Positions 1 through 64,000 of a DNA stretch of 64,000 bases are shown here, one piece after another. Below the pieces are notes generated by a model. It saw only the letters and a program-made list of their open reading frames with translations, had not been told where the DNA came from and did no database searches. The translations under genes and the position numbers were made by a program. Source of the DNA: Neobacillus cucumis (GTDB lineage: Bacteria; Bacillota; Bacilli; Bacillales_B; DSM-18226); NCBI RefSeq assembly GCF_023715505.1, contig NZ_JAMBOH010000012.1, positions 62,001 to 126,000 on the forward strand, written 5' to 3'. Every line of letters starts with the position of its first letter. The first letter of the stretch is position 1.

Positions 1-1
1 T

Positions 2-498
<497 letters not shown>

Positions 499-499
<1 letters not shown>

Positions 500-1809
500 T
501 GAAACAAGGTCCATGGAAAACAGCTTCTTTAGGAATTCAACATGTTTTAGCAATGTACGCCGGGGCTGTTATTGTCCCGCTAATAATCGGCGGTGCACTT
601 CATTTATCTGGTAAACAATTAGCTTATTTAGTTTCTTTAGATATTTTAACGAGCGGGATTGCCACTCTCTTGCAGGTATGGCAAAATCGTTACTTTGGAA
701 TCGGACTTCCAATCGTCCTAGGCTGTACATTTACGGCAGTTGGTCCAATCATTGCGATCGGCGGGCAATATGGTATGTCTGCGATCTATGGATCGATACT
801 TGTTTCCGGAATCATTGTTATCCTGATTGCTTCCTTTTTTGGAAAGCTTGTCCGCTTCTTCCCTCCTGTTGTCACTGGTTCAGTTGTAACAATTATTGGA
901 ATTACACTTATTCCTGTTGCAATGAATAACGTGGCCGGGGGTCAAGGAAGCCCAGATTTTGGATCAGTAACAAATCTATGCCTAGCATTTGGTACATTAT
1001 TATTTATCATTGTTCTTTATCGCTTTTTTAAAGGTTTCATCCGTTCAATCTCTATTTTGCTTGGATTGATGGCCGGTACCATTGCGGCATCACTTTTAGG
1101 CAAAGTTGATTTTTCTGCTGTTGGAGCGGCATCATGGTTCCACATGGTTGCTCCCCTGCATTTCGCTGTACCAACGTTTGAACTGGCTCCAATCATTACG
1201 ATGACACTAGTTGCGATTGTAAGTCTCGTTGAATCAACAGGTGTTTATTTCGCATTAAGTGATATTACAGGAAGAAAATTAACCGAACAGGATTTGGTAA
1301 AAGGATATCGTGCAGAAGGCCTTGCTAGTATCGTAGGTGCACTATTTAACTCCTTCCCTTACACGACTTATTCGCAAAATGTTGGACTTGTTCAATTTTC
1401 CGGTGTGAAGTCGAAAAATGTGATCTATACAATGGCAGGTATTTTGATCTTTCTTGGATTTGTTCCTAAAATTGCTGCGTTAACAACGGTTGTGCATACC
1501 TCCGTACTAGGCGGTGCCATGGTAGCCATGTTTGGTATGGTTATTGCTTCCGGGATTAAAATGCTAAGCAAAGTGGATTTTTCATCTCAGGAAAACCTGT
1601 TAATTATTGCCTGCTCAGTTGCTGTAGGTCTAGGAGTTACAGCAGTTCCTAATTTATTTGATGCCCTTCCAGAAAGTGTGAAAATATTAACTAACAGTGG
1701 AATTGTTGCAGGAAGTTTAACGGCGATTTTACTCAATCTGATTTTTAATGTGGCAAAACCTAAGCAGCAAAGTCAAGCGGTAAACAATAGCAATCAAAGT
1801 GTGGCATAA
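499..1809 (+). CDS. pbuX: Xanthine permease, nucleobase:cation symporter-2 family
   Basis: 436-aa polytopic membrane protein for proton-coupled xanthine uptake. It shows alternating hydrophobic segments throughout, the N-terminal QHVLAMYAGAVIVPLIIG signature of the NCS2 family, and the central VESTGVYFALSDITGRKL plus SFPYTTYSQNVGLVQ motifs that form the substrate site. Its start overlaps the xpt stop, so uptake and phosphoribosylation of xanthine are co-expressed. A strong terminator follows at 1852, ending the operon. Specificity for xanthine rather than uric acid is inferred from linkage with xpt. Confidence 0.94.
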
Positions 1810-1851
1810 AGATTCAATTTGTAAAGCATTATCCCACTATAGTGAAAAGAC

Positions 1852-1886
1852 AACCACCAATCATAGTGACTGGTGGTTTGATTATT
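1852..1886 (+). terminator. Intrinsic terminator of xpt-pbuX
   Basis: AACCACCA at 1852-1859 pairs with TGGTGGTT at 1871-1878, with an inner TCA/TGA extension, followed by a T-rich tail. The rest of the 1810-2205 gap is very AT-rich and holds no gene that I can support. Confidence 0.85.
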
Positions 1887-2205
1887 TTCTTTAAATATAT
1901 TTATTTTTTACTACCTTAATATTAATGTTTCTATATCGAATTCCCCTGTATATGTACACTAATTCTTTTTGTGTGAAAAAATGCAATCTAAGTCCTCGAT
2001 GTGCTAACGGATAATTTGCTTTCACAAATATTAGGGAACAAAAAGTACTAATAAATTCTAGTTTTCATCGTATATACAACCATTCAGATAAATGATGTTA
2101 TGCATACACTGTTTTAAGGTTGTTTTAATAATACTTGAGTATATATCCATAAATCAATTTACTGAAATAAGAATACTGTAGAAAATTAATATTCTAGGAA
2201 GGGAG

Positions 2206-2784
2206 ATGGAAAACATATACGATCATCAAGATGAGGAAAATAATAAAAGGAAAAATGAGATTGATTCCTTAAAATCTAGTTACTTATCTAAACAAGAAAA
2301 TAAATCAATAAATTCATGGATTTTAAAAATAAAAAATAAAAGTAATATTAAAGATAGCAAAGAAATGAATGCGCATGTCAAAAAAGCTATTAAAGCTCTT
2401 CAGTTAAAATATACAATAATTGGAAATGGCAAGAATAGAATTGTGTTTGACCTTGAAAATGGTTATGTACTAAAGGTTGCCCTTAATAATTGGGGTATGA
2501 AGAGCAATAAAAAAGAATATAAGTTATTCTTCAATTCACCATCCCATATACGAAAACATTTATGTCCAGTAATAGAGTCTGGTTACGGATGGATTATAAT
2601 GAAAAAAATGACACAAAAGATACCGTCAGATAAAGAATATGATAAAAAAATATCACAATTGATTAAGATATTTAAGGAAAATGGAATTGAACCAAAAGAT
2701 ATTAAAGAGAAGAATCTAGCACTTTCTGAAAACGGGGATTTTATAGTAATTGATTATGGTAATTTTATTGTAACTGGTGATTGA
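2206..2784 (+). CDS. Small protein-kinase-like protein, function unknown
   Basis: 192-aa very AT-rich ORF. Residues ~1-60 are charged and probably coiled or disordered. Residues ~65-192 read like a minimal kinase fold: a glycine-loop-like GNGKNRIVFDLENG, a candidate VAIK lysine in YVLKVA, a hinge-like GWIIMKKM, and DFIVIDYGNF resembling the DFG metal-binding segment. The usual HxD catalytic motif is not evident; KEKNLAL stands where a D-x-x-x-x-N catalytic loop would be expected. It may be a degenerate or atypical kinase of the type found in phage and Bacillus accessory regions. The Shine-Dalgarno AGGAAGG (2196-2202) is only 3 nt from the ATG. It stands alone between terminators, and its base composition suggests acquisition by transfer. 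Confidence 0.55.
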   Translation: MENIYDHQDEENNKRKNEIDSLKSSYLSKQENKSINSWILKIKNKSNIKDSKEMNAHVKKAIKALQLKYTIIGNGKNRIVFDLENGYVLKVALNNWGMKSNKKEYKLFFNSPSHIRKHLCPVIESGYGWIIMKKMTQKIPSDKEYDKKISQLIKIFKENGIEPKDIKEKNLALSENGDFIVIDYGNFIVTGD

Positions 2785-2873
2785 CATACTTAATTATTTT
2801 TGTCGATTATTTTCAATAGAAGAAGCATGTTCTCTACCGGAAGCTTTAATGAAGAAAGAAACAAAAAAAGAGT

Positions 2874-2928
2874 GAACTACTTAATTAGCCCCACTTCACA
2901 AAACAAGGGATTCTAAGTAGTTCTTTTT
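2874..2928 (+). terminator. Intrinsic terminator after the kinase-like gene
   Basis: GAACTACTTA (2874-2883) pairs with TAAGTAGTTC (2914-2923) across a 30-nt loop, followed by TTTTT. An A-run precedes it, so it may also act on minus-strand transcripts. Confidence 0.65.
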
Positions 2929-2955
2929 AAGTTAGTTTACGATATTTAACCTTCA

Positions 2956-2990
2956 AAAAAATTCAGACGGGTTTATGCTAAAACCGTCTG
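2956..2990 (-). terminator. Terminator overlapping the 3' end of the GerPF-like gene
   Basis: On the minus strand CAGACGG/CCGTCTG (2990-2984 with 2970-2964) forms a stem followed by AATTTTTTT. The stem includes the last codons and the stop of the GerPF-like gene. Confidence 0.75.
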
Positions 2991-3274
2991 ATGATTTCTA
3001 GTATTCCTGATAAGCTGGTGTCAATAAACGAACTCCCTCCACTATTATCTGAACCTGTTCTGGAAGGAGAACTCCTGCCATTGCTTGCTGTATTTGATCT
3101 AGAAGAAGAACTACTTCCACTACTTGTTGTCATCGTTCCCCCCTGATTATCTGAACTTGAACCAGAAGATGTCTTTGTAATCGAAATTGGAGCAATTGTA
3201 ACAGCTCCACCAAAGTTTACAATTCCCCCTGATATAGTACCAATAGATATTCCATCTTGATTGTACGCCGCCAT
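2978..3274 (-). CDS. GerPA/GerPF-like spore protein with Ser-rich insert
   Basis: 98 aa. The N-terminus has the GerPA/GerPF pattern: SIGTISGGIVNFGG followed by an IAPIS(I)TKTSSGSSS stretch, as in small proteins of the gerP locus that make the spore coat permeable to germinants. Residues ~33-80 are an unusual Ser/Gly/Asn-rich low-complexity insert, and the C-terminus is SGILEIIRRF. Canonical family members are ~72-76 aa, so this one is enlarged. It is a single gene, not part of a gerPABCDEF operon. The ribosome site AAGGAG lies 7 nt before the ATG. A sigma-K-like promoter upstream fits mother-cell expression. Its exact role is not known. Confidence 0.7.
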   Translation of the reverse strand: MAAYNQDGISIGTISGGIVNFGGAVTIAPISITKTSSGSSSDNQGGTMTTSSGSSSSSRSNTASNGRSSPSRTGSDNSGGSSFIDTSLSGILEIIRRF

Positions 3275-3298
3275 TCAAACACTCCTTCCCTTATTCCC

Positions 3299-3326
3299 TA
3301 TTATATGTACAAGGGATAGTGCTTGT
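3299..3326 (-). promoter_or_regulatory. Sigma-K-like promoter of the GerPF-like gene
   Basis: On the minus strand ACA (3326-3324), a 16-nt spacer, and CATATAATA (3307-3299) match the sigma-K pattern AC-N16-CATANNNTA exactly. It sits 25 nt before the start codon. Confidence 0.6.
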
Positions 3327-3542
3327 TTAAACTTCTTCATCAACTCTTAGAAAAATAAAGCAGCACTTCGGATTCCGACATTTGCTCACAACGGAATTCA
3401 AAGGATGTTGGAAAATTCATTCTTGTGGGATTTAAACACACTTATTTGATTTCCAAGTAATTCACAATATTTTTCTGCTAAAAAATCTATTATGATGAAT
3501 TAATGTATGAATTCTTGAACAAAGCGAGGATTACGAATAAAA

Positions 3543-5100
3543 ATGAGCTTATTAACTGTTGAAAATTTATCCCATACATTTGGAGATCGCAAATTATTTA
3601 AGGATGTATCTTTTCGTTTATTAGCAGAAGATCATGTTGGATTAGTCGGCGCGAATGGTGTTGGTAAATCCACTTTAATGAATATTATTACGGGGCAATT
3701 GATTTATGACGGCGGCCGTGTAGAATGGACACCAGGCGTTCACTATGGCTATTTGGATCAACATACCGTGTTAACACCTGGCAAAACAATGAGAGATGTT
3801 CTTCGGGATGCCTTTCTTCCTCTTTTTGAAAAAGAAAAAGAATTGAATGAAGTTATCGCACAAATGGGAGATGCCTCACCTGAAGAGTTGGAAGTCTTAT
3901 TGGAAAAAATGGGTGAAATCCAAGATGCTCTGGATGCAGGGGGTTTTTCTCACTAGATATTAAGATTGAAGAAGCAGCACGAGGATTAGGTTTGGATGCG
4001 ATTGGCTTAGACCGCGATGTCAGCACACTAAGTGGCGGACAGCGTACAAAGGTCCTGTTAGCCAAGCTACTATGAACAGCCCAAGGTTCTATTACTAGAC
4101 GAGCCAACCAACTATCTAGATGTTGAGCATATACGCTGGTTAACTTCATATCTAAAAGAATACCCATATGCGTTTATTTTAATTTCCCATGATACAGAAT
4201 TTTTGAACCCTGTATCGAATGTTATTTTTCAATTAGAATTCTCTAAGCTTACCCGCTACACAGCAAGCTATGAAAAATTCCTAGAACTAGCGGAAATCAA
4301 TAAAAATCAGCATATCAATGCCTATGAAAAACAGCAGGAATTTATTAAAAAACAAGAAGACTTTATTGCTAAAAACTAAAAACAAAGCACGGTATTCGAC
4401 TACTGGCCGGGCTAAAAGCCGGCAAAAACAGCTGGATAGAATTGAGCGGATTGACCGTCCCGAAACTGGCGTAAAGGCTTCCTTCAGCTTTAAAGAGTCA
4501 CGTTCCAGCAGCCGCTATGTGTTTGAAGCAAAAGATTTAGAGATTGGTTATACAAATCCATTGCTGCCGAAAATGAGTATGACGCTTGAACGCGGTGAAA
4601 AAGTGGCAATTATTGGCTGCAACGGTGTTGGTAAATCCACACTACTAAAAACCATGCTTGGAAAAATTGACCCGTTAAATGACAAGGTTGAACGCGGTGA
4701 CTTCCTCTTCCCTTCTTATTTTGAACAAGAGGTAAAAGCCTGCAATATTACACCAATTGATGATGTTTGGAATGCCTTCCCTTCGATGGATCAGCATCAA
4801 GTTAGGGCTGCTCTTGCCCGCTGCGGTTTAAAAAATGAGCATATCTCACGACCGATGAATCAGCTGAGCGGTGGAGAGCAAGCAAAAGTGCGCCTTTGCA
4901 AGCTGATGATGTATGAAAGCAACTGGATTTTATTCGATGAGCCGACAAACCACTTGGATATTGATGCCAAGGCAGAATTAAACCGTGCCTTAAAAGAATA
5001 TAAAGGTACGGTTGTGCTTGTTTGCCACGAACCTGATTTTTATGAAGATTGGGTAACCAAAGTATGGAATGTTGAAGAATGGCCACAAATGACAGTTTAA
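3543..5100 (+). pseudogene. ABC-F family ATPase, disrupted by three frameshifts
   Basis: The three frames together give a ~518-aa soluble ABC-F protein (duplicated ATPase, no membrane domain; the family acts on ribosomes in translation or antibiotic protection). ATPase 1: Walker A GANGVGKST near 3655, signature LSGGQRTK, Walker B LLLDEPTNYLD. ATPase 2: GCNGVGKST, LSGGEQAK, LFDEPTNHLD. Three lesions break the frame: near 3945, a run of G5T5, where one extra T would restore GFFSLD; near 4072, where ttgg seems contracted to tg; and at ~4368-4381, an exact 7-base tandem duplication (CTAAAAA twice). The whole family sequence is otherwise conserved, so the damage is recent, or partly sequencing error. 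ORFs begin at 3543 and in-frame again at 4318. Confidence 0.85.
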
Positions 5101-5113
5101 GAACGTGTACCAG

Positions 5114-5138
5114 CCCCTGCCTTTTAGCAGGGGTTTTT
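5114..5138 (+). terminator. Intrinsic terminator after the ABC-F gene
   Basis: CCCCTGC (5114-5120) pairs with GCAGGGG (5127-5133), followed by TTTTT. Confidence 0.9.
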
Positions 5139-5273
5139 CATTTCCTATATTTACCTATACAGATAATCGATTGAGTTAGATAGAACAAATAGATTAAATG
5201 AATTTATTCGACAAATTTCTTTCTTTATAATGAGAAAGGCAATAGATAAAATTACTAAGAGGTGCGGACATTT

Positions 5274-6176
5274 ATGAAGAAATGGCTTTCTATGTTAATA
5301 TTAGTTATCCTCGTCTTTTCACTAGGTGCATGTAGCAGCCAAAAGGATGAAAAAGCAAGTGATGCAAAAAAAGAAACAACTGCAAAAGAAGTTTTCAAGA
5401 TCGGTGCGATTCCTGACCAGAATGCTTCAGAACTTGATAAAGGCATGACGGCAGTTGCCGATTATCTTAGTCAAAAAACAGGAATGAAAGTAGAATTTGT
5501 ACCATCTGTTGACTATGCTGCCCTTGTAACAGGGTTTCAACGCGGTGAAATTCATATGGCCTGGTTTGGCGGTTTAACAAGTGTTCAAGCGATCAGCCTT
5601 GTTCCTGGTGCTGAGTCTTTCGCACAGAGACCAAGAGATGCTGAATTCCACTCTGTTTTCATTACTCAGCCCAATTCAGGTATAACTAAGCTGGAAGATT
5701 TAAAAGGGAAATCGTTCACATTTGGCAGCGAAAGCTCCACTTCTGGACATTTAATGCCGCGTTATTACCTATCAGAAGCTGGAATTGACGCGAACAAAGA
5801 CTTTGATGGAAAACCAAACTTCTCGGGTTCACATGATACTACTTATAAATTAGTAGAATCAGGTGCATTCAAAGCCGGTGCACTAAACGAAGCTGTTTGG
5901 CAAGCAGCCGTTAAAGATAAAAAAGTTGATACAAATAAAGTAAAAGTATTCTATACAACCCCTTCTTTCTATGACTATAACTGGACCATCAACAGCAATG
6001 TGGACGATGTCTTTGGAAAAGGCGCAACGAAAAAGGTAGAAAATGCGATTCTTTCCATTACAACAGATCAAAAAGAAATTACGGACTTTTTCCAAACCGA
6101 TAAATTTATCGAAACTAAAAATAGTAATTATGAAAAGATTCAAAAGGTAGCAAAAGAATTAAACATCATTAAGTAG
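5274..6176 (+). CDS. PhnD-like substrate-binding lipoprotein, putative selenate/phosphonate type
   Basis: 300 aa from the ATG at 5274, which has AAGAGGTG 9 nt upstream; the in-frame GTG at 5262 lies inside that ribosome site. Signal peptide with lipobox LGAC-S (Cys about residue 19), so it is anchored to the outer face of the membrane. It has the PhnD-type periplasmic-binding fold, with IPDQNASELDKGM, VPSVDYAALVTGFQRGE, AWFGGLTSVQA, FAQRPRDAEFHSVFI and FTFGSESSTSGHLMPRYY. From memory, these segments match the clade annotated as putative selenate-binding (TIGR04553) better than classical phosphonate PhnD. It is first gene of a three-gene transporter operon. The ligand is not proven; phosphonate, phosphite or selenium oxyanions are all possible. 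Confidence 0.82.
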   Translation: MKKWLSMLILVILVFSLGACSSQKDEKASDAKKETTAKEVFKIGAIPDQNASELDKGMTAVADYLSQKTGMKVEFVPSVDYAALVTGFQRGEIHMAWFGGLTSVQAISLVPGAESFAQRPRDAEFHSVFITQPNSGITKLEDLKGKSFTFGSESSTSGHLMPRYYLSEAGIDANKDFDGKPNFSGSHDTTYKLVESGAFKAGALNEAVWQAAVKDKKVDTNKVKVFYTTPSFYDYNWTINSNVDDVFGKGATKKVENAILSITTDQKEITDFFQTDKFIETKNSNYEKIQKVAKELNIIK

Positions 6177-6190
6177 TAGGTGTCAGAGAA

Positions 6191-6949
6191 ATGTCTTCAA
6201 AAAATATGATTGAAGCCAACAATTTAACAAAACATTTTGAGCGGAAGATAGCCTTATCTTCCCTTTCTTTTACCATAAAACAAGGTGAATTAGTCGCATT
6301 AATTGGACCAAGCGGAGCGGGTAAAACCACTCTGCTTAATTCAATTACTGGACTTGTGCCAATTACAGGAGGCGACCTTCTCATCGATGGCAAGCCCCTT
6401 TCTGCTTATAAAAAAGGAAAAATATTTGCTAAAAAGGTTGGCGTTATCCGCCAGCAATTCGATTTGATTGGGCCGCTTGCGGTTATCCATAATGTTCTAG
6501 CCGGAAAACTTTCTGAATGGGGAACCTTTAAGTCCCTTTTTTCATTATTAGTCCCACAGGAGAAAGAATTAGCGCTTAATGCATTAAAACGTGTCGGACT
6601 TCATGATAAGGCCTATGAAATTACCTCCACTTTATCAGGCGGTGAGCAGCAGCGTGTCGCCATGGCACGGTTGATGGTACAAAAACCGGAAGTCATTTTA
6701 GCCGATGAACCTGTTGCTTCATTAGATCCGGCCAGAGCCGATGACATTTTATCCATGCTGACAAAAATTGTCACAGAGGAAAACCAGACGTTAATTACCA
6801 GCCTCCATTCTGTTGAATACGCTAGAAAATATTTTACTAGAATCATTTCGATGAAAAATGGCGAGGTATTTTTTGACTTGCCAACCGAACAAGTAACAGA
6901 TGACCACTTAGCTGAGTTATATCAAATAAAAAGCGGTGGTACCTTATGA
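6191..6949 (+). CDS. phnC: PhnC-type ABC transporter ATP-binding protein
   Basis: 252 aa. Walker A GPSGAGKTT at ~40, Q-loop in VIRQQFDLIG, signature LSGGEQQRVAMARL, Walker B VILADEPVASLDP and an H-loop in TSLHSVEYA. The extended IGPLAVIHNVLAGKL segment is typical of PhnC. It starts 14 nt after the binding-protein gene and its stop overlaps the permease start by 4 nt (ATGA), so the three are one operon. It drives uptake of the ligand bound by the lipoprotein. The gene symbol indicates the family rather than a proven substrate. Confidence 0.88.
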   Translation: MSSKNMIEANNLTKHFERKIALSSLSFTIKQGELVALIGPSGAGKTTLLNSITGLVPITGGDLLIDGKPLSAYKKGKIFAKKVGVIRQQFDLIGPLAVIHNVLAGKLSEWGTFKSLFSLLVPQEKELALNALKRVGLHDKAYEITSTLSGGEQQRVAMARLMVQKPEVILADEPVASLDPARADDILSMLTKIVTEENQTLITSLHSVEYARKYFTRIISMKNGEVFFDLPTEQVTDDHLAELYQIKSGGTL

Positions 6950-8580
6950 AGTTAACCCGCTTATTTCGATTGCATAATCGCTTTCTCCTTTCTCTCCTCT
7001 TGGCAGCTATTTTTGTCTGGAGTCTTTTTTCGATACGGTGGAATGCGGATTTATTTCATTCCGGTGGGATTCCAACATTAATACAAATATTTGAAGGACT
7101 TTTTCATCCTGACCTATCCCCTGATGTTCTCGTACTCGGACTTGAATCTGCGTGGATTACATTAGCGTATGCTGTTGCAGGAATGTCGCTTGCGATCCTG
7201 TATGCTTTTATCGTGGGGATTCTTGCATCTGGTGTATTACCTTCTACGAATACATCGAAATGGGTTTCGAAGGTGTTCTTTAGAGGAATTTTAGGGTTTA
7301 CCCGTTCGATACATGAACTCATTTGGGCATGGCTGTTTGTAGCAGCAGTTGGACTTTCCCCTTATGCTGCGATATTTGCCATAGCTATCCCTTACGGGGG
7401 AATCTTGGGCAGAATCTTTGCGGATATGCTAAATGATGTCTCGGAAGAGCCTATAAAAGCATTAAAAACATCGGGCGCGTCTAAACTTCAAACACTCATA
7501 TATGGCTACCTTCCATTGATTTGGGCGGATATGATTAGTTACACGATGTACCGCTTTGAATGTGCAATCCGTTCTTCTGCCATTATGAGTTTTATTGGTC
7601 TTGGCGGCCTAGGTTATCAAATTCAGCTATCCCTTCAGGACTTAAGATATGATCGGGTTTGGGCCTTTGTGTTCTTTCTTATTGGACTCGTCATTTTAGT
7701 GGATTTATGGAGTAATTTTGTTCGCAGGGCCTTAATAGAGCGAAAGAAACAGCGCGGTTTCAGCTCTGGCTGGAGATCTGTCTGTTTCACCTTATTGCTT
7801 ATAATCGGCTCATGGGTATTTATCAATATTAGTGAAAACGCACAATTTTTTGAGCTGCTTTCTGATAAGAACATCGAAGCGGCCAAAAGATTTTTCGGAG
7901 GGCTAATTGGAATTGGTGTTGAACATCCGGCATTCCTTGATGGAGAAAGCTGGTCTGCAGCGTTAAAGCTTACCTTAGAAACACTTGAAATGAGTATTAT
8001 GGCGATAGGTTTCGCCACCATTGCCGCACTTCTTACAGTGGTTCCGGCGGCTCGAAACATCGCCAATGGAAAGTTAAGCGGATCTATAAAATGGTACAAT
8101 TGGCTCCTTTATGGCGTGGTCCGCCTCGCTTATATTTTTTCCAGGGCAGTTCCTGAGCTAGTTTGGGCGATGATGATTATCTTTATTTTTAAACCGGGTT
8201 TATTACCAGGCGCGATTGCCCTTGCCCTTCATAATTTTGGGATATTGGGGAAACTTTGGGCTGAAGTAATTGAAGACATGGACTCCCGCCCCATTCGGAA
8301 TTTGGCAGTTGCGGGTGCATCTAAAACAGAATCGTTCTTTTATGGAATCCTGCCGATTGTCATGCCTAGATTTCTTACCTATATCCTCTATCGCTGGGAA
8401 GTGATTATGAGGACAACCATCGTTGTTGGGTTTGTCGGGGCAGGCGGTTTAGGAATGGACTTTAAGCTTGCGATGAGCTTTTTCAATTACACACAAATAA
8501 CCTTGCTGCTCTTATGTTATATGATTCTTGTAATAATTGCGGACTTTGCCTCAGAAAGCACGAGAAAAGCAGTGAAATAG
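6946..8580 (+). CDS. Fused double PhnE-type ABC permease
   Basis: 544-aa membrane protein with two tandem binding-protein-dependent permease domains (residues ~75-260 and ~340-540). Each has its own EAA-like loop: EEPIKALKTSGASKLQT followed by GLGGLGYQ in the first, and DSRPIRNLAVAGASKTES followed by GAGGLGMD in the second. PhnE is usually a single-domain ~270-aa protein forming a dimer; here both halves are fused into one chain. Translationally coupled to phnC by ATGA overlap. Operon ends at the terminator at 8589. Confidence 0.88.
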   Translation: MKLTRLFRLHNRFLLSLLLAAIFVWSLFSIRWNADLFHSGGIPTLIQIFEGLFHPDLSPDVLVLGLESAWITLAYAVAGMSLAILYAFIVGILASGVLPSTNTSKWVSKVFFRGILGFTRSIHELIWAWLFVAAVGLSPYAAIFAIAIPYGGILGRIFADMLNDVSEEPIKALKTSGASKLQTLIYGYLPLIWADMISYTMYRFECAIRSSAIMSFIGLGGLGYQIQLSLQDLRYDRVWAFVFFLIGLVILVDLWSNFVRRALIERKKQRGFSSGWRSVCFTLLLIIGSWVFINISENAQFFELLSDKNIEAAKRFFGGLIGIGVEHPAFLDGESWSAALKLTLETLEMSIMAIGFATIAALLTVVPAARNIANGKLSGSIKWYNWLLYGVVRLAYIFSRAVPELVWAMMIIFIFKPGLLPGAIALALHNFGILGKLWAEVIEDMDSRPIRNLAVAGASKTESFFYGILPIVMPRFLTYILYRWEVIMRTTIVVGFVGAGGLGMDFKLAMSFFNYTQITLLLLCYMILVIIADFASESTRKAVK

Positions 8581-8588
8581 GTAAAAAA

Positions 8589-8619
8589 ACACATCTTCCT
8601 GTTAAGATGTGTTTTTTTG
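8589..8619 (+). terminator. Intrinsic terminator of the PhnDCE-type operon
   Basis: ACACATCTT (8589-8597) pairs with AAGATGTGT (8604-8612), followed by TTTTTTT. Confidence 0.9.
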
Positions 8620-8689
8620 TATGATCTATCATTAACTAGATTGATGCTATCATGTTGCTAGCATATTAATAGTAATCAACTATCCAAGA

Positions 8690-8872
8690 TTAGCTGGGCT
8701 TTTTATCAATTTCTTTTGGCTGTTGTGCTTTTCGAACCAACATACCTCCATCAAAATGCAGACCAAAAGTCGTGACAATTTCGGCTGCCTCCTCATAATT
8801 GGAAATTTGTCCGTTTGCCTTCCATTTCAAAGAATAGGATTCATTGTAAGCTAATAACGCATTTGTCTGCAT
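8690..8872 (-). CDS. Possible small hypothetical protein
   Basis: About 60 aa from the ATG at 8872 (or 65 from a TTG at 8887). Composition looks protein-like (YSLKWKANGQ, VTTFGLHFDGGML) but no ribosome site is convincing and I recognise no family. It lies alone between a terminator and the MFS gene on the opposite strand. It could be a real small protein or a chance ORF. Confidence 0.3.
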   Translation of the reverse strand: MQTNALLAYNESYSLKWKANGQISNYEEAAEIVTTFGLHFDGGMLVRKAQQPKEIDKKPS

Positions 8873-8981
8873 ACTATTTCCAGTCAAGGAAATAATGGGA
8901 TTTATATGCTTGTTTTAACACGTCTATATCCTTTATCCTTATAAAGAATGTACTGTTTTTTTACAGCGGGGGTGAGAATAG

Positions 8982-10148
8982 TTGGAAACAAAAAAGGCTT
9001 TACCTATATTATTTCTTGTTATGTTCTTGGTAATGGTTGGTTTCGGAATTATTATTCCAGTTTTGCCGTTTTATGCAAAGGAAATTGGGGCAAATCCTAC
9101 TGAACTCGGCCTATTAATGGCGGTTTATTCGCTTATGCAGCTTATTTTTGCTCCCATTTGGGGTCAGGTCTCCGATCGAATCGGGAGAAAGCCGGTGATG
9201 ATGCTTGGAATAGCCGGTTTAGCGATTTCCTTTTTCATCCAAGCCATATCAACGCAATTGTGGATGTTGTTTGCGGCAAGAATACTTGGAGGAATTCTGT
9301 CCTCAGCAAATATGCCAACTGCCATGGCCTATGTCGCCGATATCACTACAGAGGAAAATAGAGGCAAAGGTATGGGGATCATAGGAGCTGCGACAGGACT
9401 AGGCTTTGTCTTTGGCCCAGCGATAGGCGGCATTTTTTCAAGAATCAGCTTAATTATGCCCTTTTATCTTGCAAGCGGGTCATCGTTGATCACCTTATTT
9501 CTTGTACTGATTTTACTTAAGGAATCAAAACAGAAAGGCAGTGAAACGATACAGAAAAAACCATCTATTTGGAAAGCACTCAATGGTCATACTTCTATTC
9601 TGTTTTTTGTACAGTTTCTCATTTCTTTATCACTATCCGGGCTTGAAGCAACATTTGCTTATTTTGCCGCTAAAAGAGCGGGCCTCGACTCTATTCAGCT
9701 TGGCTATATTTTCATGATCATGGGATTCGGAAGTGCCCTTGTTCAAGGTGGGTTAGTAGGCAGATTAACGAAAAAATACGGCGAGAGTTCTGTCATTCAA
9801 GGTGGGATGATTGTTTCTGCGGTAGGGTTTGGTCTTATCCTGCTTGTTCATAGTTTTTCTACTGCTGCCATTTTTCTAACAATATTTGGATTAGGTAATG
9901 GTGTGATTCGACCAAGTGTTTCTTCCCTCTTGACGAAGACATCGGCCACTGGTCATGGACGGGCGACAGGTTTATTGTCTTCTTTTGATTCGTTAGGCAG
10001 GATCATTGGACCGCCACTTGGCGGTTGGTTATTTTCTTTAACGATCGGACTTCCTTACATTTCAGGAGTTGTTATTACATTCGTTGCCCTAGTATTATTT
10101 CTTATCTTTCGGCCTCAGGTGAATCCTGTTAAAGTAAGGAGCCTTTAA
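8982..10148 (+). CDS. MFS drug:H+ antiporter (DHA1, Bmr/TetA-like)
   Basis: 388 aa with 12 predicted membrane segments. Motif A between helices 2 and 3 is GQVSDRIGRKPVMMLG, a hallmark of the major facilitator family; motif C-like AATGLGFVFGPAIGG in helix 5 marks drug:H+ antiporters. The start is TTG, supported by GGGGGTGAG 5-6 nt upstream. It resembles Bmr/Blt multidrug efflux proteins, but the substrate cannot be read from sequence. It is monocistronic or weakly linked to the secreted protein downstream. Confidence 0.85.
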   Translation: METKKALPILFLVMFLVMVGFGIIIPVLPFYAKEIGANPTELGLLMAVYSLMQLIFAPIWGQVSDRIGRKPVMMLGIAGLAISFFIQAISTQLWMLFAARILGGILSSANMPTAMAYVADITTEENRGKGMGIIGAATGLGFVFGPAIGGIFSRISLIMPFYLASGSSLITLFLVLILLKESKQKGSETIQKKPSIWKALNGHTSILFFVQFLISLSLSGLEATFAYFAAKRAGLDSIQLGYIFMIMGFGSALVQGGLVGRLTKKYGESSVIQGGMIVSAVGFGLILLVHSFSTAAIFLTIFGLGNGVIRPSVSSLLTKTSATGHGRATGLLSSFDSLGRIIGPPLGGWLFSLTIGLPYISGVVITFVALVLFLIFRPQVNPVKVRSL

Positions 10149-10220
10149 TAAAATAGGCATATGTTTAATGGACATGCATAAAATGGGTTTGAGGATTCAA
10201 TCGAAGTGAGGAGCATAAAC

Positions 10221-10562
10221 ATGAAAAGAAAAAACTTTATCAGTGTTTTTTTTGCTGTGATTCTCTTGGGCTTTTCGGCTTATCTTGATTCGCCATACTC
10301 ATTCCTGAATAAAAACTATGCCTATTCAAACGACCAGCCTGCCGCAGCCGTGCCAGCGGCGGAGGAACCATCAACGGACATTCCTGCTACGGAAGAACGA
10401 TTGGTGAAACGTGAAAGGAAGAATGGCTACATCTTTGAAACATACGAGGAATATGAAGTTTATAAAGACAAAGACGGACATATTTTAAAAAGTGAAGCGA
10501 CTGGACAAACGGATACCCTTAAATATTGGGATTATGGCAAAAGCAAACGAATAAGTAAGTAA
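10221..10562 (+). CDS. Small secreted hypothetical protein
   Basis: 113 aa from the ATG at 10221, with GTGAGGAG 7 nt upstream (the GTG at 10206 lies in that ribosome site). N-terminal signal peptide MKRKNFISVFFAVILLGF, then an Ala/Pro/Glu-rich linker and a charged domain with tandem EEYEVYKDKDGHI. No Cys lipobox. No family recognised; it is probably exported. The gene ends at a hairpin shared with the convergent YyaL gene. Confidence 0.6.
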   Translation: MKRKNFISVFFAVILLGFSAYLDSPYSFLNKNYAYSNDQPAAAVPAAEEPSTDIPATEERLVKRERKNGYIFETYEEYEVYKDKDGHILKSEATGQTDTLKYWDYGKSKRISK

Positions 10563-10592
10563 AGACCGCTGGGAATTTAGCGGTCTTTTTTG
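10563..10592 (+). terminator. Intrinsic terminator between convergent genes
   Basis: AGACCGCT (10563-10570) pairs with AGCGGTCT (10579-10586), then TTTTTT on the plus strand. It overlaps the stop codon of the minus-strand YyaL gene at 10577. Confidence 0.88.
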
Positions 10593-12640
10593 TTGATTAA
10601 TTGCAATGCTCCATCCAAATCATTTGTGGGCTTGTTACAAACAAAATTTTCGCAAACATAAATAGTTGTCTTGGAATCTAAGATCTGATAATCTTTCGTG
10701 AATGGCGCTGCTTCCGCTAATTCAGTCTGGTCACTACTTATCAAGTAAGTTATCTCTGGATGAAATTCTTGCTGCAACTCACGTAGTAGGTCATCGTAAT
10801 TTTTATCTCGTGATAGGACAATGACTTCCTTCATAGCCATTTGTGTTATCAAATAACTTTGCAATAACAAGGTATGGCCAGTGGGGTAGCTTGTTAAATC
10901 TTCAGAAAACACATCGTATAATTTCTGCACCTTTTCTTCTAACTCATAGTCACCTGTCAGGCGTGACAACCGGATCATTTGCATCGCGGCCACGCTGTTT
11001 CCGGACGGGATTGCACCATCATAGACTTCTTTTTGGCGTACTAATAGTTCCTCATTATCACTTCCACTAAAGAAAAAGCCTCCAGCCTGTTTGTCCCAGA
11101 ACAGTTCAATCATGTCATTTGTCAACTTAATTGCTTTTCTTAAATACTTTAGTTGTAATGTGCTCTCGTACATTTCAATATAGGCCCATACCATAAAGGC
11201 ATAATCATCGATGAAACCTTTATTCTTGACTTCTCCATCGCGGTAACGTACCATCAAACGATCATCTATGATGAGTTTGTTTTCAATAAAGGATATCGCC
11301 CTTTCTGCCGCCCATAGATATTCCTCCTTTGCGAAAACCCTTCCTGACTTCGCAAGGGAAGCGATCATTAATGCATTCCATGATGTAAGAATCTTATCAT
11401 CCTTATGGGGGTGCACTCTTTTCTCTCTGTGCTCAAATAGCCTTTGTCTAGCCTCTTGCAGCTGTTTTTTTAGGGTTTCAACAGGTAGATTATTTTGTGA
11501 AGCGTATGTGATTAAATCTACATTTATTAAGTTTGGTATGTTCTTACCTTCGAAATTTCCATGTTCAGTTATGTCATATATCTGGCAATATAAGCCTCCT
11601 AATTCTTCTCCCAATATCTTCATGACTTCATCGGGTGTCCAAACATAAAACTTTCCTTCTTCCCCTTCCGAGTCTGCATCCTCGGCTGAATAGAACCCGC
11701 CTTCGCCATGCTGCATATCACGGAGTATATAAGTGAAGATTTGTTCGGCAACTTGTTTAAAATGGTCAGATTTTGTATTCTGATAGGCTTCTGTATAGGC
11801 CATCGCCAAAAGGGCATTATCATAGAGCATTTTTTCAAAATGTGGAACAAGATAATATTCATCAACGGAATAGCGTGAAAATCCGAAACCAACGTGATCG
11901 TAAATTCCTCCTCGGGCGAGTCCATCCAGGGTTTTAGCCACCATATCAAGAGCATGCTCATCATTTTGGTATTTATAATACCGCAAAAGAAACATTAATG
12001 TATGCGGCATCGGAAACTTCGGGGCTTCACCAAAACCTCCATATTTACCATCGAACCGTTCAACAAAATCGTCAAAGCAATTCTCAATTACCTCTCTTGT
12101 TAGTTTTACAGGTTTCCCAGCTTGCTGCTCGGGTCTTAATGCCTCGAGGACACTTTCTACTACTTCGTTTATATGCTCAGGATCTTGGAGGTATTTATTC
12201 GATAAACCTACTATTAGGTCCTTGAATCCTGGTTGTCCGTAGCGAGCCTCTTTCGGAAAGTAGGTCCCAGTATAAAAAGGGACTTTTTCAGGCGTCATAT
12301 AGACGCTCATCGGCCACCCTCCATGTCCCGTCATCATCTGACAAACTTGCATGTAAATCGAATCAATATCTGGCCGTTCCTCTCGGTCTACTTTTATCGA
12401 CACGAATCGATCATTTAATAATTTGGCCACCTCTTCGTTCTCAAAACTCTCTTTTTCCATTACATGGCACCAATGGCAAGTACTATATCCAATACTAACA
12501 AAAACCGGCTTGTTTTCTTTTTTAGCTTTCTCGAAAGCTTCTGCTCCCCATGGATACCAATTGACAGGGTTGTGTGCATGCTGCAGTAAATAAGGAGATT
12601 TTTCCTGTAGCAGAGCATTTGTATATCTTTGATTTTTCAT
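10577..12640 (-). CDS. yyaL: YyaL-like thioredoxin-domain / six-hairpin protein (DUF255)
   Basis: 687 aa from the ATG at 12640, with GGAAGGTG upstream; a longer GTG start at 12655 would fall inside that ribosome site. Residues ~1-165 form a DsbH/DUF255 thioredoxin-like domain with [15 protein letters not shown] (Cys-x-x-Cys), and [16 protein letters not shown] ahead of it. The remainder is an alpha/alpha-toroid (glycoside-hydrolase-like), with [20 protein letters not shown] and [12 protein letters not shown], both highly conserved in the family. Homologues occur from bacteria to mammals (SPATA20). The biochemical function is not settled; a redox or sugar-related role is inferred. No operon partner. 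Confidence 0.9.
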
Positions 12641-12987
12641 TTTATTTGCGCTCACCTTCCAAAAAATATCTTATTAGTTATTTTCCATTCTCTTCGATTG
12701 TATTCTGAAGTAAAATAAATGGGACATTTATGAAAACAGTGCTTAGTTGTTATTTACATTCTGCTTAAAAAGCTCTAGGAAAAACCATTAACCTCATAAC
12801 TAAAATTGCAGCTAAAGTACTGGGATAACCCATTTTATTGTTTTAAGGTTACTTTTTTAATAAAAAAAGAGCTGCTATTTAACAACTCCTTAAAGACTTT
12901 ATATAAACATGTTATAACCTAGTGATCATAAATCGGTGACCAGCATTTTATAAGTCAAACAATTCTTATTCGAATGGGTACTCTCCA
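12641..12987. other. Intergenic gap, no gene seen
   Basis: AT-rich stretch between the yyaL start and the arsI terminator. It has short A/T runs near 12850-12890 and no ORF or RNA element that I can support. Confidence 0.5.
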
Positions 12988-13013
12988 TTAAAAGGCTCCC
13001 CAAGATGGGAAGC
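12988..13013 (-). terminator. Terminator of arsI
   Basis: On the minus strand GCTTCCC (13013-13007) pairs with GGGGAGC (13001-12995) with one G-U, followed by TTTTAAT. Confidence 0.7.
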
Positions 13014-13019
13014 TCGTTA

Positions 13020-13448
13020 TTATTTATTAATTTCTATCTTGGACTGTGTTGTTGCACAGCATGTGGATTGTGTAGCTATTGTCTCTACATCACCTTTTGT
13101 GTAGAAGAACTCCCACTCGTTTCCGTCTGGGTCGGTTACCCAAAATTTATCTTGAGGAGCATAGCAGCAGGTAACATCCATTTCTTCTCTTGCAAAGAAG
13201 CCTAATTTTTCTAAACGATCTTTATGTTGTAAGACCTCTTCTTGATTTTCTACTTGAAAGCCAAAATGTCCAACCTGGTTTCCAGAAACTTCATTTTTTA
13301 AGTTTAAAGTGAAATTAAGGCCAGGATCATCAAGTAAAAACTTAGCATAATCTGGCTTTACTTTTATTGGCTGAGAATTAAATACTCTAGCGTAAAATTC
13401 AATGGACTTTTCTAAATCGGTAACATTTACGCCAACATGCATTTTCAT
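13020..13448 (-). CDS. arsI: ArsI/CadI family dioxygenase (C-As lyase)
   Basis: 142 aa from the ATG at 13448, which has AAGGAG 9 nt upstream. Vicinal-oxygen-chelate fold. Fe(II) ligand candidates are His4 (MKMHVG), His61 (GHFGF) and Glu113 (EWEFFY), and the vicinal Cys pair Cys94-Cys95 sits in VTCCYAP, the arsenical-binding signature of ArsI. A Cys-containing C-terminal tail (STCCATTQS) is also present. ArsI cleaves the carbon-arsenic bond of trivalent organoarsenicals such as methylarsenite. It is divergent from arsR1 and shares ArsR-type operators with it, so arsenic control is expected. CadI, a cadmium-induced relative, is the alternative name. Confidence 0.88.
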   Translation of the reverse strand: MKMHVGVNVTDLEKSIEFYARVFNSQPIKVKPDYAKFLLDDPGLNFTLNLKNEVSGNQVGHFGFQVENQEEVLQHKDRLEKLGFFAREEMDVTCCYAPQDKFWVTDPDGNEWEFFYTKGDVETIATQSTCCATTQSKIEINK

Positions 13449-13479
13449 TATTAACAGCTCCTTCATGATTATTCTGACC

Positions 13480-13503
13480 ATAAATCAATTATTTTTGATT
13501 TAT
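13480..13503. promoter_or_regulatory. ArsR-type operator O1
   Basis: Perfect inverted repeat ATAAATCAA (13480-13488) - N6 - TTGATTTAT (13495-13503), 32 bp upstream of the arsI start. It lies downstream of the arsI promoter, where a bound repressor would block elongation. Confidence 0.75.
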
Positions 13504-13510
13504 TGTTTTT

Positions 13511-13532
13511 TAAATCAACTTTTCTGGATTTA
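13511..13532. promoter_or_regulatory. ArsR-type operator O2
   Basis: TAAATCAA (13511-13518) - N6 - TGGATTTA (13525-13532): the same repeat as O1 with one mismatch. Confidence 0.6.
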
Positions 13533-13539
13533 TAGTTAC

Positions 13540-13568
13540 AGTATATTTGTAATTTTTTTCAATTACAA
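13540..13568 (-). promoter_or_regulatory. Sigma-A promoter of arsI
   Basis: On the minus strand TTGTAA (13568-13563), 17-nt spacer, TATACT (13545-13540). O1 and O2 lie immediately downstream. Confidence 0.55.
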
Positions 13569-13575
13569 TCCCTTT

Positions 13576-13591
13576 ATCAAATAAATTTGAT
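13576..13591. promoter_or_regulatory. ArsR-type operator O3
   Basis: ATCAA (13576-13580) - N6 - TTGAT (13587-13591), just upstream of the arsI -35 box. Confidence 0.6.
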
Positions 13592-13646
13592 TTTTTATTT
13601 GTCCCATTTTAACTCCTCAGAAAATACAATATAATAAAATATAAAT

Positions 13647-13670
13647 TTAAATCAACTTTTTTTGATTTAA
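13647..13670. promoter_or_regulatory. ArsR-type operator O4
   Basis: Perfect inverted repeat TTAAATCAA (13647-13655) - N6 - TTGATTTAA (13662-13670), 4 bp before the -35 box of arsR1. Confidence 0.75.
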
Positions 13671-13674
13671 TCAG

Positions 13675-13703
13675 TTGACACATGTGAATTTTGGATATAT
13701 TAT
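13675..13703 (+). promoter_or_regulatory. Sigma-A promoter of the arsR1 operon
   Basis: TTGACA (13675-13680), 17-nt spacer, TATTAT (13698-13703). It reads into arsR1 at 13746. Confidence 0.75.
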
Positions 13704-13745
13704 GAGTGTATCAAGATTATTTGATTTATGAAGCAGGTGATAAAG

Positions 13746-14072
13746 ATGAAAGAAGAAATTAAATTACAAGATGTATCCTTAGATAAAGTGTTTGAGAAAT
13801 ATGAACTAAAATTTAAAGCTATTGCAGATAAAAAGAGACTTCAAATCATGAATATTTTAACTCAAAATGGTTCTATGTGTGTGTGCGATCTGGCTCCCAT
13901 GATGGATATGGCTCAATCAAAATTATCTTATCATTTAAAGATTTTATTAGATGCCAACATTATCAAAAAAGAAACAAAAGGCACCTGGAGCTATTATGAA
14001 CTTAATCAAGATGAACTTAATCATTTATTGTCCTATGAACTTTGCTGTATCTTTAAACCAACTGGTTGCTAA
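13746..14072 (+). CDS. arsR: ArsR/SmtB family arsenical repressor 1
   Basis: 108 aa from the ATG at 13746, with AGGTGA 5 nt upstream (an earlier ATG at 13728 overlaps no ribosome site). Winged-helix ArsR fold. ADKKRLQIMNILTQNG leads into CVCDLAPMMDMAQSKLSYHLKIL, where the Cys-Val-Cys at the start of the recognition region is the classic As(III) thiolate site. The C-terminus ends CCIFKPTGC, giving more possible thiol ligands. Operators of the type ATCAA-N6-TTGAT flank both its own promoter and arsI. Its three Cys clusters suggest sensing of trivalent, possibly methylated, arsenic. Confidence 0.88.
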   Translation: MKEEIKLQDVSLDKVFEKYELKFKAIADKKRLQIMNILTQNGSMCVCDLAPMMDMAQSKLSYHLKILLDANIIKKETKGTWSYYELNQDELNHLLSYELCCIFKPTGC

Positions 14073-14082
14073 TTTTTTGATC

Positions 14083-14124
14083 TTAAATCATTTTTTTTTG
14101 ATTAATATATCAACATAATTTGAT
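14083..14124. promoter_or_regulatory. Two further ArsR-type sites after arsR1 (O5, O6)
   Basis: A weak site TTAAATCA/TGATTAAT (14083-14106) and a clean ATCAA (14109-14113) - N6 - TTGAT (14120-14124) stand between arsR1 and the 66-aa ORF. They would allow separate control of the downstream ORFs. Confidence 0.5.
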
Positions 14125-14141
14125 TAATAGGGGGATTGAAC

Positions 14142-14336
14142 ATGTTTAATGAGTTTGAAGTATATCAATTAATAAAATTACTCCAAGAGGAAGTAGAAAG
14201 AATAGCTCAAAACGAAAACGCTTGGAAATTAGAGCGGTTGAAAAAGGAATCCTTTATTCAAATAGTAGCAAAGAAATTAAAATTAAAACCTAAATTAACT
14301 ATCGTAAAAACTAATGGCAATGGTGTGTGCTGTTAA
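14142..14336 (+). CDS. Small hypothetical protein with C-terminal Cys-Cys
   Basis: 64 aa from the ATG at 14142, with AGGGGG 7 nt upstream. Amphipathic helical N-terminal half (VYQLIKLLQEEVERIAQ), a Lys-rich middle, and a terminal NGNGVCC. No family recognised. It follows arsR1 and two ArsR-type sites, so arsenic-induced expression is likely. The terminal Cys pair could bind As(III), as in small arsenic chaperones, but that is inference only. Confidence 0.6.
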   Translation: MFNEFEVYQLIKLLQEEVERIAQNENAWKLERLKKESFIQIVAKKLKLKPKLTIVKTNGNGVCC

Positions 14337-14367
14337 TTAAGCACCTCGTCTGTAGGAGGCTGTTAAT

Positions 14368-14574
14368 TTGACCGTTAATCATGCCAGCACCTTAAAAAAA
14401 GAGTATTTTCTTTCTTATATAAATTTAGTAATGATTTCTCGAAATTGTTCCTTGCAACAGGCTAAAGAATTAACAATAGAACTGTTTTTCAAAAACAACT
14501 CCGAACAATATGGTAAACAAACTTACGAACGATTTATTGAAGCTTTTAAGCAATTAAGCAAGACTGAAAATTAG
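14368..14574 (+). CDS. Small hypothetical protein in the arsR1 operon
   Basis: 68 aa, TTG start with TAGGAGG 8 nt upstream, which is convincing. Predicted helical protein with one Cys (RNCSLQQAKELTIELF). No family recognised. The short gap from the preceding ORF and the shared terminator at 14612 place it last in the arsR1 operon. Confidence 0.55.
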   Translation: MTVNHASTLKKEYFLSYINLVMISRNCSLQQAKELTIELFFKNNSEQYGKQTYERFIEAFKQLSKTEN

Positions 14575-14611
14575 CCCTGTTTCATGGCATTAATTAATAT
14601 GTACCAATAAT

Positions 14612-14652
14612 GGGAAGTTCGTTTTAAGAAACAAACTTCCCTCCATTTTTTC
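14612..14652 (+). terminator. Terminator of the arsR1 operon
   Basis: GGGAAGTT (14612-14619) pairs with AACTTCCC (14634-14641) with further pairing inside, then TCCATTTTTT. Confidence 0.75.
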
Positions 14653-14655
14653 CCT

Positions 14656-14934
14656 TTAACAACAATTACTTTCATTACCTAATAACACGAGCCCATTGGC
14701 CTCTAGACTGAAATCAAGAGTAAGGTCTTCCGTATATGGCTCAATATCAGGATCGATTGCTACCGATACTTCATTAATAGTTACTACTTTATCCTTTTCA
14801 TCTGGCTCATCCAGAGCTAGTCCCACTTGTGGCTGTCCTCAGCCAAAGCCTGCAAAATAGACACGGATGTTTTTGGCATCGTGTTCTTGGAACAATTGCT
14901 TCAATATATCACGAGCTTGATCTGTAATATTCAT
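14656..14934 (-). CDS. HesB/IscA-like protein with in-frame UGA, probable selenoprotein
   Basis: 92 codons from the ATG at 14934 (AAGGTGA 7 nt upstream) to TAA at 14656, interrupted only by TGA at codon 32 (14841-14839). The protein reads RVYFAGFG-[UGA]-GQPQVGLALDEP ... VAIDPDIEPYTEDLTLDF ... GNESNCC. In related HesB-like proteins the UGA position is the conserved Cys of FAGFGCxGPxxGLALDE, and HesB-like proteins are a known bacterial selenoprotein family. The 60 codons after the UGA stay open and conserved. A hairpin downstream fits a bacterial SECIS. It lies between the two halves of the arsenic island. The alternative is a nonsense mutation of a Cys codon, or a sequencing error. Any Sec residue would be redox-active or metal-binding. 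Confidence 0.75.
14802..14820 (-). promoter_or_regulatory. SECIS-like hairpin downstream of the UGA
   Basis: On the minus-strand mRNA CUAGCUC (14820-14814), loop UGGAU, GAGCCAG (14808-14802). It has six pairs with one A-C mismatch. The loop G is the 27th nucleotide after the UGA, inside the range described for bacterial SECIS elements. The small loop with G fits SelB recognition, but the element has not been scored by a SECIS program. Confidence 0.5.
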
Positions 14935-15027
14935 TTGCCCATCACCTTTCAAAAAATTCACTTACTTATCTTACTTGGTTTATATCCATTTGCAAATCAA
15001 AAAGTTACTTGTATGTTTGATTTCTTT

Positions 15028-15456
15028 TTAAGCATTAGGATAAATCCGTTGTAACGCTTCTTTCATTTGAGGTTTTACATTAACTTTTGGACGGGCTGTC
15101 TTGGCTAATTTTTCAGCCTCATCAATTGTCTTCGCTTTACCTAATGACAATAGGGTTCCCACTGCAACAGTCCCCGCACGGGTGCTTCCGCCCCCACAAT
15201 GGAAATAAACTTTTTTCCCTTCATTATAGGCATTTACAACATGTTCAATCGATTTTTTGATTGATTCATCTTGATGTTCGGCATCATCAACGATTGGACT
15301 ATGAATTCGATCATACCCTGACTTGTTCTCATGTGACTCTGCGCGTAAATCAAATATCACATCAGCTTGTTCATGTTCCATCATATCTATTACATCATCT
15401 GCTCCGCCAAAATAAATACGGTCTTTAATTAATTCGTTATAGTTCTTTGTAGTCAT
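15028..15456 (-). CDS. Dual-specificity/tyrosine phosphatase-like protein
   Basis: 142 aa. The Cys-based phosphatase signature HCX5R appears as YFHCGGGSTRAGTVAVG. A possible general acid is in the loop HSPIVDDAEHQD, and FGGADDVIDMMEHEQADVIFDLRAE is typical of the compact DSP-like fold. Ribosome site AAGGGTGG 9 nt before the ATG. It is 39 nt downstream of arsA on the same strand, so it is probably last in the arsD-arsA unit. Cys-phosphatase folds can reduce arsenate (LMW-PTP-type ArsC), which makes an arsenic role conceivable; direct evidence is lacking. Confidence 0.75.
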   Translation of the reverse strand: MTTKNYNELIKDRIYFGGADDVIDMMEHEQADVIFDLRAESHENKSGYDRIHSPIVDDAEHQDESIKKSIEHVVNAYNEGKKVYFHCGGGSTRAGTVAVGTLLSLGKAKTIDEAEKLAKTARPKVNVKPQMKEALQRIYPNA

Positions 15457-15495
15457 GGTTTTATTCCACCCTTCAATCTAGTCACTTAGTAGGCA

Positions 15496-17262
15496 TTATA
15501 AAAAATTTTTTAACTGATCATATCCTCTATAATCTTCACTCATAAGAGGAACAATTGCACATCTTTTTGCAAATTCAGTAGTAACCTTTTGTATCCATCC
15601 TTCTTCTGCCTGTGCTCTGCCATTTAACACAGGATCTTTAGTTTCAGTTACATATAGACTTTGGTTGATTACCCACCATTTAGGAGTTATTTCAGCACGT
15701 TTTAAATCATCCTGTAATCGACTAGCTTCTAATACAGGGGTAGCTTCTGCTAACGTTACTATGACGACGCTTGTTTCTTTTGGATTCCTTAGCCGAGGCA
15801 GCAGTGTTTTCACGCTCTCAGGTATTTCCCCTGTTGAACGGACTAGTTCTTTATGATAAGACTGAGCGGCGTCTAAAAGGAGTAAGGTGTGGCCAGTTGG
15901 GGCCGTGTCAATCACAACAACTTCATCTTTTGATCGAGCTACTACCTCTGCAAAAGCACGAAATACGGCTATCTCTTCTGTACAAGGAGAGTTTAAGTCT
16001 TCTTCAATGTAGGCAAGTGCTTCATCATTCAGTTCATTGCTTACTTTTGATAAGACTTCTGCTTTGTATGCCGCTACTTCTTCAGTCGGATTAATACGGC
16101 TAATGGTTAATTGATTATTCATATCATTATTTGGAAACACAAACTCTAGATGCGCAGCTGGGTCCGTTGTGGTTAAATGTACTTTATGACCTTTTTCTAC
16201 TAATCCAACGGCGATTGCAGATGCCATTGTGGTCTTTCCAACACCACCCTTCGCCATGGTAAAAATCACTCTAATATTATTTAAGGAGAAGTCTTCAATC
16301 ACTTTATTTAAGCCAGGCAGGGATATAATCTTGCCTTCAGCCTCTGGTTCTGCAGCTGGCATTGTATACTGCTTAAAGAAGAACCGTAAGTTTTGAATAC
16401 CTGTTAAGGAATAAGAAACAAACGGCAACGAGTAAGTGACAACTTGCTTTAAATCGTTGGGCATTTGTTTTATGGCATTACGTTGTCGTTCATAAAAGGC
16501 AGATGAAACTTTATCGTCTGTCAGATAAGATTGCATTAACCCGTTAACAATGAGAGCTTGATTTGTAATACCAATTTCTTTTAATTCCTTAGATGCACGG
16601 TTTGCCTCAAGTAATGATGACTCATCAGGTCTTGCGACAAGAATGAGCGTTGTTTTTGTTGAGTCTGATAGTGCGTCCATTGAAACCGAATAAATTTGCT
16701 TCTTTTCAGATAACCCTGATAAAGGGCCTAAACAAGAGGCGCCATGGGTGTTCTCTTCTAAAAAGCCACTCCAAGCAGTTGGTAATTGGAGAAGTCGAAG
16801 AGTATGACCCGTAGGTGCCGTATCAAAGATTATATGCTCGTAAGCATTAACGACATTAGGATCTGCCAGTATATTTGTAAACTCATCGAATGCTGCAATT
16901 TCAACTGTACAAGCCCCTGATAATTGTTCTTCCATAGTAGCAACTACTGCATCAGGAAGTTTCCCGCGATAAGGCCCAACAATTCTATCGCGATATGCCC
17001 TTGCAGCTTCTTCAGGATCAAGATTACAAGCGTAAAGGTTTGGTACATTAGAAATTCCCACCGGAGTATTTGTTAACCCAACTTCTAATACATCCTGTAA
17101 GTTAGAGGCAGGGTCTGTACTGACAAGTAAGACTTTTTTTCCATCATCAGCCAATGCTACAGCGGTTGCACATGCAGTCGATGTCTTCCCTACTCCACCC
17201 TTTCCAGTGAAAAATAAAAACTTGGTGTTCACAATCATTTTTGGATGGAAAGACTGAAACAT
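15496..17262 (-). CDS. arsA: Arsenite-transporting ATPase ArsA
   Basis: 588 aa from the ATG at 17262 (MFQSFHPKM); an upstream in-frame GTG at 17271 is less likely. Two ATPase halves, each with a P-loop: FFTGKGGVGKTSTA at ~15-30 and TMAKGGVGKTTMA at ~330-345. The switch motifs DTAPTGHTLRLLQLP and [13 protein letters not shown] are present in both halves. As(III) ligand cysteines are in SGACTVEIAAFDEF and NSPCTEEIAVF, with another in HGASCLGPL. It is the soluble motor that takes As(III) from ArsD and couples ATP hydrolysis to an efflux pump. It follows arsD by 16 nt. Acr3 encoded upstream is the likely membrane partner. Confidence 0.95.
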   Translation of the reverse strand: MFQSFHPKMIVNTKFLFFTGKGGVGKTSTACATAVALADDGKKVLLVSTDPASNLQDVLEVGLTNTPVGISNVPNLYACNLDPEEAARAYRDRIVGPYRGKLPDAVVATMEEQLSGACTVEIAAFDEFTNILADPNVVNAYEHIIFDTAPTGHTLRLLQLPTAWSGFLEENTHGASCLGPLSGLSEKKQIYSVSMDALSDSTKTTLILVARPDESSLLEANRASKELKEIGITNQALIVNGLMQSYLTDDKVSSAFYERQRNAIKQMPNDLKQVVTYSLPFVSYSLTGIQNLRFFFKQYTMPAAEPEAEGKIISLPGLNKVIEDFSLNNIRVIFTMAKGGVGKTTMASAIAVGLVEKGHKVHLTTTDPAAHLEFVFPNNDMNNQLTISRINPTEEVAAYKAEVLSKVSNELNDEALAYIEEDLNSPCTEEIAVFRAFAEVVARSKDEVVVIDTAPTGHTLLLLDAAQSYHKELVRSTGEIPESVKTLLPRLRNPKETSVVIVTLAEATPVLEASRLQDDLKRAEITPKWWVINQSLYVTETKDPVLNGRAQAEEGWIQKVTTEFAKRCAIVPLMSEDYRGYDQLKNFL

Positions 17263-17278
17263 AATTTTCACTTCTTTC

Positions 17279-17644
17279 TTATTTCGATGGTTTTAAATCA
17301 ATTGTAAGACGTGGTTTTGATTTTTCGCTAAGTTCCTCAGCCTGTACTCCAAACCATTCAGCAAATTCATCGTTGGTTGGATAGGCTCCAATTTTTGCAA
17401 TTTCACCTTCAACTAAGGTTATAGGGAGTGAATCTGGCCCCTTTTCGTGAAGAACTTTGCTTACCTCTTTGTTCTCAACAAAAATGGCTGGTTCAAATCC
17501 AAGGTTATATCTTTTGATGTTGTATCCTTTTTTCTCTAATAGAAAGATAGCCGTTGCCACTCTTATTAACTCTGGATCTACACTTGGACCACATACACCT
17601 GTTGCACAGCACAATGCCGGATCGAAAATTTCAACTTTATTCAT
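17279..17644 (-). CDS. arsD: Arsenite metallochaperone ArsD
   Basis: 121 aa. The N-terminus carries the As(III)-binding Cys set FDPALCCATGVCGPSVDPEL (Cys12, Cys13, Cys18), required in the family for transfer of arsenite to ArsA. Thioredoxin-like fold; the C-terminal second Cys pair of some ArsD proteins is absent. Ribosome site TTAGGAGG before the ATG. Directly upstream lie an ArsR-type operator and a hairpin separating it from arsC, so arsD-arsA may be a second transcription unit. Confidence 0.93.
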   Translation of the reverse strand: MNKVEIFDPALCCATGVCGPSVDPELIRVATAIFLLEKKGYNIKRYNLGFEPAIFVENKEVSKVLHEKGPDSLPITLVEGEIAKIGAYPTNDEFAEWFGVQAEELSEKSKPRLTIDLKPSK

Positions 17645-17670
17645 TAATTAAACCTCCTAAAGGGTTTTAG

Positions 17671-17688
17671 TATAAGTATTTACTTATA
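17671..17688. promoter_or_regulatory. Internal ArsR2-type operator before arsD
   Basis: TATAAGTA (17671-17678) - TT - TACTTATA (17681-17688), a perfect inverted repeat, 27 bp upstream of arsD. It differs from the ATCAA-N6-TTGAT sites near arsR1. Confidence 0.65.
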
Positions 17689-17704
17689 TTATTCCTAAAG
17701 TTAA

Positions 17705-17730
17705 AGCCAAGAGTATTTTTACTCTTGGCT
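17705..17730 (-). terminator. Hairpin between arsC and arsD
   Basis: AGCCAAGAGTA/TACTCTTGGCT (11-bp stem, tetraloop), followed on the minus strand by TTTAACTTT. It is a weak terminator or attenuator ending arsR2-acr3-arsC. Confidence 0.6.
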
Positions 17731-17744
17731 ATTAAATTCATTTC

Positions 17745-18167
17745 TCATTCACCAGTTTCAGCAAAATGCTTAATGCGTTCTCCGATTTCGTCACGGACAC
17801 GTTGGAAGAATGCCCATTTTTCTTCGTCAGTTCCTTGAGCTTTTGCTGGGTCATCAAAGCCCCAGTGAACTCGTTTTACTCTAGGAGGAGTAACAGGGCA
17901 CTTATCGGCAGCGTCACCACATAATGTTACAACTAAATCGGCGTTGTTTAGATATTCAGGATTGATAATATCAGAAGTATGAGTTGAAATGTCGATACCA
18001 GCTTCTTTCATCGCTTTTACGGCATTTGGGTTTAATCCGTGTGCTTCAATCCCAGCACTGCGTACTTCCCAATCATCGCCTAAATGTTTCTTTGCCCAAC
18101 CTTCTGCCATTTGGCTTCTGCAAGAATTTCCTGTACATAGGAAGTAAAGTTTCTTTTTATTTTCCAT
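17745..18167 (-). CDS. arsC: Arsenate reductase, thioredoxin-coupled (LMW-PTP fold)
   Basis: 140 aa from the ATG at 18167, with AAAGGTGG 8 nt upstream (the earlier GTG at 18179 is inside that site). P-loop [16 protein letters not shown] with catalytic Cys10. The relay cysteines are in [16 protein letters not shown] (Cys82 and Cys89). This is the Bacillus/Staphylococcus pI258 type that reduces As(V) to As(III) using thioredoxin. Length matches the family (~139 aa). It lies 26 nt after acr3, so arsenite made here is exported by Acr3. Confidence 0.95.
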
Positions 18168-18193
18168 GTTGTATTCCACCTTTAATTATAAGA

Positions 18194-19249
18194 TTAGGCT
18201 GCATGCTCTTTAAAATATTTTCTTTTAAACCATAAAGCTACGTTAACTAACACAATCATTACAGGCACTTCTACAAGAGGTCCAATAACGGCTGCAAACG
18301 CAGCACCAGAATGGATTCCAAATACACCAACAGCCACAGCAATTGCTAATTCAAAGTTATTACTTCCAGCTGTAAAAGCAAGAGTTGTTGTAACAGGGTA
18401 GTCCGCTCCAATTTTCCTTCCCATAAAAAATGAAACAAAGAACATTATTACAAAGTAAATTAATAAAGGAATTGCTATACGAACTACGTGTAATGGTAAG
18501 CTTACAATAGCGTCCCCTTTTAATGAGAACATAAGGATAATCGTAAATAGTAAAGCAATTAATGTAATCGGACTAATTTTAGGAATAAACACCTTTTCAT
18601 ACCATTGTCTGCCTTTAGCCTTTACTAACGTAAACCTTGTAATCATACCAGCTATAAATGGTATTCCAAGATAGATGAAAACTGATTTAGCTACTTCTAT
18701 CATCGTAATATTGACAACTGCCCCTTGGATTCCTATCCATTCAGGGATGATCGTTACAAATACATACGCATAAACAGAGAAGAATAACATTTGGAAAATA
18801 GAGTTGAATGCTACTAAACCAGCAGCGTATTCCGTATCTCCTTTAGCAAGATCATTCCATACAATAACCATCGCAATACAACGAGCTAAACCAATCATAA
18901 TTAGACCAACCATATATTCTGGCTTATCAGGAAGAAAAATAATGGCTAATAAAAACATAAGAATTGGTCCAATGATCCAGTTTTGTACTAGTGATAAAAC
19001 TAAGACTTTTACATCTTTAAAGACCCTTCCAATCTCCTCATATCGGACTTTGGCGAGCGGAGGATACATCATTAAAATTAAGCCAATCGCAAGTGGAATC
19101 GATGTAGTGCCAACTTGCAATTTGTTCATGCCTTCTACAAAACCTGGAAAAATGAACCCCAATCCGATACCCACTGCCATAGCTAGAAATATCCATAGCG
19201 TTAGGTAACGATCTAAAAAAGATAGACGTTTCTTTTTTGTATTACTCAT
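18194..19249 (-). CDS. acr3: Arsenite efflux transporter Acr3
   Basis: 351 aa, ten predicted membrane segments, BASS/Acr3 family. [53 protein letters not shown] (with the conserved essential Cys) and [20 protein letters not shown] are family hallmarks. It exports As(III) using the proton gradient. GGGAGTGAG precedes the ATG. Second gene after arsR2. Often labelled arsB in Bacillus, although unrelated to the ArsB pump. Confidence 0.95.
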
Positions 19250-19276
19250 TTTCTCACTCCCAAACTATATGTGAAG

Positions 19277-19624
19277 CTAACATCCGCATTGAAGTGTCGG
19301 ATTCGCTTTTTCAATCATTTTGATTTTATCTGTCTGCGCTGGTACATGTTCCAAAATATCTTCTATAAGTCCATAAAGCTCACTTTCATGATTAAGGGAA
19401 TAATATACCCACTGACCTCTTCTTTCTTCTTTAACCATCCCTGCATCTTTTAATTTTCTAAGATGCTGGCTGATAGATGGTTGACTCATATCAAACACTT
19501 CAAGAAATTCGCATACACAGCACTCACGTTGCTTTAATATAGCAATAATGGTTAAGCGTGTTTTATCACCTAACATTTTTAAAACGTTAGCTGCGCTCTC
19601 TAATTGAACTATTGATTTCACCAA
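19277..19624 (-). CDS. arsR: ArsR family repressor 2
   Basis: About 115 aa. The start is uncertain: GTG at 19633 overlaps the ribosome site AAGGCGG, so TTG at 19624 or GTG at 19621 is more likely. Winged helix with LGDKTRLTIIAILKQRECCVCEFLEVFDMSQPSISQHL (written here as adjoining blocks: ECCVCEF is the As(III) Cys site, SQPSISQHLRKLKDAG the recognition helix). The C-terminus NPTLQCGC adds thiols. It is only distantly related to arsR1. The operators upstream are of the ATAAGTA type. It heads the acr3-arsC unit. Confidence 0.9.
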   Translation of the reverse strand: MVKSIVQLESAANVLKMLGDKTRLTIIAILKQRECCVCEFLEVFDMSQPSISQHLRKLKDAGMVKEERRGQWVYYSLNHESELYGLIEDILEHVPAQTDKIKMIEKANPTLQCGC

Positions 19625-19643
19625 AACGGACACCGCCTTAATT

Positions 19644-19663
19644 ACATAAGTAAATAATTATGT
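19644..19663. promoter_or_regulatory. ArsR2-type operator near the arsR2 start
   Basis: ACATAA (19644-19649) - N8 - TTATGT (19658-19663), with ATAAGTAAATAA inside, resembling the site before arsD. Confidence 0.5.
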
Positions 19664-19755
19664 TCTTATTTAAGTTCCAATTTATATAATAAATAATTTT
19701 TGTAGACTTTATAAATTTATGCTTACGTCTTGGATTTCTAATCTGATTAAAATCG

Positions 19756-19779
19756 ATATATAACTATTTGCTTATATAT
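19756..19779. promoter_or_regulatory. Distal ArsR2-type inverted repeat
   Basis: ATATATAA (19756-19763) - N8 - TTATATAT (19772-19779), about 130 bp upstream of arsR2. It is AT-only in the arms, so weakly supported. Confidence 0.35.
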
Positions 19780-19872
19780 TAAAACAATATGTAATTAGAT
19801 TCAAGTAATCTATTGTTAAGGTAGTGTATATAAAAATGATACATATTCTTAACTATCATTCATCATCTCTGT

Positions 19873-20238
19873 TTAAACCAACAGTTTGCCGATAATGCTC
19901 CCGACCCACGCAAAAATAATACCAAATATTACGGAAATGCTAACATAAAATACAGCGTTTTTAGTTTCCCTCTTTTGCATCATTTGAATAGCTTCGTATC
20001 CGAATGTAGAAAAGGTCGTATAGGCTCCAAGAAAACCAGTTCCACACAATAACCAAATCCATTCCGGAATTTCCTTATCTAGATGTAAAACAGCTAGAAA
20101 ACCAAGTACAAGCGAACCAGTAATATTAATGATAAAAGTACCAAATGGAAATGCAACAGATGTTTTGGCAGTGATCCATTTTCCTAGCTGAAATCGCATG
20201 ATGGCACCAAATATACCTCCAATACCTACAAATAACAT
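19873..20238 (-). CDS. crcB: Fluoride channel FluC/CrcB, second subunit
   Basis: 121 aa, four membrane helices. GGIFGAIMRFQLGKW, PFGTFIINITGSLVLGF and GFLGAYTTFSTFGYEA (the TTFSTF fluoride-track motif) are CrcB signatures. It overlaps the preceding crcB gene by one base (TAATG). Two adjacent, non-identical genes indicate a heterodimeric antiparallel channel. It expels cytoplasmic fluoride. Confidence 0.93.
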   Translation of the reverse strand: MLFVGIGGIFGAIMRFQLGKWITAKTSVAFPFGTFIINITGSLVLGFLAVLHLDKEIPEWIWLLCGTGFLGAYTTFSTFGYEAIQMMQKRETKNAVFYVSISVIFGIIFAWVGSIIGKLLV

Positions 20239-20633
20239 TATTTCTCTACTCCTCTCCTATGATTCTCAGACTGATATTCAGCTAGTTTAGCACCAATCAA
20301 CGCAAGTATAATTCCTCCTAAAATGCTTAAAACCACGTAGAGACAGGCCAGAATTATTTGATCATTTTTAATTAAATTCAATGTTTCAACAGAGAAGGTT
20401 GAAAAAGTAGTAAAGGCACCTGTAAAACCCGTTCCAATAGTTAATTTTAAATTCGGACTAATATTCGTTCGTTTTACTGTAATAGTAAAAAACCATGATA
20501 AAAATAGACCCCCCAATAGGTTAATGACCAAGGTTCCTAATGGAAATCCCGAGGGTGCAGGTATTTCTTTTCCGATCAAATAACGCAAAAGGGCCCCAAA
20601 AAAGCCACCAACCCCAACAGCTAATACATTCAT
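20238..20633 (-). CDS. crcB: Fluoride channel FluC/CrcB, first subunit
   Basis: 131 aa, four membrane helices. GGFFGALLRYLIGKE, PLGTLVINLLGGLFLSW and GFTGAFTTFSTFSVETL match the family, with the TTFSTF motif intact. The charged C-terminal tail (SENHRRGVEK) differs from the partner, consistent with opposite topology. AAGGGG lies before the ATG. Expression is controlled by the fluoride riboswitch upstream. Confidence 0.93.
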   Translation of the reverse strand: MNVLAVGVGGFFGALLRYLIGKEIPAPSGFPLGTLVINLLGGLFLSWFFTITVKRTNISPNLKLTIGTGFTGAFTTFSTFSVETLNLIKNDQIILACLYVVLSILGGIILALIGAKLAEYQSENHRRGVEK

Positions 20634-20659
20634 TTAAACGACCCCTTATATAATTTTCC

Positions 20660-20712
20660 TTGAAAATAAAACAGACTCCTACCAGTAATAAGTATAAACA
20701 CTGGTAGGAGTC
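20660..20712 (-). terminator. Expression-platform terminator of the fluoride riboswitch
   Basis: On the minus strand GACTCCTACCAGT (20712-20700) pairs with ACTGGTAGGAGTC (20686-20674), followed by TGTTTTATTTT. The 5' arm overlaps the 3' part of the aptamer, so the two folds exclude each other. Confidence 0.85.
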
Positions 20713-20755
20713 ATTAGTCATACAGACAGTTTATGGCGAACTCCATCGCCTATTT
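20700..20755 (-). ncRNA. Fluoride riboswitch (crcB motif) aptamer
   Basis: The minus-strand RNA has GGCGAUGGAGUUCGCCAUAA (20750-20731) followed by ACUGUCUGUAUGACUAAUG and ACUCCUACC, which agrees with the crcB-motif consensus from memory. Fluoride binding would stabilise the pseudoknot and stop terminator formation, turning on the two crcB genes. Confidence 0.88.
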
Positions 20756-20766
20756 GAATATGGATA

Positions 20767-20795
20767 ATTATATAAGAAAAAACTTTTAAAGGCAA
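20767..20795 (-). promoter_or_regulatory. Sigma-A promoter of the fluoride operon
   Basis: On the minus strand TTGCCT (20795-20790), 17-nt spacer, TATAAT (20772-20767). Transcription would begin just before the aptamer. Confidence 0.7.
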
Positions 20796-20850
20796 CTTAA
20801 ACCAATCTATGTGTTTTGTGATGATTTCCCTTTACAATTTTGGCCAATGA

Positions 20851-21684
20851 TTATCGATTTGAAAATGTTTGCATATAATCGAATGAATAATTTGCCATTG
20901 TTTGAACATCACTGTATTTTGCCCTTTTATCCGTCTTCATGACCACAGAGATGACTTCCTTATTGTCCTTTTTTAAATATTCGACTAGCGTGTGCTGTGC
21001 CGCATCGGTAAATCCAGGTTTACCAGCAATAGCGTTCGGCATGGTGTGAAGTAGATTATGAATTGTTTTTTCTTGCATGCTAGTTTTAATATGTGTTGTT
21101 TGTGTAGACAAGACCTTCAGTACGTTAGGATGCGCAATCGCCTCTCTTGTGATGAGGGCCATGTCATATGGAGTGGTGTAATGATTTGGATGATGAAGAC
21201 CATTAGGTGTAACAAAATGGGTGTTTTTTAGATTCAATTGTTTCACTTTGTGATTCATCAGATCTGCAAATCCCTCTTCGCTGTCGGCCACGTTTTCAGC
21301 AATCGTAACCGCCACATCATTAGCACTTAATAACAATAATGCTTTCATTGCGTCTAGTTTGGAAATCTTCTCTCCTGCTGTAAGCCCCAAACAAAGGCAC
21401 TCTTGATCTGCAGCATTTCGGCTAACCGTTAATAATTCTCCATCTTTTATTTGTTCATCTAAAATAGTGGCTGTTAGCACTTTAGTCATACTTGCAGGAT
21501 ACGCTTTTGAATATGCATTTTTATTATAAAGAATTTCCCCTGTTAAAGCATTTATGGCGACTCCGAACGATCCGACAATTTGTGGAGGTTCTGTCTCCGC
21601 TGTACTAACCTTAACTGATGACATTCCAGACATTAGTAAAAGGACTAAGAATGTTGCTGTAAAGAGCTTGCAGATGTTTGTCAT
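20851..21684 (-). CDS. D-alanyl-D-alanine carboxypeptidase, S11 family
   Basis: 277 aa with an N-terminal signal sequence (FLVLLLMSGMSSVKVSTAE). The penicillin-binding motifs are SMTK in YPASMTKVLTA (SxxK), SAN in LLLLSANDVAV (SxN) and KPG in IAGKPGFTDAA, where KTG is more usual. The enzyme trims the terminal D-Ala of peptidoglycan stem peptides outside the membrane. The protein lacks the long C-terminal anchor domain of DacA and DacF, so it may be a soluble or sporulation-type variant. GGAGGTG precedes the ATG. Confidence 0.85.
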   Translation of the reverse strand: MTNICKLFTATFLVLLLMSGMSSVKVSTAETEPPQIVGSFGVAINALTGEILYNKNAYSKAYPASMTKVLTATILDEQIKDGELLTVSRNAADQECLCLGLTAGEKISKLDAMKALLLLSANDVAVTIAENVADSEEGFADLMNHKVKQLNLKNTHFVTPNGLHHPNHYTTPYDMALITREAIAHPNVLKVLSTQTTHIKTSMQEKTIHNLLHTMPNAIAGKPGFTDAAQHTLVEYLKKDNKEVISVVMKTDKRAKYSDVQTMANYSFDYMQTFSNR

Positions 21685-21873
21685 GATGCACCTCCAGTTT
21701 GACGAACCTTTTAACTAATATTATCCGTTTTAATTTGTGCCATTATTACCAAATAAATTAAAAGAGCCCTTATTTAGCTATAATATAAATTTTTATTTAA
21801 GTTATAATAATATTTGTGTGAAATCAGAAAAATCTTCGGTAGATCAACCACAAGATGTTTCTGGAAATCCCAC

Positions 21874-21912
21874 AAAAAAAGGGATACTGATTTTTCAGTA
21901 TCCCCTTTTTCA
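21874..21912 (-). terminator. Terminator of the CBS-domain membrane protein gene
   Basis: GGGATACTGA (21881-21890) pairs with TCAGTATCCC (21895-21904), with T-runs on both sides, so it works in both directions. Confidence 0.85.
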
Positions 21913-21954
21913 CCCAATCCAAAATGAATTGGCGCAATAAATTCATTTATTCTA

Positions 21955-23259
21955 CTAAACTGCCACTTGATTTAATTTTACAATTTCTAATGACTTGATA
22001 TGATAGCTATCCACTTCAATCACTTTAAACTCATAGTTAGCATGACAAATTTTTTCACCTTCATCAATATCCATTTTCTGTGATAAGATCCAACCACCAA
22101 TGGTATCCATATCTGTATCGTCTAAGTCTAAACCAAATAAATCATTTATTTCTTCAATAAGAACTTTTCCATCTACGATGGTTTTATTTTCACTAATTTT
22201 ATTAATATCTGGTACCTCATCAGCATCAAATTCATCACGGATTTCACCGACTATTTCCTCAAGAATATCTTCGACTGTTACTAAACCTGCAGTCCCTCCA
22301 TACTCATCCATTAAAATTGCCATATGAATGCGGTCTTTCTGCATTTTAAGTAACAAATCGTGAATGGCAATGGACTCAAAAACTTGAATCACAGGACGCA
22401 CATAATGTTCAATTGGAGTTTCTAAATTCTTATGGATGATATAATCCGTCAAGACCTCTTTCATATTCAACATTCCCACAATGTTATCTTTTTCACCATC
22501 AACAATTGGGTATCTTGTATAATTTTCCTCTTTTATGATTTCAAGGCATTCTGCTAAAGTTTGAGATCGATCAAAAGCAACAATCTCAGTACGTGGTACC
22601 ATAATTTCTTTTGCAATTCGATCATCAAATTCAAAAATATTGTTAACGTATTTAAACTCAGATTGATTAATTTCTCCACTCATATAACTTTCATTAATAA
22701 TTAATTGAAGCTCTTCTTCAGAGTGTGCTGTTTCATGTTCTGATGCGGGTTTCAATCCGAATATCCCTACAACTAAGCGAGCCGAACGATTTAACATTTT
22801 TATAAAAGGATACATAATTTTATAGAATAGGATCATTGGTCTAGCGAAAAGCAATGTGACTGTCTCAGCTTTTTGGATTGCAAACGTTTTTGGTGCGAGT
22901 TCCCCAACTACCACATGGATAAATGTAACAGAGGCAAAGGCAAAAATAAAGGATGTTACACTCGAAGCAGTTTCTGATAAGTTTAAGAAAACCAACAGCG
23001 GATGAAGTATATGCTCGACAGTTGGTTCTCCCAACCATCCTAAACCTAATGCAGTAACAGTAATCCCCAACTGACAGGCAGATAAATACTCATCAAGGTT
23101 CGAAACGATTTTTTTTGCTGCCAGTGCATTTTTATTACCTTCCCCAACGAGTTGGTCAATTCGGGAACTGCGGATTTTAACAATAGCAAATTCATATGCT
23201 ACGAAAAAAGCAGTAAATCCAATTAGAATTGCTATGATCAGCAAATTAATTAATATCAA
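21955..23259 (-). CDS. CNNM/HlyC-CorC family CBS-domain membrane protein
   Basis: About 434 aa from the TTG at 23259 (GTGAGGAG just upstream); a longer GTG frame opens at 23295 but overlaps an AGGAGG. Residues ~1-190: DUF21/CNNM membrane domain (FFVAYEFAIVKIRSSRIDQL, YLSACQLGITVTALGLGWLGEP). Residues ~205-330: CBS pair (IMVPRTEIVAF and LLLKMQKDRIHMAILMDEYGG). Residues ~345-430: CorC-type C-terminal domain with GTAGLVTVEDILEEIVGEI. The family is linked to Mg2+ export or resistance rather than haemolysis. It ends at a bidirectional terminator. Confidence 0.88.
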   Translation of the reverse strand: MILINLLIIAILIGFTAFFVAYEFAIVKIRSSRIDQLVGEGNKNALAAKKIVSNLDEYLSACQLGITVTALGLGWLGEPTVEHILHPLLVFLNLSETASSVTSFIFAFASVTFIHVVVGELAPKTFAIQKAETVTLLFARPMILFYKIMYPFIKMLNRSARLVVGIFGLKPASEHETAHSEEELQLIINESYMSGEINQSEFKYVNNIFEFDDRIAKEIMVPRTEIVAFDRSQTLAECLEIIKEENYTRYPIVDGEKDNIVGMLNMKEVLTDYIIHKNLETPIEHYVRPVIQVFESIAIHDLLLKMQKDRIHMAILMDEYGGTAGLVTVEDILEEIVGEIRDEFDADEVPDINKISENKTIVDGKVLIEEINDLFGLDLDDTDMDTIGGWILSQKMDIDEGEKICHANYEFKVIEVDSYHIKSLEIVKLNQVAV

Positions 23260-23350
23260 TGGTCTCCTCACTTTAATTAAAAGTAAGGAATACACCTCCT
23301 GGTTTAAAAAAATAATATAATTGTAAGATTAAGAATCTAATGACCCCTCA

Positions 23351-23764
23351 TTAACCAAATAATAATAACAATGTTTGTGCCAACGTAACTCCCTGTATGG
23401 AAAGTTTATTTACGAGTATTTCTTTTTCATTATTGTTTAATTTTTGAAGTATTGGCTCCATGACCTTTATTTCCTCTTTTAAATGATCCATTAAATTTGC
23501 AAGCTGTTCACAATGTTTCTCTATTTTCTCTTTATCTATCTCAGTACATGAATTAATCATTCGAATAACAGATTTAATTTCTTCAAGCGGCATATTAAGA
23601 GTTTTATAATGTTCAATTAATTCAAGAATTTTAATAGATTCTTCTCCGTACATTCGATAATTAGAATCCGTCCTTACAGGGTTCAGTAAGCCTAAATGGG
23701 TGTAATAATCAATAGTTCTTCTTGACAGATTCATTTGACTGGCTATTTCTCCAATACGATACAA
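23351..23764 (-). CDS. MerR family transcriptional regulator
   Basis: 137 aa, TTG start. The N-terminal winged helix is RIGEIASQMNLSRRTIDYYT followed by HLGLLNPVRTDSNYRMYGEE, clearly MerR. A long coiled coil follows (~70-120). There is only one Cys (NSCTEID), so metal sensing is not obvious. The effector is unknown. It is likely autoregulated through the element at 23790-23825. It could control the CBS-domain protein gene directly downstream (55 nt) on the same strand. Confidence 0.82.
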   Translation of the reverse strand: MYRIGEIASQMNLSRRTIDYYTHLGLLNPVRTDSNYRMYGEESIKILELIEHYKTLNMPLEEIKSVIRMINSCTEIDKEKIEKHCEQLANLMDHLKEEIKVMEPILQKLNNNEKEILVNKLSIQGVTLAQTLLLLFG

Positions 23765-23792
23765 CTTCCCAACTTACTCACCCCTTTCTAGT

Positions 23793-23825
23793 TATGTAAC
23801 TATAACACGATATAAACCGTACAGT
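23793..23825 (-). promoter_or_regulatory. Candidate MerR promoter/operator
   Basis: On the minus strand TTGACT (23825-23820) is followed after 18 nt by TATAGT, an elongated spacing typical of MerR promoters. A TAGTTA-TG-TAACTA inverted repeat overlaps the -10 region. The wider stretch 23765-24105 holds no other gene I can support. Confidence 0.45.
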
Positions 23826-24105
23826 CAACGTGATGGTTAGGATAGGTAACATAACTATCGTCATTGGCCGCCAAAAACAGGAAGTGACGGTAGTAGCAGT
23901 TGTTCCTATTTCATTATGTAATCTTCTCTCTTACGTAAAGGAAGCGGTTTTGCATCTTCCATTAGCGGTTATAGTCTCCGTTTTCAAAAGAATTTCCTTC
24001 AAAAAGATTTCTTTTTAATGATTTGATTTGAATATTACAATTCTAGGCATAAGAATTAGCTTTACGGTTAAAATGATGAAGAAAAAATCTTATGGAGGTC
24101 CGATC

Positions 24106-24489
24106 ATGGATGACAAACTAACTGAGAAAGAGTTAAATAAGATTATTGAAAGGAGAAGTACAGGAAAGACAAGTTTTGCTGAATTTTTAGTTGAATTATC
24201 TGAAATTGGAATTATGCAATACGATATAAATGTTGCCACGGGTCAAGCCTCTTACAAGGGCGAGCATTCGAAGTTACAAACAGAACCTCAAGTAAACTTT
24301 GTGATTGCTAATCACTTTAATAGAGATCAGGCATTACAATCAATCGCAAACATTACCCTTCCCTTTCTGGACTTTCTAAGAGAGATGGCAAACGCAGGAA
24401 TTACGACCTATACAGTCCATATTCCCGAAAAAGCAGCTATTTATCAGGGGAAGAATGGTGAACAAATAGAAGAAAAGATTCAGCTTTAA
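24106..24489 (+). CDS. DUF1398 family protein
   Basis: 127 aa from the ATG at 24106 (TGGAGG upstream; the longer frame from 24028 lacks a ribosome site). Two repeated segments, FAEFLVELSEIGIMQYDINVAT and PFLDFLREMANAGITTYTVH, each followed by an ASYKG/AIYQG strand. This matches the DUF1398 (YbcV-like) pattern. Cytosolic, no known activity, single gene. Confidence 0.65.
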   Translation: MDDKLTEKELNKIIERRSTGKTSFAEFLVELSEIGIMQYDINVATGQASYKGEHSKLQTEPQVNFVIANHFNRDQALQSIANITLPFLDFLREMANAGITTYTVHIPEKAAIYQGKNGEQIEEKIQL

Positions 24490-24553
24490 AATCCAAATTC
24501 CTGCATAAATCCAAAAGGAAAAAGGAACGACTAAGCACTTCAAATCATCGCCA

Positions 24554-24673
24554 TTAAATAAATATCAAGCAAAATAGTATCTGATTAACTCTAACCAATT
24601 TAAGAGCATCCTCATAATGTTTATTATTTGAATCGTAATTAACATTGATTTGATTAATATCATTATCCTCCAA
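24554..24673 (-). CDS. Possible 39-aa peptide
   Basis: TTG start with GAGGGG 6 nt upstream, 39 aa (EDNDINQINVNYDSNNKHYE at the N-terminus, hydrophobic C-terminus). AT-rich. It lies in an otherwise empty gap. It may be chance. Confidence 0.25.
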   Translation of the reverse strand: MEDNDINQINVNYDSNNKHYEDALKLVRVNQILFCLIFI

Positions 24674-24785
24674 GTAATTCCCCTCTTTAGTTATTGGCTT
24701 CCCTTTCCGTTAAATATCTCCTCTTTTTTATTAAATTAAGAACTTATGGTTAAATTAAGAAAAGTTATAAACAGGAGGGGTTTAA

Positions 24786-25784
24786 ATGACGAGTGGGGTT
24801 CCAATTACGTCATCAGAATTAGCCAATTTATGGATGACTTTTCAAGAAAAAACCATGATTATAAGAATATTGGAGCATTTTATAGAGCACGCCGATAATG
24901 AAGAAAAACTATTGTTACAAACGCATTATAATAATGCATCCATAACAATAGATACTATTAAGGAAATTTTCAAGCAAGAAGGAGCCGTAATTCCAATTGG
25001 TTTTACAGAAGAGGATGTAAGTAAGGGAGCTCCAAAGTTGTATGATTACATTTTCGATATCATGTACTTGCATATGATGACGAAAGTGGAAATGAGCCTA
25101 TATTCACTTTTTTGTGGCATGTCCTATCGGAAAGATATTAATGATTTTTTTATCAAATTGACAGCAGAATCCCAAGCGATGAACAGCCAATCCACTCAGT
25201 TCCTTTTAGAAAAGGGTGTTTTGGTACGACCACCCTTTGTATCGATGCCTAAAGAAGTGCATTTTGTTCAGAATACCGATTATAGGAGTGGTTTCCATTT
25301 GTTTGGAGAACTGAGATCTTTAAATACGATTGAAGTTTCTCTTATCCATCATGCCATTGAAACAAACCTAATAGGAATGCAATTAATGATTGGATTTGCT
25401 CAAGTAGCTGCAAATAAGGATGTGCAAGAATATCTCGTCAGAGGAATGAAATTGTCAAAAAAGATTGAAATGGATTTAGGTGAATTTTTACGCAAAAGTT
25501 TTATAGAACCGCCTGCTACTCATGCAGGTAAAGCAACTACATCGACAATTGCACCATTTTCTGACAAATTGATGATGTACAACACCAGTTTATTAACGTC
25601 CTTTGGGCTCGGAAGTAATGCATTAGGCAGCGCATTTAGTTTACGAAATGACTTACCAGCAAAAATGGCGTTTCTGGCAAAAGATATTTCCACTTTTGCC
25701 CATGATGGAGGAAGGATTATGATCAAAAATGGATGGATAGAAGAACCTCCACAGATTGAGGACCGTAATGAACTAACTAAATAA
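24786..25784 (+). CDS. DUF3231 family protein
   Basis: 332 aa made of two ferritin-like four-helix repeats (~1-165 and ~170-330). Each repeat begins with a TSSELANLW/RSLNTIEVSLI-type segment and carries a helix with conserved acidic residues. This is the DUF3231 duplication found in Bacillus, related to coat protein CotF-like folds. ACAGGAGGGG lies before the ATG. Function unknown; a sporulation or stress role is inferred. Confidence 0.75.
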   Translation: MTSGVPITSSELANLWMTFQEKTMIIRILEHFIEHADNEEKLLLQTHYNNASITIDTIKEIFKQEGAVIPIGFTEEDVSKGAPKLYDYIFDIMYLHMMTKVEMSLYSLFCGMSYRKDINDFFIKLTAESQAMNSQSTQFLLEKGVLVRPPFVSMPKEVHFVQNTDYRSGFHLFGELRSLNTIEVSLIHHAIETNLIGMQLMIGFAQVAANKDVQEYLVRGMKLSKKIEMDLGEFLRKSFIEPPATHAGKATTSTIAPFSDKLMMYNTSLLTSFGLGSNALGSAFSLRNDLPAKMAFLAKDISTFAHDGGRIMIKNGWIEEPPQIEDRNELTK

Positions 25785-25797
25785 CTTTTTATAAAAG

Positions 25798-25832
25798 GAC
25801 CACAAAGTAGATTATTACTTTGTGGTCAATTT
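25798..25832 (+). terminator. Terminator of the DUF3231 gene
   Basis: GACCACAAAGTA (25798-25809) pairs with TACTTTGTGGTC (25816-25827), then AATTTT. Confidence 0.85.
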
Positions 25833-25886
25833 TCATATTCAAAGAAAAGCTACGACATATTTTCTATGTTACTATTGCTGTTTTAT

Positions 25887-27467
25887 TTAACATCTATTAA
25901 ATACTACTCGACCAGCCACAACTGTTTTCAAGGCTTTTGCCGCTAGCATATCTTCGGATGATCCCTCAAATAAATCACGATCAAAGATGGAAAAATCCGC
26001 GACATATCCGGATTTAATTAGCCCGCGTTCATGTTCTTTACAAATGGCTTTTGCACTGCCAATCGTATAGAGCTGGATTGCTTGGAAGCGAGACAGCTTT
26101 TGTTCCGGAATGTATCCATCATGTTTTGCATAAGGTTTTTTTCTCTCAACTGCAGCATAAATAGAATATAATGGATTAATCTCTTCCACAGGTGCATCTG
26201 TCCCAGCTGCGCACATTAATCCTCGGTCGACTAATTTTTTCCACGCATAGGCCCACTCCAGCCGGTCTTTACCTAGTCGATTGATGACCCAGGGGAAATC
26301 TGAAGGTACAAATGCTGGTTGAATGTCTAAAACTACCGGTAATTTTTCCATTCGTTCTATTAAATCTTCGCGTAACACACAGCAGTGGATCAGGCGGTCT
26401 CTTTTACCGTTTGTTAATGGATATTTTTCAATTACAGTAAGTACCTGTTCAGCTCCTGCATCTCCAATCATATGCACGGCGACAGCTTCATTATATTGCC
26501 GTGCTAGTTTCACTAATGCTTCTAATTGTTCATTCGTTTGAATCAATAAACCACGGTTATTTGGTTGATCTGAATACGGTTTTGATAAGGCAGCAGTTGC
26601 TCCGCCTAATGCACCATCAGCAAATATTTTCATGGCACCTGGTTCAATAAATGGCTCGTCAAAAGTGGCATTGGCCTTCATCATTTTTTCAAATACAGCA
26701 TTATGTCGAAGCAGTGTTACTCTAAAATGATGTTTTTCCCCTACAACCCGATGGAAAGCGGTTAACGGATTCGAAAACTCCCCAAAGTAGCTCATATCTT
26801 CAGTGTGTCCTCCCGTTAAACCATAGGATAGCATCTCATCAATGGCATGATTAAGAGAATCGGTTAGAGACTCGATGTACGCTTCACCTTCTCGTGGAAT
26901 CGCTTCTGTTACGGAATTAGTTGCTAGGTCATATAACAAACCATTTAACGTACCTTGTTCATCTCGTCCGATCTCTCCGCCTGCTGGGGATTTACTATTT
27001 CCAAAGATTCTGCCTGCCTGTAGGGCTGCTGTATTTCCCAAAATAACATGATGACAGATTCTAGTTAGTACGATTGGTTCTTTGCGAATAGCATCAAGCT
27101 CCTGGATGGTCGGAATCCGGTGATCTATAAAATTATTTTCATTCCATCCTTCTCCAAATAACCATTGGTTCTGAGGTGTAGTCTTTGCCGCTGATTTCAC
27201 CATATCTAACACTTCCTCAGCTGAAGAAGCTTTCGATAAATCTAGCCGTGTGAACTTTTGACCTTGAAAAATCATATGCAGGTGGCTGTCCACGAAACCA
27301 GGATACATGGCGGCACCTTCCAAATTGATAAGCTCATCTGCTAATTTACTAAGTTCATTAAATGTGCCTGTTGCAATAATTCTGTCATCTTGGGCAACAA
27401 TAGCCTCTACTGTTTCATTTTCCTTTTCCATTGTGTAAATTTTTCCGCCATACCATAGTTGTTTCAT
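25887..27467 (-). CDS. ytcJ: YtcJ-like amidohydrolase
   Basis: 526 aa, amidohydrolase_3 family. Metal ligands are in PGFVDSHLHMIF (HxH near 66-68), later His in VAVHMIGDAGAEQ and DRLIHCCVLRED, and the essential Asp in AAGTDAPVEEINP. ILGNTAALQAG and MKIFADGALGGATAALSKPY match the YtcJ group. N-terminal beta-sandwich (WYGGKIYTME) and C-terminal completion (GRVVFNRC). It is probably a cytosolic hydrolase of an N-acyl or amide compound; the substrate is unknown. Confidence 0.88.
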   Translation of the reverse strand: MKQLWYGGKIYTMEKENETVEAIVAQDDRIIATGTFNELSKLADELINLEGAAMYPGFVDSHLHMIFQGQKFTRLDLSKASSAEEVLDMVKSAAKTTPQNQWLFGEGWNENNFIDHRIPTIQELDAIRKEPIVLTRICHHVILGNTAALQAGRIFGNSKSPAGGEIGRDEQGTLNGLLYDLATNSVTEAIPREGEAYIESLTDSLNHAIDEMLSYGLTGGHTEDMSYFGEFSNPLTAFHRVVGEKHHFRVTLLRHNAVFEKMMKANATFDEPFIEPGAMKIFADGALGGATAALSKPYSDQPNNRGLLIQTNEQLEALVKLARQYNEAVAVHMIGDAGAEQVLTVIEKYPLTNGKRDRLIHCCVLREDLIERMEKLPVVLDIQPAFVPSDFPWVINRLGKDRLEWAYAWKKLVDRGLMCAAGTDAPVEEINPLYSIYAAVERKKPYAKHDGYIPEQKLSRFQAIQLYTIGSAKAICKEHERGLIKSGYVADFSIFDRDLFEGSSEDMLAAKALKTVVAGRVVFNRC

Positions 27468-27635
27468 TAACTGCCCTCTCTTTCCTTTTTTTATTTTGTT
27501 GATATGATAATTATCTGTAAAACCGTACCGAAACTATACTTTACTGTGGTTATGTCAATTATTTTTCAGGTATTAATTAAAAAGCAGAGAATTTTAAGCG
27601 TAAAAAGGGAACCTAATGGTCTCCTAATTAGTAGA

Positions 27636-28342
27636 TTAATTTGTCTTTCCATTGCTCCCTTTTTGATCTTTACGAATCGCAGCTTTTGCTTTTGCAGCTT
27701 GAGAAACTTGTTGTCCACGATTACTGGTTGTTGATGTTGAGTTTGTCGGTGCTGTTGTTGTCTTTGATGGTGATGTTGATGTCAAGTTTGTCGGTGCCGT
27801 AGTAATCTTTGATGACGACGTTGTTGTCGAGTTTGTTGGTGCCGTAGTAGTCTTTGATGACGATGTGGTTGTCGAGTTTGTTGGTGCCGTCTTGGTGGCT
27901 GTTGTTGTGCTTGTTGTTGTTGTTGTTTGGTTGGTCGTAGTTTTAGTAGTAACAGGTGATGTAGTTTTGGTTCTGGATGAAGCAGCTCGTATAGTCGTAG
28001 TACTGTTTTGAACCTGAGTTGTGGTTTTATTACTCTCCGCATGAAGAGGAACAGGCTTAATAGAAACCGTAGTATCCACGTTCTGTCTTTCCGTTGTAGG
28101 TGTTTGCTCTTTTAAGGTATTATTTTCTTTTGTGATTTTATCTGTTGTTCCTATCGTTTGAGGATTCATGTTTTTTCTGTTGAGTCTATGTTATCAGCTG
28201 TTTTTGGTTCATCTGAAATGGGTAATTTATTAACTTCGTTCAATTGTTTAGTAGATTGATTGGATAATAAGTTGCCGGTGAGAGAAAACGTAACGGATCC
28301 CACTAACACCATGGTTAGTGCTCCAATAGCTCTTTTGTTCAT
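27636..28342 (-). pseudogene. Secreted Thr/Ser-rich repeat protein, split by a frameshift at an A-run
   Basis: The ATG at 28342 (AGGGG before it) begins a signal peptide (MNKRAIGALTMVLVGSVTF) that stops at TGA after ~58 codons. The following 177-aa frame starts at 28169 with ATG overlapping that TGA (ATGA). At the junction is a run of six A; a seventh A would join the frames as STEKN-MNPQTIG. The second part is Thr-rich with repeats of TTTAPTNSTTTSSSK (~12-15 aa) and a basic C-terminus (AKAKAAIRKDQKG). Either a secreted wall-type protein broken by one indel, a translationally coupled pair, or a sequencing error. Function unknown. Confidence 0.6.
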
Positions 28343-28409
28343 ATTCTTCCCCTTTTATCTTTTTTTTCAGGATTACCATACAAATTTCGCCAAATCCTGC
28401 AGGGTTTAT

Positions 28410-28541
28410 GGGGGTAGTATAGTAAATTTAAGAGACTAAAAACCAAAAATTGACTCAAGTACCATTAGAAATAAAAAAACATTTCATTCTACCCCCAAAA
28501 TCTATTAGTGACTACCTAACCTTTTGTTGGTAGTCTTTTTT
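28410..28541 (+). promoter_or_regulatory. Leader with competing stems and terminator ahead of the 1219-aa gene
   Basis: GGGGGTAG (28410-28417) can pair with CTACCCCC (28489-28496). Downstream, GACTACC (28510-28516) pairs with GGTAGTC (28529-28535) plus TTTTTT, forming a terminator. GGTAGT of the first arm could instead pair with ACTACC of the terminator arm. This fits an attenuator, but no known riboswitch class is recognised. The upstream plus strand has no gene for ~2.7 kb, so the terminator must act on a leader or a small RNA. Confidence 0.45.
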
Positions 28542-28633
28542 GTCGAAAAAAAGCAGTAACCGTAGCATTAAGAAGGTAATACATTCTAATATTAAAATTT
28601 AACTCTCAACAAACACCTAAAAGGAGGGATTGC

Positions 28634-31600
28634 GTGAATAAAGTTTTTAGGTGGATTGTTCGATCATTTTTTGCACCCGTCACTGGTAATAGAGGGGCCA
28701 TTGCGAGTTCACTTGGATTTTTCCTGGCCTTTTTGCCTATATATAGTGTAAGAATTCCATTATTGCTCGTTCTCTCACTTTTATTTCGTCTTAATATCAT
28801 TGCCATTTTACTTGGAACGTTAATTACCCTTTTTATCCCTACTATTCGAGATTTGCCTTTTCTCAATATACCTGTATTAGAAGGATATAATTTAACACCA
28901 GGCCTGGGTGGTTTAATCGGGCTTGTTTGTTATTATTTCTTCCATTGGTTTTACAATCTAGGGCTAAAAAAAAGGGAACGAAATCAAGAACATGTTTTTC
29001 TTGATCCAGCAAAAAGACGCTGGTCGATAATTAAACGTATGAGTACCGGCTTTACTCTATTAGTTGTTTTAGTATCTTTTATTTTTATTGAAAGTCTATA
29101 TACTGACCCGGTGTTTCCGAACCTACAATTAAATAAAAGTGGAGTCACAACGAGGATTGAACCCATTAATCAAAGTTTCACTAAAGAACAGCTTGCCAGC
29201 CAGCTGGAAAAAACAAATCCTGCCCCTCTTGTTCAAAAAAATGATGTAGAAAACAAAGGACAAATTTCACAAAAACAAGAAGTTTATGGTTTTTACGTCA
29301 ATTGGGATGCAAACAGCAAAACTTCTTTTAAAAAAAATATCGATTCGATAACAACATTAGTACCCGAGTGGCTGCAGCTTAATACTGACCTGACCTTTAA
29401 ATCCAGCAATGACTCGTCTATTATTACAGAGGCAAAAGCACATCAGATAAAGGTTCTCCCAGTAGTAAATAATTTTATTAATAATAAATGGGATGCAGAA
29501 ACTCTGCATCGGTTATTTACTTCTCCCGGTGCGGAGGATCTTTTTATTAAAAATTTGTTGGATTATGTGAGAACAAATGACTTTGCTGGTATTAATATTG
29601 ACTTTGAGAATATTAACCAAAAGGACAAAGCTGAATTATCAAATTTTGTAAATAAAGTTTCTCATGCATTTCATCAACATGACCTATTGGTATCAATTGA
29701 TGTCCCGCCAAGTAACACTAGTTTTGACTATGGTTCATTAGCAAATAATGTTGACCGGATATTTGTAATGCTATATGACCAGCACAACTCTACCAGTAAT
29801 CCTGGACCTATCGCACCATTAGATTGGGTAAAGGGCAGCTTGAACCGCCTTCATATTCCTTCTGAAAAATTAATTGTAAGTTTGGGAAGCTACGGGTATG
29901 ACTGGGAAGAAAACTCCAAGGAGCCTACGGAAACAGTTACTTTCGGGGATTTAATGAAGCTTGGAATGGGTACGAGCATAAATATCAATTGGAATAAACA
30001 AGTAGGCAATCCTTATTTACGTTACAAAACAAACGAAAAAAACCATACTGTTTGGTTTTTAGATGCCGCAACATTTTATAATCAAATGAAAACAGCAATA
30101 GAAAGTGGTTCAAAAGGAATCGCTGTCTGGCGTCTTGGTTCCGAAGATCCTTCTATCTGGAACTATATGAATCAACCAAAAGCAATGAAAAATCCATCCA
30201 ATGCCCTAAAAACCTTAGCCAGTCCTGAACCCGTTCACTATACAGGCGAAGGAGAAATTTTAAAAGTGGTTTCTCAATCAGAAAAAGGTAAAAGGGCTAT
30301 TGAAATGGATTCACAAGGATTAATCCAAAATGAAACCTATATCAAGTTACCAAAGCCTTTTGAAGTGGTTCGTTACGGCAAACCTAAACAGAAGGAAATT
30401 GTCCTTACCTTTGACGACGGACCGGATCCAGTCTATACACCGCAAATATTGGACATTTTAAAAAAGTATCATATAAAGGGTTCCTTCTTTATCGTAGGAG
30501 AGAATGCAGTGCTGCATCCAGAACTGATTAAAAGAATTCATGGAGAAGGCCATGAAATTGGCAGTCACACCTTTACGCATCCTGATGTTGCATCGACCGC
30601 ACCATGGCAATCAAAATTAGAGCTAAATGCTAATCAAAGACTTTTTGAGGAAATTACTGGGCACTCAATGACCCTCTTCCGCCCGCCGTATGTGGCAGAT
30701 GCGGAACCGAGCACAAGAAGGGAACTGCTCCCTATCATGCGTGCACAGGATATGGGGTATACGATGGTCGGCGAATTAATAGACTCTGACGATTGGCAAA
30801 GACCTTCTAGTAATGAAATTGTAAAGCGAGTGTTGCTGCAGCTACCAGAGGGAAATGTGATTTTGTTCCACGATTCTGGGGGTGACCGCTCCAACACTGT
30901 GAAGGCGTTGCCGATTATCATAAAAGAACTAAAACAGCGCGGCTATACCTTTACAACCATTGGTGATTTAATTGGAAAAAAAGATAGTCAGATTATGCCT
31001 TCCGCTAATCAAGACAGCCCTTATTTGGTCTATGATAAAGCTGTTTTTAAGCTTATGCAGGGCTGGCGTTTAGGATTAAATTTCCTTTTCTACTCAGCTA
31101 TTATCTTAGGAATATTGCGCCTTGCTCTCTTCATCTTTCTTTCTAGAAAGCAGGTAAAAGAGTATAAAGAGACTGTAATTGACCCTAACTTTACACCGTT
31201 TGTGAGTGTTGTTATTGCTGCCTACAACGAGGATAAAGTAATTTACAAAACGATTGAATCTATACTATCGAGCGATTACCCTGCTTTTGAGATGTTAATT
31301 ATTGACGATGGATCAAAGGATGATACGGCTGATGTTGTTGAAAAAACTTATTCAAACCATCCTATCGTCAGATTAATAAAAAAATCTAATGGAGGAAAAT
31401 CCTCTGCAGTCAATCTTGGTTTCAAAGAAGCAAAAGGAGAAATCGTCGTTGCACTTGACGCAGATACACTCATCGCTGATAATGCCATCTCCCTGCTTGT
31501 TAACCATTTTACAAATGAAAATGTGGCTGCTGTTTCAGGTAATGTCAAAGTCGGTAATAAGGGGAACCTCCTTACTAACTGGCAGCATATTGAATATGTA

Positions 31601-32293
31601 ACAGGATTTAACTTAGAGAGAAGGGCATTTGCGGCTTTAAATTGTATTACGGTCGTGCCAGGTGCGATCGGTGCATGGCGAAAGACGGCTGTGGAAGAAG
31701 CAGGATACTTTAAAGAAGATACGCTGGCAGAAGATACCGATATCACTCTTACCCTTTTACGGCAAGGGAAAAAGATCGAATTTGAGGAAAAGGCTTATGC
31801 CTTCACAGAAGTACCTGAAGATATAAAAAGTCTTGCCAAACAGCGGTACCGTTGGGTTTATGGTACATTACAATGCTTATGGAAACATCGTGAGGCTTTA
31901 TTTAATAAGAAACACAATACATTAGGTTTTATCGGCTTACCAAACATGTGGCTTTTTCAATATATCTATCAAACCATCTCTCCTATTGCAGATATATTGT
32001 TTATTATGGCTCTTTTTAACGGGCACTCTGGAAAAGCAGCCATTGGCTTTATCCTATTTTACCTGCTCGATTTCGTTACGTCCCTATATGCGTTTCGTTT
32101 GGAGAATGAAAGAACTAAACCTCTGTTTTCCTTGTTTTTACAACGGATCTTGTACAAACAGCTTATGACGTATGTCGTGATAAAATCAATTTTCTCTGCA
32201 ATAAAAGGAGTAACTGTAGGTTGGAATAAATTAAAACGAAAAGGAAATGTCACACAGGAAACCTATATGGTGAATGTTAAGGAAAATATGTAA
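28634..32293 (+). CDS. Multidomain membrane glycan enzyme: DUF2062 + GH18 + polysaccharide deacetylase + GT2
   Basis: 1219 aa, GTG start with AAGGAGGG 5 nt upstream. Residues ~1-175: DUF2062-type membrane domain. ~215-520: GH18-like domain with FAGINIDFENINQ (DxxDxxE-type acid). ~585-790: NodB deacetylase with VLTFDDGPDP, GSHTFTHPDV and RPPYV. ~810-840: membrane helix. ~855-1100: GT2 processive glycosyltransferase with VIAAYNED, IIDDGSKDD, ALDADT, EDTDITLTLLRQG and QRYRWVYG, then further membrane helices. The logic is a single chain that polymerises a beta-linked hexosamine glycan inside and deacetylates or trims it outside, like PgaC/PgaB/IcaB combined. Monocistronic. Confidence 0.88.
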   Translation: MNKVFRWIVRSFFAPVTGNRGAIASSLGFFLAFLPIYSVRIPLLLVLSLLFRLNIIAILLGTLITLFIPTIRDLPFLNIPVLEGYNLTPGLGGLIGLVCYYFFHWFYNLGLKKRERNQEHVFLDPAKRRWSIIKRMSTGFTLLVVLVSFIFIESLYTDPVFPNLQLNKSGVTTRIEPINQSFTKEQLASQLEKTNPAPLVQKNDVENKGQISQKQEVYGFYVNWDANSKTSFKKNIDSITTLVPEWLQLNTDLTFKSSNDSSIITEAKAHQIKVLPVVNNFINNKWDAETLHRLFTSPGAEDLFIKNLLDYVRTNDFAGINIDFENINQKDKAELSNFVNKVSHAFHQHDLLVSIDVPPSNTSFDYGSLANNVDRIFVMLYDQHNSTSNPGPIAPLDWVKGSLNRLHIPSEKLIVSLGSYGYDWEENSKEPTETVTFGDLMKLGMGTSININWNKQVGNPYLRYKTNEKNHTVWFLDAATFYNQMKTAIESGSKGIAVWRLGSEDPSIWNYMNQPKAMKNPSNALKTLASPEPVHYTGEGEILKVVSQSEKGKRAIEMDSQGLIQNETYIKLPKPFEVVRYGKPKQKEIVLTFDDGPDPVYTPQILDILKKYHIKGSFFIVGENAVLHPELIKRIHGEGHEIGSHTFTHPDVASTAPWQSKLELNANQRLFEEITGHSMTLFRPPYVADAEPSTRRELLPIMRAQDMGYTMVGELIDSDDWQRPSSNEIVKRVLLQLPEGNVILFHDSGGDRSNTVKALPIIIKELKQRGYTFTTIGDLIGKKDSQIMPSANQDSPYLVYDKAVFKLMQGWRLGLNFLFYSAIILGILRLALFIFLSRKQVKEYKETVIDPNFTPFVSVVIAAYNEDKVIYKTIESILSSDYPAFEMLIIDDGSKDDTADVVEKTYSNHPIVRLIKKSNGGKSSAVNLGFKEAKGEIVVALDADTLIADNAISLLVNHFTNENVAAVSGNVKVGNKGNLLTNWQHIEYVTGFNLERRAFAALNCITVVPGAIGAWRKTAVEEAGYFKEDTLAEDTDITLTLLRQGKKIEFEEKAYAFTEVPEDIKSLAKQRYRWVYGTLQCLWKHREALFNKKHNTLGFIGLPNMWLFQYIYQTISPIADILFIMALFNGHSGKAAIGFILFYLLDFVTSLYAFRLENERTKPLFSLFLQRILYKQLMTYVVIKSIFSAIKGVTVGWNKLKRKGNVTQETYMVNVKENM

Positions 32294-32301
32294 ATCAATA
32301 A

Positions 32302-32334
32302 AAAGGTCTTCCAATTTTTCGGAAGACCTTTTTA
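32302..32334 (+). terminator. Bidirectional terminator
   Basis: AGGTCTTCC (32304-32312) pairs with GGAAGACCT (32321-32329), flanked by A- and T-runs. It serves the 1219-aa gene and the convergent gene. Confidence 0.9.
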
Positions 32335-32356
32335 TTACTAAAAACTTTTCCTGTAT

Positions 32357-32746
32357 TTAAAAGAGACGTCTATTAATCACTGTGCATTGTCTTGCACCCC
32401 TGCGAATTAAACGGCGTGCCTCAGCTAAAGAGATTTCAACAAGAACAGCTTCGTCTGTGTCGTCCTCTACATCAAACACAGCAAAGGCCTCTCCGTCTAA
32501 AATCAATACACAAATGAAATTTACTTCTAAATCATCAGAAGTTGGTCTTCTAGTTACTACTTCGCACCGCTGGACTCCTGCATTCAACAAAGTATTAGCT
32601 TCTCTCCGTGAAATGCGAATAAAGACAAATTCCTCGATTTCAACATTACCTGCTTCTGCTTCTATTTCCACTACCAAAAAGAAGCCATTTCTTCTGGTTT
32701 GGAGAATACAATTAGCTCCAATCGAAACTACATCTTCAGGATTCAT
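32357..32746 (-). CDS. Hypothetical protein with two internal repeats
   Basis: 129 aa from the ATG at 32746 (GGGAGGTG 6 nt upstream). Two ~55-aa repeats end in EFVFIRISRREANTLLNAGVQRCEVV and a parallel AVLVEISLAEARRLI-RRGARQCTVI segment, giving a beta-strand plus helix plus Cys-containing strand each. Rich in Arg. No family recognised. Possibly a spore or envelope structural protein, by analogy with other repeat proteins only. Confidence 0.6.
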   Translation of the reverse strand: MNPEDVVSIGANCILQTRRNGFFLVVEIEAEAGNVEIEEFVFIRISRREANTLLNAGVQRCEVVTRRPTSDDLEVNFICVLILDGEAFAVFDVEDDTDEAVLVEISLAEARRLIRRGARQCTVINRRLF

Positions 32747-33021
32747 AAGATTCACCTCCCTTGTATAATAAATTCAACTGATAAAGGAATGGTTTGGACA
32801 AGTATCGCAAAAAAATATTAGAAGTAGATTAGATTTTTTAGAAAATATCACCTAATTATAGGTATAAAGTATCGTCAAATAACTGATATTAGGAGTGGTA
32901 AGCTAATGAATTGTGAGGAAAAGCTTACCGTTTTTACATAATTCGTTTATAGCCATAGGTGGTGTATCAAATGGGTTTCTTCAGCAAATTATTTGGTAAT
33001 GAAACAAAGGAGGAAAACAAA

Positions 33022-33570
33022 ATGACAAATGATAAGTTAAACATCGGAATTATTCTAGGCAGTACACGTCAAGGACGTGTAAGTCCACAAGTCGGCGAAT
33101 GGATAAAAGGAATTGCTGATAAACGAGGGGATGCAAATTACGAAATCGTCGATATTAAAGATTTTGACTTACCATTCTTAGGTACAACTGACGGCTCTGA
33201 GCCTGGATTAGGAAGATGGAATGAAAAGCTTGGAAGCTTAGACGGGTTTGTGTTTATTGTCCAAGAGTACAACCATAGTATTACAGGAGCATTGAAAAAC
33301 GCACTTGACTGTGCACGTGAGGCTTGGAATAACAAAGCGGCTGGCATTGTCAGTTACGGTTCGACCGGCGGTGCGCGTGCCGCTGAGCACTTACGCGGGA
33401 TTTGCGGAGAATTAATGATTGCCGATGTCAGAGTTCACCCTACATTATCTTTATTTACTGATTTTGAAAACGGTACTGACTTCAAACCTCAGGAAATACA
33501 TTTAAACAATGTGAATGCAATGATCGACCAAGTCCTTGCTTGGAGCGGCGCATTAAAAACATTGCGATAA
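33022..33570 (+). CDS. NAD(P)H-dependent FMN reductase
   Basis: 182 aa from the ATG at 33022, which has a full AAAGGAGG 8 nt upstream. A second in-frame ATG at 32971 (AGGTGG 8 nt upstream) would add 17 residues (MGFFSKLFGNE...); both could be used. Flavodoxin-like fold with ILGSTRQGRVSPQVGEW (FMN phosphate loop), VQEYNHSITGALKNALD and SYGSTGGARAAEHLR. A cytosolic flavin, quinone or azo-dye reductase. Upstream and downstream are non-coding; followed by a dispersed repeat. Confidence 0.85.
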   Translation: MTNDKLNIGIILGSTRQGRVSPQVGEWIKGIADKRGDANYEIVDIKDFDLPFLGTTDGSEPGLGRWNEKLGSLDGFVFIVQEYNHSITGALKNALDCAREAWNNKAAGIVSYGSTGGARAAEHLRGICGELMIADVRVHPTLSLFTDFENGTDFKPQEIHLNNVNAMIDQVLAWSGALKTLR

Positions 33571-33587
33571 AAGTCTATGAACAAAAA

Positions 33588-33760
33588 CGCAAGCGCCTTG
33601 AATAGCTCCGACAAGCATAAGCCACTCAGGGAAAGAAGGCGTTTGCCTTCATTCCCTGAGTGGCTGTAGACCATCGAGGGGCTAACGCTAGAGCTGGACG
33701 TAGATAGTCCATTTATTAAGAGTTATCCACAAGCGAAAATTTTATAATTTCTTTAACGAC
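33588..33760 (+). repeat. Dispersed repeat, copy A (full, with hairpin and DnaA-box)
   Basis: It begins CAAGCGCCTTGAATAGCTCC. The central palindrome is GCCACTCAGGGAA / TTCCCTGAGTGGC, then GAGGGGCTA, GAGCTGGACGT and a conserved tail GCGAAAATTTTATAATTT. TTATCCACA at 33723-33731 is a perfect DnaA box. Related copies lie at 37481 and 62091. Confidence 0.8.
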
Positions 33761-33764
33761 AAAA

Positions 33765-33805
33765 AAAGGAGCAGCTACTTTAAATGGCTGCTCCTTTAAT
33801 TTTAA
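33765..33805 (+). terminator. Terminator downstream of the FMN reductase region
   Basis: AAAGGAGCAGC (33765-33775) pairs with GCTGCTCCTTT (33787-33797), then AATTTT. Confidence 0.75.
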
Positions 33806-33860
33806 TACCGTCTATTGTGAATTTAATACAATGGAGGCTTTTTTATGCCTTTAATAATAG

Positions 33861-34451
33861 TTAATTTAAATATTCCGGATGTTTTTGTGGAGTATTTTGT
33901 TGGATCTCTTCAAATATGTCCTGACTAGAATCCTTGTTCGTTGTCGTTGGTTTTTGTTGTGAGATTTGATTGATTAGTTTTTTAAATTCGCCAATCGTTA
34001 GTGGTTTCGCGTCTTCTTTTAATTCATAGCCCAATTGACCGTTTGGTTCAATCGTGCCAATTTTGATGTCAGATAACTTGGTAAGACCCATATTGCGCAT
34101 CCGCATTTCCAGCCCGTCAACAGTTAATCGAAGCTTCTTTAAATTTTTAACATTTAATTCCCCGTTTTCTATAACTATTTTAGATTTTCCCATAATTAAT
34201 TTTTCAAAAGGGTTAAAATGAAGTTGGATATACTCAACTATTAGGATGGACACCACAAAAATGATTGCCCCTCCAATCGCCTTAACCATACTTACTTCCA
34301 CAATTGGTTCAACTATAAGGTGACCTAATGAGATCATTACGATCGTTTGGGCAAGTGTCATCTGTGCGATTGATTTTCTTCCAGCGATTCGAAGCAGGAT
34401 AATACCTGTGAAGAACAGTATAAAAGATTTTAAAATATAGGATAAATCCAT
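33861..34451 (-). CDS. DUF421 (YetF/YrbG-type) membrane protein
   Basis: 196 aa. Three N-terminal membrane helices (to ~75) include LRIAGRKSIAQMTLAQTIVM and GHLIVEPIVE. A cytosolic domain (~85-165) has the paired strands FEKLIMGKSKIVIENGEL and LRMRNMGLTKLSDI-type helix, then GTIEPNGQLGYEL. A variable Gln/Thr-rich tail follows. The family is found in sporulating Bacillus (YetF, YrbG, YkjA) with no agreed activity. It is just downstream of the PrsW-type protease on the same strand. Confidence 0.85.
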   Translation of the reverse strand: MDLSYILKSFILFFTGIILLRIAGRKSIAQMTLAQTIVMISLGHLIVEPIVEVSMVKAIGGAIIFVVSILIVEYIQLHFNPFEKLIMGKSKIVIENGELNVKNLKKLRLTVDGLEMRMRNMGLTKLSDIKIGTIEPNGQLGYELKEDAKPLTIGEFKKLINQISQQKPTTTNKDSSQDIFEEIQQNTPQKHPEYLN

Positions 34452-34488
34452 CGTATATCCCCCTATGGATTATGGCTTATTCTCTTCC

Positions 34489-35562
34489 CTAACGAATGTT
34501 TGATTGATATTTAAATTTTTTATTGCCTATTTCTTTGAGACCAGCACGAATCAAAAGGAACACGACAATCCATGAAGAAACCATCAAGAAGATCTGTCCA
34601 AAGGGGAACATTCCTGGTATTTGCATGTCCCAGAGAGCATGCATCAAAACAACTAAGATAAAGACACGTAAAAATTTACTATGGAATAACATGTTGATGT
34701 TAAAAGGCTGGTCCCCTTGAACCCTGCAGAATGCTGCACCTGTCAAAGCTGCCCAGGCGACATGGCCGCCAGGAGCCAAAATTCCGCGCCATAGCATTGT
34801 GATATATAGATTTTTTCCATCCCCGGAAAGCAGCGCTCTTAGGGCATAACCAGCTGTTTCGAAGGCTGCAAATCCTGCTCCAACGGCTGCACCAATAAGA
34901 AGTCCATTTAAGATATACCTGTATTTACGGTACCGTACAAAAGTGATGACCGTAATTGCTTTGGCGAGTTCCTCGGCAATGCCGATCGTAATGGGATTGA
35001 TATTATGTTTTAGAATATCGAAAAACAATAGGGCGACTAACATAGAAAGAATCCCGCCGATAAACACCACATAAATGATTCGATAAAAGGCGATATTTTG
35101 CGGAGCGTTCATTTCCCAGAAGAAGATTAAAGTAGTCAACGGAACAGCAAAAGCACCAACAATGATAAGTCCCGGTATAAAGTTTACATTTCTAAAATAA
35201 CCTACGCCAATATATAACCCTAAGAATGCAATAAGGGCAAATATAAACACCCTTGCAAAAAGCCAAGGTTTTGGCCATGTTTCTGTTACTTCCGTAATTT
35301 TCGGCGTGGTAAGCGCAGTGCCTACGATAAAAAGACGTTCAGCCTCTAATTCACTATGATTTCTGAAGACACGAGAAAAGACGTTTTGAAATTTTGGTTC
35401 AACCGAACGTTCAAATCTCGGAACCATATCCACATAATGGGCAAATTCATAAAATAAGCTGTTTTCATCCTCTTCTGTATTATTTTTAATGAACTTTTCG
35501 CCGCAGCTTAAGCAGAATTTCACACCATCTGGATTAGTATAGACACATTGCGGGCATTTCAT
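34489..35562 (-). CDS. PrsW-type intramembrane protease with N-terminal zinc ribbon
   Basis: 357 aa. Residues 1-25 carry a zinc ribbon CPQCVYTNPDGVKFCLSCGE (two CxxC). After a ~75-aa linker come about eight membrane helices with GIAEELAKAITVI (EExxK-like), GAAVGAGFAAFETAGYAL (FxxxE) and GHVAWAALTGAAF plus MHALWD (conserved His). These are the four PrsW motifs of glutamic-type membrane proteases. B. subtilis PrsW cleaves anti-sigma RsiW; the zinc ribbon suggests a different substrate. AGGGGGAAG precedes the ATG. Confidence 0.85.
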   Translation of the reverse strand: MKCPQCVYTNPDGVKFCLSCGEKFIKNNTEEDENSLFYEFAHYVDMVPRFERSVEPKFQNVFSRVFRNHSELEAERLFIVGTALTTPKITEVTETWPKPWLFARVFIFALIAFLGLYIGVGYFRNVNFIPGLIIVGAFAVPLTTLIFFWEMNAPQNIAFYRIIYVVFIGGILSMLVALLFFDILKHNINPITIGIAEELAKAITVITFVRYRKYRYILNGLLIGAAVGAGFAAFETAGYALRALLSGDGKNLYITMLWRGILAPGGHVAWAALTGAAFCRVQGDQPFNINMLFHSKFLRVFILVVLMHALWDMQIPGMFPFGQIFLMVSSWIVVFLLIRAGLKEIGNKKFKYQSNIR

Positions 35563-35639
35563 ATTACTTCCCCCTCTTGATACCGAATTCTTTCAATATG
35601 TACTCGATTATTTAATAGTTAATTTAACCAATTAACACA

Positions 35640-35670
35640 AATAAAAACAGACGAATTTTTTTCGTCTGCT
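35640..35670 (-). terminator. Terminator of the mhqD-mhqE-like operon
   Basis: CAGACGAA (35649-35656) pairs with TTCGTCTG (35661-35668), followed on the minus strand by TTTTTAT. Confidence 0.85.
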
Positions 35671-35685
35671 TTATAAAATATAAAT

Positions 35686-36655
35686 TCAATTTAATTCAAG
35701 AGGACGTAAGTTTGCTTCAATTTCTTCCCGTCTTGGTTCTAAAAATGGTGGTAATGCCAGTTTTTGACCCATCGTTTCCAAGGGTTCATCTGTCGCGAAG
35801 CCAGGTGTATCAGTTGATAGTTCAAACAAAATACCATTGGGTTCTCTAAAATATAGTGCTTTAAAATAATATCGTTCTACCTTACCTGAATTGGCTATCC
35901 GATGTTGTTTTAAACGTTGAGCCCATAAATGGTATTCCTCTTGATTAGGTACTCGGAAGGCCACATGATGCACTCGTACCGCGTCCAATTCGTGCCCGCG
36001 GTAGATCGGGTCTTGGTTCAATATGGACCTCTGCTCCACTGCCGCCTTCTCCTGTTGCAAAAACCATGATATCAGGATATTCCCCCTCTAATGATGGATA
36101 GGAACTCACAAATCGAAATCCCATTACTTCTGTAAGAATTCCGATCGTTGGTTCGGCAATGCTGACTGTAAGTGTGACTGGACCTAATCCAATAATGGCA
36201 TGTTCAACAGGGATATCATCCCGTTTCCAAGGGATTCCGGCTCTAACGCCGGTTTCCTCATTATCTGCCACAAGGATTAAGCGGGTTCCTTCAAAGTCTC
36301 GAAAAGCTAAAGTATCGCGACCGGCCCTTTTTTCAATAGAGTCATGATGGATTCCCAATTGGGTAAAACGTTCTTTCCAAAATAACAAAGCATCTGTGGT
36401 TTTCACTCTTAAAGAAACCGTAGATATATCTGAAGTTCCTCGGTAGGAGTGGCCTAGGCCTGGAATATCAAAGAAAGTGACCTCTGTACCTGGAGTTCCC
36501 TCGGCATCCGCATAGAAAAGGTGATAGGACTCAGTATTATCTTGATTGACTGTTTTCTTAACTAATCTCATGCCTAAAATTTTGGTATAAAATTCGTAGT
36601 TTCTCTCGGCTTTGCCTGTCAAAATCGATACATGATGCAGTCCTAATAATTGCAT
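35686..36655 (-). pseudogene. Ring-cleaving dioxygenase (MhqE/MhqO-like), frameshifted
   Basis: Two-domain glyoxalase-fold protein of ~322 aa when joined. Frame 1 from the ATG at 36655 (AAGGAGG upstream) reads MQLLGLHHVSILTGKAERNY through VEVHIEPRPDLPRARIGRG-like text, then breaks. Frame 2 continues RVHHVAFRVPNQEEYHLWA and ends FLEPRREEIEANLRPLEL. One extra base near 35973-35976 destroys GTVHHVAF. Metal ligands are LHHV (domain 1), VHHV (domain 2) and a Glu in GILFELSTDTPGF. The family detoxifies hydroquinones and catechols in B. subtilis under MhqR. A recent mutation or sequencing error is possible. Confidence 0.85.
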
Positions 36656-36669
36656 GTGTTAAAACCTCC

Positions 36670-37275
36670 TTAACTCACAATTCCTTTATACCATTTGGCA
36701 GCTTCTTCTACTTCTTCTCTAGTTAATTGATGTCCACGATTTTCCCAGTGCAGCTCTACCAATGCGTTGGCATCTTGTAGTAATGCTAGTAATTCCTTTG
36801 ATTCCAGTGGGGAACAAATCGGGTCATTCGTCCCTGCGGCAATGAACACATTTATTCCTGTTAAGTCGGGAAGCTCTATCCTTCTTGGTACCATCGGATG
36901 ATGTAGAATTGCCCCCTTTAGGGCATTTTGACAGTGAAATAATAGGCTTGCCGCAATATTGGCCCCGTTTGAATAGCCGATGGCAATAATATTATTCCGG
37001 TCAAACTCATATTTTTGTGCAGCCTCATCAAGAAAATCATTTAATTCTTGGGTTCGGAAGACAAGATCCTCTTCATCAAAAATACCTTCCGCTAGTCTAC
37101 GGAAAAAGCGGGGCATTCCGTTCTCCAATACATTCCCACGAACACTAAGCACCGACGCCTCATCATCTATCATTCCAGCCAGCGGTAAGAGATCTAATTC
37201 ATTTCCACCAGTACCATGAAGTAATAGCAAAGTTGGTTTTGCAGGGTTTTTTCCTTTTTGAAAAATGTGTTTCAT
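36670..37275 (-). CDS. mhqD: Carboxylesterase/phospholipase MhqD-like
   Basis: 201 aa, alpha/beta hydrolase. LLHGTGGNELDLLPLA (oxyanion hole region), nucleophile elbow IAIGYSNGANIAASLL, Asp in AGTNDPICSPLES and His in NRGHQLTREE form the triad. GAAAGGAG before the ATG. First gene of a two-gene operon with the dioxygenase, 14 nt apart, as in the B. subtilis mhqED (yodED) pair. It takes part in resistance to quinone-type electrophiles. Confidence 0.87.
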   Translation of the reverse strand: MKHIFQKGKNPAKPTLLLLHGTGGNELDLLPLAGMIDDEASVLSVRGNVLENGMPRFFRRLAEGIFDEEDLVFRTQELNDFLDEAAQKYEFDRNNIIAIGYSNGANIAASLLFHCQNALKGAILHHPMVPRRIELPDLTGINVFIAAGTNDPICSPLESKELLALLQDANALVELHWENRGHQLTREEVEEAAKWYKGIVS

Positions 37276-37432
37276 CTATATTCTCCTTTCAAACTCTTAT
37301 ATGGCATAGGCATTTAAGACAATTTGTACTAAACCAAGACTTGATCATTGCATTTGGTCGTAAGCCATAATACGTTGTACACCTTTTTTGCTAGTATTTC
37401 CAAATTCGTTTGATAATTATTTTGAATCTGAT

Positions 37433-37450
37433 TATCTTGAATATGAGATA
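37433..37450. promoter_or_regulatory. Candidate MhqR-type operator
   Basis: TATCTTGAATATGAGATA, extended to a 7-bp perfect arm pair ATTATCT/AGATAAT (37431-37452). It resembles the MhqR box TATCTCGAATTCGAGATA recalled from B. subtilis, and is ~160 bp upstream of mhqD. The 37276-37605 gap otherwise holds only a partial repeat copy. Confidence 0.45.
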
Positions 37451-37480
37451 ATTGTAATACATCTAGTGGTACATAGTCAA

Positions 37481-37567
37481 GAACAAAAGCGCTGGAGCTG
37501 GACGTCGATAGTCCATTTATTAAGAGTTATCCACAAGCGAAAATTTTATAATTTCTTTAACGATAAA
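37481..37567 (+). repeat. Dispersed repeat, copy B (lacks the central hairpin)
   Basis: AACAAAAGCGCTGGAGCTGG leads directly into the same tail as copy A, ending GCGAAAATTTTATAATTT. The ~85-bp palindromic centre is missing. TTATCCACA (DnaA box) at 37527-37535. Confidence 0.75.
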
Positions 37568-37595
37568 AAAACACGCTGAGTAATATTCAGCGTGT
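37562..37595 (-). terminator. Terminator of the SulP gene
   Basis: ACACGCTGA (37571-37579) pairs with TCAGCGTGT (37587-37595), followed on the minus strand by TTTTTTT. Confidence 0.88.
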
Positions 37596-37605
37596 TCATC
37601 CTCAA

Positions 37606-39084
37606 TTAATGGCTAGCAGCTTTTTCAAGACCGCCAGGCTTGTTATGAATAGCTATTTTATTAATAAGCTTATTACTATCCGTATTTAATCCTCTAAGGT
37701 TTACCTTGACACCATTTTGATGGTATTTGATCACGACTTTATCAATTGCTCCAACAGCAGAATCATCCCAAAGGTGGGCATGAGATAAATCTAAGTCGAC
37801 TTCCTTTACAGCTTCTTTAAAATCAAAACCATTTATAAAGTCAGTTACAGAAGCAAAGAAAAGTTGTCCTGTCACATGATAAATCCTTTTATTGGCCCCT
37901 TTTGCTGAAATACTAGTTACATTTACTTTGGAAATTTTTGAAGCAAAGAATATCGCACTTAGGATTACCCCTACTAAAACCCCTAAAGATAAGTTATTTG
38001 TCATGACTACGGTAATAACAGTAATGACCATAACAATTGAATCGGTAATCGGTATTTTATTAAAGTTTTTAAGACAAGACCAATCAAACGTTCCAATCGA
38101 AACCATAAACATAACCGCCACAAGTGCAGCCATTGGAATTTGAACAAGGAAGCTTTTTAGTGAGCAGATGAGAGTTAATAAGAAAGCACCTGCTACAAAG
38201 GTAGACAAACGCCCTCTTCCACCTGATTTAACATTTATAACAGATTGTCCAATCATGGCACATCCAGCCATACCGCCGAAAAAGCCGGATACGATATTGG
38301 CGATCCCTTGTCCTCTAGCTTCTTTGTTTTTGTCACTATCAGTATCTGTCATATCATCGACAATCGAAGCCGTTAGTAAAGTTTCCACCAAGCCCACAAT
38401 CGCAATGGAAATAGAGTATGGAAAAATAATTTGCAATGTTTCAAAATTAAATGGAATATCAGGAATTAAAAATACTGGTAGTTTGGATGTTAGTTCTCCT
38501 AAATCTCCAACTGTACGTACATCGCTGCCCGTTAGAATCGAGACAACGGTCATAACAAGAATCGCAACTAATGGAGCGGGTACAGCTTTTGTAAAACGAG
38601 GCAGTACATAAATAATCACAAGCGCCCCAGCAACCATGGCATACATTTGCCAGTTAGCCCCTTTAAACTGAACTAATTGAGCTGAAAAAATTAATATGGC
38701 CAGTGCATTAACGAAACCTGTCATCACAGAACGCGGGACGAACTTCATCAAACGGCCTAATTTTAATGCTCCCATAATGATTTGGAGAACACCAGTGAGA
38801 ATAGTCGCGGCAAGTAAATATTGCAAACCATGTTCTTTGACTAAGGATGTCATTAATAGTGCAGTTGCCCCGGTCGCAGCCGAGATCATCCCGGGTCGTC
38901 CGCCTGCGAAAGAAATGGTAACCGCGATACAAAAGGATGCATACAGCCCAATCATCGGGTCCACTCCCGCAATAATTGAGAAGGCAATAGCTTCTGGTAT
39001 CAGTGCCATAGCAACCACTATCCCAGATAATATATCTCCCTTGATGTTTCCAAACCATGAATATTTAATTGTACTTAAATTCAA
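37606..39084 (-). CDS. SulP family anion transporter with STAS domain
   Basis: 492 aa from the TTG at 39084 (AGAGGTG 6 nt upstream); the GTG at 39093 lies in the ribosome site. About 12-14 helices include [22 protein letters not shown] (SulP signature), [35 protein letters not shown] and [21 protein letters not shown] short C-terminal STAS domain (~410-490) has [15 protein letters not shown] and [17 protein letters not shown]. Transport of sulfate or bicarbonate is possible; the substrate cannot be read. Confidence 0.88.
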
Positions 39085-39351
39085 ATAAAGCACCTCTCCC
39101 TTTTTAATGATTGAATAGTGTTTCTAGCTCCAGCGCCTGATCGAGGTGCTTCTGCTTTTTCTTTTGACTTCCAACTCTCATGAAAGCCGGGGCCGTTGTT
39201 AACAGGAAAATTATAATGGAATGTGACAAAATTGTGAAATCAAAGGAAAGCGGAGCCATTACCTCTTTCCTTTGATTTTCTCCCTTTTCCTAGTAATATC
39301 ACTATTACTCGCAACAATGCAAAAAAAGAAGGAGAAGCTGTCCCCTTCACA
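39085..39351. other. Intergenic region with a repeat fragment
   Basis: 39118-39150 contains AGCTCCAGCGCCTGATCGAG, which in reverse matches GGCGCTGGAGCT of the dispersed repeats. No gene is seen in the remainder. Confidence 0.45.
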
Positions 39352-40295
39352 TTATTGAATATTAAATATGAAAGTAAGCAAAGCGTATAACAGCGGGATT
39401 GTTAGAAACGAGAAAACCGTACTAATAAAAACACCAATCGAGGAATAGTAAACATCACCGCCATATTTTTGTGCATGTAACGATACAGTCGAGGCACTGG
39501 GTGTTCCTGATATTAGAACGGCAGTTGTAATGACAGAAAAGGAAACACTTGTTAGTGTGAAGGGAATTAAACATAATGGGATAAAAAGAAGTCTTGTAAA
39601 GCAACCAAGTCAAATACTAAGTTCTTTACATAGTATTATAATTTCTTTAAAGGACAACGTCCCGACTAAACAACCAATTAGGAGCATAGATAGAGGAATG
39701 GTTGGGGGATCCCAATTCTTGTAATATCTGTACCGCGATAAAGGGTAATTTTATAGGTAAAAAAAACAGGAGTACTCCCAAAAGTGTTGCTGCAATACCA
39801 GGATTTAAGAAAACCTTTTTCCATTTGACATGTGTCTCTTTTTTAACGAAAAGATAGATACCATATGGCTATATAAGAAGATATACTAAATGAAAGACAG
39901 CTGTATAGATAACACCTTTTTCTTGAAAAAGAAGGTAACATACTGCCATAGCCTATAAAACCCTGGTTTCCAAAATAATCAGTGACTCAAAAACGGCTTC
40001 CCTGGATTGTCCGACTTTCGCTTTCCTGCGCAAAAAAAAGAAAGCAGACAAGCAACTGATAGAGCATAAACAGATAATAAAAAAAGAATGATAAAATTTG
40101 ATAATGCATCTTTTGAAGGAGATATATTCATTAAATATAAAATTAATGCTGGAAGTGTAATATATAAAAGAATTTGAGTAAGGATTTGTTCCTCCGTCCG
40201 TTCCGGGAGAATCCCTGCTCGCTATGTGATAAAACCGATAAACCCAATAAAATAAAGCACAACTAATTCTTGAAGTAAAGGAAATAGGGTTCCAT
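39352..40295 (-). pseudogene. AEC (auxin efflux carrier) family transporter, heavily disrupted
   Basis: The ATG at 40295 has GAGGGGAGG upstream. Stitched over several frames the text reads VVLYFIGFIGFI, RAGILPERTEEQILTQILLY, TLPALILYLMNISPSKDAL, NQGFIGYAVCYLLFQEKG-like text, NPGIAATLLGVLLFFLPIKL, PLSMLLIGCLVGTLSFKE, TTAVLISGTPSASTVSLHAQ and KYGGDVYYSSIGVFISTVFS. At least four frameshifts and a TGA stop interrupt it, so it is not functional. The intact family is ~310 aa, with ten helices and organic acid or amino acid export. Confidence 0.8.
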
Positions 40296-40352
40296 TCGAT
40301 TCCCTCCCCTCTTACTATATGAGGAGGAGAAATCTAGCGTGTTCCATAAATG

Positions 40353-40384
40353 GTCAAAAAAAAGAAAACGTACTTTCATACGCT
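40353..40384 (-). terminator. Weak terminator after map
   Basis: Short CGTA/TACG stem on the minus strand followed by TTTTCTTTTTTTT. Confidence 0.45.
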
Positions 40385-40397
40385 CTCTTTAAATCGA

Positions 40398-41138
40398 TTA
40401 TTTCGTTAAAATTATTGGGCCATCTTTTGTAACAATCAATGTATGTTCATATTGTGCTACAAAGCTTTGCTCTGTAACAAAAGTCCAGCCATCATCTAGT
40501 TGGAATACTTCCTCGTCATGGGTAGAGATAAACGGTTCAAAGGCAATGACCATTCCTTCTTTCAACAGCCCGTGGTCTGATGTTTCATTATAATTATAAA
40601 TATACTCAGGTTCTTCGTGAATCGTACGCCCAATACCGTGGCCGGTAAGATTCATAACGACAGTTAATCCATGCTGCCTTGCTACTTGATGAACGACTTT
40701 ACCCATTCCTGTAATTCTAGCACCTGGTTTTACTTTTTTTAACCCTGCTTCAAAGGCTTCTTTGGCAACATCGCAAATTTTGGTAAGGATCTCTTCTCCT
40801 TTGCCAACTACAATGGAAATGCCAGTATCAGCAAAGTAACCATTTTTTGAACCAGACACGTCGATATTCACTAAGTCCCCTTCTTGAATTACGCGTTCTC
40901 CAGGGATCCCGTGCGCGACTTCTTCATTAACACTGATACAAGTATAGCCAGGAAAATCATATTCGCCCTTTGGTGCGGAGATCGCTCCTTCTTTTTCAAA
41001 AAGTTCTCCGGCTAAATCGTCAAGTTCTTTAGTGGTGACACCTGGTACAGCTCTTTTCACTAGTTCATCTCTTATCGATGCTACAATTCTGCCAATTTCC
41101 TTTAAACTGTTAAAATCCTCTTCTGTTTTAGCAATCAT
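40398..41138 (-). CDS. map: Methionine aminopeptidase type I (MapB/YflG-like)
   Basis: 246 aa, pita-bread fold. Metal ligands are Asp in NIDVSGSKNGYFADTGIS (two), His in LTGHGIGRTIHEEP, and Glu in AFEPFIS and AQYEHTLIV. The substrate-side His is in EEVAHGIPG. It removes N-terminal Met from new proteins using Co/Mn/Fe. It stands alone rather than next to secY/infA, which suggests the second Map copy, like B. subtilis YflG. The ribosome site is weak (GGGG). Confidence 0.92.
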   Translation of the reverse strand: MIAKTEEDFNSLKEIGRIVASIRDELVKRAVPGVTTKELDDLAGELFEKEGAISAPKGEYDFPGYTCISVNEEVAHGIPGERVIQEGDLVNIDVSGSKNGYFADTGISIVVGKGEEILTKICDVAKEAFEAGLKKVKPGARITGMGKVVHQVARQHGLTVVMNLTGHGIGRTIHEEPEYIYNYNETSDHGLLKEGMVIAFEPFISTHDEEVFQLDDGWTFVTEQSFVAQYEHTLIVTKDGPIILTK

Positions 41139-41353
41139 TGGTCTTGCCCCAATCTACATGATTTATTAGTAAAAACACCATAATTTAGATTTTACCCGTC
41201 CTTTCGAGAAAATCCAAGTATTGTTGATTATTCATATTTTTTTGAAAATAGCTCCCACTTATCATAACCCACAAACCTAGAGTAAATCGATTCAACCCAC
41301 AAACTAGGAATGTTAAACTATAGATATCAAATCTGAAATATGGAGGGAAAAAT

Positions 41354-42682
41354 GTGAACCCAGTAGAGATTGAAAGTTTGCTTGACGCTCAGGCCCTTAA
41401 CCTAATCAAAAAAATGAAATCATATGACGAAGTCTTATGGTTTAATCCGAAAATCCATACGACTCAAAACCGCCTGGAAGACTGCCCGCTCACTCTGGAG
41501 GATATTCAAGATGCTGAAGAACGACTGAAACGATTTGCTCCCTATATAGCTCAAGTGTTTCCTGAAACGAAAGCAACCAACGGAATCATTGAATCAAACT
41601 TAGTTAAGATCCCTGCCATGAAGAATAAATTAGTCAAGAATTACGCTCAGCCAATAGAAGGAGATATATGGTTAAAATGTGACAGTCATCTACCCATTTC
41701 CGGCTCGATTAAAGCAAGAGGCGGCATATATGAAATCCTCAAATATGCCGAGGATTTAGCGATTGAGCAACACCTTCTTCGCAAGGATGATGATTATTCT
41801 ATTTTGGACAGTGAAGAATTCCGCCGATTTTTCTCACAATATCAAATTGCGGTAGGTTCCACGGGTAATCTAGGACTAAGCATTGGGATAATTAGTACTA
41901 AATTAGGATTTATGGTAACTGTCCATATGTCAGCAGATGCGAAACAATGGAAAAAGGATCTGCTAAGAGATAAAGGTGTTCAAGTAATTGAATATGAGGC
42001 GGATTACAGTAAGGCGGTAGAGGCTGGTCGTATTCAGGCAGAAAAAGAGCCCCGTTGTTATTTTGTAGATGATGAGAACTCACAGCATTTATTTCTAGGT
42101 TACGCCGTGGCTGCCATAAGGTTAAAAAATCAACTAGAAGAGCTTCAGATAAAAGTCGACGAAGATCATCCCTTGTTTGTTTACCTGCCCTGTGGTGTGG
42201 GCGGTGCTCCCGGTGGTGTTACGTTCGGTTTAAAACAATTGTTCCAAAACAATGTTTACTGCTTTTTCGCTGAACCTACTCATTCTCCTTGTATGTTACT
42301 TGGATTATTAACAGGACTCCATGAAAAGATTTCCGTCCAAGATATAGGGATTGATAATATTACGGCGGCGGATGGACTTGCTGTAGGAAGACCATCCGGA
42401 TTTGTTGGTAAGATCATCGCGCCTATTTTAAGCGGAGCTTTTACAGTTAGAGATGATGAGTTATTTAAACTTTTAAGGATTCTGGTTGTTACAGAGAATA
42501 TAAGATTGGAACCTTCTGCTCTCGCAGGGATGATTGGCCCGGTTAAACTAGCACAAGAAGGGAAGGCATTTTTACAAAAAAATCATTTGCTTAACAAAAA
42601 AGCTGCGCATATCGTTTGGGCGACAGGAGGTAGTATGGTTCCAGACGTGATTATGGAGGATTACTATAAAAAGGGATTTTAA
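41354..42682 (+). CDS. dsdA: D-serine ammonia-lyase
   Basis: 442 aa, GTG start with GGAGGG 6 nt upstream. PLP fold type II. The Schiff-base Lys is in [15 protein letters not shown], the phosphate-binding loop in [12 protein letters not shown] and the glycine-rich [27 protein letters not shown] and EPSALAGM are typical of DsdA. It converts D-serine to pyruvate and ammonia, protecting against D-serine toxicity. Monocistronic, ends at a bidirectional terminator. Confidence 0.93.
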
Positions 42683-42683
42683 A

Positions 42684-42733
42684 AAAAAATAGCAGCTTCC
42701 TATAACTGTTAATCTAGGCAGCTGCTATTTTTT
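42684..42733 (+). terminator. Bidirectional terminator between dsdA and the pyruvate-kinase-like gene
   Basis: AAATAGCAGCT (ending 42697) pairs with AGCTGCTATTT (from 42720), with A- and T-runs outside. It overlaps the 3' end of the minus-strand gene. Confidence 0.8.
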
Positions 42734-44269
42734 AAATACCCCAAACTGCGACGTTAAGTCAATCAGTGGTTTTTGTCTCGCCGGAATAACTTCCACTGTA
42801 CGTAACAATTTAACAAGCATTTTCAATGCATCGACGACAAAAGGCCCTTTATTAAGCATGATGCAGTTTGCCCGACTCCCATAGGCAGCATCGGTTATCT
42901 CTGCACGCGCTGGGATTCCTTTTTTTGTGAGCTTCTCCAATACACCTGTTGCCCATATAACGGGTGTGTAGGCAGCCGAACAGATGGTTAAGATTTCATC
43001 CTGCACAAATGATAAGTTTTCAGGACCAACCTCAACAGTCAAGTCTCCCCTTGCCAGCATGATTCCGAATCTGTTAAAATGTAAACCTTCTAAAAGGATT
43101 CTCGCCAAATTATGGATAGCGTCCTTTGTTTCAATTTTGGCGACTACACCAATATCGGTTCGCTTAAGTATTTCTAATTCTTGACGTAATTTTCTTAAGT
43201 CAAGTGGGGAGTGGACAAAGGATATTCCTAAAATATCCGCGTGCTTAGTTATAAACGGTATGTCCGCTAAATCCTTTTCTGTTAATGCAGGGAGATTTAA
43301 GCTTAAGAGCGAATCAGGTAAATTTAGCCCCTTCCCTTCTTTTACCCTTACTGGTTTGGGCGCGGGTGAATGGATTTCCACTTCTACAAATTCCTTGGTA
43401 ACTTGTGATACGATACCATGGATTTTCCCATCATCGATAAAAATAGAATCGTTTACCCGAACATTTCGAAACGCTTTTTCCAGCGTTACCGGGACGCCGG
43501 CAGGAGTATCCTCCACTACCGAATGCCCCTCCGTATCGGAATTCAAATATAATCGCAGCCGATCCCCTTTACTCACATAAATAGGAGCATCAGGCAGCTT
43601 CCCAACTCGTACCTTGGGACCGGCTAAATCCATATAGATTTTACATTCGGTCTTTTGATACGTCCCTTCAATCCTTAGTTTTTTTTCAACATCCCGTATA
43701 GCATCAATTATTTGCTTCCATATTTCCGGATTATCATGAGCGCAATTGATTCTGGCAATATTCATTCCATTTAGTATTAGCTGTTCTATCTGGTTCGGAT
43801 TGTTTAAGACTTTTGAATCTACCGTGACCATAATTGCTGGTTGATTCGGTTGCATTCTATTCCCGAAAAGTTCTTCTGTCCGCTTTTTTAAGATTTTTCT
43901 TGAATCATATGGAGTTGAAACCATTAGATTCTTTTGCGAAGGTAATGAGATATTTAAATAGGATAATATTTTTTCTAGTGTATATAAAAGGTGTGTAGGT
44001 GATTGAAAAAGATCTGCAAGTCCTTTTTCTTTTAGTTCTTGACGTATACCAAGTAAGTTTTGTTCACGAAATCCTAAATATGAAATTAAATTATCCCGAC
44101 AGATTCTAGCATCGTCCTGGAACTCGTGATGATCCTCTGCATGATCACTTGCTTGAATGATTTGTTTATAGATGCTTTCTATCCGTCTTGGTAATTCTCG
44201 TTGATTTAATGGGATTTGTGCCACATCCCCTTCACATCCTTGTATCCTAAACTTAAAAAGTTTTCCCAT
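42725..44269 (-). CDS. Pyruvate kinase-like protein with N-terminal extension
   Basis: 514 aa. Residues ~1-140 are an extra helical domain not found in Pyk (LPRRIESIYKQIIQ, LLYTLEKILSYLNI). From ~145 the protein follows the pyruvate kinase barrel: IMVTVDSK, NGMNIARINCAHDNPE, MDLAGPKVRVG, the B-domain, DILGISFVHSP, VVAKIETKDA (catalytic Lys and metal Glu), GIMLARGDLTVEVG and WATGVLEKLTKKG. The C-terminal regulatory domain of normal Pyk is missing. Key residues are largely kept, so activity is possible, but the role is unknown. No clear ribosome site before the ATG. Confidence 0.8.
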   Translation of the reverse strand: MGKLFKFRIQGCEGDVAQIPLNQRELPRRIESIYKQIIQASDHAEDHHEFQDDARICRDNLISYLGFREQNLLGIRQELKEKGLADLFQSPTHLLYTLEKILSYLNISLPSQKNLMVSTPYDSRKILKKRTEELFGNRMQPNQPAIMVTVDSKVLNNPNQIEQLILNGMNIARINCAHDNPEIWKQIIDAIRDVEKKLRIEGTYQKTECKIYMDLAGPKVRVGKLPDAPIYVSKGDRLRLYLNSDTEGHSVVEDTPAGVPVTLEKAFRNVRVNDSIFIDDGKIHGIVSQVTKEFVEVEIHSPAPKPVRVKEGKGLNLPDSLLSLNLPALTEKDLADIPFITKHADILGISFVHSPLDLRKLRQELEILKRTDIGVVAKIETKDAIHNLARILLEGLHFNRFGIMLARGDLTVEVGPENLSFVQDEILTICSAAYTPVIWATGVLEKLTKKGIPARAEITDAAYGSRANCIMLNKGPFVVDALKMLVKLLRTVEVIPARQKPLIDLTSQFGVFKK

Positions 44270-44321
44270 TATTTATTATTCATGAATGTAAAAAGTGTGT
44301 AGTGGTTATCTGACTTGAGAA

Positions 44322-44367
44322 TAAAAAAAACAAGTTTAATGAACAAATTAACCCTCATCAAACTTGT
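44322..44367 (-). terminator. Terminator of the ArsB/YwrK-like gene
   Basis: ACAAGTTT (44330-44337) pairs with AAACTTGT (44360-44367), followed on the minus strand by TTTTTTTATT. Confidence 0.75.
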
Positions 44368-44377
44368 TTATGTGAAA

Positions 44378-45736
44378 TTATTTTACAAAAAAGAGTAAAA
44401 GCCATAGATACAAACTGATTAAGGTAAAGACCAAGGTTGGCGGTATGACAATCAGCGTTACTTTAATGTATTCGACCCAAGTAATCTTGATTTTGCTTTT
44501 CTTTAGTATATGCATCCATATTAGGGTCGCTAAGGTTCCAATCGGTAGAATAAGGGATCCAACATCACTTCCGATTATATTTGCTAAATACACCGTTTTC
44601 ATAATTAGCGGGTCTAGTCCCATTTCAGTTAAAGCTAAGGTTGAGACCATCAAGGCAGGATGGTTGTTAAAAATGTTTGATAAAAATGCCGTGATAACAC
44701 CCATTGTTAAACTCGCATGTAAGAAGCTGTCATTGACAAGGGGTTTTAGATTTTCAATTAAAAAAGCTGTTAAACCGATATTGTGTAAGCCAAAAATAAT
44801 CACGTACATACTGAAGGCAAAGATTAAAATGTGCCATGGTATTTTTTTTAGGACATCCTTTGGATTGACTTTTAAATACATCCATCTCCAAATCAATAAA
44901 ATTAGTGATCCACAAACCGCTACTAGAGAGACCGAGATGCCGATAAAGGATGCTACAAATAGACTAATCCTAACTATTAGGACGAAGATTAACATTTTAA
45001 TCATAAGTTTCTTTTGTTGGTCAAACAGACTTTCTGAGTTTTGTTGGAGCGGATGAAATGGGCGGTTTTTTTGCAGCGGAATGGAGTATGAATGGAAGCG
45101 GATTTGGGCTGGAATATTCTTTTTGAAGACAAGGTACAGCAAATAGGATAAGAACAATAGACCGAGGACTCCTGGCACAAACATCATTTCGGTTTGCATG
45201 TAAAGGTCCATTCCAATAATTTTCAATGCAATAAGATTAACAATATTACTTACACCAATGGGGGCACTGGAGGCTGTGGCGATTAAAGCTCCGCTTAACA
45301 GAAATGGGATTTTTTGAGAATTTTTCAATTTTAAATTATTTAAAATTAAAATTAGGATCGGTGTAGTAATTAGAATACTTCCATCGTTATTAAAAAATAA
45401 CGTCATTAAAAAGCATAACAGCAAGGTGTTCCAATATAAGCGGTAACCAGACCCCTTTGATAGTTTAAGCATTAGTGCCGCGGTCCAGCTGAAAAAGCCT
45501 ATGCTCTCAAGAACAATTGCCATTACAATCGTGGCTATTATGGTAATTGCAGCCCCAGTTACCTTGGAACTGATGTCAAGCAAGTCACCTGTTGACACAC
45601 TACCGCTCAAGAAGACTAGAACAGCCCCAATCGCAGCTGGTATAGCTTCGTTCATATTTTTGGGACGGATGAAGATCATCACCATAGTTAGAATAAAAGC
45701 TGTTATAGTAACAATCACCGTCAAATGATGATACAT
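44378..45736 (-). CDS. ywrK: ArsB/NhaD-type permease (YwrK-like)
   Basis: 452 aa from the ATG at 45736 (GAAGGGAG upstream, spacing long); the open frame extends further to 45823. About 11 membrane segments. FFNNDGSILITTPILILI (NDGS/T motif), ASSAPIGVSNIVNLIALKI, IFNNHPALMVSTLAL and ANIIGSDVGSLILPIGTLATLIW are ArsB/IT-superfamily hallmarks. In B. subtilis ywrK lies beside ywrJ-cotB-cotH-cotG, and the same neighbours occur here. Arsenite export is possible but not shown; citrate or ion transport are alternatives. Confidence 0.78.
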   Translation of the reverse strand: MYHHLTVIVTITAFILTMVMIFIRPKNMNEAIPAAIGAVLVFLSGSVSTGDLLDISSKVTGAAITIIATIVMAIVLESIGFFSWTAALMLKLSKGSGYRLYWNTLLLCFLMTLFFNNDGSILITTPILILILNNLKLKNSQKIPFLLSGALIATASSAPIGVSNIVNLIALKIIGMDLYMQTEMMFVPGVLGLLFLSYLLYLVFKKNIPAQIRFHSYSIPLQKNRPFHPLQQNSESLFDQQKKLMIKMLIFVLIVRISLFVASFIGISVSLVAVCGSLILLIWRWMYLKVNPKDVLKKIPWHILIFAFSMYVIIFGLHNIGLTAFLIENLKPLVNDSFLHASLTMGVITAFLSNIFNNHPALMVSTLALTEMGLDPLIMKTVYLANIIGSDVGSLILPIGTLATLIWMHILKKSKIKITWVEYIKVTLIVIPPTLVFTLISLYLWLLLFFVK

Positions 45737-46011
45737 AAAAGTTAATTTACTCCCTTCATTTAGTTTCCTTCTGATTTTTTTCCGTTTATTCTCTTCTTGT
45801 CCCTTGCCATATAGTACGTCCAAAATGAAGGCTTGTTCTAAACGAATATCCTGTAATTATACAAATCAGCATCTATCTAGATAAATATTTTTAAACTTAA
45901 ATAGATTTTTGCCTAACAATTTTATATTTGGGCAAATAACTCTGCTTATATGATCTAGGTATTTATGTAGATTGGGTTAAATTGGGCTGCAGTTTGTTTT
46001 GAAGAACCTTA

Positions 46012-46048
46012 AAAAAATAAAACCGGCACTTGTTGAAGTACCGGCTTT
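46012..46048 (-). terminator. Terminator of the CotG-like gene
   Basis: AACCGGCACTT (46021-46031) pairs with AAGTACCGGCTT (46036-46047) with two mismatches, then TTTTATTTTTTT on the minus strand. The gap 45737-46011 holds nothing else I can identify. Confidence 0.75.
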
Positions 46049-46058
46049 ATAAATCCAA

Positions 46059-46934
46059 TTATTTCTTACCTTTAGAGCCTTTAGGACGTTTAGCGCCTTT
46101 AGAGCCTTTAGGACGTTTAGCGCCTTTAGAGCCTTTGCTGCCGGAAGAGCCTTTGCTGCCGGAAGAGCCTTTGCTGCCGGAAGAACCTTTGCTGCCGGAA
46201 GAACCTTTGCTGCCGGAAGAACCTTTGCTGCCGGAAGAACCTTTGCTGCCGGAAGAGCCTTTGCTGCCGGAAGAACCTTTGCTGCCGGAAGAACCTTTGC
46301 TGCCGGAAGAGCCTTTGCTGCCGGAAGAACCATGGCTACCTGAAGATCCGTGGCTGCCTTTAGAACCATGGCTACCTGAAGATCCGTGGCTGCCTTTAGA
46401 ACCATGGCTGCCTGAAGATCCGTGGCTGCCTGAAGATCCGTGGCTGCCTTTAGAACCATGGCTACCTGAAGATCCGTGGCTGCCTTTAGAACAATGGCTG
46501 CCTGAAGAACCCCAGCTGCCTGAAGAACCATGGCTGCCTGAAGATCCGTGGCTGCCTTTAGAACCATGGCTGCCTGAAGAACCCTTAGAGCCGCTAGAGC
46601 CTTTAGAACCGCTAGAGCCTTTAGTACCTTTAGAACCACTAGAGCCTTTAGTACCCTTAGAGCCGCTAGAGCCTTTAGAACCGCTGGAGCCTTTAGAACC
46701 TTTTGAACCGCTTGATCCTTTAGAACCGCTAGATCCTTTTGAACCACTTGAACCTTTTGAACCGCTTGAACCTTTTGAACCGCTTGAACCTTTTGAACCT
46801 TTTGTACCTTTTGTACCTTTAGGGTGTTTTGAGGGTTTTGGCCCTTTTTTAAATTCAACAGGGTTATTGATTAAAAATTCAATTACCCCGTTCTCTTGTG
46901 CTTGCGTAAGCAGATCTTCCATTACCATTTTCAT
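46059..46934 (-). CDS. CotG-like spore coat protein with SGSKGS repeats
   Basis: 291 aa, GGAG 7 nt before the ATG. Residues 1-30 (EDLLTQAQENGVIEFLINNP) resemble the N-terminal module of CotG. Residues ~38-285 are short Gly/Ser/Lys/His repeats, mostly SGSKGS, KGTKGS and SGSHGS in six-residue units, encoded by 18-bp repeats. The C-terminus is basic (KGAKRPKGSKGKK). It is divergent from cotH, the arrangement of cotG-cotH in B. subtilis, so it is the likely CotH kinase target through its many serines. A sigma-K-like promoter precedes it. Structural coat function is inferred. Confidence 0.75.
   Translation of the reverse strand: MKMVMEDLLTQAQENGVIEFLINNPVEFKKGPKPSKHPKGTKGTKGSKGSSGSKGSSGSKGSSGSKGSSGSKGSSGSKGSKGSSGSKGSSGSKGTKGSSGSKGTKGSSGSKGSSGSKGSSGSHGSKGSHGSSGSHGSSGSWGSSGSHCSKGSHGSSGSHGSKGSHGSSGSHGSSGSHGSKGSHGSSGSHGSKGSHGSSGSHGSSGSKGSSGSKGSSGSKGSSGSKGSSGSKGSSGSKGSSGSKGSSGSKGSSGSKGSSGSKGSSGSKGSKGAKRPKGSKGAKRPKGSKGKK
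46130..46800. repeat. 18-bp tandem repeats inside the CotG-like gene
   Basis: Units such as TTGCTGCCGGAAGAGCCT recur about 30 times with phase-preserving variants. They create long false ORFs in the other frames. Confidence 0.9.
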
Positions 46935-46976
46935 TTAAACACTCCACCACTTTCCAATATATTTATACTTCAATGA

Positions 46977-47004
46977 TAATTTATGGGAGAAAGTGTGAAA
47001 GTGT
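46977..47004 (-). promoter_or_regulatory. Sigma-K-like promoter of the CotG-like gene
   Basis: On the minus strand ACA (47004-47002), 16-nt spacer, CATAAATTA (46985-46977). Confidence 0.55.
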
Positions 47005-47055
47005 CATAGACAAAAGTTTATTTTTTTTAAAAAAACCAAGTAGCCCATAAACTGC

Positions 47056-47083
47056 ACCATTGCTATAGTCAGAGCATAGTATT
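47056..47083 (+). promoter_or_regulatory. Sigma-K-like promoter of cotH
   Basis: ACC (47056-47058), 16-nt spacer, CATAGTATT (47075-47083): one mismatch to CATANNNTA. Confidence 0.45.
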
Positions 47084-47116
47084 CTAAAAAATATGTATTT
47101 AATAGGGGTTTTTAGA

Positions 47117-48205
47117 TTGCAAAAATATGAAATTTTTATCAATCCCAAGACGTTAAACCAGCTCAATAAAGATATCTGGATGGATGAACATGTTCAGGCA
47201 GTCCTCAAAATAGGAAACAATCAATATTCAATCGGCTTGGCATATCGTGGTAATGTGATCCGAAAGAAGAAAAAGAAATCCTATAACATTATTTTTCAAA
47301 AACCCTTTACCGTTAATGGCGCTCATGAAATCCATTTAAACGCAGAGTACAATGATATCTCACTTAGTCGTAACAAGCTTTCATTTGATTTCTTTGATAC
47401 AATTGGTGTCATTTCCCCCCACTCCAAGCATGTTCTTCTCTATATAAATGGTTTTTGTAAAGGTATTTATTTAGAAATCGAATCTTTCGATCAATTTCTT
47501 TTACAAAAAAGAAATTTACCAATGGGACCCATAATTTATGCAACTAACTATTACGCAAATTTCTCCCTTCTATCACCAAAAAAGAAATTAAAAACGGATT
47601 TACTCGAAGGATATACCCTTAAATATGGTGATGAGGATGAATTGTCGTATTTAGAAGATTTAATCACAAAAACTAACACACTTAAAAATGAGGAGTTTGA
47701 AGAAGAAATAACAAAGGTGCTAAATGTGGACCAGTATCTAACATGGTTAGCGGGAGTTGTTTGTACCCAAAATTTTGATGGCTTTATCCATAATTATGCA
47801 CTCTACCGAAATAGTGAAACCAACACTTTTGAAATAACTCCTTGGGATTATGATGGGACTTGGGGCAGAGATCTGCACGGGAAACGGCTTGATCATGACT
47901 TTGTACCTATAACTGGGTATAACACCTTGACCGGCAGACTACTTCACGTTCCTGATTTTAAAAAGAAATACTGTGAGATTCTTTCCTACATTTTAGAAAG
48001 CCAATTTACGGTTGAAACCCAAATAGGAATTATTGAAGGACTCTTTGAAACACTGAAGCCTCATATACAATTGGACCCTTATATTAAAAGAAAAGGCTAT
48101 AGTCTTGATTCGGAAAAGGACGTTATCGTTAATTTCATTGAAAAACGAAATAGCTACTTAAAGCAGCAACTAATTAAACTACAGGACGACAAAGTATATG
48201 GTTGA
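47117..48205 (+). CDS. cotH: CotH spore coat protein kinase
   Basis: 362 aa from the TTG at 47117, supported by AGGGG 8 nt upstream and by the length, which equals B. subtilis CotH. The atypical kinase fold has the catalytic Asp221 in QNFDGFIHNYALY and metal-binding Asp244 in ITPWDYDGTWGRD; their 23-residue spacing equals that of Asp228 and Asp251 in B. subtilis CotH. The nucleotide-side region is GLAYRGNVIRKKKKKSYNI. CotH phosphorylates serines of CotG and CotB during coat assembly in the mother cell. CotG- and CotB-like genes flank it. Confidence 0.92.
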   Translation: MQKYEIFINPKTLNQLNKDIWMDEHVQAVLKIGNNQYSIGLAYRGNVIRKKKKKSYNIIFQKPFTVNGAHEIHLNAEYNDISLSRNKLSFDFFDTIGVISPHSKHVLLYINGFCKGIYLEIESFDQFLLQKRNLPMGPIIYATNYYANFSLLSPKKKLKTDLLEGYTLKYGDEDELSYLEDLITKTNTLKNEEFEEEITKVLNVDQYLTWLAGVVCTQNFDGFIHNYALYRNSETNTFEITPWDYDGTWGRDLHGKRLDHDFVPITGYNTLTGRLLHVPDFKKKYCEILSYILESQFTVETQIGIIEGLFETLKPHIQLDPYIKRKGYSLDSEKDVIVNFIEKRNSYLKQQLIKLQDDKVYG

Positions 48206-48224
48206 ATATCATATACTTTTTTTT
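48193..48224 (+). terminator. Terminator of cotH
   Basis: AGTATATG (48193-48200) pairs with CATATACT (48210-48217), then TTTTTTT. The 5' arm includes the last cotH codons. Confidence 0.7.
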
Positions 48225-48268
48225 GCCTATTTTTTGCAAAAAACACGAAAAAGGGCCTCTTTATTAGT

Positions 48269-48296
48269 ACAACATCATCCCGTGATACATATAGAT
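48269..48296 (+). promoter_or_regulatory. Sigma-K-like promoter of the first CotB-like gene
   Basis: ACA (48269-48271), 16-nt spacer, CATATAGAT (48288-48296): one mismatch at the end of the -10. Confidence 0.4.
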
Positions 48297-48337
48297 GCAG
48301 TGTAAATGTTTATTTAATAAAGGAGGAAAAAACTTTT

Positions 48338-48853
48338 ATGGATAGAGAACTTATGAACATGCATGTTGGTAAAACAATTAGGGTAGATCGTGGCGGTCCG
48401 GAGTCTAGAATCGGGAAATTACTTGCGGTATTTGAAGACTTCTTTGTACTCTTAACAGAAAAAGACGGCGTCGTTTACTACAAAACGAACCATGTCAGGA
48501 GTATCACAGAAAGTTCTAAAGATGCTATGAAATTGGGCTTGAAAATTCCTGAAAAATTAGATTTTAAGACTGCAGAAAATTTTCATAAACTTTTAGAGAG
48601 TATTAGATTTCAATGGGTAAAAATTAACCGCGATGGTGGTCCAGAGTCTTTAGAGGGTGTACTTAGTGATTCTAACAAACACTATGCCTCCCTCATCGTG
48701 AATGAAGAAGTGGTTCGTTTTTCATTAAAGCACATTCGAAATATTAGTTACGGCTTAATGGTGGATAAATCAGCAAACGATGATGAGGAGGAATCAAGTT
48801 CCAGCTCATCCAGCAGCAGCCACAATTCCGATAACAACGAAGATAACGATTAA
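48338..48853 (+). CDS. cotB: CotB-like spore coat protein with short Ser tail
   Basis: 171 aa, AAAGGAGG before the ATG. Two Sm-like beta repeats, each opened by the CotB motif GGPES: RVDRGGPESRIGKLLAV at ~15-31 and KINRDGGPESLEGVLSD at ~95-111, each closing with YKTNHVRSITE or FSLKHIRNIS. The tail (~145-171) is EEESSSSSSSSSHNSDN, a candidate CotH phosphorylation tract, but much shorter than the SKR region of B. subtilis CotB. It is separated from the next CotB-like gene by a hairpin. Confidence 0.82.
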   Translation: MDRELMNMHVGKTIRVDRGGPESRIGKLLAVFEDFFVLLTEKDGVVYYKTNHVRSITESSKDAMKLGLKIPEKLDFKTAENFHKLLESIRFQWVKINRDGGPESLEGVLSDSNKHYASLIVNEEVVRFSLKHIRNISYGLMVDKSANDDEEESSSSSSSSSHNSDNNEDND

Positions 48854-48860
48854 CCATTAC

Positions 48861-48885
48861 GTCGCTTCTCCAAAAGAGAAGCGAC
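48861..48885 (+). other. Intergenic hairpin between CotB-like genes
   Basis: GTCGCTTCTC (48861-48870) pairs with GAGAAGCGAC (48876-48885), 5-nt loop, no T-run. It may be an mRNA processing or stability element. Confidence 0.55.
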
Positions 48886-48911
48886 CCATTATCTCTTAAG
48901 GAGGATGAAAC

Positions 48912-50210
48912 ATGGGGTTAGAAAAATTTTCAGCCGCATTGGATTTACTAAAAGGGTTTCAGGTAAATCTTTATGTGGGTGAAGACATATTTAAAGGAAA
49001 ATTGATTGGCGTAGAAACAGACCATGTGGTACTAGAAACTGAAAAGAAATATATTTTTTATTATAACATTGATAAAATTCAAGCGATTACTAAGAATACA
49101 AAGCAATTTCAGCCGGAGAAAGCAACTGTAGAATTCCAAAAAACACAAAGCTTAATGGAGCTTTTACACTCCTTCCAATATTCTTGGGTAACGATCTTGA
49201 GTATTAATAAACAAAGCTTTTACGGTGTACTAAGTGAGATTGATGAAGATTTTGTTACGTTAATTAATGGCGAAGAGCGAATCTTAATCAAAGTCACACA
49301 TATTTCCAATATTTTAAAAGGTTTTATAAAAGAAAAACTAATGAAAAAAGAACAGAAAAAAACAGAAAGTAAAAATGAGAATAAGAATCAGAACAAAGAA
49401 ACAAAAGAGTCTAACGAAACAAAGAATTCCAAAGAAACAAAAGAGTCTAACGAAACAAAGAATTCTAAAGAAACAAAGGAGTCTAACGAAACAAAGAATT
49501 CTAAAGAGACAAAACAAACGAATGAATCAAAAAAGAAAGACGACGATGGTAGCTCTGGTAAAGCACCAAAGGAATATACAGCAGAGACAATTAAGAATAC
49601 TACGGGTAAGAGTACTACTAGTGAAAAGAAATCTAAATCCACATCAAACAAACAAACTGAAGTTGAAGCCACAGATGTTATGGAGCCAAACTACATGAAG
49701 GTTTGGTCTAATCCGATCAAAACAGAACCAGTTATAAAGGATGACCAATCTTCAAAAGTAAAAATGCAGTCTGATGAGTTTGAACCAATTCAAGTATTTA
49801 ATAAAGAGATGAAAAAACAAAAAAATGAAACGATTCCAACTGAGAATAAAAAAGACGAATCGACGGGTTCTAAATCCAATGATATAAAATCGAATAAAAA
49901 CACAGAAAAGACTAGCAGGCAGACATCCGCGGTATCTTCATCATCTTCATCTAAAAAAGAGATGAAAAACGAAAAACCTCAAGAAACCATAACAGTCTCA
50001 AAGCCTGTTGTCACACAATATGCTGCACCTAAGAAATCAGAAACTACCTCAAATGAGCAAGTCAATAACGATACTAAAAATGTATGGAAACAAAAAGACC
50101 AAGAAACTAGAGCCTTCCGCTTTACCGGTGAACCCGTTCCCCGTAATCAAGAAAGAACTTTCCCGTTTGCTGGATGGCCAAGGAGCAACCAACGAAGCTT
50201 TAGGTTTTAA
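48912..50210 (+). CDS. CotB-related coat protein with Lys/Ser/Thr/Glu-rich repeat region
   Basis: 432 aa, AAGGAGG before the ATG. Residues ~1-140 have two Sm-like repeats as in CotB (NLYVGEDIFKGKLIGVETDH, WVTILSINKQSFYGVLSEID) but without GGPES. Residues ~145-400 are disordered and Lys/Glu/Ser/Thr/Asn-rich, including three copies of ETKESNETKNSK from a 36-bp tandem repeat (49399-49506), and SSSSSSKK. The C-terminus is Arg/Phe-rich (AFRFTGEPVPRNQ, RSNQRSFRF). It is a probable second CotH substrate in the same cluster. Confidence 0.72.
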   Translation: MGLEKFSAALDLLKGFQVNLYVGEDIFKGKLIGVETDHVVLETEKKYIFYYNIDKIQAITKNTKQFQPEKATVEFQKTQSLMELLHSFQYSWVTILSINKQSFYGVLSEIDEDFVTLINGEERILIKVTHISNILKGFIKEKLMKKEQKKTESKNENKNQNKETKESNETKNSKETKESNETKNSKETKESNETKNSKETKQTNESKKKDDDGSSGKAPKEYTAETIKNTTGKSTTSEKKSKSTSNKQTEVEATDVMEPNYMKVWSNPIKTEPVIKDDQSSKVKMQSDEFEPIQVFNKEMKKQKNETIPTENKKDESTGSKSNDIKSNKNTEKTSRQTSAVSSSSSSKKEMKNEKPQETITVSKPVVTQYAAPKKSETTSNEQVNNDTKNVWKQKDQETRAFRFTGEPVPRNQERTFPFAGWPRSNQRSFRF

Positions 50211-50322
50211 TACCGCAATTTTCACAATGAAGAATACTCTATTGTTCTATCAAACAAAGCATTTTAACGGCAGCCATGTCCCCTTACAAATATGAGCCGG
50301 GCAAATCGGATTAATTATTTAG

Positions 50323-51072
50323 ATGCATAAAGAAACGAAACGATCATTTCAGCCCCTCTCTATTTGTGAATGGAAATACTTAGGAAAGGATGTGAGTAAG
50401 TCCGTGAAATTGAAAGAAAATATCGGCAAATATATTAAACTTGAAATATCCGGTAAGAAATATATATATGGGCTTTTAGTGGATATCGGAAGTGATTTAT
50501 GGGTTATATTTAATGGAACTGACTATCTTTATATTCCAACTATTCATATTCAAAATTGGCAGTTCATGAAACAATATGAAATTGATGAAATCACCTTTAA
50601 TGACGAACCAACACCCATTTATAATCATAATGAAGAGATCTCGTTACGGAAAACCCTTACGGCAGCAAAAGGAATTTTTACAGAAATCTATGTCACGAGT
50701 AACCAAGCCTTACATGGTTATATCATTAGTATCATGAATAATTATTTTGTCTTCTACTCGCCGATATACAAAACCATGTTTATCTCGTTAAACCATTTAA
50801 AATGGTTAATCCCGTATACCAACAATCAACGTCCTTATGGATTAAGCAACGCCAGCCTTCCAGTAAGTCCAAGCAACCTAACGTTTGCCAGGTCCTTTGA
50901 AGTTCAAATTGAAAAATTACTTGGAGAATTAATCGTGTTTAATATCGGGGAGAATGAAAATGTGATCGGCAAGATTCAATCCATTAAGAATAATTTTGTT
51001 GAATTGATTAGTGCTAAAGAAGACCCAATCTATATCAACTTCCAGCATATCAAAACAATTCATATGACGTAG
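50323..51072 (+). CDS. ywrJ: YwrJ/CotB-related coat protein
   Basis: 249 aa. Three Sm-like segments, each a ~60-aa beta unit: NIGKYIKLEISGKKYIYGLL, GIFTEIYVTSNQALHGYI and LLGELIVFNIGENENVIGKI, each ending in a HIQ/HLK/HIKT strand as in CotB N-terminal repeats. No Ser-rich tail. Position after the CotB-like genes matches B. subtilis ywrJ. The first ATG at 50323 lacks a clear ribosome site; a later GTG near 50404 preceded by AAAGGATGTGAG is possible. The symbol is by position and family only. Confidence 0.65.
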   Translation: MHKETKRSFQPLSICEWKYLGKDVSKSVKLKENIGKYIKLEISGKKYIYGLLVDIGSDLWVIFNGTDYLYIPTIHIQNWQFMKQYEIDEITFNDEPTPIYNHNEEISLRKTLTAAKGIFTEIYVTSNQALHGYIISIMNNYFVFYSPIYKTMFISLNHLKWLIPYTNNQRPYGLSNASLPVSPSNLTFARSFEVQIEKLLGELIVFNIGENENVIGKIQSIKNNFVELISAKEDPIYINFQHIKTIHMT

Positions 51073-51121
51073 TTAGGTTTTTTTTAAGCTAATTTTAAAC
51101 AAGCTTTTGGGATAAATCAAA

Positions 51122-51151
51122 AAAGAGTGTCATGTGACACTCTTTAAATTT
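51122..51151 (+). terminator. Terminator of the coat cluster
   Basis: AAAGAGTGTCA (51122-51132) pairs with TGACACTCTTT (51135-51145), then AAATTT. Confidence 0.75.
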
Positions 51152-51306
51152 GTACATAAATTGGTGGTGTCAGGCGCCATTCGTGGACATTGTCCTTTCA
51201 GGAAGTACAATCTAACCCAATTATCATTGCTGCTTACATTATCCTTTCTGGTTATTGTGATTAGTTGCTGGTATGCTAGACATATCTAGATAAAGTTGGT
51301 GTGTTA

Positions 51307-51699
51307 ATGGAACGTATAATCTTATTTGACGGCGAATGTAATCTCTGCAATAGCAGCGTTCAATTTATTTTGAAAAGAGACCGTAAAGGAATCTTTACAT
51401 TTACTTCTCTTCAAGGAAAGACCGGTCAAGAGATTTTGATAAAACATGGCTTAGAGTTGAGCGTTAACAGTTTTGTTTTAATGGAAGGAGATAAATTGTA
51501 CCTAAAATCAGAGGCCGCTTTACGTGTCTGTAAGCAGTTGACTGGCTTTTGGCCTCTGTTCACGTTTCTATTAGTTGTCCCATCCTTTGTTCGGGATTTT
51601 TTCTATAATCTCGTGGCAGCTAACCGATATAAATGGTTTGGAAAAAGAGAAACTTGTCTGCTCCCTTCACCTGAGTGGAAAAGCAGATTTTTAGAGTGA
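51307..51699 (+). CDS. yuxK: DCC family thiol-disulfide oxidoreductase (YuxK-like)
   Basis: 130 aa. DUF393 signature LFDGECNLCNSSVQFILKRD with Cys-x-x-Cys, and the closing RYKWFGKRETCLLP that names the family (DxxCxxC). The fold is thioredoxin-like with a membrane-leaning helix (TFLLVVPSFVRDFFY). The ATG at 51307 is preferred; the GTG at 51301 is in frame. Single gene. Redox role inferred from the motif. Confidence 0.82.
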   Translation: MERIILFDGECNLCNSSVQFILKRDRKGIFTFTSLQGKTGQEILIKHGLELSVNSFVLMEGDKLYLKSEAALRVCKQLTGFWPLFTFLLVVPSFVRDFFYNLVAANRYKWFGKRETCLLPSPEWKSRFLE

Positions 51700-51802
51700 A
51701 AGATTTAAAAGACGTAAACGGAAACCGGATACTTTCTTTTTAAAGTTTTGATTAAAAATACTAAAAATTAAACCTTTCCCGTAACTACTTATAAAATTCA
51801 AA

Positions 51803-52357
51803 TTATCGTTGAAAGGACTCTTTATGGAATTGTCCAATATAGGTAAAAAGGATTTTCCCATCGGTTGATAATTTCGTATCCGGCCTTAGTTTTTTATACA
51901 TTGCCTGATAGGGCTCAGGCACCCAGATATATTGATGAATATATTCAGTTAAGACAAAACCGCTTCTTTTCCAGAATGCAGCCCGGGCCTGATTTTCGGG
52001 TGTTTCTTCGGCTTCGACTTCAATGATAAGGCTATTATAATGTTCAGACGTCATTGCCCAATCCTCTATGTATTTCAATAGGTGTGTACCAAAACTCTGT
52101 CCTCTCAGCTCTTCCTTCACTGCAAAATAATCGATAAGCAACGAATTTGCTTCTTTCAATTTACCAGTTAAAGACATCGCAGCAACTCGACCATCATCAA
52201 GTCCGATATGTAAAAAACAAAGCTGTTTTCGAAACATATTGCGGATTATTTTTTCGGGCTTTGCCCCTTTTTCAGCAAATGCCTCATTATAAATTGGCCT
52301 GACACTGTCCCATAAATGATCATCCCACTGATCAAACGTCAAAAATTCCAATTTCAT
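51803..52357 (-). CDS. GNAT family acetyltransferase
   Basis: 184 aa. Acetyl-CoA motif A is LIDYFAVKEELRGQSFGTHL (R/Q-x-x-G-x-G/A type). Motif B is ARAAFWKRSGFVLTEYIHQYI. The N-terminal half has YNEAFAEKGAKPEKIIRNMF. Substrate unknown. It lies downstream of the candidate small RNA terminator on the same strand, so read-through could regulate it. Confidence 0.82.
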   Translation of the reverse strand: MKLEFLTFDQWDDHLWDSVRPIYNEAFAEKGAKPEKIIRNMFRKQLCFLHIGLDDGRVAAMSLTGKLKEANSLLIDYFAVKEELRGQSFGTHLLKYIEDWAMTSEHYNSLIIEVEAEETPENQARAAFWKRSGFVLTEYIHQYIWVPEPYQAMYKKLRPDTKLSTDGKILFTYIGQFHKESFQR

Positions 52358-52430
52358 GTTCCCTCACTTTTTTAAAAGGACATTATTTAAACTTATTTTA
52401 TCAAATTCTGCACTTGGTATGCCAAAAAGC

Positions 52431-52533
52431 AAAAAAGGAACCTTTGAAATAGATTCAAAGGTTCAAACAGAGAACTTAGTGGTCTAGGCTAAGCTCTCAC
52501 AATTAGGAGGTCTAAACTCAGAAGAATTTAAAC
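52431..52533 (-). ncRNA. Candidate small RNA or leader with strong promoter and terminator
   Basis: A ~103-nt minus-strand transcript is predicted: promoter 52568-52540, no ORF, and terminator GAACCTTTGAA (52464-52454) paired with TTCAAAGGTTC (52448-52438), then TTTTTT. In the middle, GAGAGCTTAG/CTAAGTTCTC (52498-52470) makes a 10-bp stem with one G-U. Between promoter and stem lies single-stranded CCTCC (52510-52506), which could pair with ribosome sites. No known family recognised. It could instead be the attenuated leader of the acetyltransferase gene. Confidence 0.55.
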
Positions 52534-52539
52534 AAGTTC

Positions 52540-52568
52540 ATTTTACCATTTTCGGAATCTTCTATCAA
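52540..52568 (-). promoter_or_regulatory. Sigma-A promoter of the candidate small RNA
   Basis: On the minus strand TTGATA (52568-52563), 17-nt spacer, TAAAAT (52545-52540). Confidence 0.65.
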
Positions 52569-52763
52569 TAATTTATTACTGTAAAGTAGAAAAGTAATTC
52601 GAAAGGCTTATTCCAAAATAATAAATTAGTCCTCCCTCTTTCTTGTCCGCTGTATCCAATAACTGTATTTAATTATGTTTAGATATAATAAACCCCATAA
52701 TAATAGTGAATTTGCTCTTTTTGACAGCTGAAAAACTATTTTAAAAAACTTAAAATTTACTTG

Positions 52764-52792
52764 TTGACATACATGTATATACAAGTTAAAAT
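52764..52792 (+). promoter_or_regulatory. Sigma-A promoter of the tre operon with operator 1 in the spacer
   Basis: TTGACA (52764-52769), 17-nt spacer, TAAAAT (52787-52792). The spacer holds CATGTATATACAAG (52772-52785), a TreR-type operator. Confidence 0.8.
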
Positions 52793-52805
52793 GAAACCGT
52801 AAACA
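52792..52805 (+). promoter_or_regulatory. Candidate CcpA cre site
   Basis: TGAAACCGTAAACA matches the cre consensus TGWAANCGNTNWCA with one mismatch, at the expected transcription start of treP. Confidence 0.5.
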
Positions 52806-52808
52806 AAA

Positions 52809-52822
52809 CTTGTATATACAAG
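52809..52822. promoter_or_regulatory. TreR operator 2
   Basis: CTTGTATATACAAG, a perfect palindrome, matching the TTGTATATACAA operator of B. subtilis TreR. Confidence 0.75.
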
Positions 52823-52923
52823 CAACGATGGATTTTGAAATCGTACTCATTGCCTGATTTATATGGGTTTAATCTTAATAGAAAGAAAATGGTCATTAAA
52901 CCATTCATTAGGGGGAAAGACAC

Positions 52924-54348
52924 ATGACGAAGTATACAGATCCTTCGAAAGAACTACTGCAACACATCGGCGGTAAAGAAAATATTGCAGCCGTAACCCA
53001 CTGTGTTACCAGAATGCGTTTTGTTTTAAACGATCCTAGTAAAGCAAACGTCAAAGAAATTGAATCCATCAAGCTTGTTAAAGGTACATTTACCCAAGCT
53101 GGACAATTCCAGGTTATCATCGGGAACGAGGTACCCAGCTTTTATAATGAATTTGTAAAAATTGCTGGCGTTGACGGCACTTCGAAAGAAGAAGCAAAAA
53201 TAGCAGCCAAGCAAAATCAGAACTGGATCCAGCGGATGATGGGACATCTTGCTGAAATTTTCACTCCATTAATTCCTGCCTTAGTAGTCGGTGGTTTAAT
53301 CCTTGGTTTCCGAAATATTATCGGTGACATTAAACTAGTTGATAACGGAACAAAGACCATTATTGAAGTATCTCAGTTCTGGGCAGGTGTTCACTCGTTC
53401 CTGTGGTTGATTGGCGAAGCTATATTCCATTTCCTTCCAGTCGGAATCACCTGGTCGGTTGCTAAGAAAATGGGCGCGTCTCAAATTCTTGGTATTGTTC
53501 TTGGTATTACCCTAGTATCACCGCAATTATTAAATGCTTACGCGGTTGCAGGTGCTAAGGAAATTCCAACTTGGGATTTTGGTTTTGCAAAAATTGAAAT
53601 GATTGGTTATCAAGCACAAGTTATTCCTGCTATTTTAGCTGGATTAGTATTAGGATTCTTTGAAACAAGATTACGTAAAATCGTGCCAAACTCAGTCTCT
53701 ATGATTGTTGTACCGTTCTTTGCCTTAGTTCCAACTGTATTAATTGCACACACAATCTTAGGTCCTATCGGCTGGAAAATTGGCGCTGGTATCTCTCACG
53801 TTGTTTATTCTAGCTTAACTTCATCATTTGGCTGGATGTTTGCGGCAGTATTTGGATTCGCTTACGCTCCACTTGTTATCACTGGTTTACACCATATGAC
53901 AAACGCGATTGACCTTCAATTAGTAAGCCAGTTTGGCGGCACAAATCTATGGCCTATGATCGCTTTATCAAATATCGCTCAAGGTTCAGCCGTTCTTGCG
54001 ATGATCTTTATCAACCGTAAAAACGAAGAAGAAAAGCAAGTTTCAATTCCAGCAACAATCTCTTGTTATCTAGGTGTAACAGAGCCTGCGATGTTTGGTA
54101 TTAACTTAAAATATGGCTTCCCATTCTTAGCTGCGATGATTGGTTCGATGATTGCAGGTGTTGTTTCCGTTGCAAGTGGTGTAATGGCTAACTCCATCGG
54201 TGTCGGAGGTCTTCCTGGTATTCTTTCTATCCAGGCAAAACATATGGCAATGTTTGCGGTATGTATGGTGATTGCGATTGTAGTTCCATTCATCTTAACT
54301 ACAATTTTCTCAAAAACAGGCTTGAATAAGACTAGATTAAGCAAATAA
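52924..54348 (+). CDS. treP: PTS trehalose transporter EIIBC
   Basis: 474 aa, AGGGGGAAAG before the ATG. EIIB domain (~1-85): phosphorylation Cys in AVTHCVTRMRFVL. EIIC membrane domain (~105-470): GLILGFRNIIGDIKLVDNGT, GITWSVAKKMGASQILGIVLG and the substrate-site GVTEPAMFGINLKYGFPF. No EIIA domain, so it depends on a glucose-type EIIA from elsewhere. It imports trehalose as trehalose-6-phosphate. First gene of treP-treC-treR. Confidence 0.94.
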   Translation: MTKYTDPSKELLQHIGGKENIAAVTHCVTRMRFVLNDPSKANVKEIESIKLVKGTFTQAGQFQVIIGNEVPSFYNEFVKIAGVDGTSKEEAKIAAKQNQNWIQRMMGHLAEIFTPLIPALVVGGLILGFRNIIGDIKLVDNGTKTIIEVSQFWAGVHSFLWLIGEAIFHFLPVGITWSVAKKMGASQILGIVLGITLVSPQLLNAYAVAGAKEIPTWDFGFAKIEMIGYQAQVIPAILAGLVLGFFETRLRKIVPNSVSMIVVPFFALVPTVLIAHTILGPIGWKIGAGISHVVYSSLTSSFGWMFAAVFGFAYAPLVITGLHHMTNAIDLQLVSQFGGTNLWPMIALSNIAQGSAVLAMIFINRKNEEEKQVSIPATISCYLGVTEPAMFGINLKYGFPFLAAMIGSMIAGVVSVASGVMANSIGVGGLPGILSIQAKHMAMFAVCMVIAIVVPFILTTIFSKTGLNKTRLSK

Positions 54349-54363
54349 TTAGCACTCCATCTA

Positions 54364-54388
54364 GGAGGGAGACCATCTCCCTCCTTTT
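54364..54388 (+). terminator. Hairpin between treP and treC
   Basis: GGAGGGAG (54364-54371) pairs with CTCCCTCC (54377-54384), then TTTT. It may lower expression of treC-treR or protect the treP mRNA end. Confidence 0.65.
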
Positions 54389-54428
54389 CGATATTAGATT
54401 AATCAATAAATTAGGTAGGTGTATGTTC

Positions 54429-56096
54429 ATGTCAACAGCATGGTGGAAAAAAGCGGTCGTTTATCAAATCTATCCAAAAAGCTTTAATGATACAACAGGA
54501 AACGGTACTGGAGATATCCAGGGAATTATCAATAAATTAGATTATTTAAAAAAACTAGGTGTGGATGTACTGTGGCTGACACCAATTTACAAGTCTCCGC
54601 AGCGTGATAATGGTTATGATATCAGTGATTACTACTCCATTCATGAAGAATACGGTACGATGGAAGATTTTGATTTACTCCTTGAGGAAGCCCATAAACG
54701 TGATATCAAAATCATTATGGACATTGTCATAAATCATACATCGACGGAGCATGAATGGTTTAAACAAGCCAAGTCTTCAAAAGATAATCCGTACAGAGAC
54801 TTCTATATCTGGAAAGATGGCAAAAACGGCGAACCCCCTACCAACTGGGAATCCAAATTTGGCGGATCTGCGTGGGAATATGATGAGACAACCGAACAAT
54901 ACTACCTTCATTTGTTCGATGTCACTCAAGCGGACTTAAACTGGGAAAATGAAAAATTACGTTCAGCCCTATATGAGATGATGCACTTTTGGTTAAAGAA
55001 AGGCGTTGACGGCTTCCGTTTGGATGTCATCAATTTAATTTCTAAAGATCAGCACTTCCCTCAAGATGACAGCGATGGACGAAAATTTTATACAGATGGT
55101 CCAAGAATCCATGAGTTTTTACATGAAATAAATCAACAAGTGTTTTCAAAATACGATATTATGACCGTTGGCGAAATGTCCTCGACTTCGATTGATAATT
55201 GTATTCGTTATACGAACCCAGACCAGGAAGAATTAAATATGACCTTTAGTTTCCATCACCTAAAAGTCGATTACCCAAATGGCGACAAATGGACAAAAGC
55301 AGATTTTGATTTTCAAGCTTTGAAAGATATCCTATCCAACTGGCAAATTGAAATGAATGAAGGCGGCGGATGGAATGCCCTCTTCTGGTGTAACCATGAC
55401 CAGCCCCGTGTTGTATCGCGGTTTGGAGATGACAAGGAGTATCACAACGAATCTGCAAAGATGCTGGCTACAACCCTTCACATGATGCAGGGCACGCCAT
55501 ATATTTATCAAGGCGAAGAATTTGGGATGACCAATCCAAACTTCAATGCAATTGATGAATATCGTGATGTCGAGTCATTAAATATGTTTCAAATTTTGAA
55601 AAATAGAGGCTTTGAAGAACAAGAAATCCTAGATATCCTAAAGCAAAAATCGCGTGATAATTCCAGAACTCCGGTTCAATGGAATGATAGTGAGAATGCT
55701 GGGTTTACCACTGGTACACCATGGATTAACACTGCGGCAAATTATAAGGAGATCAATGCTGAGAAGGCAGTCGAGGAATCGAATTCCATCTTCTATCACT
55801 ATCAAAAGCTGATTAAATTACGCAAAGATTTTGATGTCATTACAGATGGAGATTTCGAATTAATTTTAGAGCAAGACCCAGAAATCTTTGCTTTTATTAG
55901 AAACAGCGGATCCGAAAAATTACTGGTTATTAATAATTTTTATGGCAGAGAACAGAGATTGACCCTCCCTTCTCAATTAAGTCTTGATGACAATCATTGT
56001 GAAATGTTAATCTCTAACTATAAGGACTCTCCTGCACAGCCTAACAGGGAAATAGTGCTGCGTCCTTACGAGTCTATCGTTTACCACCTGAAATAA
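54429..56096 (+). CDS. treA: Trehalose-6-phosphate hydrolase (phospho-alpha-(1,1)-glucosidase)
   Basis: 555 aa from the ATG at 54429 (AGGTAGG 9 nt upstream); the ATG at 54423 is too close to that site. GH13 motifs: DIVINHTSTEHEWF (region I), GFRLDVINLISKD with nucleophile Asp (region II), MTVGEMSST with acid Glu (region III) and FWCNHDQPRVVSRFGDD (region IV). It splits trehalose-6-P into glucose and glucose-6-P in the cytosol. Also called treC in other species. Confidence 0.94.
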   Translation: MSTAWWKKAVVYQIYPKSFNDTTGNGTGDIQGIINKLDYLKKLGVDVLWLTPIYKSPQRDNGYDISDYYSIHEEYGTMEDFDLLLEEAHKRDIKIIMDIVINHTSTEHEWFKQAKSSKDNPYRDFYIWKDGKNGEPPTNWESKFGGSAWEYDETTEQYYLHLFDVTQADLNWENEKLRSALYEMMHFWLKKGVDGFRLDVINLISKDQHFPQDDSDGRKFYTDGPRIHEFLHEINQQVFSKYDIMTVGEMSSTSIDNCIRYTNPDQEELNMTFSFHHLKVDYPNGDKWTKADFDFQALKDILSNWQIEMNEGGGWNALFWCNHDQPRVVSRFGDDKEYHNESAKMLATTLHMMQGTPYIYQGEEFGMTNPNFNAIDEYRDVESLNMFQILKNRGFEEQEILDILKQKSRDNSRTPVQWNDSENAGFTTGTPWINTAANYKEINAEKAVEESNSIFYHYQKLIKLRKDFDVITDGDFELILEQDPEIFAFIRNSGSEKLLVINNFYGREQRLTLPSQLSLDDNHCEMLISNYKDSPAQPNREIVLRPYESIVYHLK

Positions 56097-56113
56097 TGAT
56101 CGGAGATGTCGTA

Positions 56114-56821
56114 ATGACAAACAAGTACTTAACCATCTATAATAGCATTGTTGAGCAAATCAAAAATGGGGAACTAGCTCCTCAAACACTGCTTCCCTCT
56201 GAAAACGAGTTAAAAGACCAATACGACACCTCAAGGGAAACAATCAGAAAAGCATTAAACTTGCTCTCACAAAATGGCTATATACAAAAGGTTAGAGGAA
56301 AAGGTTCCATTGTTATCGACATCAGTAAATTTGATTTTCCCGTCAGCGGATTGGTAAGCTTTAAGGAACTCGCCAGTAAAATGGGCAGGAAACCAAATAC
56401 CATTGTGAATGAGTTAGAATTAATTAAGCCCGATGGCTTCATCCGTCAGCAGCTGCAGTTGGGAAGCAAAGACCTTGTTTGGAAGGTAGTCCGGACGAGG
56501 GAAATGGGCGGAGAAAAAATTATTTTAGATAAAGATTATTTAATCGAGAGCTTCGTCCCTTCCTTAACGGAAGAAATTTGTGCTGATTCCATTTATGAGT
56601 ACATTGAAAACCAATTGAATTTGACAATCAGCTTTGCAAAAAAGGAAATAGTCGTAGTGGAACCAACCCCTGAAGACCGTTTACTGCTCGATCTCGAAGG
56701 TTTTTATAATGTGGTTGTAATCAAGAACTATGTTTATTTAGATGATGCCACACTGTTTCAGTATACAGAATCAAGGCACCGTCCCGATAAATTCCGTTTT
56801 GTTGATTTTGCAAGAAGATAA
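56114..56821 (+). CDS. treR: Trehalose operon repressor TreR (GntR/HutC type)
   Basis: 235 aa from the ATG at 56114, with GGAG 8 nt upstream; an ATG at 56096 overlaps the treA stop and lacks a site. The N-terminal winged helix is YNSIVEQIKNGELAPQTLLPSE and SRETIRKALNLLSQNGYIQK. The UTRA effector domain (~95-235) would bind trehalose-6-phosphate. It represses the operon through the CTTGTATATACAAG palindromes upstream of treP, so the circuit is complete here. Confidence 0.93.
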   Translation: MTNKYLTIYNSIVEQIKNGELAPQTLLPSENELKDQYDTSRETIRKALNLLSQNGYIQKVRGKGSIVIDISKFDFPVSGLVSFKELASKMGRKPNTIVNELELIKPDGFIRQQLQLGSKDLVWKVVRTREMGGEKIILDKDYLIESFVPSLTEEICADSIYEYIENQLNLTISFAKKEIVVVEPTPEDRLLLDLEGFYNVVVIKNYVYLDDATLFQYTESRHRPDKFRFVDFARR

Positions 56822-56829
56822 TTACGTTA

Positions 56830-56861
56830 GGAGACCTTTCGAATAAGAGGTCTCCTTTATT
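56830..56861 (+). terminator. Terminator of the tre operon
   Basis: GGAGACCT (56830-56837) pairs with AGGTCTCC (56848-56855), then TTTATT. Confidence 0.85.
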
Positions 56862-57004
56862 GGAGTTCTCCCTTTTTTACATATTAAGAACCCAAAGTTG
56901 AACTATGAATGGACAGAATGAATAATTCTTCGTACTAGTTAACTTTTGTAATCCTATCTTGCTATTGCTACAATAAATGTAATAAAAACTTGAGGTGAAA
57001 AATA

Positions 57005-57682
57005 ATGTGCGGCCGTTTCACATTAACAGCAACGATTGAAGAGATCATCGATCGTTTTGATATCCAATCCTTCCTTAACGAGGAGTTGTTTGCTCCAAGT
57101 TATAATATTGCCCCCTCCCAGTTAGTTCTGGCTGTCATCAATGATGGATCGTCAAACCGGATGGGCTTTTTAAAATGGGGCCTTATCCCTCCTTGGGCGA
57201 ATGATCCTTCGATTGGCAATAAAATGATTAATGCTAGAGCGGAAACGCTTACCGAGAAACCGAGTTTCCGTAATGCTTTTAAGAAAAAACGCTGTTTAGT
57301 GATCGCGGACAGTTTTTATGAATGGAAACGGCATAGTGATAAAACGAAGACACCAATGCGGATTACATTAAAGTCCAATGAATTATTTGCCATGGCTGGG
57401 CTCTGGGAAGGTTATATGGCACCTGACGGAAAAGTACTCTATTCCTGTTCTGTCATTACAACGGGGCCCAATGGATTAATGAAAGACATTCATGATCGGA
57501 TGCCGGTCATTTTAAATCGGCAAGATGAACCTACCTGGCTCAACCCAGACATTACCGATCCAAATAGCTTGAAACCTCTGCTGATTCCATTCGATGAAAA
57601 TTTAATGGACACATATGAGGTTTCGTCCTTAGTGAATTCGCCTAAGAATAACTCAATTGAGCTTATCCAAAAAATTTGTTAA
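57005..57682 (+). CDS. SRAP family abasic-site DNA-binding protein (YedK/HMCES-like)
   Basis: 225 aa. Cys2 of MCGRFTLTA is the residue that crosslinks abasic sites after Met removal. Other active-site parts are YNIAPSQ, MINARAETLTEKPSFRNAF (Asn and Glu), DSFYEWKR and the His of MKDIHDRMPVIL. The protein shields abasic sites in single-stranded DNA. TTGAGGTG precedes the ATG. It matches YoqW/YoaM-like B. subtilis proteins. Confidence 0.92.
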   Translation: MCGRFTLTATIEEIIDRFDIQSFLNEELFAPSYNIAPSQLVLAVINDGSSNRMGFLKWGLIPPWANDPSIGNKMINARAETLTEKPSFRNAFKKKRCLVIADSFYEWKRHSDKTKTPMRITLKSNELFAMAGLWEGYMAPDGKVLYSCSVITTGPNGLMKDIHDRMPVILNRQDEPTWLNPDITDPNSLKPLLIPFDENLMDTYEVSSLVNSPKNNSIELIQKIC

Positions 57683-57901
57683 GACCTATTTTTTGAAAAT
57701 TTTTTTAAAATGGACATGTTCACTACATGCACGTACAAGCACCAACATATGATGTACTAACCCATAAAAGTTTTCCTTCTTTCGAAAGTGGCAGACCCAC
57801 TTTCTTTTTTTTTTGATTTAACGGGAATGTTCTTATACCTCCCTTATTCGAATATATTTAAAGATACAGTAATGGGTTTCCTTAGGGAAGGAGGAACAGT
57901 C

Positions 57902-58135
57902 GTGTTTTTTATCCCGACAAATGTCAATATCACAAACGTGAAGATTAATAGTCCGGATCACACAAGTGCCGTTAATTTAGGTCCGACTTTTCTCAAAGGG
58001 ATCAATGTCTATGGAAAAAAAACGCAAGGATTCGGTCAGCAATTAGCCGATGATACCCTTACCGTTGTTCCAATCCATATTGTTTGGGATGATGATGTAG
58101 TAGATTCACCTAATATCAAACAGAACTTTCTATAA
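57902..58135 (+). CDS. Small GerPA/GerPF-like spore protein 1
   Basis: 77 aa from the GTG at 57902, with GGAAGGAGG 7 nt upstream; the longer frame from 57788 has no site. Pattern: VNITNVKINSPDHTSAVNLG, then GFGQQLADDTLTVVPIHIVW and DDDVVDSPNIKQNF. It shares length and layout with the next two genes and the gross plan of the gerPA/gerPF family (beta-rich, Asn/Gly, D-x-D-x-x-D near the end). A spore location is inferred, not shown. Confidence 0.6.
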   Translation: MFFIPTNVNITNVKINSPDHTSAVNLGPTFLKGINVYGKKTQGFGQQLADDTLTVVPIHIVWDDDVVDSPNIKQNFL

Positions 58136-58262
58136 TCTTATAAGTTATAGACTTTGTTAAAGATTATTTTTGATTTTAAGCATGTTGATGGATACGCCTG
58201 AAACGGAAATCAACACTCATGTTTAACACAGCTGGTTATAAAAATTTCTAGGAGGGATACAC

Positions 58263-58496
58263 GTGAATATTGCCCCTATGGCCATCAATTTTTTAGGCTT
58301 TAAAGTGAATACAGTCGATAATACCTCATTTATTAACCTTGGCCCCAATCAATTCATAGACCAGTTTATGTCTTATAAAAGAAACCAAGGGGTTGGCGAA
58401 CAAAATGGTGATTTGTCACCTGTGAACATTCCAATATCATATGTCGTGGATCCTGATTTAACGGACAGCAATACTACGAAAAACAGTGTTGTGTAA
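58263..58496 (+). CDS. Small GerPA/GerPF-like spore protein 2
   Basis: 77 aa, GTG start with TAGGAGGG upstream. NFLGFKVNTVDNTSFINLGP, SYKRNQGVGEQNGDLSPVNI, then DPDLTDSNTTKNSVV, which is close to the DPDLTDQ-type end of GerPF. It shares about half its residues with paralogue 3, 15 nt downstream, and fewer with paralogue 1, so it is a tandem duplication. Confidence 0.62.
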   Translation: MNIAPMAINFLGFKVNTVDNTSFINLGPNQFIDQFMSYKRNQGVGEQNGDLSPVNIPISYVVDPDLTDSNTTKNSVV

Positions 58497-58511
58497 AAAG
58501 GAGGGATACCG

Positions 58512-58745
58512 TTGATTTTTGCACCAATGAGCGTCAATCTAGGTGACTTGAAAGTCAATGTATTGGACCATGGCTCCATCTTAAACATGGGACCGAACCA
58601 AATGACAGATGTGTTTATTTCCTACAAACGGAATCAAGGATATGGTGAGCAAAATGGTGATATTGCCCCGATGCTAATTCCGATCTCCTTTTTACTGGAT
58701 AATGATGTAAGTGACAGCCCAACGGTGAAGAATAGTATTATTTAA
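58512..58745 (+). CDS. Small GerPA/GerPF-like spore protein 3
   Basis: 77 aa, TTG start with AAAGGAGGG 6 nt upstream. NLGDLKVNVLDHGSILNMGP, SYKRNQGYGEQNGDIAPMLI, then DNDVSDSPTVKNSII. The conserved SYKRNQGxGEQNGD block is identical to paralogue 2. It ends the small operon at the terminator at 58763. Confidence 0.62.
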   Translation: MIFAPMSVNLGDLKVNVLDHGSILNMGPNQMTDVFISYKRNQGYGEQNGDIAPMLIPISFLLDNDVSDSPTVKNSII

Positions 58746-58762
58746 TAATAACTCGGCCCATT

Positions 58763-58791
58763 CCCTTTTCCTAACCGGAAGGGGGTTTTTT
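58763..58791 (+). terminator. Terminator of the GerP-like trio
   Basis: CCCTTTTCC (from 58763) pairs with GGAAGGGGG (58778-58785), with a G-T and slippage at the base, then TTTTTT. Confidence 0.75.
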
Positions 58792-58803
58792 CTATGCATC
58801 CAC

Positions 58804-59241
58804 TTAAATGGAATAATAATAGAAATAATTTACTTCTTTTTTAAAGCCTATTTTTTCATAGAGTCTTTGGGCGTTGTAGTTATCGTTAGCAGTTTCTAAA
58901 AAGAGCCCCTTTGCTCCTGTCTCTTTTGCAAATTCAATCGCTTTTTTTAATAGGTTCTCACCAACGCCCTTTCCGCGTGCTTCTTTTTTTACATATAAAT
59001 CATTTAAAATCCATGAACGCTTCATGCTTACACTTGAAAACGATGGATATAGTTGAACAAACCCCAACGGTTTTTCTCCATCCAATGCAATAAAGGCAAA
59101 TGATTCATTCTTGCTGATTCTTTCTTTTAAAAATTGTTTTGCCCCCTCTAAATCTGATTCTTGCTTGTAAAACGTCCTGTATAAATCAAATAACTCTGTT
59201 AATGGATCAAGTTCAGTTAAGCTGGCTTTTTGGATAAACAT
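58804..59241 (-). CDS. GNAT family N-acetyltransferase
   Basis: 145 aa, AAGGAGG before the ATG. Acetyl-CoA site LNDLYVKKEARGKGVGENLL (RGKGVG) and C-terminal NAQRLYEKIGFKKEVNYFYY. Typical single-domain acetyltransferase; substrate unknown. Monocistronic. Confidence 0.85.
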   Translation of the reverse strand: MFIQKASLTELDPLTELFDLYRTFYKQESDLEGAKQFLKERISKNESFAFIALDGEKPLGFVQLYPSFSSVSMKRSWILNDLYVKKEARGKGVGENLLKKAIEFAKETGAKGLFLETANDNYNAQRLYEKIGFKKEVNYFYYYSI

Positions 59242-59379
59242 ATTGGTCCTCCTTGTGTTATCTCTAAAATAATTATAGCAATTTTTCCCACCTAGTAGAT
59301 TTTTATTTTAGCAGGAAGGATTATGCCATGTAAATGAAGAATATTTTTTTGAAAGCCATCTTTGTGAGGTGTTACAGTT

Positions 59380-59988
59380 GTGGGAATTAAACAGTACAAT
59401 CTAAGAGAATCAAAGTTTCTTGAGAAGGTAATACCATATGATGACCGACTTGCACCTCTATTCATTCGCAATACCTTGTATTCGCTTATTCCTGAGGAGA
59501 CAAAGCACATTTATGTAGTGGGGATCGGTTCAAATTTAATAAGTGGTGACAGCCTTGGTCCCTTTGTTGGAACATTGCTCCGAAACACTTTTCCTGATCA
59601 TTTAACGGTATTAGGAAACCTGGAGTGCCCAATGGATGCAACCACCATCATTCCGGAAATGTCACGTCACTCCTTTCCAAAAAACAGTTTTGTCATTTCG
59701 ATTGATAGTGTGCTTGGATCGATAGATTTTGTTAACTCAATTGTTTTACGCCGTGGTCCATTGCAGCCTGGCTTAGGTCTTGGACAAAACCTGCCTCCCA
59801 TTGGAGACTGTAGTGTCATGGGTGTTGTTCTCACTAATGACGCAGTCCTTGGAAGCGGTTTATTATATACCAATCTGCATCTTATTTACACGATGGCTAC
59901 TAATATTGCAAAAGGGATTTCACTGGCAGTTAGGCAATTCTTTCATTATCCTTCTGACCAACCATTGTTGCTTGTTAACGGCTGTTAA
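59380..59988 (+). CDS. yyaC: YyaC family sporulation protein (DUF1256)
   Basis: 202 aa, GTG start with GAGGTG 8 nt upstream. GIGSNLISGDSLGPFVGTLL (two Asp/Gly-rich turns), FVISIDSVLGS, and GLGLGQNLPPIGDCSVMGVV resemble the hydrogenase-maturation-protease/Gpr-type fold. In B. subtilis yyaC is forespore-expressed (sigma-F); it is annotated as a spore protease, with little direct evidence. Length matches the family (~205 aa). Confidence 0.87.
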   Translation: MGIKQYNLRESKFLEKVIPYDDRLAPLFIRNTLYSLIPEETKHIYVVGIGSNLISGDSLGPFVGTLLRNTFPDHLTVLGNLECPMDATTIIPEMSRHSFPKNSFVISIDSVLGSIDFVNSIVLRRGPLQPGLGLGQNLPPIGDCSVMGVVLTNDAVLGSGLLYTNLHLIYTMATNIAKGISLAVRQFFHYPSDQPLLLVNGC

Positions 59989-60086
59989 TGCCATTAGGGG
60001 ATTTGCCATTTAGTGAAAAGTTTGGCTGGGTTCATGATTAGCTTAGTGTTTCTTGGCAGCTTAACTTGCCTAAAGGTCCCTAATAC

Positions 60087-60120
60087 AAAAAAAGCCTTGA
60101 ATGATTCCAAGGCTTTTTTT
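60087..60120 (+). terminator. Terminator after yyaC
   Basis: AAAGCCTTG (60091-60099) pairs with CAAGGCTTT (60108-60116), flanked by A and T runs. Confidence 0.85.
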
Positions 60121-60243
60121 GTTTATTAGAGAATTATTAACTTTGTATGATGTGATTTATTCCATTTTCTGGTTTAAAATACTACATTAATACGATTATA
60201 TACTTTTGTGTTTTGAGTTGTCATTTTATAATAAAGGCAGAAA

Positions 60244-60822
60244 TTACATTCCACCCATTCCGCTGTGTCCATCATGTCCTGGGTATCCACCCATTCCTCC
60301 ATGTCCATCATGTCCTGGGAATCCACCCATTCCTCCATGTCCATCATGTCCTGGGAATCCACCCATTCCGCTGTGTCCACCATGCCCTGGGAATCCACCC
60401 ATTCCTCCATGTCCATCATGTCCTGGGAATCCACCCATTCCACTGTGTCCACTATGTCCTGGGTATCCACCCATTCCCCAATGTCCGCCATGTCCTGGGT
60501 ATCCTCCACCCCAGCCGCCATGCCAGCCATGTCCTGGGTATCCTCCAAAACCACCCATGCCTGGATAGCCTGTTCCCATTCCACCAAAGCCGCCCATGCC
60601 TGGGTACCCTGTTCCCATACCGCCAAAACCACCCATGCCCGGATAGCCTGTTCCCATTCCACCAAAGCCGCCCGTGCCTGGGTACCCTGTTCCCATACCG
60701 CCAAAGCCGCCCATGCCTGGGTATCCTGTTCCCATACCGCCAAAACCGCCCATGCCTGGGAATCCTCCCATACTCATGCTGCCATAACCATCCATTCCTG
60801 GATATCCACCTGTTCCCATCAT
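60244..60822 (-). CDS. Gly/Met/His-rich repeat protein, probable spore or envelope structural protein
   Basis: About 193 aa from the ATG at 60822 (AAAGGAG 11 nt upstream); an ATG at 60831 is only 2 nt from that site. Two repeat blocks: YPGMGGFGGMGTG units (about five, residues ~30-105) and FPGHDGHGGMGG units (about eight, ~105-192). No Cys, no signal peptide. His- and Met-rich repeats could bind metals. A CATATTCTA sequence at ~60845-60853 on the minus strand equals a sigma-K -10, but no matching -35 is seen. No family recognised. Confidence 0.65.
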   Translation of the reverse strand: MMGTGGYPGMDGYGSMSMGGFPGMGGFGGMGTGYPGMGGFGGMGTGYPGTGGFGGMGTGYPGMGGFGGMGTGYPGMGGFGGMGTGYPGMGGFGGYPGHGWHGGWGGGYPGHGGHWGMGGYPGHSGHSGMGGFPGHDGHGGMGGFPGHGGHSGMGGFPGHDGHGGMGGFPGHDGHGGMGGYPGHDGHSGMGGM

Positions 60823-60992
60823 TTCGAGCATCTCTCCTTTATTTAGGTTACAGTCTAGAATATGTTTAAACAATTAAAAGGCATAGGCAGATGTCTTGGT
60901 TTTCTTAAACTAGTTGTCAAAAGGTCACTGTCAAATTAATTCATCTCTAATGCCAGTACCCTTTATTCAATTCAGTACGATACCGTCTAAGC

Positions 60993-61021
60993 TAAAAAGA
61001 AAAGAGCACAGAATGTGCTCT
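60993..61021 (-). terminator. Terminator of the SET-domain gene
   Basis: AGAGCACA (61003-61010) pairs with TGTGCTCT (61014-61021), followed on the minus strand by TTTCTTTTT. Confidence 0.85.
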
Positions 61022-61042
61022 CTTCCTCGCTCTAATTTTGAA

Positions 61043-61447
61043 TTATGAATGATCTTTCGCCTCACTGGGCTTATCTTTATCAAACCATAGTGGTTCATTA
61101 TCATCCACATCGCCATTATAATTGATTAAGATCTCTTCCCCTGCTTTAATATCCTTATATGCAAAGAAATCAAAGGTGTGATTTGGAAAGTTTATTTCAT
61201 ATGTTGCATTGGGCTGATAGGAATGGTTAAACAACATACCATAGCCCAAAAGAATGGCGGTGTGATTTATACCATATTCAAATGCATAATCTGCCAATAA
61301 CGTTTTTTCGATATGAATGTGTTCCTCATTAGGATAAGGAAGTACAGGTGCTTGATGTATCAGCTCTCCTTTTGCAATATCACAAGTCGCAAATACCCCT
61401 CTGTTCAATTCTCCATCACTTAGCTTTGATGTTTTTACCTCTATCAT
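61043..61447 (-). CDS. SET domain protein
   Basis: 134 aa from the ATG at 61447 (AGGTG 6 nt upstream). GRGVFAxxDI-type opening appears as NRGVFATCDIAKGELIHQAP. The pseudoknot motifs are GYGMLFNHSYQPNATYEI (NHSxxPN) and FFAYKDIKAGEEILINYN (GEEIxxxY). This is the SET lysine-methyltransferase core without pre- or post-SET regions. Bacterial targets are unknown; it is a small cytosolic protein. Confidence 0.85.
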   Translation of the reverse strand: MIEVKTSKLSDGELNRGVFATCDIAKGELIHQAPVLPYPNEEHIHIEKTLLADYAFEYGINHTAILLGYGMLFNHSYQPNATYEINFPNHTFDFFAYKDIKAGEEILINYNGDVDDNEPLWFDKDKPSEAKDHS

Positions 61448-61667
61448 ATTAATCACCTATTTGCTCTTTCTTAAAAAAGATTTATCATTATTAAGCTTGC
61501 CAGACTAGTGACAAGAAAGCAAATACTTTTTATACCATTTTGGTGCCTGTCACCATTTAGTAGGTTTCTAAAGTGTTAACTTTGTTTTTAAGTCTGCCTT
61601 TGTATGGTCATATTCTTGACTTCCCCAACATATTATAGAATATACGTTCGTATAGGAGGATGGCAGC

Positions 61668-62072
61668 ATGGTTAACAACAATAAGACCTTGATAACAGGT
61701 GAAATGTTACGTAGGTATTACGAACTAAATAAACAGAAAAAAGAAATTGAGCTTGAAATGAATGAATTAAAGGATGCTTTTCAAAGTTATTTTAATCAAC
61801 TAGTTGGTACCCAGCAAAAAGGCGAAATGACGGTTAGCGGGTTCAAGCTCCAAAGACAAATCCGAAAAATAGAAAAATTTCTTGAGGTGGATACCGTTAA
61901 AAGGCTAGAAGAATTGCAGATGACAGATCTCATTCAGGTAATCAGAAGGCCGGATGATTCGAAAATAAAAGCAGCTCTTGAGTTGGGATTATTAACGCAT
62001 ACTCACTTAGACGGCTGTGTAACAACGAGTTATACCCCTGCCATTTCAGTTAAACCCGTTACGCCTAGATAA
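61668..62072 (+). CDS. Hypothetical coiled-coil protein
   Basis: 134 aa, TAGGAGGATGG before the ATG. Residues ~10-50 form a heptad-rich helix (YYELNKQKKEIELEMNELKD), followed by a basic strand region (GFKLQRQIRKIEKFLEVD) and a Thr-rich tail. The layout recalls phage-type recombination accessory proteins, but I do not recognise a family. Single gene; the dispersed repeat copy C follows. Confidence 0.6.
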   Translation: MVNNNKTLITGEMLRRYYELNKQKKEIELEMNELKDAFQSYFNQLVGTQQKGEMTVSGFKLQRQIRKIEKFLEVDTVKRLEELQMTDLIQVIRRPDDSKIKAALELGLLTHTHLDGCVTTSYTPAISVKPVTPR

Positions 62073-62090
62073 GAGTTAAAAATATAGGTA

Positions 62091-62270
62091 CAAAAGTGCA
62101 AGCGCCTTGAACAGCCCCGATAAGCATAAGTCGCTCAGGGAAGGAAGGCGTTCTTTGCCTTCCTTCCCTGAGTGGCTGTAGACCATCGAGGGGCTAGGCG
62201 CTGGAACTTGACGTCGATTGTCCGTTTTTTAATAGTTATTCAAAAGCGAAAATTTTATAATTTCCTTAAC
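62091..62270 (+). repeat. Dispersed repeat, copy C (full, DnaA box degenerate)
   Basis: Same plan as copy A: AGCGCCTTGAACAGCCCCGAT at the left (21 bases in the genome; first 20 matter) and ATCGAGGGGCTAGGCGCT at the right form terminal inverted repeats. The centre is CGCTCAGGGAAGGAAGGCG with its complement. The tail ends GCGAAAATTTTATAATTT. The DnaA-box position reads TTATTCAAA. Confidence 0.8.
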
Positions 62271-62279
62271 AACAACGAA

Positions 62280-62307
62280 AAAAGAGCTTGGGCGACCAAG
62301 CTCTTTT
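62280..62307 (-). terminator. Terminator of the 117-aa gene
   Basis: AAAGAGCTTGG (62281-62291) pairs with CCAAGCTCTTT (62296-62306), followed on the minus strand by TTTTTTCG; usable in both directions. Confidence 0.85.
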
Positions 62308-62318
62308 AAAAATGGTAT

Positions 62319-62672
62319 CTATACTTTTTCACTTACCGTTATACGGTCTTCCATTCTTTTTAGAATATAGCAGGTGCCATCTTCAGCAAAGTATAAGCAT
62401 GTACCTTGTGTAACATTAAAATTGACATTCTTTTTATCATAAATTAACTTCTTTACCTTAACGAATTGTTCAACTAATTCATTGTCAGGATTGTAAATAA
62501 TCCCTGTATCTCCTTGTGTTGTAACAAATCCTTTTGGGTCGCGCTTCCGTTCCGGCTTCAATTCAGCAGACCAGCTAGCATTTAAAAGAACAGAACCGGC
62601 ATTGAATTTCGACTTTCTGGTTTGGATGGACCAAGTTTTCCGGCAATTACAGCGGTATATTTTGAATTTCAT
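62319..62672 (-). CDS. Hypothetical protein
   Basis: 117 aa from the ATG at 62672 (AAGGA 8 nt upstream). Basic N-terminus MKFKIYRCNCRKTWSIQTRK with CxC, then beta-rich text (VLLNASWSAELKPERKRD, GTCLYFAEDGTCYILKRM). Four Cys in two pairs could form a small metal site. No family recognised. Single gene. Confidence 0.6.
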   Translation of the reverse strand: MKFKIYRCNCRKTWSIQTRKSKFNAGSVLLNASWSAELKPERKRDPKGFVTTQGDTGIIYNPDNELVEQFVKVKKLIYDKKNVNFNVTQGTCLYFAEDGTCYILKRMEDRITVSEKV

Positions 62673-62804
62673 CACCCGATTCCTTCTTCCTTTGATGATT
62701 GTAATTGTAAAATTCAAAATAAAGTCACTGTAATTATATTAATCACATGGGTAAATTATTAGTACTCCGCCCATTTTGTTAGCCAGTTAAAAGGGTGCTC
62801 CCCT

Positions 62805-63329
62805 CTATACCTCTATTTGTTGATTAACGTTTGCCGTTTCTTCGTCCTCTCCCCAGCCTTTGCATACATCTACCCACTCCTTAGCACCAGAGTATTCAAA
62901 TAATTCTTCCTTCGTTAACTCAATGGCGGAGTTGGTGCTGCCGCATGCCGGAAAAACCGTCGTAAATCGCTGCATGGAAATATCCAGGTAGACCTCTAGG
63001 TCGTTTTTTAACCCAAACGGGCAAACGCCTCCAATTGCATGTCCTGTTTGGTCAAGCACCTCTACCGGCGACAGCATACGAGCTTTATAGCCAAAGAATT
63101 CGCGGAATTTCTTATTATCAATCTTTGCATCACCGGCCGCAACAATTAATATGGCCTTTTCCTCCGACCCACGAAAGGATAATGTTTTAGCAATTCGTGC
63201 AGGACTTACACCGATCGTTTCAGCTGCTTGGTCCACTGTTGCACTGGATGTTTCAAATTCCATTACATCCTGCTCCCGGTTCCACTGTTCTAAATGCTTC
63301 TTAACACTTTCAAATGACAAATTACTCAT
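62805..63329 (-). CDS. YbaK/EbsC-type aminoacyl-tRNA deacylase
   Basis: 174 aa from the ATG at 63329; the open frame to 63491 upstream lacks a site. MSNLSFESVKKHLEQWN, SSATVDQAAETIGVSPARIAKTLSF (with the conserved Lys), VAAGDAKIDNKKFREFFG and IGGVCPFGL (GxxxPFG) match the ProX/YbaK editing fold. It clears mischarged tRNA, usually Cys- or Ala-tRNAPro. Located upstream of the yebC-family gene's terminator region on the same strand. Confidence 0.88.
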   Translation of the reverse strand: MSNLSFESVKKHLEQWNREQDVMEFETSSATVDQAAETIGVSPARIAKTLSFRGSEEKAILIVAAGDAKIDNKKFREFFGYKARMLSPVEVLDQTGHAIGGVCPFGLKNDLEVYLDISMQRFTTVFPACGSTNSAIELTKEELFEYSGAKEWVDVCKGWGEDEETANVNQQIEV

Positions 63330-63451
63330 CCTTTCCTTAATTTTCAATATTAAAATAATAACATACTTTATCAGATTAAAGAGAATAGACAGCTTATTAT
63401 GAATGTTCAAGAAAAAAATTGGGGAGTCGCAAGGACAGTAATTCTTTAGAT

Positions 63452-63483
63452 AAGAAAAAAAGCAGAACCAAAATGGCCTGCTT
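63452..63483 (-). terminator. Terminator of the yebC-family gene
   Basis: AAGCAG (63460-63465) pairs with CTGCTT (63478-63483), followed on the minus strand by TTTTTTTTC. Confidence 0.7.
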
Positions 63484-63490
63484 TCATGCA

Positions 63491-64000
63491 TTATTCACCG
63501 AGATCAACGTTATGATATACGCGCTGAACATCTTCTAAATCTTCTAGTACATCGATCATTTTTTCGAATTTCACTAATGCTTCACCATCAAGTGTTACCT
63601 CGTTTTGTGGAAGCATCGTTAATTCTGCTACAGTAAAATCAGTAATACCAGCTTGCTTAAAGGCTTCCTGGACAGCATGGAATTGATCTGGCTCTGCATA
63701 AACGATTACTTGCTCATCTTCTTCTAATATGTCACGTACATCCACATCTGCTTCCATTAATAGTTCAAGAACATCATCTGATGATTTTCCTTCTACACCA
63801 ATGACAGCTGTTGCATCAAACATATAGGAAACAGAACCGCTGACTCCCATATTTCCACCGTTTTTTCCAAAAGCAGCGCGGACATCTGCAGCGGTACGGT
63901 TTACGTTATTGGTTAGGGCATCTACAATAACCATTGACCCGTTTGGACCAAAGCCCTCATAACGAAGTTCTGTATAGCTTTCTTCTGAACCACCCTTGGC
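63491..64000 (-). CDS. YebC/PmpR family transcription or translation factor, C-terminal part
   Basis: The frame is open to the window edge; about 169 residues are visible of the usual ~240, the N-terminus is missing. [40 protein letters not shown] and [16 protein letters not shown] are YebC/TACO1 family hallmarks. Recent work links the family to relief of ribosome stalling at prolines; older annotation is DNA-binding regulator. In B. subtilis the gene is yrbC. Confidence 0.93.

Follow-up and report, generated by a model that had tools for sequence, protein, structure and literature searches.

HesB-like proteins, named as a described selenoprotein family by the sequence-only reading of this locus, were in print as such by 2006 (PMC1794560), and they are listed in recent reviews (PMC13188914, PMC9312934), one of which gives UxGP as their motif (PMC13188914). 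The 2006 study describes a Sec-to-Cys conversion in Desulfitobacterium with a leftover SECIS-like structure; the selenoprotein-rich organisms with HesB-like proteins that it covers are mostly anaerobes, and its available sections mention neither Bacillus nor any word in arsen- (PMC1794560). Separately, a HesB-like gene is known by description as orf7 of the ars1 operon of Bacillus sp. CDB3, arsRYCDATorf7orf8, and selenium does not come up in the available parts of the two papers concerned (PMC4562236, PMC5481582). The arsC-arsD hairpin of that operon is reported to damp expression of the full operon (PMC4562236). Arsenite methyltransferase and arsenate reductase-like selenoproteins, linked to arsenic by name, belong to other families in the available part of Table 1 of PMC13188914. 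The literature searched yielded no description of a Sec-containing HesB protein that belongs regularly to ars operons and alternates there with a Cys form. Sec HesB proteins and ars-operon HesB proteins have each been described, then, and it is the Sec form as an ars-operon member with Cys swaps that is apparently new.

Here we analysed such a gene, hesB-U, in the window, the whole 64-kb stretch of Neobacillus cucumis DNA under study. Comparison with related sequences makes it very probable that an in-frame UGA of this gene is read as selenocysteine and, jointly, that the gene belongs to an ars operon. The operon order is ArsR-Acr3-ArsC-ArsD-ArsA-phosphatase-hesB-U (Table 1), with hesB-U on the same strand, 93 nt past the dual-specificity-phosphatase-like (DSP) gene, in a neighbourhood that is conserved. 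Acr3, ArsC, ArsD, ArsA and ArsI each score above their curated NCBIfam cut-offs, so that the "arsenic island" proposed from the letters is well founded. The window shares with CDB3 ars1 a HesB-like gene in the company of arsC, arsD, arsA, a DSP gene and the arsC-arsD hairpin, but the order of the last two genes differs, orf7 (HesB) then orf8 (DSP) in CDB3 as against DSP then HesB here (PMC4562236, PMC5481582, available parts). No TrxB gene lies beside hesB-U in the window.

Table 1. Features of hesB-U and of the arsenic island around it (window positions)
Feature	Position	Strand	Basis or detail
hesB-U, HesB/IscA-fold selenoprotein gene (predicted), last in ars operon	14656..14934	-	92 aa + stop
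In-frame UGA, codon 32 (predicted Sec)	14839..14841	-	sequence + relatives
SECIS-like hairpin, stem CUAGCUC/GAGCCAG, loop UGGAU	14802..14820	-	sequence + family comparison
Ribosome-binding site GAAAGGTGAT	14941..14950	-	sequence
C-terminal Cys91-Cys92 + stop codon	14656..14664	-	sequence
Terminator-like hairpin 3' of hesB-U	14612..14641	-	consensus match only
Dual-specificity-phosphatase-like gene (DSP)	15028..15456	-	PF00782
ArsA arsenical pump-driving ATPase	15496..17271	-	TIGR04291, 847.6 bits (cut-off 650)
ArsD arsenite metallochaperone	17279..17644	-	NF033727, 131.4 bits (cut-off 90)
arsC-arsD intergenic hairpin, resembling one described in CDB3 ars1	17705..17730	-	PMC4562236 (available part)
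ArsC thioredoxin-type arsenate reductase	17745..18179	-	TIGR02691, 236 bits (cut-off 174.3)
Acr3 arsenite efflux transporter	18194..19249	-	TIGR00832, 475 bits (cut-off 282.8)
ArsR/SmtB-family regulator, operon head	19277..19633	-	profile match
Second ArsR/SmtB-family regulator, convergent with hesB-U	13728..14072	+	profile match
ArsI/CadI-family VOC enzyme	13020..13481	-	NF041414, 166.7 bits (cut-off 116)

The hesB-U frame starts with ATG at 14934, meets TGA at codon 32, where the residues read FAGFG-U-GQPQVGLALDEP, and stays open onward until TAA at 14656 (minus strand). Translation of the minus strand agrees with the 93-codon frame, interrupted solely by this TGA, that had been described from the letters, and the ribosome-binding site, called strong at that stage, was judged good. 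Sites of the terminator-like consensus number seven in 13000-20900, against 5.4 expected in shuffles. Elsewhere in the operon, arsC of the window is followed by a strong hairpin, as it is in nine of the 11 loci inspected (L001, L004, L021, L023, L031, L042, L080, L095, L148). A fluoride riboswitch (20698-20759, minus strand, 57.1 bits), the sole match of an Rfam scan of the window, lies upstream of two ORFs (20633-20238 and 20238-19873), which from their sequences we take to be CrcB fluoride exporters, whilst a DUF255 (Thioredox_DsbH, PF03190) protein is encoded downstream of the arsenic island (10577-12655, minus strand). Neither tRNA genes nor an Rfam tRNA-Sec match were found within the window.

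The window protein matches the HesB/IscA fold family (PF01521, Fe-S_biosyn) with 36.9 bits against a gathering cut-off of 26.3, and shares with the HesB-like selenoprotein family (TIGR01911; PMC1794560, available part) both this fold family and a Sec at the equivalent Cys position. It differs in falling below the cut-off of TIGR01911 HesB_rel_seleno (51.5 vs 66.35 bits) and in carrying UGQP where the family motif is UxGP; across 96 distinct Sec sequences Gly occupies +2 in 41 and Pro +3 in 95. It also scores below the cut-off of NF038090 IscA_HesB_Se (48.5 vs 85 bits), and all 28 members of set A2 match TIGR01911 with E up to 1e-5 (best 5.1e-17). By sequence, the window protein is thus a relative, not a member, of both models. 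Among solved structures the best fold matches are to IscA (1x0g, which carries a 2Fe-2S cluster, among them) and SufA. Profile alignment places Sec32 on a conserved Cys of IscA, which we take to be a ligand, so that relative to the A-type Fe-S carriers IscA, SufA and ErpA (PF01521) Sec would replace one ligand Cys; what sets hesB-U apart is its ars-operon context and a score far below the equivalog cut-offs. A-type carriers end in a CGC tail, as against CC in hesB-U, and IscA uses three cysteines, at places equivalent to Sec32 and the C-terminal Cys pair. At least one C-terminal Cys is retained in 105/105 Sec rows and 38/39 Cys rows of the alignment described below, and in none of its six acidic rows. 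The C-terminal tail of the predicted structure has a pLDDT of about 59.

A scan with one genome per species gave 49 genome loci. Five plasmid loci and, from 397 sampled genomes of the order, a further 100 stretches (40 open-frame places and 60 UGA places among those listed) brought the total to 154 stretches. Four open-frame places were left out (G473:C1, G211:C11, G119:C18 and G043, the last being L045), and two stretches are duplicates (L131 = L040, L133 = L047; both ars-linked). With the window there were 155 genes, which became 150 rows on removal of the frameshifted L043 and L046 and the identical L021, L131 and L133; at L044, where two copies lie close together, we kept the better one. 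This copy comes from Bacillus sp. DNRA2, which has two UGA-containing HesB genes (~7900 and 10001) about 2.1 kb apart.

The 49 genome loci carry TGA at codon 32 in 46 cases and TGT in one (Halobacillus, L045), with two frameshifted, and in all 46 UGA genes the frame remains open for 59-66 codons past the UGA. Aligning the Cys and Sec homologues gave 105 rows with UGA at codon 32, 39 with Cys and six with Glu or Asp, which places the UGA at the Cys position of homologues, as looked for in a bacterial selenoprotein gene. The Cys motif given at the outset, FAGFGCxGP, was only approximate, since FAGFGCGEP, FAGQGCGAP and GCCGP are among the readings of the Cys rows. A quick tree, from a short alignment and with many forks open, requires a minimum of six state changes at codon 32 and groups the Cys genes L106 and L108 with UGA genes in ars-linked clades. 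The Glu/Asp rows (L091-L094, L110, L111) form a single clade, and loss of Sec/Cys therefore counts as one event. Among 53 ungapped Sec genes, selected by length, differences at the first, second and third codon positions were 0.282, 0.108 and 0.443 before the UGA and 0.328, 0.22 and 0.571 over codons 45-92, a pattern that shows the tail past the UGA to evolve as a translated frame.

Of the 47 genomes carrying the 49 loci, all but the Halobacillus with the Cys form (46) have SelB and tRNA-Sec above cut-off. This Halobacillus was also the tenth of ten genomes tested for selD, which in the other nine is above cut-off and itself has one in-frame TGA. As selA is near-universal in Neobacillus (60/61 genomes), its association with the UGA was assessed across the order instead, where 131 of 205 matching genomes could be classified among the matches listed (E to 3.1e-21). 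Within these, selA was above cut-off in 92/93 UGA genomes vs 2/38 open-frame genomes (Fisher P 1e-28, uncorrected for kinship); the 38 include six Glu/Asp genomes, and G125, which has both forms, was excluded. At least four selA-bearing genomes (G102, G218, G051, G066) have copies free of an internal stop. One genome, G470 (L164), has a UGA HesB gene in an ars operon, yet none of selA, selB and tRNA-Sec is above cut-off. In its relative G258 all three lie within about 10 kb, so that a single deletion or an assembly gap could account for G470, and its gene could be a stranded selenoprotein gene, a recent loss or the product of such a gap. These comparisons support the view that the Sec and Cys forms swap largely by whether a genome has the Sec machinery: judged by gene content, relatives without it mostly have the Cys version, often at the same operon place.

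Bacterial SECIS elements have a G among the first two loop bases and a loop 16-37 nt from the UGA. The hairpin downstream of codon 32 has its loop start 26 nt after the UGA and loop Gs at +27, as had been read from the letters, and at +28, with an A.C mismatch at one of its seven pairs. Its stability is unexceptional taken alone: over 23 nt the folding z was -1.67 and 14/200 shuffles folded equally well, whilst over 52 nt z was +0.55, 139/200 shuffles were as good and another register was preferred. The weight lies with the family. All seven pairs form in 72 of the 96 distinct Sec sequences, six in 20 and five in four, and bases 19-37 past the UGA read CUGGCUC-UGGAU-GAGCC(A/G)G with few changes. 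The codons beneath are nearly invariant in Sec genes (Ala GCT 83/84, Leu CTG 94/96, Glu GAG 89/90), as against 24%, 11% and 19% elsewhere in the same genes. This codon freeze is absent from the Cys and acidic genes, where, over 44 distinct sequences, the seven pairs individually form in 18-61%. Pairing in Sec genes reaches 95.8% vs 19.6-47.5% for slid versions; within-column shuffles average 90.8%, a high value because the columns are very uneven, and 0/1000 match either the observed pairing or its 25 double changes. Residues 40 and 44 are Ala+Pro in 90 of the 105 Sec rows and Ser+Ala in 13, with single swaps in two, whilst 16/39 Cys rows have Ser+Pro; the Ser+Ala rows are spread over more than one clade. 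As the double change from Ala+Pro to Ser+Ala preserves a pair (G-C becoming U-G), the RNA accounts for this coupling, and the frozen codons of LALDEP/LSLDEA show cleanly how an RNA hairpin can dictate protein sequence. Codon 32 among relatives, the co-occurrence of SelA, SelB and tRNA-Sec, the hairpin constraint and the Cys swaps all back the original proposal that this UGA is read as selenocysteine.

The same data bear on two other readings of the UGA. Decoding as Trp, or by general suppression, might be suggested by the full-length database matches (P0002-P0021), all 20 of which have W at this position. TGG, however, occurs at codon 32 in none of the 150 rows, although one scan pattern specified W, and the W is explained in the single case open to checking: P0012 equals L011 apart from this residue, and L011 DNA has TGA there, so the W stems from the translation code. 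The W of the database relatives probably arises from short contigs having been translated under genetic code 4 at gene calling, on the strength of this one case. Moreover, UGA tracks selA, with Cys mostly where selA is missing, and TGA terminates four of 37 picked window genes. We reject the Trp reading, which is improbable in the extreme. A true stop, leaving a decayed pseudogene or only a 31-residue head or 56-residue tail as product, would fit the 43 of 63 protein-database matches that are just 52-56 residues long, the broken copies L043, L046 and G067, and the missing machinery of G470. The frames that stay open past the UGA in 46/46 genes, the protein-type constraint on either side of it and the freezing of hairpin codons in UGA genes only make this very unlikely; for the family we reject a pseudogene on the open frames and the constraint, and that rejection does not extend to G470, L043, L046 and G067. 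The six short matches inspected all begin downstream of the UGA, and none of five Cytobacillus plasmid records has an annotated feature beneath the hesB match (their gene table is incomplete). Standard annotation thus does miss the kin of hesB-U, as had been foreseen, their database entries being short or W-bearing; two relatives are labelled "HesB-like selenoprotein" by JGI. Two contigs titled Pseudomonas sp. ISL-84 (L017, L037) carry Bacillaceae-like ars operons with a UGA HesB gene and are probably misnamed or from a mixed assembly.

We called ars neighbours by comparison with the ars proteins of the window and with ArsB and TrxB of L084, counting ArsA, ArsB, ArsC, ArsD or Acr3 genes that lie up to 7.5 kb upstream and on the same strand. 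By this definition 90 of the 154 stretches have an upstream ars gene (two places counted twice): 35/49 genome loci, 5/5 plasmid loci, 27/40 open-frame places and 23/60 further UGA loci. ArsA is above cut-off in 18 of 61 Neobacillus genomes, and no more than 1.6 kb from each of these 18 ArsA genes lies a same-strand HesB match (15 UGA, two without internal stop, one broken weak match). Cys forms occupy the same operon place in Priestia and Sporosarcina plasmids, and in a Stenotrophomonas plasmid the Cys form comes directly after ArsA. The acidic clade has ars operons but no ArsA that we could find, and among ars-linked rows without a nearby ArsA nine keep Sec and three Cys. The arsenic link raised by the sequence-only reading is therefore real and wide, whilst its novelty is partial, a HesB-like orf7 in CDB3 ars1 being already in print (PMC4562236, PMC5481582, available parts). 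No upstream ars gene was found in 64/154 stretches, including 49/105 distinct Sec rows, of which L008 retains a DSP neighbour and L038 and L139 have less than 2 kb of upstream DNA. We accordingly reject an arsenic-only role, as these 49 rows indicate that the Sec site is wider than arsenic. In the neighbour clusters viewed and in 12 inspected loci, the non-ars UGA loci have lineage-specific neighbours without a common theme; such paralogues include L140, L142, L144, L161, L165, L169, L171 and others.

Comparison supports the reading in which UGA codon 32 is decoded as Sec through a bacterial SECIS hairpin that overlaps codons 39-44, yielding a HesB/IscA-fold protein from the last gene of the ars operon. 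For the function of this product, we propose that Sec32 and Cys91-Cys92 may form a single soft three-ligand site. This predicted site would bind trivalent arsenic next to ArsD and ArsA, as scavenger or relay, or, alternatively within the same mechanism, would keep As(III) off Fe-S carriers. Sec might be preferred for its greater strength and nucleophilicity as a ligand, and could be re-reduced by the operon thioredoxin reductase where present. As(III) favours three-ligand sites, as in ArsD, and this affinity together with the company of ArsD and ArsA leads us to prefer As(III) handling over other mechanisms, a preference that is tentative and stops short of calling it probable.

Two rival mechanisms concern this step only and assume the same Sec protein. 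In one, the Sec site holds a transient cluster and repairs or supplies Fe-S under arsenic stress, with no binding of arsenic. The IscA and SufA fold matches and the retention of the Sec...CC pattern in copies without ars genes speak for such a carrier, as does the roughly twofold rise of hesB and other Fe-S assembly genes of HTCC7211 upon DMA exposure (PMC6426599, available part). By itself, however, it explains neither the adjacency to ArsA in 18/18 Neobacillus cases nor the need for Sec as a cluster ligand, and we regard it as a serious but somewhat doubtful possibility. In the other, Sec32 would attack as a thiol/selenol reductase, with TrxB and the phosphatase-like protein, on substrates such as arsenate, methylarsenicals or As-thiol adducts. 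Exchange of Sec and Cys at one position and TrxB upstream in 9/49 genome loci and 3/5 plasmid loci point this way, but these are the only 12 of 154 stretches with TrxB, the window protein has neither CxxU nor UxxC and is IscA-like rather than thioredoxin-like in fold, and its gene has no TrxB neighbour; a redox role is thus unlikely. Our preferred reading, As(III) binding, may be taken one step further: HesB-U would be a dedicated arsenic-handling selenoprotein, its IscA scaffold carrying a Sec-Cys-Cys site that binds As(III) through an As-Se bond, and would act with ArsD and ArsA. We advance this fuller version as a possibility, a little more hesitantly than As(III) binding as such.

Taken together, these results connect arsenic resistance in common soil Bacillaceae with selenium. 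The connecting gene is frequently dropped or truncated in annotation, and surveys of ars operons may therefore have read one gene short. We judge this link wide and testable, and the pairing of Sec and Cys forms within operons that are alike in other respects amounts to a natural experiment on the contribution of selenium to a metalloid site. If the fuller version holds, selenocysteine would serve HesB-U, a metalloid chaperone, as metal ligand and not for redox catalysis; Bacillaceae that decode Sec would have kept the protein, and conversion to Cys would have followed loss of the Sec trait.
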